The notes beneath the pieces are model-generated. The model ran no database searches. It saw nothing but the letters and a program-made list of their open reading frames with translations, and was not told the origin of the DNA. DNA of 64,000 nucleotides from the NCBI GenBank assembly GCA_025266875.1, contig JALLLT010000055.1:124001-188000 (forward strand). The letters run 5' to 3'. Position 1 is the first letter of the stretch. Every line of letters begins with the position of its first letter. Positions 1 to 64,000 of this stretch are shown here, one piece after another. A program made the position numbers and the translations under genes. The stretch is from Fennellomyces sp. T-0311. Lineage: Eukaryota; Mucoromycota; Mucoromycetes; Mucorales; Lichtheimiaceae.

Positions 1-2695
1 GTCGCATGCCACCATCTCATTCTCCTCGTCGTCATTCTCATCTTCCTCCGAGAACGTCCTCAGGCATACTGGACAGAACCGGTCGTGATCAAAGTTGTCT
101 ATGCAGCTGGAGCAATACGTCGCCAAGTACACCGGGTATTTGATGCGATCTGTCGGTGGTGCCATCGCATGGAAGTATTCTTTCTTGTCGCCCTGTTCAT
201 CGCATCCGTTGCAGTCGGCGCACAGCGGACACAGCCATGCTCCTGCGGCTTATTAGCTTTCTGGCAGTTTAGTTCGTTAAACCTTCTCGTACCTTCAGGA
301 ACCTTCTCCACTTTTGGATTGCAACTGAGAGCACGCGCGTGTGTTAGTTTAGAATGCCTTCACGTGATCTGCTCCATTACCATCCAGTGTGCCAGCCTCG
401 GTCGCAATCGTCGCAGATCATCAGGGTCGACTCGTCGCCTGCGCTCTTGCATACGCAGCACACCTTGCATTCTGGACACGCCCAGGGATACGACTCGACT
501 GCGGCAATTTGTCGTGGCGTCTTCAGATGCGCGCATGTTGGGTGGTACTTTCGAACACACTTAGCGCATTTAATCATAGTAAATGCATCGCATGGATACT
601 CTTTGGGTAGTGTCTCGGAAGGCGCGCTGAGATAATGGCAGTCGGCACACTTGTTTTCTGCAAGTGATGGTGCCTAGTGTTTGTTTTGTACGTCAGCTAT
701 CAGCATACGTCGTTACTCGCATCCATCGATAAGCAAGACTGACCTGTGGTGGCGCTTGTGATGTCGCTGCTGCTGCTGGTGCCACAGCTTGTGGTGCTAC
801 TGCGCCAGGGGTTGCCTTTGTAGTGAATGTGTAGGTTGCGTGCATTTGGCATTTTTCTCCCGGAAACATGACAGGCCGTTTGCAGACCTGGCCCTTGGTT
901 AACTGATAGCCACACACATGCTGCTCTGTCGGCATGCCAGGCGGTCTCTGCACATATCTACTGCGTTAGCTTGCGTGCAACACCCGTGCAGAGCAACCAT
1001 TACCGGTGAAAGGTTCGCAGGTACTTGCTGTGCGGGGATGGTTTGTTTAGGCATTTGTGGCGGCGTCTGCTGTTGCATTTGTGGGGGAACTGCGGTAAAC
1101 CGCGGCGGTGAGCGTAATGGTCGCGGTGGCATAGCACTGTGGTTATGTTTACCTTGCTCGGCAAAGGTGGATATACTATTCATGGCTTGGTACATTTGGC
1201 CAAAGTAATGCTGTTGTGCAACTATCGACTGTGCGGTGGCAGCGATCACAGATGGAGGTGCTATCTTAGGGTTTGGCTGGTTAAACCGTGTAAAATGTCT
1301 ACAGGCTGCTTAGTCACCATCCACGTCATCCAGCGGTAGCTACTCACATAGGGAACGCTGCTTGGTACTGCCCGTCCAAGACGGCGATGGGGTACCGTTC
1401 ATCGTCCTCGCTATCTAATATTTGTGTAAAAGATGGGGCGGCCGCAAGTAATGACTGGGCAGCCGGCCGTGACTCTTCAGGAATTGTGTCGAGCGCGGCA
1501 TCAGTATCGTAGGTCCCGTCAAGCAAGTCCCTGCCGACACCTCTGAAAACATGGGTGGAGGCATCCTCAAACTGTATTTCGTCCAACGTAAACTCGTCCT
1601 TGCTGCTATCGATGCATTCGAACTGACAGCGCGTGGGCTGAGTCGCCGCGGCTATCTGGTTGACGTTGGTATGTATATCGTAAAACACCGACTTTTCTGC
1701 GCGGCGTTCGTGGAGCTGAGCATTGAAGCCTCGCACGGCCAGGGCGGCATGATGCATCCAGGTTGCATTGTTGATAGGGGTGGTAGCATCATAACCACCT
1801 GACTTTGACGTTCTCGAGATCAATGCACGACGACCCATTTTGCCTCCTTCTGTCTCCGAATCGTCCTCGGTCTGTTCTTCGGTATATCCCATCTCACGTG
1901 CTCGTGCCTCAAAGTAATCGTCTCGAACGCGTTTGCCCTTTTTGATAATTCGCGATCCAAAGCATTTGAAACACGATCGCGCGCTGACAACTGCCACATC
2001 ACGATTGCGGAACCAGTGCACTAGTAATCGCTGGTCCACCAGCCAATTGCGTTCCTCTTCCGTCAGTCGTGCTCTTTCGAGGTGCGGGTTTTTGTGAAAG
2101 AACAGATAACTGTCGCGGTAATTCAATAAACGTGCCGGTTCCATTGCAAACATGAACACCTGATCGCCTCGCATGGGCAGCGTGAAGGTCGGAACTTTAT
2201 ATTCTCGTCCTAATCATGATGTGATTGAGTTCCATGGCCCCCGGTTTAGTCAATGCAAAAGAGATTTTACCGCCTAGCAAACGTCCCTGTTTGTCAATTT
2301 TGGTTTCTCCCGCTTCATCAATGTCACTCTCGGCGTCTTCAGATCGTTGAGGTGTTTGTTCTTCTCTGCGGCGTTTCGAATCAAAGGACTCATCGCTGGG
2401 TGTGACACTTCGTTTGGGAGGCCGTCCACGTTTGCGAGTTCGCATGCGAGGCAATTCTTCTTCCTGCTCACTTTCAGACGCGTTGTCACGTACTGAATCT
2501 TCTACGGAATTATCATCTTGGGCGCGATCGGACGGAGCAGGCGAACCATCTTCTGCTGCTCTGCCCACAGGGCGTCGGCGTGGGGGGCGTCCTCGTCGTC
2601 GGCGTCCTGCAGTCGTGTCTGTGTGGCCATTAGGTGTGTCAATTTAAGGCTGCATGGGTTGGGCAGGACAATGATCCGTTACCTCGTCCAGGCAT
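1..2695 (-). CDS. Rsc7/Swp82-type chromatin-remodelling subunit fused to PHD fingers (3' part missing)
   Basis: Subunit of a SWI/SNF- or RSC-type nucleosome remodeller, acting in the nucleus. The start ATG is at 2695, in a 13-nt first exon (MPGR) spliced with a GTAACG donor onto an AT-hook-like stretch (RRRRGRPPRRRP). A second AT-hook (TRKRGRPPKR) and an acidic, Ser-rich linker follow. After the intron near 2210-2265 comes the Rsc7/Swp82 core, recognisable by GRLLGGREYKVPTFTLP, RGDQVFMFAMEPARLLNYRD and VSARSCFKCFGSRI. A Pro/Gln-rich linker leads to two PHD fingers in tandem; the second reads CCVCKSAGDESTLMICDDCD and ends GAWLCPLC after a roughly 33-nt exon near 293-325. A further cysteine cluster (YCSSCIDN...FCPVCLRTF) runs off the window, so the C-terminus is not visible. 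The layout resembles metazoan PHF10/BAF45 (SAY domain plus double PHD), which fits the same complex. Domain calls are firm; the exact exon borders are inferred. Confidence 0.85.
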
Positions 2696-3184
2696 AGTTA
2701 AAAGTGTGAGTGTGGTGTGTTGGAACTTGCACAGGCGCACTTCAATCCCCCCTCTCTCTCTTGGCTGAGCAGTCACTCTGCCTGCCAATGCCTAAATCCA
2801 GCATTTCTGGCAACCATCACTGCTTGCTCTGCATTGATTGCACACAACGCACGGCAAAAGCGGTCAGGCGAATGGTCCGCGCAGGTATAACAGCATCATG
2901 GGCTTCTCACAGACCATCCAGTGTCAACGGCTGGGACTGATTGGGGAGTGATTGCCAGTGAAACAGCAGCCCTCCACTGCTGTTCTGGCATTAGCTACTC
3001 CAGGCCAGCGCAGGTGCAAAGGATAGAGGCACTGCCACTGTTAACCGGACCGGTGCGTAGGATAATGCAGTTGATGTCAAACGTTGTTCTGAGTGTGTGT
3101 TCGGATCAAAAACTCAAGGCCAAAAATTTTTTTTACGTTCACCACTTTCCCTTCCTTCCACCACCAAACCATAGACAATCCATC
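2696..3184. other. Divergent intergenic region
   Basis: This 489-bp gap separates two divergent genes, the remodeller subunit to the left and DRG1 to the right, so it should carry both promoters. I see no clear TATA box and no conserved ORF. A T/C-rich leader precedes the DRG1 start. Confidence 0.5.
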
Positions 3185-4857
3185 ATGAGTGTCGTTGAAA
3201 AAATCAAAGTAGGATCCCACTCACAGTCCGTTCACGAGAAAATATCCCCATGCTGACAGTTGTTGCTAGGAAATCGAAGTAATACTTGCGTTATTTTTGC
3301 CATTGAATCACAGTAATGTGTTGACCCATTTCTCTTTGCTAGAATGAGATGGCCAAGACCCAAAAGAACAAGGCCACCTCCTATCACATTGGTCAATTGA
3401 AGGCCAAGCTCGCAAAATTGAAGCGCGAGCTGCTCATGCCTTCTACGGGTGGCGGTGGTGGCGGTGGTGGTACGTTATAAAAAAGAAAGCTGCATTCGGC
3501 TGTGTCAATTCATATGACATTTAGTTGGTTTCGATGTTGCAAAGACTGGCGTGGCCCGTGTTGGCTTTGTTGGTATATATCACTTTTGTAGAAAGAAAGA
3601 GCAACAATACTCATTGGCATGCGCAGGTTTCCCTTCGGTGGGCAAGTCGACATTGATGTCCAAGCTTACAGGAACCCATTCTGAAGTGGGTGCGTACGAA
3701 TTCACAACGCTCACAACTGTTCCTGGTGTTATTCAATATAAGGGTGCAAAGATCCAGGTACGCTGTCCGCATTCACGTGTCCGAACGTGTGTGGCTAATG
3801 CCCTGCGCATAGATTCTTGATCTTCCCGGTATTATTGAAGGTGCCAAGGACGGTAAAGGTCGTGGTCGACAGGTTATTGCTGGTACGTGCGTTTTGACTG
3901 CACATGTTTGAGGTTCTGGCTAATACGCACTTTAGTTGCACGCACCTGCTCCCTCATCTTTATCGTGTTGGATGTCATGAAGCCAATGACTGACAAGCGC
4001 ATCATCGAACGAGAATTGGAAGGCTTCGGTATTCGGTTGAACAAGTCTCCACCCGCCATCATCTTCAAAAAGAAGGAAAAGGGTGGTATCAACATGACCA
4101 ACACCGTACCATTGACGCATATCACCCAAGATGAAGTGAAGGCCGTGCTCAGCGAGTACCGCATCCACAACGCCGATATCTCGTTCAAGGAGGATTCGAC
4201 TTTGGATGATCTGATTGATGTTGTCGAAGGCAACCGGTATGTACCTGGTATTCGGGACTTGGATGGCCTTACTCATGCTCTCTACAGTATATATATTCCA
4301 TGCATCTACGTCTTGAACAAGATCGATCAGATCTCCATTGAGGAGTTGGACCTTATTTACAAGATTCCCAATGCTGTGCCTATCTGCGCTCACCACGAAT
4401 GGAACTTTGACGAGTTACTGGCCACCATGTGGGAGGTGAGAGTCGAGAAAACCCATACAGTTTAAAAAAAAAGCTTGCATACTGACAGTTTCTATAGAAA
4501 TTAAATCTGGTCCGCGTTTACACTAAACCGAAGGGAAGACTTCCTGATTACGATGCACCCGTCGTTTTGACCAACGAAAAGAACACCGTCGAAGATTTCT
4601 GTAACCAGATTCACAAGGCTATTTTGGATCAGTTCAAATGGTATGTCGCGTGTTTGCTTTCTAATGGCTGGATATAACTAATCGCGAAATAGTGCATATG
4701 TGTGGGGTAATTCGGTTAAGCATAACCCTCAAAAGGTGGGCAAGGAACATACGCTGAAGGACGAGGATGTCGTTCAAATCGTTAAAAAGTAAGTTGCGTA
4801 TTGTGCTCGTTGTGTAGTGAATGGATCAATAACGCTTCTTGTTTGCATAGAATTTAA
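3185..4857 (+). CDS. RBG1: Developmentally regulated GTP-binding protein DRG1 (Rbg1 type)
   Basis: Cytoplasmic OBG/DRG-family GTPase that binds translating ribosomes, normally with a DFRP/Tma46 partner. The start is ATG 3185 (MSVVEKIK, then an intron, then [20 protein letters not shown]), which is the usual DRG1 N-terminus. Visible motifs are a Gly-run before the G domain, P-loop GFPSVGKST, switch region [13 protein letters not shown]3 [21 protein letters not shown]4 NKID, and a C-terminal TGS domain ([14 protein letters not shown]). At least seven introns are needed; the last leaves only A-ATT-TAA, giving a Lys-Ile end after VQIVKK. The reconstruction is full length and looks intact. Confidence 0.95.
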
Positions 4858-5388
4858 AATGGCTTTCTCTCTTCCTGTAAAAATTCAAATAAACGTATTC
4901 CGCGAACAGCCTACCTTTGTACATTTCACCATAACTTTGCTGATACTCAGCTATAACTGCGGTGCAAGCATTTTGCGTTATTGCAGTCATCTAGCGGCTT
5001 TCAATTATTATTGGGAGAAAAATCATATCTGGGCTTCATCTTGTTAATTATCGAAGTATCTATCAGCTATGCTATCGTATTTCACATGGTAGTATACCGG
5101 TCTCGATGGCGACCGTGCTTTTTTCAGCTGGTACCAATTATCTGAGATTGTGGAGCCCAGCCGTAAAACGAGAAATGTTCTGGACCTGTATTTCCGGCCA
5201 ATAACTTGTCTGAATGTCGGGATATAGTGGGGATAACTCCAAGAAGTTTACTGGATAATTTGTTTCCGTGGAAACAAAATTTACCGGCTTTCTCCCCGTG
5301 GGGATGAGATTTCCCGCGGTGCACTTGATGGTTGATCATATAAAAGACAGAGCTTTTGTATTCCCACTCAACCTACTCCCACACAAAT
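4858..5388. other. Intergenic promoter region of the DUF1479 gene
   Basis: The gap lies between two tandem plus-strand genes. No ORF is convincing. It holds a CCAAT motif near 5199, two strong short palindromes (separate entry) and a TATA box 45-50 bp before the next start codon. Confidence 0.5.
5259..5346 (+). promoter_or_regulatory. Promoter with two GT-centred palindromes and TATA box
   Basis: TTTGTTTCC-GT-GGAAACAAA (5259-5278) is a perfect 9-bp-arm palindrome. TCCCC-GT-GGGGA (5293-5304) is a perfect 5-bp-arm palindrome. Both share a GT centre and their centres are 30 bp apart, close to three helical turns. ATATAAAAG lies at about 5338-5346, just before the DUF1479 start at 5389. The layout suggests paired sites for a dimeric transcription factor; the factor is unknown. 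Confidence 0.5.
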
Positions 5389-7066
5389 ATGATCCGTTCG
5401 GTAAACAAAGCCAAAGGTAACATCTCCTCAGTATTCGCACACCTCGGCGCCAGCAAACAAGAGCTCGACCCCCGGTTCCTTGAGTTAAAGCGGCAAATTG
5501 CACCAAAGAATGCAGATCTACTGCGCAAGGCTTTTGACCGACTACTCGACACGTTCGAAAAAGAAGCACAAGAAATCCGTCAGCATGGTTCATCTATTAT
5601 TCCTGAAGTAACGATGGAAGATATCAGAGGAAACGGGGGTCGACTTCCTGAAAAGATTGTTCCTGAAATCAAGAAACGCGGTACAGTAGTCATCCGCAAT
5701 ATTGTCGATCGTGCTCTGGCAGCCGAATACAAGGCTTCAATACAAGAGTACATCAACAATCATCCAGGTATTGTTGGTTTCCCCGAAGATAATCCACAAG
5801 TATGGGAAGTGTATTGGTCCAAGGCCCAGGTGGCGGCTCGAAGCCATCCAAACTTTAATGAAGCGGCGGTCGCGCTCAACCATGTTTGGCACGGAGACAA
5901 GAACGCGCCCATTGATTTGAGCAAGAATTTGGTATATTGTGATCGAATGCGTATTAGACAACCTTCCGATGGAACGTTTAAACTTGCTGGCCATATTGAT
6001 GGTGGTTCACTGGAACGTAAGGCAGCAAAAAGGATATATATATTTTTTTTCTCACATAAAAAATAGGCTGGGAAGATCCGGAATATCGAGCATGCTACAC
6101 AAAGATTTTGGAAGGCAAATGGGAGGTAAAAAGCCATCATTTGTGTTTATGTAGTTTTTTTTCGCTAATGGTTCGTCTTAGGAATATGATCCTTATGATG
6201 TCACTCATAGAATCGAAGCTGTTATGGATATGTATGATGCACCTGGCGGTTGCTCAATGTTCAGGTTGATGCAGGGCTGGCTTGCGATCTCTAAAATTAG
6301 GCCTGGCGGTGGCACGCTTCGTGTGTGTCCTTTGATTAAGGAACCTACGGCTTATTTTATGATGAAGCCTCTGTTAGAAGAGAGCATGAATTCGAGGTAT
6401 TAGCATATGATTTCTTGCTAGATGTGTGGACTTATGGCTGGTAATAGTAACTTTATGGGCGCATGGCCTGCTCGTTGTCAAGATATTACCGATACGGATC
6501 ACCCACATATTGTCAACTCTATGGTTTCTGTTCCTGAAGTAGATTGTGGCGATGGTGTTTTTTGGTATGTAGTAGCAAATTAAAAATATCCAAGCTATTC
6601 TAACATCACTGTTGTTCCAGGCATTGCGATACAGTAAGGCATCGATTTAATTCTTACAACGAGCGCGCTGTACTTATTCCCCGATTAATGGATAGGTCCA
6701 CGGCGTTGAACCAGAACAAACAATGACTACTGACTCTTCCGTCTTGTATATACCATCCACACCCATGTGTCCTCGAAGTTCGGAGTATTTGCGCAGACAG
6801 CGTGCCGCTTTCGAAAAAGGAATGTAAGTATCCACTAAAATTGTCAAATGAACTTGGCTAAGTAGCCTCTTTTTATCAGCACGCCGCCTGATTTTCCAGC
6901 CAACGACTGTGAAGAGCACTTTGACGACAGAGCTACCCCAGCAATGTTGAATGGAGCGCAGCGACTTGGAATGGGTTTCGATCCTTTCCCAGAAGAAGAG
7001 GGGTTGACAGAAGGCCAGCGCAAAGCTATCCGAGAACACAACCGTATCATCGCCTCTTCGTTGTAA
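5389..7066 (+). CDS. DUF1479 family protein (Gig2/YbiU-like, putative Fe(II)-dependent oxygenase fold)
   Basis: Member of the DUF1479 family (bacterial YbiU, fungal Gig2). The family has a cupin/2-oxoglutarate-oxygenase-like fold; its substrate is not established. The start ATG 5389 follows a TATA box. The protein begins MIRSVNKAKGNISS and keeps the family blocks ELKRQIAPKN, GTVVIRNIVD and QVWEVYWSKAQV. A possible metal triad is visible: H-I-D in AGHIDGGSLER (near residue 202) and a distal His in HCDTVHGVEP. Introns fall after GGSLE, after EGKWE and after EESMNS, and flank a 13-nt microexon at 6621-6633 that carries the HCDT codons; another lies before TPPDFPANDC. The end IRAHN-like region reads AIREHNRIIASSL. 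It looks intact, about 450 residues, normal for the family. Gig2 genes respond to N-acetylglucosamine in Candida; no such link is shown here. Confidence 0.88.
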
Positions 7067-7503
7067 CTTCTAATAAATTATTTTATGCTTCTTCATATAC
7101 CTACGTGACATGGTAATAGCATATCGCCATATTTAGCTACTGTTAGTACATGGTAACGACCATTGCAGTATCAAATTTACAACCAAAATTCAAGCATGAC
7201 GGACATCGCGTGGGCCAAGTTCTGCAGCTGGTTTCCACATGTCAATTTACTTTGCCTTTGCCTGATTCTCGGTTTGTACTAGATACACACGTCTCCATAT
7301 TGATCAGCAATCAGCCCAAAAGATCCTGAAGCACTTTATAATCAAAACTTCGACTAGAACAAGATTGACAATGCATTACCCAGTTCCTGCCGCAAATGTC
7401 AAAGTTCTCGATTTCGTGGGTTTCATGACACCGATTGACCCCAGTTTTTAAAACGTGGAAACCCCTCCCTTCTGTTCTTTCGGTTCATTCTCTCGGCTAT
7501 ACC
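7067..7503. other. Intergenic region
   Basis: The 437-bp gap is between two tandem genes. The first part is an AT-rich 3' region of the DUF1479 gene; the last 100 bp is T/C-rich leader of the GH15 gene. No further gene is seen. Confidence 0.5.
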
Positions 7504-10180
7504 ATGAGCGACGACAACGATAGATCCTATGGCCTTCAGTTAGACTCGGAAATCGAAGCACAGCTAAAGCCGCCGGAGCAACTTCCGGAAGGCCTGCGCT
7601 ACGTTGCTGATACGCGCCGTCAGTCCATCAATCCAGAACGACCAGCTCAATTACGGCGGTTCTCATCCGATACAGAGAATACACGCTGCAATATGCGGAC
7701 ACGTGGATATCTACCAATTGAGAACTACGGCATCATAGGAAATATGCGTACCATTGCCATGTGTGGCACTGACGGCTCGATAGACTTTTGCTGCTATCCC
7801 AATTTCGACAGTCCTTCAATTTTCTGCCGCATGTTGGACAAGGACAAAGGTGTGTGCTTTATGCGTATGAATGCATGCTTGTGCTGATGATGCCTGTAAC
7901 ACAAGGTGGGCATTTCTCGATTTCACCCAAGAACCATTCGAGCAACAAACAGCAGTACCTGCCTAATGGCAATATCCTTACCACACGTTTCTTGTCTGAC
8001 GAGGGTGTGGCACAGATCACAGATTACATGCATGTACCCGAGCATACGCAGCGTCGTTCCACCAAACCACTGCTTCCGTGGATCATCCGCGTAGTCGAAG
8101 TGATTCGAGGCACCGTGGCATTTGATATGGAGTGTTATCCGGCATTTAATTATGCACAGGATACACACAGCGTTGAACTTGAGAGGTGCGGCAGTACCAG
8201 TGACGAGCAGACGAATGCACCCAAGCTATATCCCGAGGACGAAATTTCGTACTACGTTGGTGGAAGGCGTGCTATATTCAAGTCGGACGCTCTCACGATG
8301 GATCTTCGCTACCTGGTCAAATGTGGCGAATATACGTGCCCAGTTATCCATCTAAAAGAAGATAGTAAGGCCATCGATGCAGGATTCAAAGGGTCTGGAG
8401 TCACTGCGCAGTTCGAGCTTCAAGAAACGCAGCAAGTCATTTTTGTTCTGAGAAAAGTGCCCGAAGTCAAAATACCGGAGATCGAGACCCATTTGCAGGC
8501 TAAACTGCGTGAAGCGCAAGATCCACCACTCACTGCGAGTCTGATGGATGCTCTCTTCAGGCAAACTGCAAAGTATTGGCAAGGATGGGTTGCCCAAAGC
8601 ACGTACCATGGGCGATGGAGAGAAAGTGTCATGCGCAGTGCGTTGACGCTCAAACTTTTGACATATGAGCCGGTACATATCGCAGAACTTCTCACCGTAT
8701 TGCTGCTGATACGAGATATTAGACGGGTGCCGTTGTAGCTGCCCCCACATTCAGTCTTCCCGAAGCCATTGGTGGAGAGCGTAACTGGGATTACCGCTTT
8801 GTGTGGATCCGAGACAGCTCCTTTACAATATATGCGTTTTTACGGCTGGGCCTTACAGAAGAGGCAGCGCAATACATGAAATTCATCGAGGATCGCTGCA
8901 ACGACTTGGTACTTCAAGAGACTAGACCTCATCGTATCACGTGTTAACTTCAGTATTACAGAATCCAGATGGATCCCTCAACATTATGTATAGGTATGTT
9001 GATAACCTGCCCACCAAAGAGTATTCTGAGATTGCAATCTTACATCAATATGCATAGCATCACCGGCGAGAAAGAGCTGGAGGAGATTGAATTGGATCAT
9101 CTGGATGGGTATCATGGGTCACGTCCGGTACGAATTGGCAACGGTGCTTATGACCACCTTCAACTCGACATCTATGGAGAGCTTCTGGATGGTATATATC
9201 TTTATAACAAGTATGGCCAACCGGTTTCATACGATATGTGGTGTGCTGTCCGCAAACTGGTCAACTATGTCTGCGATAATTATAACGTGCCTGATATGTC
9301 TATTTGGTATGAAATGAAGGAACAGCAATCAAATAGTTCTTTTTGTCACTAATGTCATTTAAGGGAGGTACGCGGTCAAAAGCAGAATTTTACTTACTCT
9401 CGAGTAATGTGCTGGGTGGCCATCGACAGAGGCAAGTGACTATACCGAAGGAATGCCAGTCGTTCGTTGCTTAACATCATCATGATCAGGCTTACGCTTG
9501 GCGGAAAAGCGCATGTTCCCTTGCAAAGAAAGAGATAGATGGCTCAGCGTCCGAGATGATATCTTTGAAGAAGTCATGACCAAGTGTTGGAACCCAAAAC
9601 TTCAAGTTTTCACGCAAAGCATTGAGTCACCGGACGCACTCGATTCTAGTGTACTTATCATGCCTCTTGTGTTCTTTATTGCTCCAAATGATCCACGGAT
9701 GCTATCCACCATTCAAAAAATTCTACTGCCACCCGAGAAAGGTAAGTGACATGCACATTCAAAAGGTCTTTTCTTTAATCTTCGTATGGTATAGGTGGAC
9801 TGGTGACTAATAATCTGGTCTTCCGGTACAATTTCTTAACCACTGATGATGGTGTGGGAGGATTAGAAGGCGCATTTTCCATGTGCACATTCTGGTTGGT
9901 TGAGGCTTTGACTCGTGCAGGCATGTACGACAAAAAGCTGTTGCAAAGAGCAGTGGTTATGTTTGAGGAAATGGTTTCCTATGGAAATCACCTTGGTTTA
10001 TTTTCAGAAGAGATTGCTCGTTCCGGAGAAATGTTAGGCAATTCACCCCAAGCGTTTTCTCATCTGTCATTTATCAGTGGTAAGTGGATGAAGTTGCTTT
10101 TTCCAGTTGAATGTTTCTCAAATTTATGTTGCCTAATAGCTGCATTTAACTTGGATCGCGTGCTTGAAAAGAGACATTAG
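7504..10180 (+). CDS. Glycoside hydrolase family 15 protein (trehalase/glucoamylase-like)
   Basis: Intracellular-type GH15 enzyme; no signal peptide follows ATG 7504 ([10 protein letters not shown]). The N-terminal trehalase-like domain shows [20 protein letters not shown] and [16 protein letters not shown]. The (alpha/alpha)6 barrel contains [32 protein letters not shown] and [19 protein letters not shown]. The likely general acid is Glu in SIW-EVRGQ, and the likely base Glu is in [22 protein letters not shown]. At least eight introns are needed, among them one with a GC donor (9432-9489, GCAAGT...CAG) whose removal restores [13 protein letters not shown]. Related bacterial enzymes hydrolyse trehalose and related fungal proteins are mostly uncharacterised, so substrate is open. 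The protein ends [14 protein letters not shown], which is the expected C-terminus. Confidence 0.9.
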
Positions 10181-11183
10181 CTATAGTTAATGTATCTAAT
10201 CTCCTCGTATCTAATACGAATTTTTAACATTGATATCGATTTCTACATGGATAACCATAATGGGCCACAAGGCCCCGCTTACCATTGCTAATTGAACGAT
10301 TACTGCGCCCCAAAAGTAACTTTTTAATATCGCACCTTGGGTAATCTCACGCGATTGTATATACATTTCATGTTTGGATAAATATGTTACATATGCCTCT
10401 AGTGTATGTATATCGGAGACAACTACATATATAAAACTTTTCTGATGATACAATGAGATGGCGAGCAGCATATTTCGATTATATAATGGGTTGATAGCAG
10501 CTGCTGTTGTACATTCATAATGATACATTACTGTAGTATAGGTGCTTCATTATGCGCAGATACTTTTTCCAGCTCTGAACATCAGTCTACGCAACAAGGA
10601 GCCTGATGATTTCCATATCGGGCAGAGCCGTCGTACAAAGCTGGCAACATATACTTATTGATCGACAATTAGGGGATTGAATGAAATACTTTCTTCTTTG
10701 GGTTCTCAGACGCATCTCTCGCTATCTACGAACCGACATACGGATATTGCCGAGATCCGAGTGCCTGTTATTTCATTCTAATTTTTTGTGATACACAAAA
10801 GACCGGTGCACCCTGAGATTCTACTGTCATTGTGTAAGGACGCACTTTAACCTGCTCCTTATAATCTGATAGGCAGTAAGAATGTAATCGCTTATATATA
10901 TATGTCTGTCAGATTATACAGCCCCCTTATTTTTTTCCCTCATCACGATATCTCCCTTTCTCACATCGTTGTGGTCGCTCCCTTCACCTCCTCATACCCT
11001 GATTGGTGGTCTATTCATCAATTACGGCTGTCGCCTTAAAAATATTTACTGCTTTTTTTCCCGTTCTTTTCAATATCTTTCTTTTCAACCACTTTTGGTA
11101 CCCTTCCCACTCATTATTTTTAGCGCTTTTTCAAAGAGCTCCCATTACAATCCTTCACCTTAACAAATATACTCACAGGAACA
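10181..11183. other. Intergenic region with pyrimidine-rich leader
   Basis: The first 600 bp is AT-rich and without a convincing ORF. From about 10925 to 11110 the plus strand is strongly C/T-rich with a TATATATAT run at about 10895, consistent with promoter and leader of the next gene. Confidence 0.4.
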
Positions 11184-12083
11184 ATGAAATCGATCCGTCT
11201 TCCTTTGATGAACAAAAAGTTCGATGACCAGTACACATTTGAACTTCATGGCTATGTGAGCAAAAAAAATCAATTTCATCAAAAACAGTTAAACTGATAT
11301 ATATAAACAAAACAGCTTACATTGCAAGACTTTCAGTCAACAATCGATTCAATTAACTGCAATGTTTCGCGGAGTCCGCCTCCGGGAAGCAAATTAGTCT
11401 GGTTCGGCGTGCTATGGTGTCTTTGGCTACTGATTGCTGTAGCCGTTTACTCGTTGCGAATCAGCTTGGATGCCATGTATACTTTGATTGCTATTCCGAT
11501 ACTTATGCTTCTCGTAACTTCAGTATTCCTTTGGAGACACAGATACATCCGGTGCAAGGTAATGATTATTTTTTTAAACAAGAAACAACATTACTATTTA
11601 TAGAAGCAGTCTGATTAATCAATAATATAATAGTTCGAACAAGCTGTCGTCGACGCTTGCGGCACAATCAATGCAACCGAGAACATCCGAGGAATCAATT
11701 ATCGTTTTAGCAAGAATGGCACTGATATTACACCCACACACCAATACAGCTATTTTCCGAAAAGTATCAGAGCTCTTTGTTCAAAGCCGCTCTATGTAAG
11801 TTGACCATTTTTTTTTTGGAAACCTGTGATCGGGCTGTCAGTTAATATAGAAATTTAGGTGATTGTCATTGAATTTGATGATCGATACAACGCCCTTACA
11901 AGTCAGCAATTTCCGGTGCAATACCATTCTGAAGATTTCGTTAGCATTCCTCTCTATGCTGGCGTCGATCAACCTGACAGTGTTTACATTTCTGAAAAGG
12001 CAGCACTTGAAAAAGAACTCATTTCCGATATTCCTCCAACCACATACACAAACGAAAAGGATAATGTAATTCGGTACATTTAG
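11184..12083 (+). CDS. Small two-pass membrane protein, unknown function
   Basis: Four exons give a protein of about 220 residues: MKSIRLPLMNKKFDDQYTFE, then LTLQDFQSTIDSINCNVSRS, two hydrophobic helices (LVWFGVLWCLWLLIAVAVYS and a helix ending in TLIAIPILMLLVTSVFLW), a basic RHRYIRCKFE turn, and a soluble C-terminal half with VIVIEFDDRYNALTSQQFPV. Introns have clean borders (GTGAGC..CAG, GTAATG..TAG, GTAAGT..TAG). The two helices are joined by a short turn, so both termini probably face the same side. I do not recognise a named family. The splice structure and even coding pattern make it a real gene. Confidence 0.7.
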
Positions 12084-12484
12084 TGATCGATAGTTTGGAT
12101 TTTCATGTTATCGTTCTTTCATTGCAATAATAATTCACTACAATATAGCAGAAACGACCGGTGATTCTTCAGTACGTATAAGTTTTTTCTTAGTTTCTGG
12201 TATCTACTTACCAATAGATAATATCAGAAAGCCATATTGATCTCAAAATGCTGTATTCGGGTCGTCCGTACGTAGTACTGGAAAACACGTATATCCTCTT
12301 ATGTGCATACATCGCCAAAAAAAAGAAATCATAATAGGTAGCGATTGATATTCTCATAATATATAATAGCCTTAAATAAGAAATAATAAAATGCGTAACA
12401 CAGTAATAGCTGCTAAGTAACACTCGATATAAAACAACTGTAAAACGACATTACCAACCAGCAATGCGTGTGGATAAAACTAGT
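12084..12484. other. Convergent intergenic region
   Basis: AT-rich 401-bp gap between the 3' ends of two convergent genes. Nothing beyond 3'-end sequence is seen. Confidence 0.5.
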
Positions 12485-14572
12485 TTACGCTGTCGAGTAT
12501 CGCTTCGTTCTGACCGGCTTCATCTCCTCTGGTGTTCCAAAAGCAATGTGGCCACTTGACCTTGTTTCACCAAACACCACGTTCACCTCTTTTGCTTTTG
12601 CAAAGATCTCTCTTTGACCTGAATGAGAAAGTCCTTTGAAATCTTGACGAGCGGCGGCAGTAAGACCTGTGACCATGAGAGCAACTTGGGAATTTCCTCG
12701 AGAAACTCCGTTGGATTGATGCAAGCTGATAATCCATATGATAGTCCACCAGATCAAAGGCAGTAGTAATGAAAGTGCCAGACAATAATATGCTGCTGGG
12801 CTCAACTGGTATGTATTTCCTTGTATGAAACACCGCGTACCTTGTTCGCCAAAGATGGGGTTGGCGGGCAATCCATACATTGCTGTCAGGTCAACATTAT
12901 GCAACGTGTCCACAAAAAAATTATCTGGGGTTTTTCCACTGAGGTGACCATAGATCAACCAGTTTTCAACTATTTCTTGAAATCCGTCCTGGCCATCGGC
13001 AATCAAGGTCTTGAGGATACTGAGTTGCATAGCGTAAGCGTTCAGCATGGTGAAATTGGCGTCAAGGTAATTTTCCTTCCAATAGGTCGCGTTGCTCAAA
13101 GTATCGTAATCGATTATCAAAGGTGTTGAAGAATACTGTTGTAATCGTTTAACATTGGATTGATCAATTATTAACATTGAGCTGTTGACGGTGGATTGCA
13201 GTGTGCATTCAAGAATCTGTGGCTTTTTGTCCATCGGAAGATAACTATTCAGTGTACCTTCGTCGGTCAGAACCATGACGAATGATTGGTCGCCGAATAG
13301 CTTTCGAATGGATGCATCCGAACCATTTTTAGGTGACAATAACGGTGCGGTATAGTTATTCAGATCAAAATATGTTCGACCGACCATGGATCCGGAATAG
13401 AAGATTCCTGGTACCGAAGGACTGGGCGAAGTTATGGGGTTGGGTTTGTCGTATCCATAGTAGTGATTGAGTGTACTGACATTGTTGGTATTCAAATCGA
13501 TAATTTGAGAGTCCAATGTTCCGTTCTGGCAGGCTACTGTTGTATGTATGCCGCTGAGGTCTGTGTATGTGCAATTTAATGATCCCATTTTGCACTCATA
13601 ATAAGGCTGGACTTGAAATCCCAATGCGGCTTGTTCGAAAGCGTATCGTACTAAGGAATCTTGCTTTAATCCCTTGACGCTACCAGGTCCAGTTGTGGAA
13701 GACAATGTAGAGATATCCGATGAGGAAAAGTTGGTATACCAGATACCGGCTTCGCCCTTTACACACTGTATAATATCGGCTGTCGATAGGATTTGCTGCG
13801 ATGCTGGACCCATGGCGATAAGTCCAAATTGGAATAAGACCGTTGGTATAAGGACTTTATCAAGGTGAATCGATGTCAAGACACGGATAATTCCTATAAA
13901 ATTGTAAATCAGTTCACGTTCAAAAACATGCAATCGGCGGTATCAAAGCGCTTAAAAATACATCAGTACATACCACCAACCCTGATAAAAAGATGTATTA
14001 ATTAGTACGACAAACAATGAATATAGTATTAAACAGATACATACCCCCGAGTGCATCCATCATAAATATCGAGTAAAGCAAGTTTACTTCCTTCGCTTTG
14101 TAATTGAATCCATTTGTATTCCGAAACAGCACTACATATGACTGTTGTAAGATCAACCATAGCATTGTACTTAAGAGACCTACAATGTGATACCTCCAGC
14201 AACGAGCATTTTGACGATGGTCATTATCAATGCAAGAATAGTTGGAACCCTCATACCCGCTATCGTCATATCGGTTGTTTGGCCATTGGCTTTCTGGTAT
14301 ATGTAAATGATAATTCCAACAAGTGCACAGGTTCCAGCAACGTTTAGTACAGGTAAAAAGATGACCTTGAACATCTCGCTAACGCCCTCTCGCTTTGGCT
14401 CTTGATAATATCCAGGTGGTGCCAGTGTGGAACGAGCATAGTAATCGCTGGCATTGAATTCAGATTCTGTTGAGACTTGTCGTGGATGCTTTTCCAGAGC
14501 ACCAGGATACGTATTGATCGTGCTCTCATTCTCGTGAAGCTTATCAAATCCCCGGTAATTCTCAATCATCAT
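12485..14572 (-). CDS. DUF3176-like large membrane protein with glycosylated ectodomain
   Basis: The first ATG is at 14572 (MMIENYRGFDKL). A cytosolic head is followed by two membrane helices (LNVAGTCALVGIIIYIYQ, and one in VPTILALIMTIVKMLVAG). Then comes the block VSEYKWIQLQ...SKLALLDIYDGCTRG, which matches the core signature of fungal DUF3176 proteins. An 8-nt microexon (13974-13981) lies between two introns and is needed to keep frame into GIIRVLTSIHL. The rest is one large exon: a third hydrophobic stretch (LIPTVLFQFGLIAMGPA), an ectodomain with several N-x-S/T sites and paired cysteines, and a last helix (YYCLALSLLLPLIWWTIIWI) before a short basic tail. Function of the family is unknown. 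Its gene converges with the preceding small membrane-protein gene. Confidence 0.75.
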
Positions 14573-17500
14573 CGAGTGAGAGATCAAGAAAGGGAGTAAA
14601 AAGATTCTACATCTAATGAATGATCTTACTTATTCTACTGATGAAGTGATGTGGCTTGTTAATGAAGGAGCATCAATGTTAGATAAAATACAGATCAGGG
14701 AAACATCAAAAAGCAGTAAATTTCACTCCATATGGATTTTCATTTGGAAATCTTTCGGTGGTCGCCGCACCTTTTACTGTGGTCCGTGTACGCTACACGT
14801 GCTTTTTTTGGCTTCAATATAAGGGGCTCAAGGAGTCGAATATTATTACTTCTAAGTCATGATGTTGGTTACTTGTTTGAGTAACTAATTGGACGAATAT
14901 GTCTTAGGAAAGCGATCTGTATCTTGAGCAATAACAGAAGCTCTACTCAAATTTTCCTGCTTCGTTTATTTCATACATACATAACTTTATTATGCCTGCC
15001 TCTCTTTGCATTCGCATTTATGTCTTTTTTGCCTCCCTTAACCTACCGCGCAGCATAAAAACAACTCTCTCACAAACATAAACAGTGATCACCCCGCACC
15101 CCTCAAACTCTTTTATTTTGATAGCCGGATTTGTATAATTTTCAATGGCCATTTTACAAATATATCACAAAACATGTTTCACCCCTTATGATTACACTGC
15201 GCAGCTACATATAGAAAATCAAGCAGAACTGCGCCATTGTCATAATTCTGGGAGTCTTTCGACTTCAATTAGTCAGTATAAATTTCAAGAGTCTGTTCGA
15301 GAACATGATACATGAAGATGAAAAAAGTTTTTCCAGGGGCAGACCTGGAGATGATGCTATTATGCGTAGTCTTCGTAATCTATCAATCCAAGAGCAGGAA
15401 GCAACTTAACTACAGTCACGAATTAACCGTGCATCATGCAAGTTCGCCACGAGAGAAGTTAGTGAAATCCACTATCTAGGGCCACCTTGGCAAAAATAAA
15501 CTGGACCTATATTATTTAAATATGCTCGCTGCTTTTATCTTGCACAGCCATAAGTGTGCACCTGAGCCAAGTCAGTATAGCTTATTTAGATACATTTCCG
15601 AGCTATATTTAAAGCTTACCAATGCGCGCGAACGCCTTATGCGCGCCGTTTCTATATATGTAGCAGATATGCAAGTACCGTGCATTTCTGTTTTACGTAA
15701 AGGCAGCATTATTGAGATTTCATCCGTTGGTGTAGACAGATGATGCATCCGATATATTCAAAGCGGACGATAATTTTTTTTTGCTGCTGTAAGGTGCTTG
15801 CATGGTTAGACCAACACTTCTCCGATTTTGTGTAGCGGAAAGCATGTAATGCATAAACGATGATTCAGCGATATCCTCAAATCTTATCCGGAGGCTTGGT
15901 CACTTAGATCGACATCCAGCATGTTGTAAAAAGCATCCATGTCAGTTGTTATTAAGGTTATACAAATATGATACGCTGAAGGGGGTTGAATGACAGCCAA
16001 AATGTATGCAGTCAACAACGAAAACTTTCGGAGATGCAACGATTTTGAATGGGCTTTTGGTCATCCTTTAAAACATGTGGTTCAATATGGCTGACGAAAA
16101 CACTATTTTCGTAGCATCCGGATGAATATATATCACTGTCAGGAGGCAGCAATGAATTGTAAAAATAGGCATGAATTTACACAACAGGATATGGACGCCA
16201 CCAGCAATCCAACACACACTGCAGCATGGTGCGTTAAAGTTTTGCAGCCATTACTGTAACAAATTCCTAGCTCCGCGAGCCCAACTTGTTTGAGAGACGA
16301 TGCTGTAGATCAGGTGGCAAATGATAGGATAATCCTGCTTACGTGTCATGCTCCTTTTCTGCGCAATGCTTATGAACTCTCCCGTCAATGAAATTAAAAA
16401 AGTAAAGCTCAGGGTCAATCGGGTTAAACGGCATGACCCGCGATAACTGTAGAAAAAGAGTAGGGTGTATGTGACACAGGTAACATGAAAGCTCCTATCT
16501 TTTTAATATCCGTGTGTACATGCGAACTGTGATTAAACTATCGACTGCGGTGGCAAAAAATGAAGGACATACTTCTATACTGGAATACTGATGCGCTAGA
16601 TATACAGTTTCAATTATTACCAATATTTTCCAACGTTTACGTGGTGTAGGTACGTGACCCCTAAAGTAACCCGTGAGTAAATAATAACGTGCTCAGCAAC
16701 CCATTATGATAGATATACGTACGTCCTTTATCTACGTCAAAAAGGTAGAAGTGTGGCTAAAGAACCCTCGTTTTCTTTTTTATCGAACGTAACACAGCAT
16801 AAAATATCAGGAGAAAGAGCTACGTTTCCGTCTTGCAAATAAAAAATCCGATTTGTTATAACAAGATGGAATCCGATCTACTTGGGGGATACAACAACTT
16901 TAGCGATCTTGGCCTTTGTCTGAACTTTTATGGTTCAAAATAGAAAACAAAAAGGTGGGTATTTGCATAAAAGGCAACAACTCGGCCTGGACTTGCATTA
17001 TGGGCGGTAGACATAGAAAACGACCCTTCGCATGGTGTATATTTAGAACTATCAGTCTGCGTGCAACGTGAGAGGCAACTGACGGTCAATCTTTACTGAT
17101 CATCTTTGGGAGACATTAACAGAAAGAAAAGGGGCTTCCGAATATTCGGACCCGTTAAGAAATGACAGTATAGAAATAACAACGGTGGCGATTGACTATT
17201 ATTTTTTCAGGAGCTCACAGGATTTTTTCTTTCAAGTACGAATTCGCTGCTTGCTGTGCGTCATATATATAATATGATAAATAAAAGTGCAGAATTTATT
17301 TCTTTTTTCTTGGTCTTGCGCGGGCGTTTGCCAATAGAATGTTCATTGGAAAATGATTACCATCTTACTTGGCATCACACGAAACAAGTCACTGCAGATA
17401 CACTACCCTATTACTGCTGTCAGAGTAAGCACGAATGTTGAAAGGAGGTGACGGACCAAGAACAATGATGCAAATACGATCCCCCAAATAATAACGTCGT

Positions 17501-17681
17501 GCTCTCCTTCCGGACCGATGATCCTTCGCGTCTCTCTCTTGACTCCCCCCCTTTTCCTTTTGAATCTCCCCCAATACAAGTCTCCCTTCTATTGATCATC
17601 CCCCAAAATAGCATCGATAAAGAGTTGCAGAAGGTCAAACTTTACCTTTTTTCTTTCTTTTCCTCACCTATAAATTAAACC
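14573..17681. other. Long gene-poor region
   Basis: About 3.1 kb, AT-rich, with only short unconnected ORFs on both strands and no splice pattern I could link into a gene. It separates divergent genes. Close to the right end (17450-17680) there is C/T-rich sequence that is probably the leader of the transporter gene. I see no transposon ORF, tRNA or terminal repeats. Confidence 0.45.
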
Positions 17682-19545
17682 ATGGTATGGCCAGCTTCTT
17701 CACAGCAGTCATCGCCGTCTCTCTTTCTCGGCTTGTTTAAACTCGCGATGAACGAATCCAGACTGAAGTCCAGCACGTCACTTGCCAGCGACACAACCAC
17801 CATTCCACAACCTCAATCCTCTCAAGGATATCGACCATCTCCATTATCAAACACCGTCTCGGATAAATCGTCAACTGGCCACCCTGCAACACAGAAAGAT
17901 AAGCTACGAAGAACTGCAAAGAAGGTCGGCAGTGTTGCCAAGAGTCTCCTGAAGCGATACTGGTTCTTGGTCGGGCTTGCCTTTGTCATTATGCTCGCAA
18001 TTCTGGTACCTGATGTTGCTCGACAACATGGATATATAGCAGCTGAATGGACCATAAAGTGGGGTACGTTGGTCAAATTCACACACATAAACACAAAATG
18101 TATTGTTTGTCTAACTTTCATTCAACTTCATTTACTGTTGCCAGGCGCTGTAATTGTAATTTTCTTGATCTCGGGATTGTCACTCCGCACACAAACGTTG
18201 GCCAAAACGATGGTACGGATTCGATTGCACCTGCTAGTACAGGTGATCAATCTCATCATGATCCCATTCTTTGTATTTGGCCTCGTATTGCTGTTCTTCC
18301 ATGTACATATGAATCTAAACTCTTTACTACTTGTCGGTATTGTCATTGCCGCATGCACACCAACGACAGTATCGTCTAATGTTGTCATGACGAAAAATGC
18401 CGGCGGTAACGAAGCAACAGGTACAGTATGCATACATGAACGCAACGCCACGCAGACTTTTTTAAACTGACCACAATTATAGCCCTTATGAACGCTGCCC
18501 TTGGCAATGTTCTCGGAATCTTCGTCTCACCAGCGCTTCTTCAAGTGTTCCAGCAGCCGATGATTGATGCAACGCCTGAAAACGATACATCTAATACCGT
18601 TGATGGAACAATTGATTTTGTTTCTGTATTGAAGCAGCTTGGAATTACGGTCCTAGTGCCACTGTTCGTAGGCCAAGTAATCCAATGGATTTTTCCGGAA
18701 CCTGTTGCCAAAATCAAGACAAAATGCCGTCTGTCAGATGTCAGCAGTGTATGTCTGTTGACACTGGTATGGTCGGTATTCTCAGATGCGATCCACGCAG
18801 GCTCCTTTGGGAACGTTTCGGCGATTGACATCATTGCGGTGGCTATCATCAACGCCGGGTTCTACATTTTGTTCTCGTCGACCTGCTGGTTTCTTGCTTA
18901 TTTGCCGTTCCCGCAATGGGTGCCTGGACAGCGGTTGTTCGAAAGACTCCGATATTCACGCGAAGATACGGTTGCAGTTATGGTAAATATCATATGCTCG
19001 ACACAAAAAATGGTTACGCAAATGGAGCTCACATCCTTTTTGGTAAACAGTACTGTGGTGCAACGAAAACTGTGGCTCTCGGCATGCCGCTGATCAATGT
19101 CCTGTATCAGAAAGGGGACCCCGGCCAGGTCGGTGTTCTATCCACGCCTTTGCTTCTGTATCATGTCGAGCAGCTTATCCTTGGCAATATCGAAGTTGAT
19201 ATCTTGAAACGATGGATCAAGCGAGGCAAGGAAGAAGCCGAAAAATCCGAAATGCCAGCGCAGCGAGACGAAGAAGACCTTGTACAAGATGGCTCAGCAA
19301 CTCGTATCGGCGGATCTGGCTTGACAATTCCCAAAATAAACACCAACTTCAAAGACTTTGACGGATCGGGTACGCAATTGGGTGGCTCTAGCCTCACGCT
19401 TCCAGGCACACCGACGAAGGAGAAGTATAACCGTGATATGGCCGACACCCCAACTACCCAAGTCGAAATCACCATCTCACCACCTGATACGCCTACAAAG
19501 CTGCATCATCACGACTGTCCACGACCAGGTCCTAATAGCGACTAA
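17682..19545 (+). CDS. RCH1: SBF-like membrane transporter, Rch1/SLC10A7 family
   Basis: Ten-helix membrane protein of the bile-acid-symporter-like (PF13593) group. The yeast member Rch1 dampens calcium uptake at the plasma membrane, and the human member SLC10A7 affects calcium and glycosylation. The start ATG 17682 lies in ACCATGG. A Ser/Thr-rich cytosolic N-terminus (about 85 residues) and a basic stretch precede YWFLVGLAFVIMLAILVPDV. Family signatures visible: GAVIVIFLISGLSLRTQTL, IAACTPTTVSSNVVMTKNAG, GGNEATALMNAALGNVLGIF and, after a 3' intron, CGATKTVALGMPLINVLY. Three introns have canonical borders. After the last helix (LLLYHVEQLILGNI) a roughly 120-residue hydrophilic tail contains repeated SGLTIP/SSLTLPGTPT and several T-P sites, which look like phosphorylation sites. 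Complete. Confidence 0.9.
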
Positions 19546-20422
19546 CATACTGCATTTATTTTACAAACTGCTCAATTGCATTTGCTACTCTATTCTACAA
19601 ATTAATCATGAAAAACCCTGCGGCTGGATCCTGTAGGCCACACTTTTTCTATTCTACGCTTTTCTTTTGCCTTTCTCTCTCTTTCACTCTTCTTGTATAC
19701 GGACCCCTACCTTCATACACTGTTTCATTCTGTCTGTATTAATTCTTGTTCTTTTACTATACTACATTTTAAATAATGAAAGTGATTGTTGTGTTTTTTA
19801 ATTTGCTGATGAAAGCGAAGGCCGCTTGGATGCATATGCACGTAGCATCATAATGTGTTTCGCGGCATCGTGCTTGTGGTTTACATATCCGCCAGCTAGC
19901 ATGAGACGTGCATTATGTGATCTTCGTATGATGGAAAATTACCGCATGCAAGGGGAAGAGGGATGAATAGATAAAACAAACAAGGTGTATGCACGAAACA
20001 CCTTACTAAGATCGCCAGCCTCTCCTTTTGTCAAGTCATGAGTCTGTCAATTCGTGATATCCTCCATGCGTGTTTACCATCTGCATTGCTGCCTACACGC
20101 AAAAGCAAAGGCTATTTTTACAACCGTTTGGGCATGCTATCCTCATGGCCATAAAAATAGGTCAAGATTTCTTCTGTGCACGAATGTTTACGCTTGCCAA
20201 GGCTTGCTGCTTTGAAAGTAGCGTATGGCCGCTGCAGTGCATAACAGGATGTGGCTCGCTGTCCAGGTTTCCTGGGGCCACATGGTGGTCGTTAGACAGC
20301 TTTCATGCTTTGAAGAGCGGTGGTACGACCAAGCGTGACGGTGGCTGCTGCTCCCAAACCAGGCGGTAAACAATTTGGGTTTAAGGTGTCAACTTGTTGC
20401 AACCGACCAAAAAAACATAAAC
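19546..20422. other. Intergenic region with one short ORF
   Basis: AT-rich 3' region of the transporter gene followed by promoter of the ribosomal-protein gene. A 38-codon ORF at 20038-20154 (begins MSLSIRDILHACLPSALLPT) has a protein-like composition, but I found no splice site or homology that supports it. Confidence 0.35.
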
Positions 20423-21342
20423 ATGTCCTTTATGAAACCCATTGCGCTTGTTCCTGGCGTCGTTAAGGTAGGCTCGGCATGCCCTATCCCTCATTACTGT
20501 CGCTAATAGTTCGCATTCAGACCACAGCACAACGACGCGCCCTCGCAACAGCCACCAACACTGCCCCCAAAGGTATATACACACACAGCACATTCCGCTT
20601 TCGTGGGCACTAAGAGCAATGTAAAAGCAGCTATGTCGCCTTTCCCATCACATGTAGAAGCGTTCGTCCGCGATTTCAAGACGAGCGAGCCATTATCGAT
20701 TGTGAACTTGGATCGTCAAGTTTTCAATGCGCCTTTGCGACGAGACATTCTGCAGCGAGTGGTTGTATGGCAACGAGACAGCATGCGACAAGGGACACAT
20801 TCAGCAAAGAGCCGCTCTGAGGTGGCTGGCACTGGCAAAAAGGCGGCACCGCAAAAGGGACGAGGCAAGGCCCGTGTGGGCGACATGAAGGCACCACACT
20901 TCCGTGGCGGTAAGAACAACGGGGGCCCGAGTTTCAGGTTGTGGAGAGCTAATGTTATACAAAAACAGGTGGAATTGCGTTTGGCCCTAAGCCCAGAGAT
21001 CACAGCACGGATCTTCCGCGAAAAGTACAGGAGATGGGTCTGCGTGTGGCATTAAGCACAAAGTATGCGCAGGACCAGCTGACGGTGGTCGACAATCTCG
21101 ATATCGAGAGCAGCAAAACGCGCGACTTGGTCAACATCCTGAAGCAGACATACGGCGAGCCCACGATGCTCATTGTTACCCAGGACATAAACGAACAGCT
21201 GGAGCTGGCGGCGCGCAACATCCCCAGGTGCGAGGTGATCTACGTGGAGGAAACCAACGTGCTAGACCTGCTGACGTACGACAAGCTGGTGATCGAGAAG
21301 AGCGCGGTGGAGACGCTGGAATCTGTTCTGCGAGAGGCATAG
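20423..21342 (+). CDS. YML6: Mitochondrial large-subunit ribosomal protein uL4m
   Basis: Nuclear-encoded uL4 of the mitochondrial ribosome. Exon 1 (MSFMKPIALVPGVVK) and exon 2 (TTAQRRALATATNTAPK) form a basic, Arg/Thr-rich presequence. The mature part shows the uL4 signatures LDRQVFNAPLRRDILQRVVV, GTHSAKSRSEVAGTGKKAAP, QKGRGKARVGDMKAPHFRGG and GGIAFGPKPRDHSTDLPRKV, and a C-terminal Rossmann-like half (LDIESSKTRDLVNIL, IVTQDINEQLELAARN). The third exon can begin at CAGCTATG or three bases later; the frame is the same. The last intron (GTAAGAAC...AACAG) lies just before GGIAFGPKP. The protein is complete, ending SVLREA. Next gene downstream is in tandem about 190 bp away. Confidence 0.92.
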
Positions 21343-21532
21343 AGGACGTGTATAGATAATAATTTCGTTAATGTAACAAGCCAAATTTGATCTGATCAGT
21401 GCGTCGCACTGCGCTAATGTCGCACAATGGCCATTGAGAATTCGTTTGTTTTCCGCGGGTTGCATTTCCCTTTTTCACTGTTCTTCTCTCTTTCCGCTCC
21501 TTATCGTATGGTGTCTGCTTGTTCCCAGTGCA

Positions 21533-22562
21533 ATGGAAGCATATAGGATCCTCCTGGACATACGCGCTGTCTCAGAAGAGGAGTCTGCAAAGCCAACCAC
21601 AACCAAAAAGCCGCAATCCTCAGCAGCAGGTAAACGCCCCCGAGAATGGCACTCCATTCCTCCAGCTTCTCATTCTTCTGTACCCATTACCATTAGCAGC
21701 AAAGCCCACCGAAATATCATTCGCAAACAACAAGACACAATCTGTCGACGCATTCCCGTCACCCACGTCCTCTCCCCCCTACCAAGTAGTCAGTAACCTA
21801 GTAACCACCCCGCCCACCACACAATCAGTCCTTGTCCCCAACAGCCCTTCCGAGAGTTCTGCTGAAGAAACGAATGCTGCCATGTCAGAAGATACGTCGC
21901 CAATCTCCGGCGGCGCTATCGGTGGCATTGTAGTTGCTGTGGTGGCGGCCATCGCCCTTAGTCTCATAGCCATTTTGTTCGTCAAGCGACGAAAGCGAAG
22001 AGCACGAAGGGCATCAATTAGTCGCCGCGTGTCTTCTTTTGGCCAGGCCGAGTTTTTCGCTGGTCCATCGCCTGCTTCACCGCCGCCAATGTCTCAGACT
22101 TATGGCAGTATGGCACCGCCGGTTGCTGCTGGTCCAGTGGCCGCGCCTGCTTACCAAACATCGCCCCACTCCACATTTGCTGGCCCCAACTCGACTTTTG
22201 CACCTGCGCCATTTGCCGCTACGGTCGCGCAACCACCAATGCCACAGCAACAATACGAGCCAGATCCATGGCAACATGCGCCGTTAGGAACTTTTACTGT
22301 GGTGTCGACTTATACTCCAACTTTGGATGACGAGATCTACGTTCACCCAGGAGACCAGGTTCAGGTCGTCACGGAATACGATGATGGCTGGTGCCTCGGT
22401 ATGAATTTGAGCCGAGGCGGCACGCGCGGCGTGTTCCCCAAGCATTGTATCCAGGCTTCAGCATCACCGTCGATGGCGTCGAGTAACGCGCCCAGCCTCG
22501 CGGCCAATGATAAAGTTCATCGCAACAGTAATCGCGGCAGTTCGTTAATATTAGATGGATAG
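21533..22562 (+). CDS. Single-pass membrane protein with C-terminal SH3 domain (Fus1-like layout)
   Basis: Two exons joined at GCAGCAG/GTAAAC...TTAG. The outer part is Ser/Thr/Pro-rich and likely O-glycosylated, with N-x-T at NNKT. It is followed by one helix (GGAIGGIVVAVVAAIALSLI) and a stop-transfer block KRRKRRARRASISRR. Then come a Pro/Ala/Gln-rich linker and an SH3 domain near the C-terminus (TPTLDDEIYVHPGDQVQVVT, DDGWCLGMNL, RGVFPKHC). This is the layout of fungal Fus1/Sho1-like adaptor proteins that bring polarity or fusion factors to the membrane; a specific role is inference. The start is the weak point: ATG 21533 gives no signal peptide, so a further 5' exon may exist. Confidence 0.8.
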
Positions 22563-22759
22563 GCACTAATTCTCTCCTGCCCTGGCCGGGTTGTTTTGTG
22601 TGATTACTGTATAGCAATTATTCAGTTATATAAACGAAATGCCAACTGTATAAAATCCTAAGGAATATTAGTGTATATTGATAATGTAGAATAATAAGTA
22701 TAGTGCGATATCAAAACAGGTGGGATGTTGAATCGGTGCGAAAGGATCGCCTCGTCACT

Positions 22760-24015
22760 TTACGCAGCGGCTTCTTCCTGCTTGCCAGCCGCGACAGCTG
22801 GCTGCTTCTCAGCCTTTCGGCTGCCTGATTCAGGTGTGGCCACTTCCTCGATCGTCTGCTTGGGCTCGGGCGCGTCCGCGGTAGCAGGTGGAGTGGGAGC
22901 CTCCTCTGTGTCCACTGTCCTGTGCTCGGACTTGACAGCGACATCAGATCCAGCATCCTTTGTGGTCTGTCTGTACACCAACGGAAGATTCTCCACGTCG
23001 ATCGACTGTGACAGAGTCTCGATCAATTCATCGCTTTGGAAAGTAACCGCAGTTAGTCTAGCGCGTTTTTTTTGCAGCGTAGATTCTTGCAACTTTACTT
23101 TGAGCACACCACAAACTTCTTGACAGTGGCTTCTGGAAGTAATGGGCGGATCAGCTTGAAGATCTTGCTGCAAACAAAGAGAGTGTTAGAGAGCGATAAT
23201 CCGTGGCCGTGGCGTGAACATACCTGCCCCACCACGGAACGTTGACGAAGAATTTGGTGGACTAATAAGTGCATTAGAACGTGAGCCAATGCGGCGGCGG
23301 ATGAGGGCTTACCAGGAACTCAGGGTAGTTGTCCTGCATGAGCTTTATAATCTCCTTTGTGGCCTGCTTGGAATTAGCTGTGCGACCGAACATCGAGGCG
23401 CCCTTGTAATCGTGGACCTGGACCATCGCATCCACGTTCACCAGATCCACCAGCTTGACTCCCTTCTCCATCAGCTGCACACGCCAGCGGATGAATCTAA
23501 CATGCTCTTTGTGAGTGGCCAGATTTATCGTATGATTCGATTTCGCTTTTACTTTTGCACGTCGCCAAACACCTTCTCCTGGTCGAGCTCGCCGTAAAAA
23601 TTGTAGCACACTGGGCGCCCGTCCTTGTCCTCCTTGTGCAAGTAGCCAACGCTGCCAAAGACATCTTCGTCAAACTCTTCGTCCAGAATACCATCCGCTT
23701 TGAATTCCTTTCTCCATCCAATGCTGTCACTCAACATTTTGCTTGCGAGCTCGAGGTTCAGATCCCTAAGAACCGCTTTGTGTTCAATGCATGTCACTCG
23801 CAAAAAAAAAAGAATTACCTCGCGCGCAAGAACTTGACGAGAAGAACGTCCAGTCGTTCATCCTTGGAATCCTTATCGAGTGCAACGCCCCATAGTGTGT
23901 AAGGCTCGTCGGATTTCAAGCCTGTTTTCAGGATCTCAGGAAGCTTTTCCTTGAGCTGGATAACAGCTTCCTTTTCTTGGGAAGTGAACTTTTCGACAAA
24001 CTTGTTTTGTGTCAT
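22760..24015 (-). CDS. SFH5: Sec14/CRAL-TRIO lipid/heme-binding protein Sfh5
   Basis: Sec14-like protein of the Sfh5 group. Yeast Sfh5 is a heme-binding Sec14 homologue once described as a phosphatidylinositol transfer protein. ATG 24015 starts MTQNKFVEKFTSQEKEAVI. Matching blocks are LWGVALDKDSKDERLDVLLV, KFLRAR, LGYLHK-like GSVGYLHKEDKDGRPVCYNF, VFGDVQKFIRWRVQLMEKGV, MVQVHDYKGASMFG, QDNYPEFL, TKFFVNVPWWGSKIFKLIRP and VKKFVVCSN. There are five introns; one small exon holds only STKFFVNVPWWGS. The C-terminal 70 residues are an Ala/Glu/Pro-rich tail that the yeast protein lacks. The gene converges with the SH3 gene with a gap of about 200 bp. Confidence 0.92.
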
Positions 24016-24587
24016 TTACGTCGTGAAAGAAAGAACTTCGTAGAAAAAAGAAATGTGAAGCGCCTTTGACACCTCGAGCTGAATTCAAATTATGTGGTTG
24101 ATAGATTGCCACTGGTCAAAAGACCTATGCACTGCTTTATGCAATCCACCAATCACTGTGTAGCTGGAAGCGATCGAGAAGGAATGCTGACCAAGTGTGC
24201 TTGGATAGTGCATATCGGCTGATGTAACATTATTACATAAATGTAAAGAGAAGTCTTGCGGAATGATCATAGTGTGTAGAGTGATGCATTATCCCCAGTG
24301 TAACTTATTAAAAGCTTTTTGTATAAATATTAATAAAGCAACAACGCTATCGTCTCATATATCTCTGCAGCATGCTATGTCAACAAGATCTGCGCCCTAA
24401 CGTTTTGCGCATTCAACTGTGAAACTCTAGCCGTTTCCAATTTCATCGAGCAAATTGTATACCAGTAGCGTTGGCTGTAATATATGTAGTATGGATTTGG
24501 TTGTTAAATGAACTTAGATGCTTACAATCTTGATCCATAGTAGGCTAGCACGAGTTACATATCAGATATAGCGTCACTTAGATCCAT
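24016..24587. other. Intergenic region upstream of SFH5
   Basis: AT-rich, 572 bp. No supported gene. It includes the SFH5 promoter side and the 3' flank of the first tiny zinc-motif gene. Confidence 0.45.
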
Positions 24588-24777
24588 TTACTCCTCTTCT
24601 GGAGGGTTGCAGATTACGCACTTCACCCAGTTGATACCATGCCCACATTTGTTTAATTTAGGATCCTTGTCCCTCATTCGCAGGAAGCGATGTGTTCGAC
24701 AAATTCTAGTAACGTTTTTGTTTTGAAATGTTAATAATAGAGAAGGAATATCATACTTGGACGATTACTTACTGCAT
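24588..24777 (-). CDS. Tiny spliced protein with C-x-H-G-x5-C-x2-C-N-P motif, copy 1 (40 aa)
   Basis: Two coding exons: a 5-nt first exon (24773-24777, ATGCA) and exon 2 (24588-24705), separated by a 67-nt intron with GTAAGT donor, a TATTAAC branch point and CTAG acceptor. The protein begins MQICRTHRFLRMRDKD and contains KCGHGINWVKCVICNP, ending PEEE. Cys22, His24, Cys31 and Cys34 could hold one zinc ion (inference). A TATAAAAG box lies 51 bp before the ATG. It is too short for usual gene callers. It is homologous to the two other copies at 26024-26184 and 26630-26857, and its promoter and leader align with copy 2. I do not know a named family; function unknown. Confidence 0.75.
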
Positions 24778-24827
24778 TGTTTAAACTGTGAAAGAGTAAT
24801 AAAGCAAACAATAGAGAAGCGACTGAG

Positions 24828-24835
24828 CTTTTATA
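24828..24835 (-). promoter_or_regulatory. TATA box of tiny gene copy 1
   Basis: Minus strand reads GGTATAAAAGCTCAG. It lies 51 bp upstream of the ATG at 24777, nearly the same distance as in copy 2. Confidence 0.6.
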
Positions 24836-26023
24836 CCGATTGCAAAGTCGTCAATGAGCATATCCTTTATTATGAGAGGATGACATTTGTTTATGTATTT
24901 TGAGACACTTTGTACAATGCGTAATATATCCCTACGTAAGTGACAACGGGATCAATGGGGCTAACCATTAGGTCCGTACTTACTGTACATATTCGCATCA
25001 GACAGTCCCGTGCTATTCACACTACTTCTATACGTTATTCGCGGTATAGAACGTTAAATCCAACAACTATTATAGCAATCATCATTATAATATAACCTCC
25101 GTATTGTCTTACACAGCGATTCCGAATGTTAATAATACGTATGGCGGTTAATAGATATAATGTCTCAATCGAACATTATGTACCACTAATGCTACAACTC
25201 AGAATCTTCCGGTAATAGGATAGTGCTGTATAGTGGCTACGCGAATCTGATATACCCAGATTCGCAACGCACTTTCAAGTTTTCTATGTAGCATGCTTCT
25301 TAAAGCATTCTATTACTACACTATTAGTAGCAGTAATTCGGCCACTGCTTTGCACAAAGTTCCATTTTCTGCATCAGTCGTTTCGGGTTCTTACAAGAGT
25401 ATGAGTGCTAGGGTATTATTGCCATGCTCATTACGTAATATGCATCTTTACGATAAGCATCACCTTCAACTTTTTTTACAGTAGCAACCATTTGTAGGGT
25501 GCAATATAACAAGCTCACGTAGCACATGACCAAAAGTATCAACTCTCAACGTACTTGATATAACAAATCGTAAATCTATGCAGTCGTTTCATCACCGTCG
25601 GCCTTCATCATGATAACTCTGGGGCGGTTATAGGTACCCCAGCAAAAGTGATGAGTATCAGCGCTCAGTAAGTGACAATGCTTGGTAGAAACTAGGATTG
25701 TTGAGAATACAACAAACACATTCGTATTTAAATGTAGTTTTATTCGCAAGAATGCTAATTATACTCTTTAGTAAATGTACGAGTATAGCCTTTTTGTTTC
25801 CTATAGAGTTGTCAGTCAAATCTAATATATGTTCATGTTGTTTGACATATAGTGTTTGGTAAACCAGAACGTAGTGCTGTTTTATATCACTGTACGCCCA
25901 AAGTTAGTAGTTGATATATCCAGGATAGCAGGATTGTTGCATTTACAGATTGAAATTGAACAATTACAAGCCGTAGTTCCATGTTTAACAAGATGTCAAC
26001 TAAATGGGGTATCGTGCGACGAA
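24836..26023. other. AT-rich region between tiny gene copies 1 and 2
   Basis: About 1.2 kb without a supported gene. Short ATG-plus-GTAAGT arrangements occur on both strands near 24918-24990, but no matching second exon with the C-x-H-G motif follows. I see no transposon remnant. Confidence 0.4.
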
Positions 26024-26184
26024 CTAGGGGTTACAATGTGCACAGTTTACCCAGCTTAAGCCATGGGGACACTTCCAGATACGGTCAACCTTTTGTGGGC
26101 AGTGATATTTTTGGAGAGCAGTGTGGCTATAGTTCAGACAGTACTTAACATAGAGCTTTCTATCTAAAAGACAACTTACGGCAT
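26024..26184 (-). CDS. Tiny spliced protein with C-x-H-G-x5-C-x2-C-N-P motif, copy 2 (35 aa)
   Basis: The architecture is the same as copy 1: a 5-nt first coding exon (26180-26184, ATGCC), a 53-nt intron (GTAAGT...ACTATAG), then exon 2 (26024-26126). The protein begins MPHTALQKYHCPQKVDRI and ends in KCPHGLSWVNCAHCNP, with the stop codon directly after Pro35. The four putative metal ligands are Cys21, His23, Cys30 and Cys33. The region upstream (TATATAAAAGCGCAG, then TATTACTCTCTCACTGC) aligns with copy 1 (TATAAAAGCTCAG, TATTACTCTTTCACAG), which shows common descent by duplication. The YH-x-P-x4-RI segment is shared with copy 3. Function unknown. Confidence 0.75.
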
Positions 26185-26233
26185 CTTTAAGAGCAGTGAG
26201 AGAGTAATATGTCATGTGAATGGAAGAGCTGCG

Positions 26234-26244
26234 CTTTTATATAT
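26234..26244 (-). promoter_or_regulatory. TATA box of tiny gene copy 2
   Basis: Minus strand reads CCAATATATAAAAGCGCAG. It is 50 bp upstream of the ATG at 26184. It is homologous in sequence and position to the box of copy 1. Confidence 0.6.
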
Positions 26245-26567
26245 TGGTTATAAAGCGGTCAGTGAGTGTACTTTTCATTGTTTAACGAATGCGGTTGGGC
26301 TATTGGGTAGGTGTACATTTCTGTTGTCAATGTAACAGAACAATATTCATTATTAGCTAAAGGAATGATTGCATTCTTCTTAAAAGATATAATATCGTGC
26401 ATTAGATTGTTCATAGCAAAACTATATCCAATCTGATTTGATATTGCTCAATGTTGGAGTAATCTTCCGTTATTGTCATACCGTATTACCAAAATAAGTA
26501 TATCAAAGGGGCGAGTGAAAGGGTATCACTCGTTGATGTATGTGATTGTTGACCACTTCGCCATCCC

Positions 26568-26574
26568 TATAAAT
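26568..26574 (+). promoter_or_regulatory. TATA box of tiny gene copy 3
   Basis: CCCTATAAATTACAG lies 56 bp before the ATG at 26630. The interval 26185-26629 is thus a shared divergent promoter region for copies 2 and 3 and holds nothing else I can support. Confidence 0.55.
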
Positions 26575-26629
26575 TACAGAACTTCTATGCAAGGTTATGA
26601 TCCATCTTTCTTCCATTGCTTTAAAAAGA

Positions 26630-26857
26630 ATGTCGTAAGTGGCTTTGAAGGCACATACAACCCTTTCTCTTTAATGACGCTTTGAAAACTATAGTTGCAC
26701 TCTCGACGAAGAATACCACTTCCCGTGCGAAATGAAGCGCATACACTCTCTTGGCTTCACACCTGTCAAATGTCGCCATGGCATGAATTTGAAGATTTGC
26801 CGTCTCTGTAATCCCGAGCTCGCCGTAAGTGAGCGCAATGTGCTAAAGTCACGTTAA
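26630..26857 (+). CDS. Tiny spliced protein with C-x-H-G-x5-C-x2-C-N-P motif, copy 3 (55 or 46 aa)
   Basis: The 5-nt first coding exon (26630-26634, ATGTC) and a 60-nt intron (GTAAGT...CTATAG) are at the same position and phase as in copies 1 and 2. Exon 2 starts at 26695. The protein begins MSCTLDEEYHFPCEMKRI and carries KCRHGMNLKICRLCNP with Cys28, His30, Cys37 and Cys40. Read straight through, it ends at TAA 26855-26857 (55 aa). A second perfect donor GTAAGT follows GAGCTCGCC, and an acceptor CGTAG at 26871-26875 would give a 46-aa form ending NPELAAA with stop 26882-26884. That form is closer in length to the sister copies. Which form is made cannot be told from sequence. Transcribed divergently from copy 2. 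Confidence 0.72.
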
Positions 26858-26884
26858 AGATGCTATGACCCGTAGGCGGCATAA

Positions 26885-28788
26885 GGCTCAATATCGGAAA
26901 CGCAAAAGTGTTATACAGTAAATGTACGTATTTGCATATATCTACGTATTAAAGTGGATAATCATTTAATATAAGAAGTAGAGAAGATATATGTAGAAAG
27001 GTTGGGAAGTTTTTTGTCCTAAATCAATTAACAGCTACCTACTGTAATACACTATCCTAGTTTCATCTGGATGCATATGAGGAAGCTATTGACTACTAAA
27101 CTAGGTTAAAAATGCTCGTTAGAATATCCTCAGCATGATATTCCTAAGACCTTCCTTTTCGCCACTGACTACGCTCATTCATGTAATGAATTATCACTTT
27201 TTGGCTATTACGTATAATCTTTCAATTTCAGAACAAATATGATATAATTCCAAGATTTTGCAGCCAAACACTTTAAACTTGGGAACTTCCTGGGCACAAT
27301 GAACGCTAAACTTCGTTTTTACATATGCTGCAAGCAAAGCGACTCTTTTTATATTCTCTACATGGCCGTTCTTTATATGTTGAGGCACCTGAAAAGGCCT
27401 TCCGATTTACCTATCAATAAATGTTAAATGGTTTTATATGCGCATGTTGGAATACCAATTATTGAACGTTGGCGAGAAACAGAAATATTGCGGTATTGTT
27501 AAATTACTAACATATCATCCATACTTACTGTAGATCCATTCCCACTGCTACAATGTACTTGACTTCGTAGATCGCCACTTGGAATGTGAAGATATAAAAG
27601 TTGCGTCAGGATTGCCGTGCTTACTCCAATACTTCTTGCTCCTTAAGTGATTTTGGTGTGGTGACACTTCAGTTTTTTTTCGCTCGCCTGTAAATATCTG
27701 TATGTTAAGTTCAGCGCGGTGGGTATAATGTCAAAATGACCACCGAGATTGGTTGGTTCACAGCATGTGACCTTTTGGCTCAATCCAATACGATCTTGCA
27801 CGGACAGCAGGTTTTAGCTACATATTACCGAATAATACAGCCTTAGTTTATCATAGCTTTCTAGTAATATATTATTGCTTGCGTACGTATTGATTTATTA
27901 TGGTTTTGTCTACTTGCTTGCGGATTTCATGAAGTAGCTGGTGCGCTTGCTTCAGCTGGTTCATACCTAGGAATCAAAGGCTCACTGGTATATTGAAATA
28001 GTCAATGTTATTGGACCGTGCCTGGAAATTCAGGTGCTCGGAAAAGCGTCACCATAATAGTGCCCGAGATTGAGGTGAAAAGGGCACGGAGGCGGAAGCA
28101 GATTAAGATAGCTCAGGCGTTAATCAGTATCCTGATCGATGGCAAGGACTGCTGCAGAGCCGATGATTGGAAAATATTACTCTATGTCAGGATGTATATA
28201 TGCTCAAACAGAACATTTACGCAAATGTTAATTTGCACACTAGTTAACATCAGAGAGTAGAATACGGAATATGTGGTGTGCTGCAAGATCGTTTGCGGCT
28301 TTGATGGAACCTTAGATAAAAATAGATTCTGTGTCGCGTTTGTATGTCTTACGTATCTTTGATGGAAGGTCATCATTGACTGAAGAAACGTGATGTAAAG
28401 AGCAACAAAATTTACCGGTCCTCGTTTGAAAGTAAAGTATTGGTGCTTCACTTTTCACATCTTATAATGTTGACAAAATCAGTAGTAATCCGATATCCTG
28501 CATACATATACCGACTCAATTCCAAGTTACACTATGTGCGGCGTAGCGCAAATATTGTAACACGGGTATAAGCGGTTTATATTTTACTCTTGTACAAACA
28601 TAAATCTCCTCATCTATTTCTTTCTTTCTTCTGAATTTCTTGGTATCTCATCGCAAAGTATCACATTAACTGTAAACTGTTATACCTGCATACTCAGGAA
28701 CGTCTCAGAAGCGAAAGTGTGTCAAGGTCAGAAATGATGATACTGTACTTTATCAATCAGTCTAATGCTTGACGGATGAAATACTAGT
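26885..28788. other. Gene-poor AT-rich region
   Basis: 1.9 kb before the HET-domain gene. A plus-strand ORF around 28018-28260 is rich in basic residues (KRARRRKQIK) but has no ATG-supported or spliced structure I trust. A minus-strand ATGGATCTACA/GTAAGT start with an upstream TTTTATAT at about 27590 is discussed under rejected items. Confidence 0.4.
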
Positions 28789-30438
28789 ATGTATACTTCT
28801 TATGAAGACCGCCAATACACTGTACGAAGCATTCGCGAACGTAAAGTAACGAAGCTTACAAGATGGCGAACCCGTTCATCAGAAAGATTCACCACTCTTC
28901 CAGAGCCAACGTTTAAGCCCACCAAACTTCTTCGGGTATCTGATATGCAAGTGGTCACAGGATCAAGCATTACAGGTGGATACTGTGCTTTGTCATACTC
29001 CTGGAATTGGTCCGGCGACATGAAAAAAAATGCGAACGGCGAATACGACCGAGTAGACCATGGCCTTCACGAGCTTATCCATTACCAGGAAAAGGTCAAG
29101 AAAGAGCGGCGCCGGAGGGGAAGAAACAGGAAACGACACTTTACAAAAACTACTCAATATGTCACATTTGGAGGCATCATTCAAAAAATATGCAAGGATT
29201 TTAATATCGAGTATATATGGTACGACCAAATGTGCATCAATCAATCCGATCGAGAGGAGAAGAAGCGCGAAATCAAGCAGATGCATCTGGTGTATCGACA
29301 TGCCCATTGCACAATTGTACTTATCCCAGAGATGTTTCATACATATCGGGGTCCTCGAAAAGGTTATCGAGTAGATTCCCTAACACGCCTATATCGTTCC
29401 GAGTGGCTGAAACGTGCTTGGACTCTGGAAGAAGCAGCTTTGTCCAGGCAGCTCCTTTTCATTGGCCGTAACGTCCATATTCACTCACGTGTTATAGCCG
29501 ATCCATCTGCAGAAGAATATACAATTTACTCGTATCTACATGATATTTGTCGGAGGCCACTGCGGTGGAATGCATCCAATATGCTATGTCATATCCGCGG
29601 ACGCACAAGTAGTAGATTGCACGACATATTCTTTGCACTCGCCAACATGGTTCCTCACATCATGAACGAAATTAATTTCGGCTACAATCAAAGCTTACAA
29701 ACGTTGGCAGTTCAATTTTTGAGTCAACTTGCAAAGAACGATCTATCGATACTGTGCTTTGGAGGAAATGACGACAGCGACAGTCCCCGAAAAATTCTTG
29801 GACAAGAATCTGATGTCTTGTTACCATCCTGGGCAGGGAATGACGGAGATAACATCCCTACAACAGCAGACGAAAATATGGAAACAAATTTTACGGATTA
29901 TACCATTACCGACGGAATAATGCATACGACAACCCAGTGTATCTCTGTTGCCGTCGAGAATGATCCACGAATGTCTTACAAAGAAGCTGTCACCTTGGAT
30001 TTATGCAAAGTAGAATTCGATCTAGAAATTGAATTACCTGCACGAGTTGATCTACCGCGGCACTCCCAAATGTTGACATTCATACCGTTTTTCGAAAGGC
30101 TATTCGCTTTCATCGGTCCATCTCCAGGCGAATTTGAGCTGGCCATAACACATATGCTTCCCTTAACGCCAAGTGCTACGAGCTGGATCAACGAGCCATC
30201 ATTATCTTCAAAAGAAGTGGTTGGCGGCTTTTTGTCTTTGACAGATCAAAGCAGTACGGAGTGCGTGATCCTTTACGGAATTCAGTTTAACTTTCCTCGT
30301 GAACCTGATTGGAGCATTTACCCGGTCGTTAAGCAAGATGGGGATCATTACAAGTCAATCGGGATATGTACTCTATTCAACCGTTTGGAGCTATATGACG
30401 CTGTAGTCATAGAAACAAAAGAGATTCACATTAAATGA
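28789..30438 (+). CDS. HET-domain (heterokaryon incompatibility-like) protein
   Basis: Single-exon gene for 549 residues. The HET-domain signatures are clear: YCALSYSW (residues about 66-73), YIWYDQMCINQSDREEKKRE followed by HLVYRHAHCTIVLI, and WLKRAWTLEEAALSRQLLFI. In ascomycetes such domains trigger cell death after fusion of unlike mycelia; outside that group the role is largely unknown. The start ATG 28789 begins MYTSYEDRQYTVRS. The C-terminal 330 residues show no domain I know. The lack of introns contrasts with nearly all neighbours, which have several; this could mean retroposition, transfer or simply family habit. Confidence 0.85.
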   Translation: MYTSYEDRQYTVRSIRERKVTKLTRWRTRSSERFTTLPEPTFKPTKLLRVSDMQVVTGSSITGGYCALSYSWNWSGDMKKNANGEYDRVDHGLHELIHYQEKVKKERRRRGRNRKRHFTKTTQYVTFGGIIQKICKDFNIEYIWYDQMCINQSDREEKKREIKQMHLVYRHAHCTIVLIPEMFHTYRGPRKGYRVDSLTRLYRSEWLKRAWTLEEAALSRQLLFIGRNVHIHSRVIADPSAEEYTIYSYLHDICRRPLRWNASNMLCHIRGRTSSRLHDIFFALANMVPHIMNEINFGYNQSLQTLAVQFLSQLAKNDLSILCFGGNDDSDSPRKILGQESDVLLPSWAGNDGDNIPTTADENMETNFTDYTITDGIMHTTTQCISVAVENDPRMSYKEAVTLDLCKVEFDLEIELPARVDLPRHSQMLTFIPFFERLFAFIGPSPGEFELAITHMLPLTPSATSWINEPSLSSKEVVGGFLSLTDQSSTECVILYGIQFNFPREPDWSIYPVVKQDGDHYKSIGICTLFNRLELYDAVVIETKEIHIK

Positions 30439-30576
30439 AGCATGTAGGCTAACGAAAGTCGGCTGTTACACACTTGATCCGTAATATGGTGATAGGGTCG
30501 GAGTTGGTGTTAAGAACATCGTGCATCAACCCCCAACGATGTGTCAGACCTTCCAGACGCGACATACAAAGTTACA

Positions 30577-31218
30577 ATGGGACAAGCCGGCTCACATCTC
30601 GAAGACATGGTCAACTCCTCGAATTGTAATGCAGTTTAAGCAAACATTTTGAAAGCGTATGTTTAACGTTTATGGGGATTGTGATATTTGTAGTCTCGGC
30701 CGAGGAGATTCAGCGATTGTACAAACGGTTCATGAAGCTTGACAAAGATCGGTCTGGATCCATTGACAAGGACGAGTTCCTGTCGATTCCACAGATTGCA
30801 AATAATCCGTTGGCGTCTCGGATGATTGCCATCTTCGACGAAGACGGTGGAGGCGATGTCGACTTCTTCGAGTTTATCAAAGGGCTGAGCACGTTCAGTG
30901 CACGGGGAAACAAGCGGGAGAAGCTTGAATGTATGGAATTACGTGATTTGTATTTGCAAGTGATTAACTGGTTTTGTTCTAGTCGCCTTCAAAGTGTACG
31001 ATATGGACCGCGACGGGTACATCTCGAACGGCGAGCTGTTTCTAGTTCTGAAGATGATGGTAGGCAACAACCTCAAAGACGCACAGCTGCAGCAGATCGT
31101 GGACAAGACGATCATGGAGGCGGACAAGGACATGGACGGACGCATTGGGTTTGACGAGTTTCTATTGATGGTGGAGAATACGGACGTGGCACGGCAGATG
31201 ACACTCGAGAATTTCTAG
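30577..31218 (+). CDS. CNB1: Calcineurin regulatory subunit B
   Basis: Ca2+-binding subunit of the phosphatase calcineurin. Three exons: ATG 30577 ([16 protein letters not shown]), then [19 protein letters not shown], then [17 protein letters not shown]. Gly2 in MGQAGS is a myristoylation site. All four EF-hand loops are present: [36 protein letters not shown] and [12 protein letters not shown]. The second loop keeps acidic ends but has a GGG centre, as in other calcineurin B proteins. The exon borders fall at the same split codons (AAT-T/TC and GAA-T/TC). Complete at about 174 residues, ending MTLENF. The gene converges with the acidic polyQ gene. Confidence 0.95.
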
Positions 31219-31367
31219 GGCACTTGGGTTCGATAAAGCTGCATATTCTTTGTTGCATGACAGTATACTCTGTTCTTTTTCTCTGTTTCTCTCTCTCTCG
31301 CAATAATGATGCTGTAATCACAAATGCCAAATGGGGATAAAAAGCTCTGTTGATCTAGGATCATTCA

Positions 31368-31862
31368 TTACGCAACTACATCGATTTCTTGGGCAGTATC
31401 GTTTTCACTACTAGTGTCGCCCTGCTGCTGCTGCTGCTGCTGTTGCTCAGCTGCTGCTTCTTCCTCTTCATCAAGAAGTGCAAGCGCCAATGCGAGTGCC
31501 TCCTCCTCGTCATCACTATTACCGCCGTCCATCAAGTACTCCAGATCAAGGCCGCCGTCAGCCTCACACTGCTCCAGCAAGTCGTCGAACCAGGATTCAA
31601 GCTGAAGCTCGCTCTCGTGCTTCATCCGCCTGGCTTCGGTATTGGAGACGTCCGAAGACAAGTGTTCGATCTGCAGCATGAGCGTCTTGAGCGTTTCCAG
31701 TGATTCGGCCGGGATCTCGCCGCATGCGGGTGTGGATCGAATTTCGTCGAGCACATGGGTCAGCTCACTTAGAAGGCCTTGATCATTGCGACGTCCCCGT
31801 TTTGATGTCCTTGCTTCGTCCTCATGTGGTAAAGGTCGTTTGCGATCAGATTGTGTTGTCAT
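31368..31862 (-). CDS. Acidic nuclear-type protein with polyglutamine, unknown function
   Basis: Single exon, 164 residues. The N-terminus carries a bipartite basic signal (RKRPLPHEDEARTSKRGRR) that suggests nuclear import. The middle is helical (LSELTHVLDEIRSTPACGEI, LETLKTLMLQIEHLSSDVSN, RRMKHESELQLESWFDDLLE). The C-terminal third is very acidic with ALALALLDEEEEAAAE followed by eight Gln. No family is recognised. The helical core could be a coiled-coil protein-binding part, but that is a guess. It lies head-on to calcineurin B with a 150-bp gap. Confidence 0.65.
   Translation of the reverse strand: MTTQSDRKRPLPHEDEARTSKRGRRNDQGLLSELTHVLDEIRSTPACGEIPAESLETLKTLMLQIEHLSSDVSNTEARRMKHESELQLESWFDDLLEQCEADGGLDLEYLMDGGNSDDEEEALALALALLDEEEEAAAEQQQQQQQQGDTSSENDTAQEIDVVA
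31422..31447 (-). repeat. CAG trinucleotide repeat coding polyQ
   Basis: Seven CTG units plus one TTG on the plus strand, read as CAG/CAA on the coding strand, encode eight glutamines in the acidic protein at 31368-31862. Such runs vary in length between strains. Confidence 0.8.
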
Positions 31863-32020
31863 GGTGGGTTATAAAACAAGATATAGTGATGACGATTAAG
31901 CAGGCAAGGTGCCTTCTTCTTGTTACGCGCTACAGTAATAGACAAGGAATTGGAGCAACCAAGTAGAGATCCGGATGCGAATATGGTATGACTCGCACAA
32001 TGACCGGAAAAGAGAGAGAG

Positions 32021-32335
32021 CTAGCGCTTCCGGCTATCCCTGCACTTATATGCGGGGATTGGTCGTGGCTTTGCCTCAGTGATTTGTTGCATAGCTATGT
32101 TCTTATGTTCTTCCATGTCGCCTAATCCTTTGCCCTCAGATACCCAGAGTATATCCACATGGATGCCAAACATAACGCTGTGCCAATTACCGTAAAGGGC
32201 ATCTCGCTCTTTTCTAATTAAGCGACTGCATGGATATGCCACTGGTTCTTTATCAGTAACGTTTCTGCATGACCCACCAAGGGTGCGCATTTCCCACAAC
32301 GCTGCTTGATGTTCTTCGATGAAGGAAAACATCAT
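32021..32335 (-). CDS. Small orphan protein, divergent from DAD4
   Basis: An open frame of 104 codons begins MMFSFIEEHQAALWEMRTLG. A likely intron (32095-32190; GTAATT donor, ACATAG acceptor, 96 nt) would give a 72-residue protein that joins RKERDALY to AMQQITEAKPRPIPAYKC. The 96-nt segment has no stop and is a multiple of three, so both forms stay in frame. The protein has three or four Cys and a basic end (RDSRKR), with no signal peptide or membrane helix. No family is recognised. It shares a 120-bp promoter with DAD4, which argues for a real gene. Confidence 0.5.
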   Translation of the reverse strand: MMFSFIEEHQAALWEMRTLGGSCRNVTDKEPVAYPCSRLIRKERDALYGNWHSVMFGIHVDILWVSEGKGLGDMEEHKNIAMQQITEAKPRPIPAYKCRDSRKR

Positions 32336-32455
32336 TTATGCGTATGCCGTATTGGAATGGAGTACGCCATCAATGGCTATGCTTAAAAGTACAAGTGGAT
32401 GCACATGCTGAAAAGGCGACTTCCACACGCTGAGTCCGATTCAGCCACTTTTGGC

Positions 32456-32792
32456 ATGGATCCATATGAGAAAGCGCAGAATGCTCTACTTATAAGAATA
32501 ATAGACAATGTCGTAAGTTGCTGCCATGCAAATATAATCAGCCTAATCTTAATCGTTTCTTTCATAGTCGAAACTCAGTGAAGCCGTCGACAATCTAAAT
32601 GAGCGAGTGGAGGTAATGATGAAACTGCACTTGATTGATCATGATCTGAGATTGCCGACATGATAACAGGAGGCGAACAAGGAAAACAGAGACCTCTCTC
32701 TCTTTAAGCAAATGTTTTCGTCATACTACAATTCGTCTCAAATGTATCTGCAAACGACAAAGTCGCATTCAGATTCTACACGAACCCCTTGA
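32456..32792 (+). CDS. DAD4: DASH/DAM1 complex subunit Dad4
   Basis: Fungus-specific kinetochore ring component that couples chromosomes to spindle microtubules. Three exons (32456-32512, 32568-32612, 32670-32792) give 74 residues, the normal Dad4 size. The start MDPYEKAQNALLIRIIDNV matches the Dad4 N-terminal pattern M-x-N/D-PYE-x-Q-x-x-L-x-R-I-I. Heptad-like helices follow (SKLSEAVDNLNERVEEANKE, then SLFKQMFSSYYNSSQMYL), then a short tail. An upstream in-frame ATG at 32405 would add 17 residues that the family lacks, so 32456 is preferred. Borders are GTAAGT..CATAG and GTAATG..AACAG. The small exon sizes hide this gene from ORF scans. Confidence 0.88.
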
Positions 32793-33754
32793 CCACTCTA
32801 TCCAGTCTTGAACCAAATAAAATACGTTATCGCACACGCGTCATTTGGCGCAACCTTGCAACACCTGGATATCAACCATGATATATGATGGCTCTATTCC
32901 TGAATTCTCGCTACTGAGCAAGCATTGTGCCAACAAATTGGCTGGGCCTTGATGCAAGAAACTCGGCAACAATATCAATGCAGGATGACACTTCGTTGGA
33001 AGTGCAGTACGTTCTGGAGGCTTCGACTGTATGTATCTGTATCAGGTTATGTATGACATGCGCTATTGTGCTATGGAACTGTGTATATCAGGAATGGCAG
33101 GTGAAAAGACTTTGATTTCTGAGCAACATGTGATTAAGTAAGGATGATAATTTCTCGATTTTGCATATGGCAACATGCACAATACATATGAGTTTCATGT
33201 AGATGGTTTGAACTATTAGTAGAGGAAACGTGTTGAAATGCACTATATATACCTTTGAGCACTTGATATATTTTCTTTTCTTGTTGTCGACATCAGTCAT
33301 AATCATGCCTCCTTATACATCTATCTGAACTTTTCTATAGAGAACGCACAAAAACTGCATTTCTCAGTTACATACGAGTTGTTAGTCCACGTAAACACAG
33401 CAATATTTGAGTGTGTAATCACAATCGAAATCACCAACAGTAGGCTACGTTGCCCGACTGTACAACCTTGTTTAGAAGATTAAGCGCTTGAGGATTATTA
33501 CTTGCCAGTCTATGTCAAAATGTGGAGAAGCCGGCTGAGCCATATGCATGAGGTTTTTTCACCATATTTAGGAATAAATGGTAATGTAATGCTTTTCTCG
33601 GTAAAGTGATATAACCGCCAATGCAAGATAATTGTCACAAGTGCATCAGGTTCAGGAGTGTACGCCCATAAGTCATGAGAATGGACGTACGTTGCTTTTT
33701 ATGAGATATGTAATAACAACATTTAGCCCTTTTGAGACAGATATACAACATGGA
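32793..33754. other. AT-rich intergenic region
   Basis: 962 bp between the 3' ends of DAD4 and the CNNM-like gene. Short ORFs only; nothing supported. Confidence 0.45.
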
Positions 33755-35852
33755 CTATAAGCCATTATTTTGAGAGTGGGTTGTCGATATGGCTGTGGAT
33801 TCGGTAGTGCTGCTATTACTGCTTTTCACACTACTTCGGCATTTGTCAGCATTTGATTGCTTGGCTATGACCCGATCGGATCGGCTGTCGGACATGTACG
33901 TCTCATGATGCAGGTGGATACTCTCCTTGTCGGCCGCATCATGACCTTCATTTGAGTGTATCAGGATGTTCGTTAACGTTATATCCTCTTCACCGCCTGC
34001 GGTTAATTTGGCTAGAAGTTCATCTAGCGTAACTACACCAAGAATTAGAGATTCGCGCACATAAGGCTCGCAATAAGATGACGGATAAGAATCACGCAGA
34101 TCTGGTACTTGTTGGCTGATCGAGTCCTTTTGGCCTTCATTCGATTTATGTTCGTTAGACCGTCGATGATGCCGAAATATCCGGGTGATGCAACATGACG
34201 CATTGCTACTCCTTTCCGACAAATAGCTCGAGTTGCATTTTTTGGACTCCAAGTCGGCGAGAGAGTGTTCATTGGATGGATAAGAGCATGACATAGTAGC
34301 TCCCTCACTTGATGCTCGTTTGATTGGCATATAGACCTCTGCCATTCGGCCTAGATTTGCTCAAACAGCATAGGTCAGCATTTTTTCATCCGTTACGACA
34401 GAACGAATACACATTACTTGGGTTATTTTGAAGCAGCTGCAAGAGGGTGATAGCTGAAGTAGCTGCAGGCACTTGCAGTAATGGTTCGAGGGCTATTTTC
34501 TTCAAAGGCGTCTTATCTGCTGGGTCCAATATCGACAAACACTATGAGGAATTGTGACGTCAGTAAATTGCAAGATATGGTGTTTTCCTAGTTCAATTAA
34601 TGATGATGAGAGACCTTGGTCCTTAGTACACCAAGGAGGATTCGGTGGACATCACCGTGAACATCGTCATCGTCATCGTTTGACTTGCTATACTTGTACA
34701 CAGGAATAGAAACGCAATCACTTTGCAGGATGCTATTCATAACCACACGGTCCAGCTGTGTGTCCACATGAAGCATGAACGGCTGCCGGGACGGATCCAC
34801 GAGATCCCCCGCGGTGCGCATGGAAAGGTCCAAAGTGTTTCGGAGAACCTGGACAGTGCCGTTTTCCAATGGGCCGTCCGCATGGTGACTACCCGGCACC
34901 TGTTCACCGTGCAAGCCGATCAGCTCTCGAAGCTCTATAGGGGGATGTTGCAGGAATTTTAAGATTTCTAGTAGCCGACCGAGTTCTAACCAATGTCGTT
35001 ACCTGCAACGCCGTACATTACGCCGTTATGTTTGCCCAGCAACATATCCAGCAGTTTTGCAATGGGCCAGGCGAGTATATACCAAAATCCAATCAAGACT
35101 CGGACGGGAATCGCAAAAAATGCGCCGATAGCGAGACCGTGACGTGAGCAAATGGCTTGTGGCAGGATCTCTGAGAAGAGAACAATAAGGGCCGTCGAAA
35201 TTATAACCGCAACGTATCCTGGAACGAATTTTTGTACGAAAACCATTTAGAATTAATCATGTTTTTCGCTGCATCGCAATGTCATTGATCTATTTATATG
35301 TCATGCCTTTGCCAAAAAGTCCATCGCACAAAATGGGGAGCGTTTCGTTCAATACAGTGTTGGTCAATAAAAGAGCTGTCAAGAGCAAATGACCGTTTTT
35401 CCTTATTGGCATTATCCGTGCAGCATGCTTCTTTTGTTTCGCAGTGCCAGCCGCCGACAGAATTGCCAAATTGGTCGCATCCTGGGACATCTGTGTATAT
35501 GTAAGGAGAACATTTTTTTAGTAATGTTAAGCACTGGTTTATCTCGACGCATCCTATTTTGCGTTACCAGACCAAGTGTCAGCCCTAATGCGAACAAAGG
35601 GAGGAGGCGAATAACTCTTAATGTTATAACGTTGATATCGTAACCAGCCCTTGATAACGTACCTGCAACGATGCCACTGCAAATAACAAGCGCGCCAATG
35701 GCGAAGATCTGGCCCCAAAACTCTGCCGACAATGGTACGGGGCCTTCTCTGTCCCCAGCCGACACAAGTGATGGATGCGGACTGCATATGAAGAGAAGCA
35801 GGATGGTGGCTGCACGCATTGACGTGGATACACGACTTGAAGTAGCTGACAT
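33755..35852 (-). CDS. MAM3: CNNM/Mam3-type DUF21 membrane protein with CBS region
   Basis: Metal-homeostasis membrane protein; yeast Mam3 sits in the vacuole membrane and animal CNNMs move Mg2+. ATG 35852; a signal-like N-terminus (MRAATILLLFICSPHPSLVS) precedes the DUF21 domain: VICSGIVAGLTLGLMSQDAT, HLLLTALLLTNTVLNETLPI and VIISTALIVLFSEILPQAIC, then GVMYGVAELRELIGLHG. The CBS pair follows (SIPVYKYSK, KCLSILDPADKTPLKKIALE, RMAEVYMPIKRA). The C-terminal 180 residues are Ser/Glu-rich. One intron (35219-35306) uses a GC donor (AAAG/GCATGA) and its removal is required for LFGKG-YVAVIIS. A run of five Asp (about 34670) interrupts the CBS region. Complete. Confidence 0.85.
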
Positions 35853-36042
35853 ATAAAGGTGAGAATGGGTGAGAAATGAGAAGAAGAGAAAGGAAAGAGT
35901 GAAGTGGGAGGTGGATGTATTTTGAAATGCATTTTACTTTTCGTTCTCTGGGCGTCACATGCGTTGCTACCTCCCTTCATTGCGACGTATACGTAGTATA
36001 GACATTAGATAAAGCACATTTCACCCTGCATATGTCAATCAT

Positions 36043-39000
36043 TTATTGTGACACTTGGTCTACTTGATCTTTTAACTGTGACAACCACAACGCTGTCACC
36101 TCTACTGACATGAGCGAGTAACTGTTGTCATGAATGTTCATGTCCTCTACGGTCTGATAGAATGCCTTGTATTGCTCCAGAATGTTCGTCTAAGAGCCAA
36201 ATGGTAATTGTGAGGTCACCAGTGTCCCGCTGAAGCTTATATCGACCACTTACCTGTATCGGCTTCATTAGGATTTGCTCGATTTTGTAATCATTTACAT
36301 ATTCTCGCAGTTTCCTCAGTACAAAACCTATCCGTTCCCCCGCTGATTCCTTAAACTGCGCTGCAGTGTCTCGCACATCTATATTTTTAAGCACGAGTTG
36401 AGCAACCTTTCACACAAGGAAATGTCAGCACCCATTGTTACCTTTTGGGAGTGTTTGATCCCGAGTTTCGATATGGGCTGATCGGAGGGTGGATATCTGA
36501 GAGTACACAATTGCCCTAAGCTTTTTTCCAAGCCGCATTAAATATCAAACGTTATTTTACCTTAACCATGAAATTAGTCAACGGTTCCGCAGCGCCGCGA
36601 GCGCAGTCGGTAATGAAATCTTCACACACTCGCTTCAGTTCTCGATCAATATCTCGCCTGGAGTCCAGACTAATCTCCACTACCCGAGGCATTCCCCTCT
36701 GAGCCAAGCCGATCAAAGCATTCGGATTGAAAATAAGTGCACGGTTCTGTTGGAACGAACTCAATGTGTCTAGACATCTTGTCCGTTAGCACAAAGATGT
36801 AATTCATTATCACTGCTATACCGGTCACATGTGAAAAATCAAGCGTCTTGCCAGAATGTACCAAATTAGCTTCAAATGGCGCCAGCTGCTCTTTCAATAC
36901 CAGTAGGTGTTTGATCAAGAACAGTTGTCCATCCAGTCGCGACTAAATTGTATTGCTTAGCAACGTCCATTTAAAATCATAATGCAGCTTACCTTATTGG
37001 TTGTAATTATCTCTGCGGCAGTTTTAAGTGACTTATTACAAATGGATACAGCATCTTGCGCTAGATCTTCAAAGACAACAGTCTATCGCGACATAATAAT
37101 GTTTTTAGCAAAAACGCACTGGTTCATCCACAGCCAAATCTCGAAAAAGGAAGTGGCATACCTGCACCGTGTGATATAATTTTGAAAGAATCCAGAGTGT
37201 CTTTTGTAGAGTAGGAAACCATCCACGCAGCGAATCTGTTCCTTGACCGAGCGGAGAATCGGATGTGCTTATAGATGCGTTCTTCTCTTCATTCGATTGC
37301 TTTCCTTCTGCGGCGTCCTCTTCAATCGGCAAAGTTGCAGGTACCCCTGCGTTCTCAGGTACCACCGCCTTGGATCCCTCTAGGACAACTGATGTCTTGG
37401 GGAGTTGCTCTGTCGCTGTTTCAAACAGCAAGTGTTTGGTTAATAACTTAGGGGTAACTATAAGGTAGAGAGATATTAACCTGCCGGTACGATCTCGTAA
37501 TCTTCTGACTTGGGCTGGTACTTTTGAATATCATTATCGATATACGTTTGTGCACGGAAAACAAGTCGACCTTGTGAATCCTCAAGAACGTTCTCGATTA
37601 AATGGCCGAATTCAAGTTTGTGTCGGCTAGTTTCGTCGGTGTCGTCTAATCCTTTAGATTAGCACGCTGACTTTCTTTTCTCCCAGCCCCACATTACCTG
37701 CAAGGGTATCATCGCGTAACACATACATTTGGAATATACTACATAATTCGGAAAGAACTGATATATTGTTTTCGTGGATAATACGTGGACGGAGGTGATC
37801 GTAAAGGTAGCTGGTCAGCAAGTCGAGAAAAGAACTGGACAGAGATTGGTCAGTTGTATGGTCGCACGCCTAATCAAACATACTTACTACAACTCGTCTT
37901 CGCCCGTTCGGAAGAAGTTATAAAATAAATTAAATTCATCCATGCATAAGTTCATCATATATGCACAGCCATTTCGAGCCTAAAAGATTGGGTTAGTATG
38001 CATGGGTGCAATGTTTAAGACATACTTACAAATGCAAGAAGATCGCCGTATGGGCCAAGCTCTTGTATTTTACGTGAGATTACGGGTCCCAGAAGGTTTT
38101 GTCTGGTTTGAAAATATGCATTGAGGGCATCCTGGTATAAAGATTGATATCTGCAGGATCAGGTAAGGAATGGTCAATATGTTGTCATGATAGTATACGA
38201 ACGCTGCTTACTCTTTGTGACCCTCACAACGCTTTTCAAGTTCGATACTCAAAGGCTTGATGGTCGATGAAACCAGCCGGAATTTGACATAAAACAGCGT
38301 AGTTTGCTTACTTAATGCCAGAGGTTGGTCTGCAGGCTACAGAAAATATTATCAATCAATGTCAGATCTGAGATATCTACCACTTGATCTCACCTTTGAC
38401 GAAATTTGCTTGTAAATATCGTATCCAACAGATTTGATGGTGTTCACCAAATACATTTTCACAACCGTCATACCACGTGTCATACACTGTCGGAATCGCA
38501 TGAGATAAAGCTCGGCATCCCGGTATTTTAGCTAGTCCACCACGGTCAAATTAGCATTCGATGACTTATCATTTCGATGACATACGTGCTGCTGCATATA
38601 TTCGATGCACTCGTCAAGTCTTTGCAGCATTGGAACAAAATCCGGATGCAAGCATACGTCGTCTCCAGGTGAGTTAAACAGCTTTGCGATCGGCTCTAAC
38701 TGGTTGAAATAAGCTAAACGATCCGCTAATTCATCCGCCAGCTTGATCAATCGTTCCTAAAAGCACAAAAATCAGTCCCATATGCACTTTGACATCCATA
38801 ATCCGCTATCTTACCTGTTCGTTCAGTAACTTTTCGCATGCCGTTTGTAGTGACCGAGTCCGTTTCTCCACGTAACCATATTCACTTCCCAATTCGTCGA
38901 ATAATCCTGCTGTTGCTTGAAGATCTGCCAAGAATTCGTCACAGGATTCACGGTACAATGACACTACAGAGAGATAATTGCTATAAACCTTGTTTCTCAG

Positions 39001-39544
39001 TATATCTATTTTTTAAGATGCGACTATAGGAAGAGTGAACTTACCGATAGATGTCTTCTTGGTCCTTCTCCATCTCAGACTCCATAACAGCAAACCAGTC
39101 GAAAAACTGTTGCAATGTTTCAATTGGCTTTTCTGAACCGATCCCATGTGCTGATCGTGTCTGGAATTCTGAATCAGCTGCGGCGGTTTCGACAAGAAGA
39201 TTTGTGCTGGATCGTGGACGCGTTGTTAGTGCTGTTAACCGGCTGGAAAGTGCACCGGCGTTGAGAGGTGTCAGTGTTGCGTTTGAAAATGACTCTGGCG
39301 TTCGCAATCCTGAAGACGATTTCGCTAATGCTGGTGAAGACGATATCTATTGTTATGTAAAGCATTAACGTGACACGATGACAAAGGTAAGCGTGGTCAT
39401 TGTTACCCAGTTTGACGGTAGCGGAAGCTCTTCACAAGCATCTTGAAGATCATATACGCCCTGCAACTCAGTTTCCGTTAGTTGCGTTTTATCCTCCCAA
39501 TCCTCCAGGGAAATGCCTCGAGAAACCCGCGCCATCGCTGTCAT
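36043..39544 (-). CDS. COG3: Conserved oligomeric Golgi complex subunit 3 (Sec34)
   Basis: Lobe-A subunit of the COG tether for vesicles returning to the Golgi. ATG 39544 (a second in-frame ATG at 39535) gives MARVSRGISLEDWEDKTQLT. About a dozen short exons follow in frame. Family blocks include ERLIKLADELADRLAYFNQL, FNSPGDDVCLHPDFVPMLQR and LDECIEYMQQH, and further down SRKIQELGPYGDLLAF, AYMMNLCMDEFNLFYNFF, LEFGHLIENVLEDSQGRLVF and RAQTYIDNDIQKYQPKSEDY. The final exon is LEQYKAFYQTVEDMNIHDNS with the stop at 36043; reading through the preceding intron instead would give a spurious end. A long acidic, Ser-rich insert lies near 37200-37430. Several exon borders were not checked one by one, but the order and frame of the blocks support a complete gene. 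Confidence 0.85.
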
Positions 39545-42358
39545 TGCTGGCGAAGAGGTAGTGGGTGCTTAGAGCTGAAATTGGTGCTACTCAAAGGTCG
39601 GACTCTGGGTCCCTGAAATGCAGTGATGAGTGTGTTTTGGTGTATGTAAAGCTTTAATCCTCATTACTTCCGCTGTAGCGATGCATACCCGTTTGTTTTA
39701 GAAAGGATATGGTATTTGCTGCGTATGATCGTCATGAGTAAGCTGAGTCGCGGAAAATTGTTGCTATCCAACCTTGCCACTTTCCTAACAACATCTACCG
39801 AAGCAGCTTCGTTGATTTGGCCTAACTTTTGCAAGATACCAGTATTCACTTATACATATGCGCATTTCTATGTCCTAAAGTATCAGCACAAGGTGTTGCT
39901 ATGAAGTTCGTTCGTTGGCATATCTACAAAGATTTACACTTTTTTTGTCATGTGTATGGGTACGTGCTTTCCTGCAGCTTCGTACATTGAACTACGAGAC
40001 ACTGATTCTCGTTCACTTGACACATATTGTTGTCTTTTTCATATGTAAGTTTTGTTAATCGTTTCTCTAATATTTCTATATTATTAAATAAAAGGGCGCG
40101 TGATATCAATTGTAGTTTGAGCAAATAAATTAAGGACACCCCATTAATAACTTTCTTAGATACCTGCATTAACTTAAGCCACACGTGTTCTATGCAAAAG
40201 ATGCCATAGGCCTCGGATTTTCTCTACAAGATTGCAATGCATGATGCATGCATCGAATACCTATAATTCCTGGTTTTATTCGACCAGGTGGTATTGTTCG
40301 ATCTGCCTTTGTTCACCCGACAAGCGATCAGATGAGGATAGGCCATCCGTTGCGTATTGTGCATTTCTTGGCGACCATCTGCTCCATCTCCCTCTTTATA
40401 AACTTGCCAGGGGTGCTTCTCATCTGCTAAACAAGTGATTGTCATACGTTGTATGCTTCATCAATGTTCCTTCTTTGCTCATCTCTGCGCATCTTTTTTT
40501 TCAGAATATTGTATGCCAGCATATCAATATTTCGCTATTATCAGAAACAACAATGCTTGGCGTTTAATAATTGACTCTACAGTATCTCACGCAAATCATT
40601 CAGCAAGATTAAGCTATGTGATACACTTTGATCAATTATGTATATTTCTTTGTGTGATACCTACACTTGACCACGCTAGAGGTGCAGGACATGCAATAGT
40701 TATATTAAAGTAGGCAGTATGTGATTCATGTATTGAGTAGTGATCAGAAAGAAAAACCTAGCTGGCATAAACTAAGTTCGTTATGTAGAGTGTCATACAT
40801 CTTGTAATATTCAATAGTTAGGTAATTAACATTTAACAAGTATCTGACACAAGGATAAAAGGATTCAAAATTGCTGCTACAGTAAGTAAGTATGTAAAGT
40901 CGACAGCATGAAATTAGATACCATATAAAGCTTTGAGGAATACAGATGGTGTTAACAAAGAAGTTTGCAGTGCCGACCGAATTTATCATTATCTCTTTAG
41001 AACATTCCAAACATATAAAACAGGAAGCCGTCAAACAATGCCGAACAAATCTTCTTGTCATGCACGATAGATGGCGTTCAACTGATACGATTTTCCTTCC
41101 TAACCAATAGCGAAAACTGGTAATTGGTACATTGGCTTCCTTGGTACATACTAAATTTGAGAAAGAGATTAGTTTATCAAGTCAGATAATGATGTACACG
41201 CCAAACGGCGCGATCGCTATTTCTGTTTTATGTATGACCATATAAATAAAATCGAAGATACGATTACTGGGGATATACACGTTGAATAGAGCCATAATGA
41301 GTTTCCATAAGCGCGCATTTTATCTTTTGTATGCTTACAAAACCAATCGTCGTAAGCTTAGCTTCATAATCAGATGACATGTACAAAATGATACTATGTC
41401 CTGACAAAAATTGAAGATATCACCGTGTAGCGGTGTATCGCTTATTCAACCGACTATATATTGTGGGCTTATCGGTAATGCTTTGTCAGAGACAGCGGCC
41501 CACTCACTATACGTCAAACTAAATGTGCCTGGCGACTTAACTTATACGCGGATGAATCGTCGAACTTAAACACCATTATTGATGAACTATACAACTCTTG
41601 TGTGTATCTGCGAAAGGTGCCTTTAGCACGCATTGATGTTATCTATTCAACAGGTATACTGTATATAAGATAAGAGATCAAAGTAAGAGAGACGTGTCTT
41701 AGTAACCTTTTATAATGAAGGTGATAGCCGTTCCCGTCTAAAAAAAGACGGCAACTATAAAATTCGGCTATTCCCCGAAACTACAATACCACTGAATCTA
41801 TCTGCAGGCTTTCCTACTGTGCATATGCGAGCGGAAAATACCCTTGCGGTGAGAACATTCATTTCTTTCCGTACATGTCGCCGCTGTACAGGAACGCTAG
41901 GGATAATTTGCCCACGCTGATGAAGCCCAACGAATATATGCCTGTAAAACCAGGAATCGGTCAAGGGTAAAGACACCAATCGTAACGCTACGCCCGGGTT
42001 GACCGTAATTGATGACATAGTAGTAGCAACAGTCGTAGTGCTACTATGGGGTTGACCAAAGCGGTTGTTTTTTCCTTTTGCGATGGTGGTGGCTGGAAAT
42101 GGCAACGGTTGGCTTTAGCAGTTGGGAGCATTGCCTGATCAACAAGGGGCAGGTATCCGTGAGGGAATAGCAGCTAAAAAAAGAGGAGAGGCAGGAAACG
42201 TGTGGCAAATGAATATAACAATAAGTACAAAAGCGACGAGCAAGCATTCGTTCGACATCCATAAAAGGCAGATCTTAAATTCCGAGCCGCTTCGAAGTGT
42301 GTGAGTTTGCTTCGCAAAGTTACATAATCCCTCCTTTTACAGAGATGAAGATCGGGCG
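39545..42358. other. Gene-poor AT-rich region
   Basis: 2.8 kb between the divergent COG3 and deubiquitinase genes. The longest open frame (41755-42105, minus) starts with ATG-poor, low-quality sequence (MSSITVNPGVALRLVS inside) and has no splice or family support. I see no transposon or RNA gene. Confidence 0.4.
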
Positions 42359-44350
42359 ATGAAGCCCTTAACGCTACTCACGCAAAACAATTTATTACGG
42401 AAATGGTCAACCAAACGCAACAACAAGAAGAAGACCCCCAAACGACCGCCGCTGACTAGAGATCAGGAGTCGGCCATGTCCTCCCTGTCAGAGTACGCCA
42501 GTCGAAACTTTGAGGTCCAGCTTGAAGGCGACGGATTACGGACATTGCTTGACGACAACGGTTGGAATCTGAAACGGGCCATGGCCGAGCTTGACGACCG
42601 TGAAGAAGCGTATCATGGTTTACTGCACGGGCCACCAGCCGCTGGCCAAACGCTACTCGGGTGCCAGAACGACGGGGGGACCAGTTGCTACATTGATTCA
42701 TTGCTCTTTGCAATGTATACATCGCTCACGGTAAGCAAACGGCTGTTTACTCGCACAGCAAGCCCATAACACCACGTTTTGTAGGCGTTTGATCCACTCC
42801 TCACCTACGACACCTCGTCCGACCAGCCGGAGAAGGGGGACCTTCAGGTCTCGCTCCGCCTCTTCGTGAACATTATGCGCAAGGGCGATTTGGTAAAGAA
42901 GCATGTTGTGCGCAGTTTGCGCAAGGCGCTGGAGAATGCGTCGTGGCGCGGGAGAAACGAGCGTGGCTTTTGGAAGCAAGAGGACGCAAGTGAACTGCTT
43001 TTGTTCCTTACCGAAACCTTCGACCTTCCGTATTTACCGGTAAGCTACAGCTGTTTTGGGGCATCAGAAGTGGACAGAGCTGATGCATCCTGTTACCATA
43101 GTTCCAAATGCGCTTATTTCATGGTGCGAACAGGGACATGGACGATGATCGTGTAACGACAGACCGGGTTCTTTCATTGTCCATACCATCTGAAACCAAA
43201 AGCCAGCAGCCACTCCGACTCGAAGACATACTCTTCGAACATTTTTACAGCAGCATAGTGACAGGCGTCAAGCGACAAGTTGATTGGCACGATACGATCA
43301 GCCAGTCTCCACCTGGATCGCCTACCAGTGCCATCAGTCAGTCCTCCATCACCAAAGCCAATATCACATTCACTGAACGTCGTCAGCAAGAAATAGCGGT
43401 AAACGCATGGCAGGTCCTGGAGCTATTACCCTTCTACTCCGGCATCAGCGAACAAGGAGTCCGCATAGAGTCACAGAACCAGGGTTCTTTTCCTGATTCA
43501 CGGATGGTATTACCGATAATTCTCAAGCGGTATCGCTGTACCAGCCTCGGTCGTTATGTGAAAGACCAGCGAAGTGTCCAAGTCCCGGCGAGCATCCACT
43601 TTAATAAGTTCTTGAACCAGAATGCAGAAGATCCCGTGTGCGAAACATGTGGTCGGAAGGTCGAAGGCATCATGCGGCTACGAAGCGTTGTATGTCATAA
43701 AGGAGCATCGCCGCACAGTGGTCATTACATTGCGTACTCAAGAACAGTAGAGCGAGACAACGAAGTGTGGCTAAAGCTAGGTATGTCTGGCGTATGATAT
43801 AGTCACAAAACCGGGCGGCGTACTGATGCGATTAATGTTAGATGATTTGGCAAGCCCGCAACGTGTCAAGTCTCTGGGACGAGAACATGAAGATGAGATA
43901 TATCGAGAGCTCGGAAAGGACGGCTATTTGTTCTTTTATGAGCTGGACAAGGCTTGTGAGCACACGAACGAAGACAGTGCCGACCCTCGTGATGACGGAC
44001 GCAGGGCGTCCAGCAGCAGCACCGGTACTGCGCGAGAAGAACGTGCAGGGATTCTTCAAAAGATCCACAAAGCGGAGGAGAACTCAGCCCCGATACCAAA
44101 CGACATGTCACCATCACTCCCGCCCCGCGTACCCACCATCAAAATACCACCTAACCTCCCTCCGCGATCTCCACCAGCCCCCCTGCAAGGTATAGCAATG
44201 TCACCGCGACTGTCGGCAGAACCAGCAACAGACTCTCCACAGACTCCAGTTAGCCCCGTCTCAGCGGCGTTGCCAGCAACAAAGAGCAATACAAGATCAC
44301 GCACAAAGTCTTTTCGCCGAAGCAAAGATAACAATTGCAAGACCATGTAA
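42359..44350 (+). CDS. Ubiquitin-specific protease (C19, CYLD-like) with polybasic CaaX-like terminus
   Basis: Cysteine protease that removes ubiquitin. ATG 42359 (an earlier ATG at 42345 meets a stop after five codons). The N-terminus is basic, then a UBA-like helix pair (GLRTLLDDNGWNLKRAMAEL). The catalytic Cys box is NDGGTSCYIDSLLFAMY, followed by KQEDASELLLFLTETFDLPY, FQMRLFHGANRD, LPIILKRYRCTSLGRYVKD, and the His box VCHKGASPHSGHYIAYS. A CxxC pair (CETCGRK) suggests a partial zinc fingertip. The NSCY-type Cys box and QED motif resemble CYLD more than typical USPs. Four exons. The last 160 residues are Pro/Ser-rich with PPRVPTIKIPPNLPPRSPP and end RTKSFRRSKDNNCKTM, so the last four residues fit a CaaX box after basic residues. 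Confidence 0.88.
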
Positions 44351-44404
44351 TTACATACAAAATAAACATAACCTGTAGACGCATATTTATTTCACCATCT
44401 ACTT

Positions 44405-45500
44405 TTATTTCTTGTAATCGAACACCCCCTTGCCACTCTTTCGTCCCAAATGACCCTGTGCGACGAGATCGTCGAGCGTCTTGGATGACCTCACCAGAGC
44501 CTCCTCTAGTCGACCTTCCTTGGCCCAGCCGTCATTAATAAATTTCATTGTGTCTAAGCCAACAAACTTTGTTTTGCATTGTTCAGCATATGCACGATTC
44601 TTCCTTGAGATCCGTCACTTACGTCGGCAAGTTCAAATGGACCCATGGGCACACCAGCACCGAGCTTCATAGCAATATCAATGTCCTTAGCCGAGGCATC
44701 GCCACGGTCCAAGATTCTGAATGCTTCCATCATATAAGGCACCAGCAGTCGGTTGACAATGAAACTGTGTTTGCACGCATTCCTTTTTAGCATGACGTGA
44801 TGGCATCACTACCATGTGACTCTTACCCAGGGGTATCCTTGCACTCGACTGGTGTTTTACCGGTGTTCTTTGAAAATGTAACCAAGGAGTTGTAAACTTC
44901 ATCAGTGACAGCTTCAGTGCGGATGATCTCGACGAGCTTCATGGCAGGTACAGGGTTGAAAAAGTGGAGACCAGCAAAACGAGTGCGTCGCTCAGCAGAG
45001 GTTGCCTCAGCAATAGCCGAAATAGGTAACGACGATGTGTTGGAGGTAAAGATCGTATCAGCAGGAGCAGCCTGGTCGAGCGACTTGAAGAGCGCCTGCT
45101 TGACATCGATATTCTCAACAATGGCCTCAACGACAAGGTCAGCACCACCAACAGCCGAGAGAGCATCGGTTGACGTGGTGATATTGGCCAAGGTCTTGTC
45201 AATGAACACCTGTTGCTCGCCAACATTCTCGGCAAACTTCTTTTTGGCGACGCGCTGGATGGACTTAGCGATAATCGATTGGCCGTTTGCCAGGGCAGCG
45301 TCTGTAGTGTCGACCATAGTCACCTTGTAATTTGCTTGGGCAGCGACCTGCACGATGCCCGAGCCCATGAGACCAGCGCCAATCACTGCAACGCTGTTAA
45401 TATCTTTTAGTTGGCGTGCGCTACTGGAGAACGCAGCCTTGCGAACATTGGCCAAAAGCATTGAAACGCGCATGCCAGTCGTGAACAACATCTTTGACAT
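44405..45500 (-). CDS. HADH: Mitochondrial 3-hydroxyacyl-CoA dehydrogenase (short-chain)
   Basis: NAD-dependent step of fatty-acid beta-oxidation, (S)-3-hydroxyacyl-CoA to 3-ketoacyl-CoA. ATG 45500 begins [20 protein letters not shown], a basic amphipathic presequence ending near AAFSSSARQ, which fits mitochondrial import. The Rossmann motif is [19 protein letters not shown]. The catalytic His block is [17 protein letters not shown], with S/N partners in SNTSSLPI and [17 protein letters not shown]. Two introns (GG/GTAAGAG..CACAG and GAC/GTAAGTG..CAAAG) lead into the C-terminal dimer domain, [20 protein letters not shown], ending [13 protein letters not shown]. About 310 residues, family-typical and intact. 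Converges with the deubiquitinase gene, 54 bp apart. Confidence 0.95.
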
Positions 45501-48112
45501 TAAGAGTAACAAGCTACAGTGGGAAAAAAATAGTCCATGTTAAACCCATTTTCACATGCTTCTCCCACGTGATGTGCTTCGTGATATCACTTCAATGCAC
45601 ATACCACGTCAAAAAGACAGAATTATAATATATGAGTATCTTATATTGGGCACACCCAGTTTATTGCACATCTAGTCGATCCAATGCAGAGATAATGCAT
45701 CCTTTATCATCAAAGGATGACGGGTTGCTTATTAATGTGAGCGAATAGATTTAGCGGACGGACAAAATTGATCTTGAGTAACCTATCCGAGCCATCTAAG
45801 CGAATCCTAAAGCTGCGTGGCAAGATCGCACTTTTCGTACTATGGCAGCAATGAAATTAGGTCCTTGACACTGTAACCGATCGTGGCCATATCCAATATT
45901 CGAAACACAGGAGTATATATATATTACTGAGGGAAGTTAATTGCAAGTTTACGGATGGATATATACTCGTCACGGAAAAATGAGCTTCTATTGTGTATAC
46001 GTAGAAGATCTTACTTTTACTTAATTACTTTACTGTTAACCATACTGAGTGCGGCACTAAAACCATTGACACTTGTAACCGGTGAGTAAGCACATTCGTG
46101 AATGGCCGCGCTAGCCGGAGCTGGAAACGGTCTCAGATGGCCAGTCGTGTCGGTTGCTAAGAACTAGCGTTTGTCAACGACTAATCATTAATTATCTTCA
46201 CTACAGTACGAAGCCAATATACATATTTAAGTGTGAGATTAAGGCTATGATCTACCAGCAGCGATAGATTCGGTTATGTATGAACGAATAGAGCAATGTA
46301 CTCTTCAAGCTTGTATGTTCTGTGTCGAATTTAGAGATAGCTAATTAGTAATATATACTGCCCATTCTCACAAGTCACGTAACTTGGACGTGATAATAAT
46401 ACTGCATCTACTGAAAACAGTAGAGACTGGTTATCTTGTCTTTAGTTATAGACAGACAATCTTTTCATACGACGTAAACTGTAAGTAGTACATGTTTATC
46501 TAAGATCTATTTTAGGACATTGTATATTAAACGTAGTAAAGGGAAAGTTGATGATGATTTCTATGTAAATATTACATTATGATCAAACGATATCTTCTAA
46601 ATATCGCGGATATAGACGGATGACTATTTATGATCCTCCACTCTGTCACCTCGTCTTATTTCCAGATCTTTGTTTGTTCGATAAGGACAGCGTCTACTCT
46701 GCTGCTTACTAAAGTCAATATAATGTATCAACCTACAAATCTTCTCCCGGATTACCAGTTTAGTCATATAATATTTTGCATGCTTTCTGAGCAGCTGTGT
46801 TCCAGCTCAAACCATTCACACGTTGGTTATCTCTGTTCGAAATCAGTTTTCATCTATATTTTGCTTGTACCTCATCAAACGTAAACCCCGCAACAGTAAA
46901 TGTATTACTTATATGCATACTATCACGAAGTCCGAGAAGAAACCTTCACCTTGTTAGCTTCCGATCGGAACTTTTTTTCTCCTGGAAAATGCAGGAAACT
47001 AATGGCATGGTAGCTCTAGCCAGGAATAATAATATAAAAGTAGTATCTATCTACACACCACAATATACCTAATAAACTATTTACACATCCTGTTATACGC
47101 AAGTTTATACTACGGGATTTTTAAAACACTACTTCGTTGATACTCTGATTATGTCAGACTTTACGTGATGAGGTGCACCGTAAAGTTAAACCGGGTGTCT
47201 GTTGTAAAGTACCCTCAAAAAGATGTGATTTCAATTTTTATGGGTAGTAATATCAATCTACTTAGTCTGTGTAGTACCTTGAGTACAAGGGCCCAACGAT
47301 CATTAAATTAAATATACTAGTACCGATAAAAATATCTGTGCGACATCGTAGATGATCGTGTATGACCACAAGTATGAACGCATAATAACATTCTTTTGCT
47401 AGCGTAGGTGATGATTTGCGTCTTATTAGATCACCATATAAAATTTTTATGATATATGGACTGTTGCGCAATCGATAAGCACAAGATGGTTGAAATAAAG
47501 AGGCGTGCAGTCGACCTAGCTAATAGGAGCGGGGATCGAGTAGAAGAACCAGGAGGTTGAAACGCGCCTCGGAAAAAGATACTGCATTTGTAAGAAAACG
47601 ATCTTTCCGGCTTTCTGAGCACCTGATAAGCAATTTCTTATTCGCCTTTACTATAAAATGCTGGCATAAAAGTGAAGAATAAAAGGACATAAAGTATGTA
47701 TTATATTCCGTATGATTTTATATGATATCGAGGCCAGTCGCCTAGCAAAAATACAATAATTGGCGAAGCATAGCAATGGGACTGATACGAATTACCAAAT
47801 GGGGTAATACATGGGCGTCTAGCCTTGTGGGATGACAGAACCGGAGGCATTTCCGCTTCAAGCATTCCCAGAAGCCTGAATGTTATGTCTGTGTGTGGGT
47901 GTTGTTTATATGTTTATATGTTTCGGTGTGGGGGAATGTCTTTTGTACGCAAATATGTCTGCGTTGCCCCACCAACACATCACAGATAATCTATCAAGGC
48001 ACTGAAAAGGTAAATAGTACTCGTCTCTTACTCATGCATATAAATATGCCAACTCTGCGGCGATGCAACCCCTCTCTCTGAAACCTCCCGTTTCTTTCTC
48101 CCACGTTAAAAA
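45501..48112. other. Long AT-rich gene-poor region
   Basis: 2.6 kb between two divergently oriented genes. Short ORFs only. A small inverted repeat (CATCCTTT/AAAGGATG, 45698-45719) is present. No RNA gene or transposon is recognised. Confidence 0.4.
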
Positions 48113-48967
48113 ATGGTTATCTCAATTTTGCACTCGCTCCCACCTGTTTCCTCGTATCCCCAAGCATGTTGCTATGATCACAATAAGCTGATTGATGAAA
48201 AGCACTCTGCGCTTACGACAAAGCAATCAAAAAATTCTTCCCGGCCGTTGACAATGGCAGAACGTTCTGCGTCGGCTGATCCTTTTGTACATGCTGAAAA
48301 CACTTGGAACACATTTAATTCAGCTAGTTACTCGCTAATGGTGAAATCAATCCGCGACGTACTTCTTCTTTTGGTCGATAAAAAGCAGAACCACGCCATA
48401 TACGTTGCACAATCCGATCAAATGGATTCCTCGACACACTCTAACGTTACAGCAAATGTATCACCGATAGAGACCACCCCTAACCTTGCTGCCAATAATA
48501 ATTCACCAAACCAAAATCTTCAAGAAGCCGACCCCACAACAACCGACAACAATAAATCCATGACAGCAAGCAGAAACAATGAAGAAGATTCGATAATGGC
48601 TGTACCACTTCGACGAGAAACCTCCTCGAGACCAGATAACAGCGTTTGGTCCTGGTCAATGATTTCGAAAAGCAAAAATACTGATGACGACGAGGATCTT
48701 CCAATGGCTATTCAACCGGGTTTACCTGCGCAGCAGAAAAAGCCATCTTGGTCTCTCACACACTCATACGTTCGTGATGTACGGGTTAATTCAGCCGAGC
48801 TTCGAATGCTCTCAGCAGAACTAAACATGATTCGAGATTCAAAGATCACACGATCACTGAGGAGCCGCCGTTATCGCGGGAAGCGCGAAGATGACTTTGT
48901 TTGGGGCCGAAGGAGCTGTTTGAGGATCGTCCGTGTGGGGGAGTACATAAACAACGACAAACAGTAG
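48113..48967 (+). CDS. Orphan Ser/Asn-rich protein, unknown function
   Basis: Single open frame of 284 codons. The first ATG (48113) gives MVISILHSLPPVSSYPQACC; a later ATG at about 48254 gives MAERSASADPFVHAENTWNT and may be the true start, since the earlier part looks less protein-like. It contains a helix (SYSLMVKSIRDVLLLLVDKK), a long Asn/Ser/Thr-rich disordered part, and a basic C-terminus with LRMLSAELNMIRDSKITRSL and RRYRGKREDDFVWGRRSCLR. No membrane helix and no known domain. Even codon use over 850 bases and a defined helical C-terminal part support a real gene. Confidence 0.6.
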   Translation: MVISILHSLPPVSSYPQACCYDHNKLIDEKHSALTTKQSKNSSRPLTMAERSASADPFVHAENTWNTFNSASYSLMVKSIRDVLLLLVDKKQNHAIYVAQSDQMDSSTHSNVTANVSPIETTPNLAANNNSPNQNLQEADPTTTDNNKSMTASRNNEEDSIMAVPLRRETSSRPDNSVWSWSMISKSKNTDDDEDLPMAIQPGLPAQQKKPSWSLTHSYVRDVRVNSAELRMLSAELNMIRDSKITRSLRSRRYRGKREDDFVWGRRSCLRIVRVGEYINNDKQ

Positions 48968-51900
48968 ATACTTCTCTCAGAAAAACAAGCTAATTTTTCT
49001 CCCTCCACCACACTGAAACATTTCTTTATGCATATGGGCATCTTTACTCGTCATTGCTCGTGATAGCCCTAACCCCCTCTCATTACCGAAGTCTATTTCT
49101 TCCTTAATTCTCATTACTTTTTTTATGTACACCAAGTAAAAAGGTTTTCATTTTGTGTATAGCTTGCAATAAAAAGAAAAGAGACCTTAATAAGCAAACG
49201 ATAGCCCTATATCTCGTTTTAGTGATTTCATCACATCTACATACAGACCTATGCACGTGTGTGTGTGTGCGGGTATAGAATATAAGAACATTTGTTGTTT
49301 CAGCAGCAGATGATGATGTTATCTTTTATCGAAAAAAGTATGCAGCTGAAAATTCCTTGCCTTGCTGATAGAAAATCAAATAAAGCCAATAACATTGGCG
49401 TTTTCTGCCATACAGTTGTGATGGGTTCCGCACCTTCCAAATTACCCCCTCCCCAAAAATAGCAAACTTCAGCCGCAACCAAGCTTGGACCCACGCCCCA
49501 GACTAGGCTGCACCACCACGCTGCTTTGTTTGTAAAGAAAAATAACCTGCTTATATTATCGGTTGCCATTTCTGGTTGCTCGTTATCTCTAAAATTCCCT
49601 AAGGTACTATATTTTTTTATGCGCTTGCCCACTGCGGTCATAGACATCTTGAAACAGCATAGGTTGGTCATTCCTGGCTGAATTGTAAACGTCACTTGAA
49701 AGCTTAATGCAAAACGAATATGCAACTTCAGGAAAAAGTATGACCGCAGGGACAAATCTTAAACTTTTTTTTTATAAATGTATGCAAAAGAGATTGACTT
49801 TGACTTCCACCGTTCTTACAACGATATGCATTACTCGAGTATTGTGGGGAGCTATTGATCAGGACATCGATATTGAAAAAGTGGCACTTGCCTGTTTTGT
49901 GGCACGTGTGTACATGTGAGCCAAACGACATGACGGGATTATTAATGGACCTTTTTTAATAAATATATTGCGCAATCTGTCGGATCAACGGCTTGAAAAG
50001 TAACATACGTAGTGATAGAATTGAGTATGAGAAGAAATGACTCACTCTTTTGCCTTGGAGAATAAAAGTCCTTCAATACGAATCAAGTAATATTCTTCCG
50101 AAAACTACTCTGCTACAGACAAACATCGCCATGCATCGAATCCCGAAGGATGTTGGGTCGCGATTATCATCGGAGAAATGCATTGTTTTGAGGCAAACCG
50201 TTATCTCATTCGACTGTTAGCTGTTCGAGGTATATCTTATTTGCTGTCGCAGCCAACCCGATATCCCCCCCCACGGGGGACCCTGATAAAACTGTTTGTC
50301 GTCCGTTATCAACGCTATTATTGGCAAAAAAGTAGCTTCTTATCTTTCGTTTTACAGCATGAAAACTGTCAGAGACCTGGAATCTGAACGACCCAATGAG
50401 TATCGAGTCTCGGGTTCAGGATCTGTCAACAATTGATTGCGATTCAATACCAGTCTTTGTCTCGAATGATTCGTTGTTCTTCGTCACTTTAGCTTTCTTT
50501 CTTTTAAGTAGAATTGGTACTTTTCTGCTTAAACGAAATGAGGAAAACCGGTTTAACGAGTCCTTTAAATATATTTGAGATGTATATTACGTGAGGAAGT
50601 CTTAGCAATGATTTTACTATCTTGTGCAACTAAATCTCATTATTGCATCGCTTTTCTGGATTTAGCAAACTCATGGGGCGCCAGATGGTTCTGGCCAAGT
50701 GTGCATATAGAGTACTTTTTTTCGTTGATCTCAAATAGGGGTTGCCGACGAACCAATTATCATGTATTAGATTAGGGGATTCATTGCTTTAGGATCGCCC
50801 ACACTTACACACTGACGGCTCTACCTCGTGCACTCATTCCGAAGTGTTTTGATGCATTAACATCGTAAGATGTCAATTTCTTTGGTTACCAATATCTAAA
50901 CGCTCGCGCGATCAATTAACTGATATAAAGAATGTCAATTTTTCGATAGAAAAAGTTTTTTTTTTATTTAAGTTTACTCAAATCTATCTCCTTGGCTAGC
51001 TTTCAAATAGGCACCAAGATTTCAAAAACGGTATAATGCCATCGATACCCATTACTGTTTGGTATACGTATCAATGTAGCTCATATTTCATTAACCCTAA
51101 CGAAGGAGTATGGTGCCAGGGATAATACAGCTGCTACTATCAACGTGCTTATTCAGCGGAAAAAGGATTAGTTGCTTATGCAATTTGGAGTACGTGACAC
51201 AGATTCGCGATTGTTATCGTAAGTTGAGGCCATTGCATTGGATATGCGCAGTTTCAAATACCTACAAAGATCAATACTACTTCTTGGCAGCACATATCGC
51301 AAACAGAATACGTATATCCAGAGTGTGCAAGCAATCCTAGGCTGTTGATGGGTAATTAAATGGAATTCTCCGAGTGACAATTTGCACTATAGTTAAAGGG
51401 TTGCAAAGAAGTATTTTTCTCACGTCAGTTTTTAATGTAAATCTTTGCCGAAAAAATATATGTAGATTTAAACACATGTGGCGCAAAAATCTTCGTGTAT
51501 GTACGTGAAAGAAGATTGCGTTATGAAACGTAGACATCTTTACATAGGTATCATTACTTTTGCTAGTGTGACGAACTATCAAGCGTACGTGGCTCCTTGT
51601 CAATAAGCTGTATTTAATATCCATTACATATTCAAGTCACTTTGACAGCCCCTCAATTATTGACTACATAATAAGAAAAAGAATAGTTGAAAAGTATGAC
51701 CTGTCCCTATAGGTATGTGGTCGCTTCCTTGCTATATAAATATATACAATGAAAAGAGCTGACACCATGTCTGAAACATTCCTAGTAAGAAAAGACAGTC
51801 CTGTATAAATAGATGGTCTTTATAAGATAAAGATAGGAAAAGTGCTTTAGTAAAAAAGGGTAAAAATAAAAATAAGAATGAAAATAAAAGTTAGAATGAG

Positions 51901-53830
51901 AATGAAATTGGGATAATCACAGTATTGAAGAAGTAAGAGTAACTTGAAGCACACAAAAAGAGCAAACAAGACAAGTGCAAGAATGATAAAATGGCCCACG
52001 TACTCGATTTCTAATATGCACCGGAACGCAAGAAAAAATGGTACAACCTGAAAACTGGCGCTTAGGAGCCTATGAACTGCTAATATGTAGTCAGTAATAA
52101 ACTTATCACTACTCAGGACATATATTTAAGCTTCCAGTATATGTAATATAGCCAATAGTCATGTATATAAAGGTAATGCGTATACATTTACTGATAATAT
52201 CACTGCGATTTTGATGAATGAGGGTCGATATGCTAGTAGTACGTAACAGAGAAAACATATAACACCAATTATAGCGGAATCATCAGATTATCAGCAAAAA
52301 CTATGTAGTTATCAGTATACGTATGTTACTCGTTTAATGGACAAATCAAAGAATACAAACATAAATGCGGCGATCTTGTCGGTTATGAATACCACTTCGG
52401 AGCGCCGATGTTTTTGCATTCCCGATTGCCGTTGACGCCATTGCTAAATATAAGTTGCGGTTTCTTACTAGTTATTTTTAGTAGTTGATGACTACGGTGC
52501 TTGACTAGACAGCCATGGTTACGAACAGATTTCTGTTGTCTCTATAGGAGACAACTCATATATCACTAGGTAATAGTTGCTGAATAACAGCTTTGGATGC
52601 CACTTGTTCATTGAATGAACCGAAGCCTTAGAGTAATGTCAATGCTGTGAATAAGGAAACAACAAAGGCGATCGACCAAATGTAAAAGAAAAAAAGAACT
52701 GGCGGAATTAAAGTTGACCAAAGGATGAAGGTGTAAATCTTAAAGTTCTGTGGCGTTTTTTCGACCCATATAGGCTGATAAACTAATATATCAGAATGGT
52801 TATCCAAACATAATGAAAAGCTGAAAGCGAGCATCGACTCCTCAAAGCTCAACTCGGAGTATTAACGCAGTGAAGCATGCGTGATCGGCCACAGTATCAT
52901 CACGTTTTCACGCCCTCAGGCTTGCGTGAACGAAAAGTACGTACAGGCAGTTATGAAGGTCTTTCGCTGCATATCCAAATAACGTGATAGTAACGCCATG
53001 TTCGTTTCTCGTATTTGCTTCATCTGCCTTTCCCAGCTCATGCGTCTGAATTAACACACCGTGTTATCGACATCTAGTACTGTCGCGACGCAACATAAAC
53101 AAGGAGTATTTTACCACGACTGAGGCCTTTGGGCACATTCCTACTTAGCATAAGTAACTGATATTACTACCCTGCGACGGGGTAGTATTAAAACTTGCTG
53201 CCTTGATTGATTGTACTTTCGAACTTGAAAAAAATTAATAAAGTTGTCTAACAAATTTTACCATATCAGCACTATCTAAAAACTGCATGATTTGGATTAA
53301 GTGTTCAGCTTGGGTCACTAGAGAAATCAGTTCTGCTTCGCCATGTGTTCTAGTCCGCCATCGTAGTGCTCATAGAGATATATTCTTAAACAAGTCGTGC
53401 TAAGGCAGTGCTATGATACTTGAAACAAGGCATGTCCATGGTATCATCATAGTAATATATTGAAAGGATATATTTAGCCTAAAATTCCAGTTTCCATGGA
53501 AGGAGGACCTCGGCTATGAATATCGATCATGCTGATACCGTCTGCCATAAGCGGACCAGCTGATCCCGGGCAAACTACATATGGTATCACGGCAATAGTT
53601 TAGACAGGGGGAGTATAGATTAAAACGCGTACTTTCGGTAAGCACGTTGAGGGTCCTCCCTGACAATGGGCCCGATCGAGTAATAATAAAGGAGCGGACC
53701 GCAGGAATTCCAATTGTCGGACGATGCTGTTGCTTGTACGACCCGGGCGCAGTGTTACTGTTGAGTCGTACCTTTTTTAACCTTTTCCACTCTGGTTGAA
53801 CGGAACTTCCCTAGTTAATGTTCTACAAAG
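48968..53830. other. Long AT-rich gene-poor region
   Basis: 4.9 kb. The longest ORFs are 49300-49755 (minus; no family, poor start) and 52628-52852 (minus; 74 codons with two hydrophobic stretches, WSTLIPPVLFFFYIWSIAFV and neighbours). Neither has splice or homology support. A purine-rich tract is listed separately. No transposase, reverse transcriptase, tRNA or terminal repeats are seen. Confidence 0.4.
51851..51913. repeat. Purine-rich low-complexity tract
   Basis: The plus strand is almost all A and G with interspersed T, as degenerate AAAATAA/GAATGA units over about 60 bases. It could be a decayed minisatellite. Confidence 0.5.
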
Positions 53831-56800
53831 ATGGCTGAAGTTCCCACCATCTCCGTTACGAATCCAGACATGGAGAGTCAAGAACTCAACATGAGAAGCC
53901 CTATCACTGCGTCACCACCCGGATCGCCTACTGTTTTTGACGTTGTGAAGAACATGGAAGCGTTAGACAGAGATGATATGTACGAAAGCGACCCGACCAC
54001 GAGCGATGAACCGGAAGCACCAGCACCCGAAGAGGAACCAGAATCAACTGAAGAACCCACCGTACCTGAACCTCAGCAACAACAGCCAAAGGAATCCGAG
54101 GACGATCAGCAAGATCAGCAACAAGATTCACCAAGCATTCGAGAATTCTATCGCAACAAAGCTGTTCTTCTCACCGGCGCCACAGGCTTTATCGGCAAGG
54201 CGCTTTTGTGGAAATTGCTTACACTCAATGTGCAAAAGATCTTTGTTTTGTTGCGTACGGTTCAGCGTCGACCCGGCGCAGCGTTTGAACGTATCAAGGA
54301 AGATATATTAACCAACAAGGTACGCCGTGGAGCGATCAGAAAGCAGGAGTGCTGGTCGATAACTCATAAGACGATCGCATGATAGGCATTCGTGGCGTTG
54401 CGCCGATCCATGGGACCAACACTTTTCGACAGAATGATCAAAGAAAAAGTATGCGCGATCCAGGGCGATTTAGCTCTGCCGGGCCTTGGTCTATCAGACG
54501 AGGATCGCAAGACGGTGGTAAAGGAGTGCAATGTTATTTTGCATTGTGCTGCAACCGTCGATGGAAATGAACGGCTTGATATGGCTGTTAAAGTAGGTAT
54601 CGTTGAACGGAGGCCAGCAAGGAGGTTTGAGCGGTATTAACGAGATGGCAACATTCCAGGTCAACGTACTGGGAACGCTCGATCTCCTCGAACTGGCGAA
54701 TGAATGTATGACGCTATCTGCATTTGTTCATCTGTCGCCGTTGCAGTCTGCCGCTGGATCTGGAGCTGAGGACCGGCTCCTTCCTATCCCGGGTGAAGAT
54801 CCAGAAGCCATCCTTTCATCTATTCTGTCTTCCAGTCTCGAAGGTAACGAATTCACATAGATCCGCTGCCAGGCTACTAATTCTGCCGCAGATCTTCCCA
54901 ACCTTTTCGACGAATATAAGCGAAACTACCCCGACAGCTATTTACTGTCCAAGTCCTTGGCCGAACACATGATCGTCAGCGCTGTTGAAAGAAAGCGGAC
55001 AAACGGCAGCTTCCAATATCCACTCGCCATCATGCGAAGCAGTCCCGTCGGCCCAAGTGCGAGCGAACCCTTGGTTGGATGGGTACGTTTTAAAAAAAGA
55101 TATGATTTTATACCGCACGTTGATCTGACCACCTGTACAGGCCGATGGTGTGAATGGCGCGAACGGCACGTTGCTTCTGACGGGACGAGGCGTACGAGTT
55201 ATCCAGCCTGGAAGTGGGAATGCAAATGCGGATATTGTGCCTGTAGACTTTGCTGTGCGGATGATTCTTGGCTGCGCTGCTACGATCACCCAGCCATCCA
55301 CCGACTTTGATTCACCGATTCCGGATGTGGATGCATTTAACGAGCAGCGCAGCAGTACTCCAACGCCGTCCACTTCCACATCACCGACAGCAGCCACCGG
55401 CCCTGCTATAAGGGACTCCGGTTCATCAACCGAGGAACAGTCTTCAGCGTATCATTCATCGATGGAAAGCCGTCCCTCCTCAAAAACATCCGTACGCGTC
55501 AGTACATTGGGCCCTATGGGCTCTACGTTCCCTTACATGTACCATATCACCACCGCTAACCTTCGATGTTTGCCATGGCGAATCGCGTATGAGTCCATCC
55601 GACAATACTGGACAAAGGCCACCAAGGTCACCTTACCGCCGAGCAGCTACTACTTCACATCCGGGGCCGGTGGTCTGAACCGTGCACGTACCGTCATGAA
55701 CTCCATCCGATCCTATATGGGCAACAGCAACAGCTCAGTGACATCTTCACCCGCAGCAGATCGAGCCAACAAGAAGCGGAATTCACAGCAGCGGTTAAGC
55801 AGACAAATCGACAAGGCAACCAAGTTGTCGTTCACCATGAAAACGTTCTACAGACCAGCAACGAGTACCGTGGATTCTAATTCCATGGGCTTGCGTCGCC
55901 ATCTGCAATCGACCGAGTTGGACCCGTATGCGCTTGTACCGGAAGACGCAGATCACGGTTTCTGGATGAACTATTTCTTAAACGCAAGTTACGGGATCCA
56001 TTACTTTATCTGTATGGAACCCGATCTGCGACTTCCGGTACCACTTTCCGGATGGAGCTGTGCACTGCAATCATATGACTATACTCAAGGAAATGACAGC
56101 GTCCGATTGATTGATCGACCTGCTCAGAGTGCCATGTTTACGGCTGATCAAATTGACCGTCGTCTTGGCCGTATGGTGGCACAAATCAAGAGCACACTCG
56201 AAAGCACTTCGCCAACAAGAACAGCCCAGGACGATGAGCGATGGCTGGGCGATATGGATGATACTTTGGATGACTGGTGCCAAGACGGTGCCGTGTTCAA
56301 TTCGGATAAAGAAGTTCGAATGGTTTTGGGTAAATGGCGCAAAAAGATCGGCAACAACGATGACCGCGTCAAGATCGTCGTCTTGAACGACAAGCGCGTC
56401 AATCAAGCCATCAACCAGGTTGGTGCTAATGCTGGCGTATGACGTGCATGTTCTTACAGAGTGATCACAGATTACACTAAACGCCGGTGTGCAAAAGCAA
56501 ACTGCAGCGAACGAGGCCATGGTATGACGATGCCATCATTTCCGGTAACAGTACGACTTAACGGTTCTTTTGCTCTAGAAAATCCTTGTGCGCATGAGTG
56601 AACGTACGCAGTTACAGTTCGTTTGGTTCGCAAGCTACTTCCTGAAGCGCCTTTTCGATGACATGTTTGACAATGTCCGCATACAGGAAGAAAGCATTCG
56701 ACGCGTAAGTTACCGCGTGAAGGCACCGAAAAACAAAGGCTGATTGTTCTGACAGATTCGTGCAGCCACGCTGGGTAAACGAGTGGTGTATGTCCCGGTG

Positions 56801-59306
56801 ACAAAGAGTGTTTTGGACCCGCTTTTGGTTTGGTACATTGCTATCCGGTACCATCTTCCGGTGCCTGCATTTGCCTGTGACGAAGGTATGCTGGGCTCTT
56901 GCATTAGATGTGAACATAGGGTCGCTGACGCTTTGCATCATGCAATAGGGCTTGGTCAACTCGGCCCACTCTCCGATATCTACCGCCTTTCGGGCGCCTA
57001 CTATGTTAAGCGAGACAAGCAGAAGCGCTCCCCACTGAATACTGCGGTGATGGCAGCCTACACCCAGGTGCTCTTGCGAGAGCACGGCGCGCTGTCACTG
57101 TGTATGGAAAAGTCTCGAAGTCGGACAGGCAAGTACCAAGAACCATACGATGACGGACTTATCGATATGGTCGTCGAGTCCACGTTGCAGTCGAATCAGC
57201 CCCGTTCGCCTGCAGTGTCACGTGTCGCTAGTCTGGAAAGCAACAACAACAGCCCACCTGCATCGCCCGATACACCCAGCTCCATAGGCAGCCCTACCAT
57301 GAGCATCGACAGCACCACCGGAACTCCTCGCAAAGTACACAAGGATGTCTTCTTCGTTCCAATCAACATCACATATGAGAATATGCCCGAGCTATCGTTC
57401 CTTCTCGAAGCTTTGCTCGATCAGCATCAGCCGGCAAACAAGCAATCAAGCATGTCGCCGCCACCCACACAAGGCTTGATGCGTCCTAGCGAAGCCAAGG
57501 ATAGGCGCAGCAAGGTTTTGGAAGGCGCCGATGCACAGAGAAAGTTTGGGCGTGTGCTGCTGGGCATTGGTCCGCTTGTGAGCGTGCAAGATGCGGCAGA
57601 TGACCTGAACCGTTCGAGCGGGTAAGCAGATGCTCTTAACGAGAAAGGCGTTATATTGATACCTGGTGGGTTTTTGCATGATATAGTGGGGCCATTAACG
57701 AAAGCGACGAAGAAGCACTTGTAAAGAAGATCACCAAGCAAATTCAAACAAACCAGCGCAAGGCACTGATTGTATCACCCGTGTCACTCGTGGCCAGCAT
57801 TGTTCTCTATGGGCGAGCGACGGGCGGCGTGTGCTTCGGTAATGCACGGCATTTATGGAAGGTGTACGTATGACTAAGGCTTGCAAAACAACAATAGGAA
57901 AAATGAAAGACATGGCAGAGTGGCTGCGTGCCGAGGTGATCATGCGAGAGTTCCAGATTGACTGGCAAGGTGAGATCGAATGAGTACGGTGCTAAATCGT
58001 GAGCTGACAATAGGCAAAATAAACAGAGGGCGAGGATGTGGATGCAGTTGTACTGTACGCTTTCCACCTACTGGACGAAACTAAAAACATCATCATCGAA
58101 GGCAAAGAGATCATGGACGATACAAATGTTCGCGTGAACGACCATGCTGATAACGTCATGACGCTGTCGTATTATGCCAATCAGGTAACTAAGCGTCGGT
58201 GTTTGGAATCATGCCTATGTTGACCATTCCACAGGCAATCGATGTGTTCCTGTTGGACGCATTCTTTGCGGTGGTGTATCTCTCGTTCACCGAGGCGAAG
58301 GTGACGGAGGACGAGTTCATGGATCGGTTCCGTTTCCTTGCCCAGATGTTAGAGCGCGAGTTTGTCCTAACGTGGGATATCGACAAGGAGTTCAATGCTG
58401 TGCTTAGCACATACGAAAGTCGCAAGGTGATACGACGGTGTATAACCGATGATGGCCAGCCAAGCTCTCAACTGCTCCTTGCGGCCAATATGGAAAGCAA
58501 TCCTGTGCGATATGAGCAATTGATATTTCTGGCCTCCTTATTATACCCGACCATCGACTCGTACTGGATCACATCATGCTCGCTCTCAGCACTCGAAGCG
58601 GTGCCCATGTTACCCCGCAGCATTGTGCCGCTTCTGTCGCAATGGATTGCCACGCATCTGATCACCGGACGCCGCACCATCTACCGCGAGGTCCTCTCCA
58701 CCGAGTCGAGCCGAACAGCCGCGGATGTGTTTATGACGTTAGGTTTCCTGACCGAAGTGCAGGCCAAGGAGAAGCTTTCACCCGATGCTCAAATTCTGCT
58801 GCATGAACTTGGTATTCCCACGACCGAGATGCTGATCCAGCTCTCGGGACAGAGCAACGAAGCTCCCCAAGAGATGGTTTCGCCGGTGGATCCCGAAGGA
58901 ATGATGGTAAGGAGCATACAGATGAGAAGAAGCAGACGATATGCTGAGTGATTGCGAACTATAGAAAGCGCTGATGGCGCAGATACAAATGAACCGAGCC
59001 AACTCCAATATGGCGGACCTGTGCCAGCAAATCGACACATACCGTTTGGGGTCGGTATCGCAACGAGAAACGTTCCAGAATAAGCAGGTGTTCCAGAAGT
59101 GCCTCAAGCAGATCAAGGGCATCCTCCAGGCAAGCACGGCCGGGTTTGCAAAGAAGCGCCAGGTGGAGCTGCCGGAGAACGAGGAAAAGCTCGTGCAACT
59201 TGTGTATGCGCTCCGCACGAGCAGTGCACCGAGCCTCGATCGATCGTCGTCCCAGCAGGGGCGTGCGTTGCGTAGAATCTCGGAGGCTTACAACTTACGG
59301 CACTAG
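53831..59306 (+). CDS. Fatty acyl-CoA reductase fused to PlsB/GNPAT-type acyltransferase
   Basis: Fourteen exons give 1,574 residues with canonical borders. After an acidic Pro/Gln-rich head, a fatty acyl-CoA reductase domain starts: Rossmann motif LLTGATGFIGKALLWKL (about 112-128), NVLGTLDLLELANE, active-site YLLSK (Tyr310, Lys314), and the reductase hallmark EPLVGWADG and IVPVDFAVRMILG. A Ser-rich linker and a helical region follow. The acyltransferase half has motif I VPVTKSVLDPLLVWY (Thr858, Asp863), motif II YRLSGAYYVKRD, motif III MEKSRSRTG (Glu939) and motif IV FFVPINITYENMP, then a PlsB-like C-terminal tail. Motif I lacks the catalytic His of HX4D and motif III has Lys for the first Gly. 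The reductase looks active; acyltransferase activity is doubtful. Such a pair fits ether-lipid synthesis (fatty alcohol plus acyl-DHAP). The C-terminus (AYNLRH) is not a PTS1. Confidence 0.88.
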
Positions 59307-59462
59307 CCAATGACATAGAATAGGCTCTTATATATGCGTGTGTTTGAATATATATGTACTTTATTGAAGAGTGACAGGGGGAGGTCATTCGCTGTTTGGT
59401 AAACTGCGCCATAATACACTAAACCAGATAATATTTGTATAATCATCGTCAAGCAGAGCGCT

Positions 59463-59756
59463 TCAGTGGAAGTTCTTGCACCAGTGCTCGTGGCAGAACC
59501 GAAAAACATCCACCCCGCAGTCGCCGCAAAAGTCAGAGTAGCGTTGAAGCGCAATCACCGCCTCCTCGTCATTGCTTCGGCTGCTGCTGCTGCTGCTTGT
59601 TCGAGCGGACCCCAGAGTCGGTCGGATGGGCGATGGTGTTCGACACTGCGCTTGTGACATGATCCCGGGACTCTCTGCTGCTGGCTGATGGCTATCGACT
59701 TCCCGCATGCCGGAACAAGAGAAAGAGTGGAAAGAGAGAAGGAAAAAGAAACGCAT
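59463..59756 (-). CDS. Small putative zinc-binding protein, unknown
   Basis: Open frame of 97 codons, or 81 from the inner ATG at 59708 (MREVDSHQPAAES). The last part is a compact cysteine/histidine cluster, FCGDCGVDVFRFCHEHWCKN, preceded by a Ser-rich stretch. The cluster, C-x2-C-x6-C-H-x-H-x-C like, could bind zinc. It converges on the FAR-acyltransferase gene. No family recognised; the Ser run is partly trinucleotide-repeat encoded. Confidence 0.45.
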   Translation of the reverse strand: MRFFFLLSFHSFSCSGMREVDSHQPAAESPGIMSQAQCRTPSPIRPTLGSARTSSSSSSRSNDEEAVIALQRYSDFCGDCGVDVFRFCHEHWCKNFH

Positions 59757-59889
59757 GTATATTGGGCGTTTCCCTTATTTATCTCGCTATCCCATGCAGC
59801 CCTCCTTTCAGATGTTCGCTTTTTTCAAACAGCGAGTTCGAGACTCACACGATGAAACGCTGCATCGCCATAACAAATAAACCCTCAGC

Positions 59890-60051
59890 ATGACACGCCT
59901 GTTCCTGACCAAGAAGCTGCCAAGTGGCTTTCGAAGGCTCCAGCAATATCCAGAAAGCGAGCCGTCGCACGAAAACTCAGTCACCCCGCCTAAACCGCAC
60001 GGAGCAACGGGAAACAGTTCCGAATTGAATGTGCTCCTTGTGCTTCTTTAA
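59890..60051 (+). other. Upstream ORF in the leader of the YEATS2-like gene
   Basis: A 53-codon frame (MTRLFLTKKLPSGFRR start) ends 10 bases before the main ATG at 60062. If transcribed in the same leader it would limit translation of the main frame. The interval 59757-60061 holds nothing else. Confidence 0.3.
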
Positions 60052-60061
60052 CTTGAATACC

Positions 60062-62998
60062 ATGCGCTCCATTGACAATATACCACGAGGTAAGTCCGCA
60101 CCATTCTGAGCAGCCGCATCGAGTTCAACCAGCGCCACAGACGATGCAACAAAGAAAAAGATTCTGGACATTATCGACCATCAGTTTGATCTGGAGATTT
60201 ATCTGAAGCATCGTGAAGCTGCAACAATCCGACGAGAAATCGAAAAAGCAGAGGACACACTACGCGATCTGAAACTAGCAATCGACAATGGTATACCTAC
60301 AGCGATTATTCGCTTACGTCCACCGTGATTAATCCATTGAACAGAAGCAACGGCATCCGATGCACCCCATTACACGCGACGATCGGCGGCAGTTGCTTCG
60401 GCAGCCACTTTGGCCAGCGCACTGTATCAATCGTACCTGCCAAACGGCCCCAAAGCACAGCAAGTGCGAGGGCAAGTCTTGTACGGACGACGTAGCGATG
60501 GCGTCTTTGTTCGGTAAACAAGACATAGACAACAATAACAGCAAAAAGGCAAGTGTTGTAAACAGTTCCTTCACGTAGACTATCCTGCCCAGCATGCAAG
60601 CGCGAGGACTTTGCCAACCGCCAAGGCTTTTTGAACCATTGCCGCCTTGCACACGACTTGGAATTCGGCCCGTACGAACAAACCATGCTACGATGTGGCA
60701 CACCCGTCGATGAATCCGAGGTGCCGCTCGATGATCCCGCCCGTGTGCGACCTGTGACCATGCCAATACCGCCTGTCAAGTTAGTCCCCGCACACATGAC
60801 ATTGTTGATTTACGCTAACAAAAGTCTCTTAGACCAAAAAAGAAGGAGCGGGTAAGTGGGCGATTCTTTCTGATTCACGATTCTTTTGTACCAATACGTT
60901 TTCGTAGCCCACAATCAAGGTGTTTGAAGAGGACGTCGACCTTGAAACAGACAAAGTGCCGCAGAGCGACGATGCAACACCAACGCCACCACCTCCCCAT
61001 CCTATCCAAGCATCCAAATCACTCCCAGAGACGGCTCCTGCAGAGGTACCGCCTACACCCACCCGCACTGAGGAACCCAAACCAATGGAATCATTCGCTG
61101 CGGCAATGTCCTCCGCATCCACCCCCACCAGTGACAGCGGATCGCGTTTCTATATAAAGAAGCAGGTGGTTGTGGGCAATGTCAGCAAGTTCATCCTTCC
61201 AGGTAAGGGAAGGCGCATGCCCTAGATCGATGAATGAGACTTAACAGGGGAAAACAGAGAAGCGTGATCCTACACTGAAGGATTATACGCACAAATGGAT
61301 GGTCTACGTAGTCGAGCCACCACAAGCACAGGAAGTGGCCAAGTTCATCACAGGTGTAAGGTTCCACCTTCATCCAAGCTACAAGCCGCGTGACGTTGTG
61401 GATGTTACTGAGCCACCTTTTCGTCTAACAAGGCTAGGTTGGGGTGAGTTTCCAATACGAGTGCAACTCTTTTTTGTGGATAAAAAGCGAAACAAGAGTG
61501 TGGATATCATCCATCAAGTTAAGGTACAGCGTCCTCACTTATGTAAGGCAAAAGTGCTTATATGTAACGTTAAGCTTGACCAACTACATTCTGGCCGACA
61601 AATGCTGGGTGGGGAGCGGATAGTCGAGATCGAATTGGATCGAAATACAGACTTCGATGATGTATCCTCAACACCCGCTCCTTTGGCACCGATCGAGTTC
61701 TCTGCAGGGATTAGTAAAAGCCAAGCCGCTGCAATAGGTAAAAGAAAAAAAAAGAGCCATGATTTTTCACGATCTAATACAGTCCATAGCATCCAAGCAG
61801 AAAATGTCCTTGTTGCACGGTATACTGAAAGACAGCGTGCGCCTATTACCGATCATTCGTCCGGGTAAATACTATAATTCTGGTTCAATATCATAGACTA
61901 ATACATGCTTAGCGTCACAAACTGCATCATCCCTCCCGTATATTTGTGCAACGGGGATAAAGCAATATTTCGGATGGTCTGTTGGACGACGGAAAGCCTT
62001 GGAGGTATGAAAAAAAAATTTTAGGGCGATTTCATGAGTGTAGCAACTCACAGAAATTACACAGTGGCACCGAGCTCACATATTGCGCGTGCATGTACAG
62101 CAACGCGCAGTTGATACATTGGATGAAGTGCTCCGGTCTGCAGCTGCTGCGCTTTCAACTAAGGATGTCGTACTCTGGTGTCGCGAGAACCGATTCACAC
62201 CACGAAGGGCAGATGTTGATGACAGTAAGGGTGAAGAAATGGCATCAGCCACTGGCGTTGGTTACTGTAAGTTCTGCGGTTGCTATCGGGATCGCCATGG
62301 CAACGATGATGCCCACTGTCGTCATAAACCAAAGGAGTGGAATCCACGAAAGCGAGCGCTTAATGCTGTATCTAGCGTTGATACCTTGTTGGACCAACTC
62401 CCTACAGGCTGGGATAACATATCTGAAGGAGGTAATGTCCAGAATACTTGTTCTATCCTGATTTTATTTACTGTGAAATATAGATGACATGGATGTGGAT
62501 ATCGGTGACAGCGGTGCAACAGAAGAAGGGTCTGATGAAAGCAAGCAAGCAGGTCAATCACTGATAACATTGATACGGGAGAATCTTGAACAGGGTGGAC
62601 TCGTGGATGAAGGACATGTGGATTGGATCTGGTCTGTCATTGCCCAACTGCGACTGAAAGGTGTTATTGCCAATGATATGATAGAAGACCGTGATGGTAT
62701 GCTACGTGGGCCGACACGAGACTTTGATATCATAGAAGCTATGGATCAACGCTTAGTCACTGGCAACTTGCTTGTACAAATTGCCAAGGTATTTCTACGG
62801 CGATTGATCAAGTCGAGCCTGGAAGTCTATGAGAAACAGCGTGAACAGGAGCAACAAGGAGAAAATGATTCGGATAAAATCCTGGTGCCAATACATATCT
62901 ACCAAGGCGCACAGCAGGATCCAAACTTTGATGTTCTTACGAATCAATATATGGGGCCGCCGCAAGGGGACACGGATCTTAAAAAAGCAAAGGAATAA
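60062..62998 (+). CDS. YEATS2-like YEATS-domain protein (ATAC-type histone acetyltransferase complex)
   Basis: Reader of acylated histone lysines. The order of parts is that of metazoan YEATS2: N-terminal helix (KKKILDIIDHQFDLEIYLKH), an atypical zinc finger (LSCPACKREDFANRQGFLNH, then HDLEFGPYEQTMLRCGTPVD), a linker, the YEATS domain (DYTHKWMVYVVEPPQAQEVA, HLHPSYKPRDVVDVTEPPF, RLTRLGWGEFPIRVQLFFVD), a middle block (SLLHGILKDSVRLLPIIRPA, YFGWSVGRRKALEWHRAHIL), a CxxC finger (YCKFCGCYRDRHGNDDAHC) and a C-terminal helical region (WIWSVIAQLRLKGVIANDMI, EAMDQRLVTGNLLVQIAKVF). About eleven introns. The intron before LDQLHSGRQM is 48 nt with no in-frame stop, so retention would insert 16 residues. 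YEATS2 scaffolds the ATAC complex in animals; whether this fungus has ATAC is inference. Confidence 0.85.
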
Positions 62999-63160
62999 AT
63001 TATATTTGTACAGGCCATTATAGAAGGAAGAAAAAAGAAAAAGACTATGGAAAAGGAGAAAGCTATTATCTCGAGACCTGGCCGGAGTTGCGTAGTATGT
63101 TTAAAAAGATATACAAGTAGGAGTTGTGGGAAGGAGAGGATATGTAGGGTAAAATTATAC

Positions 63161-64000
63161 TTAGAGAAGACCAACGTTCCGCAGACTATCGTGGAGACAA
63201 ATGTCGTTAACTGCGGACATGACAAACTTGATTTGCTTTGTATCGGTTGCACAGGTAAAATGGGTATATATCTGCTTGGTCTCGGCAAGTGTGTTGAGCG
63301 ACACAAATCGATTAAGCAAATATTCGCAAGCGGCTTCGTACTTGTTACCACCCATATAGTCAGCGAAGTATTTTGATAATGGATTTCGTGGCAGCTTCTC
63401 TGCAAGCAAATCAATTTTGTTCAAGAACAGGATAATTGATGTCTTTGTGAACCATTTGGAGTTGCAGATGGAATCGAACAGCGTCAATGACTCTTGCAGA
63501 CGGTTGATGGATGAATCTTCAACTAGTACTTGATCATATTCGGATACAGCCACGAGGAATACAATTGCTGTAACGTTTTCGAAACAATGAATCCACTTCT
63601 TGCGCTCAGATCGTTGGCCGCCCACATCGAACATGCGATAGGTCATTTGACCAATAACAAATGTAGTTTCGGTAATACCCGTCGTCTTCACTCGAGATCG
63701 CAAGACGTCTTGATCACTTGGCATATAATTGGGGTGGCCGATGCGTACGATCGAATCAAAGTAACTAATGAATTCATTTAACACTTTATCTCATGCGTAA
63801 CGTGAAAAAAGTAACTTACTATCGTGCGGAATCATTCAGCTGGTATTCGTTGGACCGTCGGACACATTCACGCACACCTTGGTCTTCCCACAAAGAAGCA
63901 AGTGCTTCGACTAGTTCATGGCTCATCATTTCGATCTGAGGAGGTGCTTCCAAAATCATCTGTCGATGGACATCGTTGTGCGAATTTTGGAACGGGATGT
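63161..64000 (-). CDS. Heterotrimeric G-protein alpha subunit (5' part missing)
   Basis: Signal-transducing GTPase at the plasma membrane. The last two-thirds are visible; the myristoylated start and P-loop lie beyond 64000. The upstream exon (IPFQNSHNDVHRQMILEAPP, ECVRRSNEYQLNDSA) joins through an intron at 63775-63830 to YYFDSIVRIGHPNYMPSDQD. Switch I is RSRVKTTGITE with the Arg that cholera toxin can modify; switch II is FDVGGQRSERKKWIHCF. NKID and TCATDT bind guanine. The C-terminus is HDSLRNVGLL; it has Val at -4 instead of Cys, so no pertussis-toxin site, which fits the fungal class with non-Cys ends. The 3' end converges with the YEATS2-like gene. Confidence 0.93.

Follow-up and report, generated by a model that had tools for sequence, protein, structure and literature searches.

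Three very short frames carrying the same cysteine-histidine motif are found in the window (the whole stretch of 64,000 nucleotides analysed here), which raises the question of whether they are real genes and, if so, what their products may do. An earlier note had described two copies on the minus strand and one on the plus strand, with identical spacing of the Cys and His residues and of the final Asn-Pro. A six-frame scan of the window showed three exact matches to C-x-H-G-x5-C-x2-C-N-P, each following a K, at the places and on the strands described there (Table 1), and all three copies fitted the strict pattern, so that the identical spacing was borne out. Only these three strict copies were found in 258,000 of the 266,031 contig bases, both strands included.

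Three unrelated matches arising by chance would be one explanation, and the frames are indeed very short. The loose form C-x-H-x6-C-x2-C does arise by chance, with 22 matches in 10.32 Mb of simulated sequence (0.55 per 258 kb) and seven in the real contig, i.e., four beyond the three genes; reversed, it was absent from the real contig. Loose matches were commoner in the contig than in the simulation, which therefore gives too low a chance level where Cys-rich matches are concerned. The strict motif, however, was absent from all 40 sequences of 258 kb simulated with a first-order model, and in the real contig neither the reversed motif nor any of seven variants with HG-to-C spacings of 3, 4, 6, 7, 8, 9, and 10 was found. 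Together with the anatomy common to all three copies and the recovery of each copy by a profile of the other two (see below), this makes chance highly improbable. One of the extra loose matches, CGHDKLDLLCIGC at 63212–63250 (+), runs antisense to a G-alpha gene and was taken as chance. The three others lie outside the window on the same contig (contig coordinates 105068, 231443, and 238002) with stop codons nearby, and they were taken as Cys-rich noise although they exceed the simulated number.

All three copies showed the same organization, consisting of a TATA box, an ATG, a 5-nt coding exon (ATGNN) that directly abuts a GTAAGT donor, a predicted phase-2 intron and an exon carrying the motif (Table 1). 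In these models, the stop comes 0, 4 or 13 residues after KCxHGx5CxxCNP. The 516 kb of strand contained 11 occurrences of the string ATGNNGTAAG, the genes' own three included; about 0.005 would be expected per 250 nt, yet the string precedes all three motifs. Combined with a TATA box 45–75 bp upstream, it was found three times in 258 kb, each time at one of these genes, compared to four times in 10.32 Mb of simulated sequence (0.1 expected per 258 kb), and these layout numbers are descriptive because the test was framed after sight of the three genes. The same splice model was thus consistent across the copies, as the earlier description of spliced paralogous genes had proposed, and on sequence grounds this shared anatomy is stronger evidence than the motif observation made there. 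Copies 2 and 3 are arranged head to head with their ATGs 446 bp apart, and copy 1 comes after copy 2 in the same orientation. The stretch between the ATGs of copies 2 and 3 (26185–26629) contains one TATA box per direction and is possibly a shared regulatory stretch.

Table 1. Predicted features of the three motif-carrying copies (window coordinates).
Feature	Position	Strand	Remark
Copy 1 TATA box	24830..24835	-	starts 58 bp before ATG
Copy 1 coding exon 1	24773..24777	-	ATGCA, 5 nt, then donor GTAAGT
Copy 1 intron	24706..24772	-	67 nt, phase 2, predicted
Copy 1 exon 2 to stop	24588..24705	-	40-aa protein, C-terminal CNPPEEE
Copy 1 motif KCGHGINWVKCVICNP	24603..24650	-	window scan and simulation
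Copy 2 TATA box	26238..26243	-	starts 59 bp before ATG
Copy 2 coding exon 1	26180..26184	-	ATGCC, 5 nt, then GTAAGT
Copy 2 intron	26127..26179	-	53 nt, phase 2, predicted
Copy 2 exon 2 to stop	26024..26126	-	35-aa protein, C-terminal CNP
Copy 2 motif KCPHGLSWVNCAHCNP	26027..26074	-	window scan and simulation
Copy 3 TATA box	26568..26573	+	starts 62 bp before ATG
Copy 3 coding exon 1	26630..26634	+	ATGTC, 5 nt, then GTAAGT
Copy 3 intron	26635..26694	+	60 nt, phase 2, predicted
Copy 3 exon 2 to stop	26695..26857	+	55-aa protein (45 to 66 aa via donor 26825)
Copy 3 motif KCRHGMNLKICRLCNP	26768..26815	+	window scan and simulation

A profile built from two copies returned the third as the top non-training match among 8,202 translated segments every time, with E values of 0.0043 for copy 3, 2.5e-5 for copy 1 and 6.1e-5 for copy 2. 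The local DNA similarity of each pair of copies was judged against 300 shuffles. Promoter and leader were identical at 43 of 53 positions between copies 1 and 2 (1/300 shuffles as good) and at 20 of 25 between copies 1 and 3 (2/300); between copies 2 and 3 they were not above chance (52/300). For pairs 1–2, 1–3 and 2–3, respectively, the shuffles as good numbered 37, 6, and 4 of 300 for the exon-2 stretch, 199, 70, and 74 for the intron, 81, 166, and 41 for the downstream DNA and 36, 270, and 15 for the far-upstream DNA, where the similarity of copies 2 and 3 (15/300) falls, by arithmetic, on the inverted 5′ parts of these two genes themselves. Outside the motif, YHxPx4RI is common to copies 2 and 3. 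The claim that the rest of the proteins had diverged was mostly right, with YHxPx4RI and the profile matches as exceptions. Within the 16-codon core, 13 of the 25 variable columns were third positions (p = 0.04) and silent variation was found in six of the eight invariant codons, a pattern that modestly points to selection on the protein, as had been suggested for the motif. By these comparisons, the three copies are diverged paralogues. We read them as functional, anciently duplicated protein-coding microgenes, and put the probability that they are real genes at roughly 85%.

Unspliced RNA from the predicted ATG would read Met-x-stop (ATG NNG TAA) in all three copies. This layout could also belong to a conserved regulatory RNA or a two-codon upstream frame, any translation of the motif exon then beginning elsewhere. 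In favor of this, the promoter and leader rank among the most similar stretches of DNA, and copy 2 has an open unspliced frame of 63 aa from an upstream MTYYSL. The letters common after ATGNN nevertheless make up a full GTAAGT donor, third bases change while the protein motif is kept, and a search of the window against Rfam gave no family at or above its gathering score. In copies 1 and 3 the motif frame contains no start upstream of exon 2, and in copy 2 no ATG lies between the intron and the motif, so that a single alternative start could not serve the three copies. We consider this explanation quite unlikely. Under the microgene reading, the same Met-x-stop arrangement means that splicing would gate translation, protein being made only after intron removal.

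The 3′ ends of the models allow for another arrangement, in which the motif exon is internal to longer genes and a further exon adds a C-terminal part. In copy 3, a further strong donor, GTAAGT, is present at 26825–26830 (+); it aligns with a GTAAAT in copy 1, and a second intron that was lost or is variable is possible. However, the stop of copy 2 comes straight after CNP, and the six acceptors tried for copy 3 (up to 130 nt from the donor) add at most 21 residues after ELA, giving 45, 47, 47, 49, 56 or 66 aa. Such longer genes are thus doubtful, and because of the second donor the C-terminal end of copy 3 is given as a range of 45–66 aa. Among the protein sizes proposed earlier, those of 40, 35, and 55 residues stood; the 46-residue form requires donor 26825, and the acceptors tried gave the other lengths listed above.

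The cluster is located between a CRAL-TRIO gene and a HET gene within an AT-rich, gene-poor island (36–41% GC at 24.0–28.5 kb vs. 47–57% at 22–24 kb just before it). This setting, the lack of relatives in the searches below and the diverged tails and lengths would suit decaying, non-functional relics derived from a larger gene or mobile element, of which the promoter end and a zinc-finger exon had been copied. Against this, ATG, donor, in-phase acceptor, full motif and stop are kept in each of the three copies, and the silent variation in invariant codons also argues for function. A DNA search with copies 1 and 2 showed both to be single-copy in the genome, and the repeat search returned only two short direct and four short inverted pairs of 16–24 nt, none of them at the cluster ends. 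Decaying relics are unlikely on this evidence, and the microgene reading is kept in what follows.

The HET-domain gene (PF06985) at 28789–30438 (+) had 143 relatives at E 0.001; among the 120 of these that were listed, those named came from Fennellomyces, Zychaea, Circinella, and Phascolomyces, all Lichtheimiaceae. HET matches in the genome number at least 145, and the motif was absent from the 4 kb of flank searched at one other of them. The tie between the microgenes and their HET neighbor is only positional. Elsewhere in the window, the start of 53819–58951 (+) resembles, on inspection by eye, a fatty-acyl-reductase NAD-binding region, and a GPAT C-terminal region (PF19277) was found downstream of it at 58193–58951; the whole may be a single reductase-acyltransferase fusion gene.

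Database searches are blunt for proteins this short. Copies 1 and 3 matched no Pfam family even at E 10, and copy 2 matched only PF23548 (E 0.031) and PF13719 (E 3.8), both below the cut-off. Searches of NCBIfam, PHROGs and PDB sequences, one of them made with copy 3 alone, gave nothing at E 10, and the statement that no named family has this layout thus agreed with all four collections, in which no match above cut-off was found. A collection of 5.8 billion proteins contained no candidate, a match there requiring three common 5-residue words, so that diverged relatives would be missed. The NCBI proteins of Fennellomyces sp. T-0311 itself are part of this collection, and none shared three 5-residue words with the copies; as far as the collection shows, the three genes seem to be absent from their genome's annotation, in line with the expectation that standard gene prediction would miss them. 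No fourth copy was found in the genome with seven protein queries, two DNA queries and two patterns, a search of limited sensitivity in which copies 1 and 2 recovered each other and not copy 3, and copy 3 recovered only itself. Viral and prokaryote contigs contained no relatives. From their sequences, the three look like real genes with no relatives found so far.

If they are real genes, a zinc site is likely. The products would be microproteins of 4–6 kDa with one CHCC zinc site, made from spliced RNA only, in which the side chains of Cys, His, Cys, and Cys would hold one zinc ion in the C-terminal part and the ion would fold a knuckle of 13 residues. An AlphaFold2 model of copy 3, made without ligand, showed the motif region to be the sole confident part (mean pLDDT 80 for block 31–40), with pLDDT 70–90 in 18 of 54 residues. 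Neither the structure results nor the controls with the reversed motif and other spacings changed the probabilities given here. The chains are basic (whole-chain pI 8.7–8.9; 8.88, 8.88, and 8.74 for the individual chains), and their basic N-terminal stretch may help contact. No signal peptide was apparent by eye in the three proteins, which together with the basic chains suggests a small intracellular adaptor or modulator, acting on protein or nucleic acid; given real genes and a zinc site, we give such a role even odds. The broader statement, that the genes are real and their products bind zinc in whatever role, could in our judgment equally well prove right or wrong. The TATA promoter may make expression inducible. 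At its most specific, the reading would be that these splice-gated microproteins form an orphan family restricted to their lineage. The product would be a minimal free-standing CHCC zinc fold of 13 residues acting as modulator of a larger partner, for which the HET-domain protein encoded 1.9 kb past copy 3 is a possible candidate; this reading is speculative and, as a whole, improbable.

If real, these would be genes of 35–55 codons discovered via anatomy and not via homology, and they would allow splicing-dependent translation to be studied at an intron right next to the start. The combination of a TATA box, about 60 bp, ATGNN/GTAAGT, a short intron and KCxHGx5CxxCNP offers a signature with which early-diverging fungi can be searched for such tiny zinc genes.

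Among known zinc systems, metallothioneins are Cys-rich chains with many C-x-C; here 4, 4, and 5 Cys were found in 40, 35, and 55 residues and C-x-C was absent, and this candidate was rejected. RanBP2-type zinc fingers have two Cys-Cys knuckles about ten residues apart (C-x2-4-C-x10-C-x2-C), and their second knuckle, C-x2-C, is like that of the three copies; the copies differ in having C-x-H as their first knuckle and a gap of six. Zn_ribbon_FGT1_2 (PF23548) showed a weak match to residues 21–34 of copy 2, at 14.3 bits compared to a curated cut-off of 27, and no match to copies 1 and 3, and was likewise not accepted. The retroviral-type CCHC zinc knuckle is similar as a very short single-zinc segment. 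Its spacing is C-x2-C-x4-H-x4-C and not the C-x-H-x6-C-x2-C found here, and no such Pfam family was matched at E 10. In the C-x-H-x6-C-x2-C repeat proteins of algae and others, tandem units end in CGG; a consensus of this repeat used as query matched no Pfam family at E 0.001. The spacing of their four C/H ligands is the same as in all three copies, whereas each protein described here has one unit ending in CNP and is encoded by a tiny gene.
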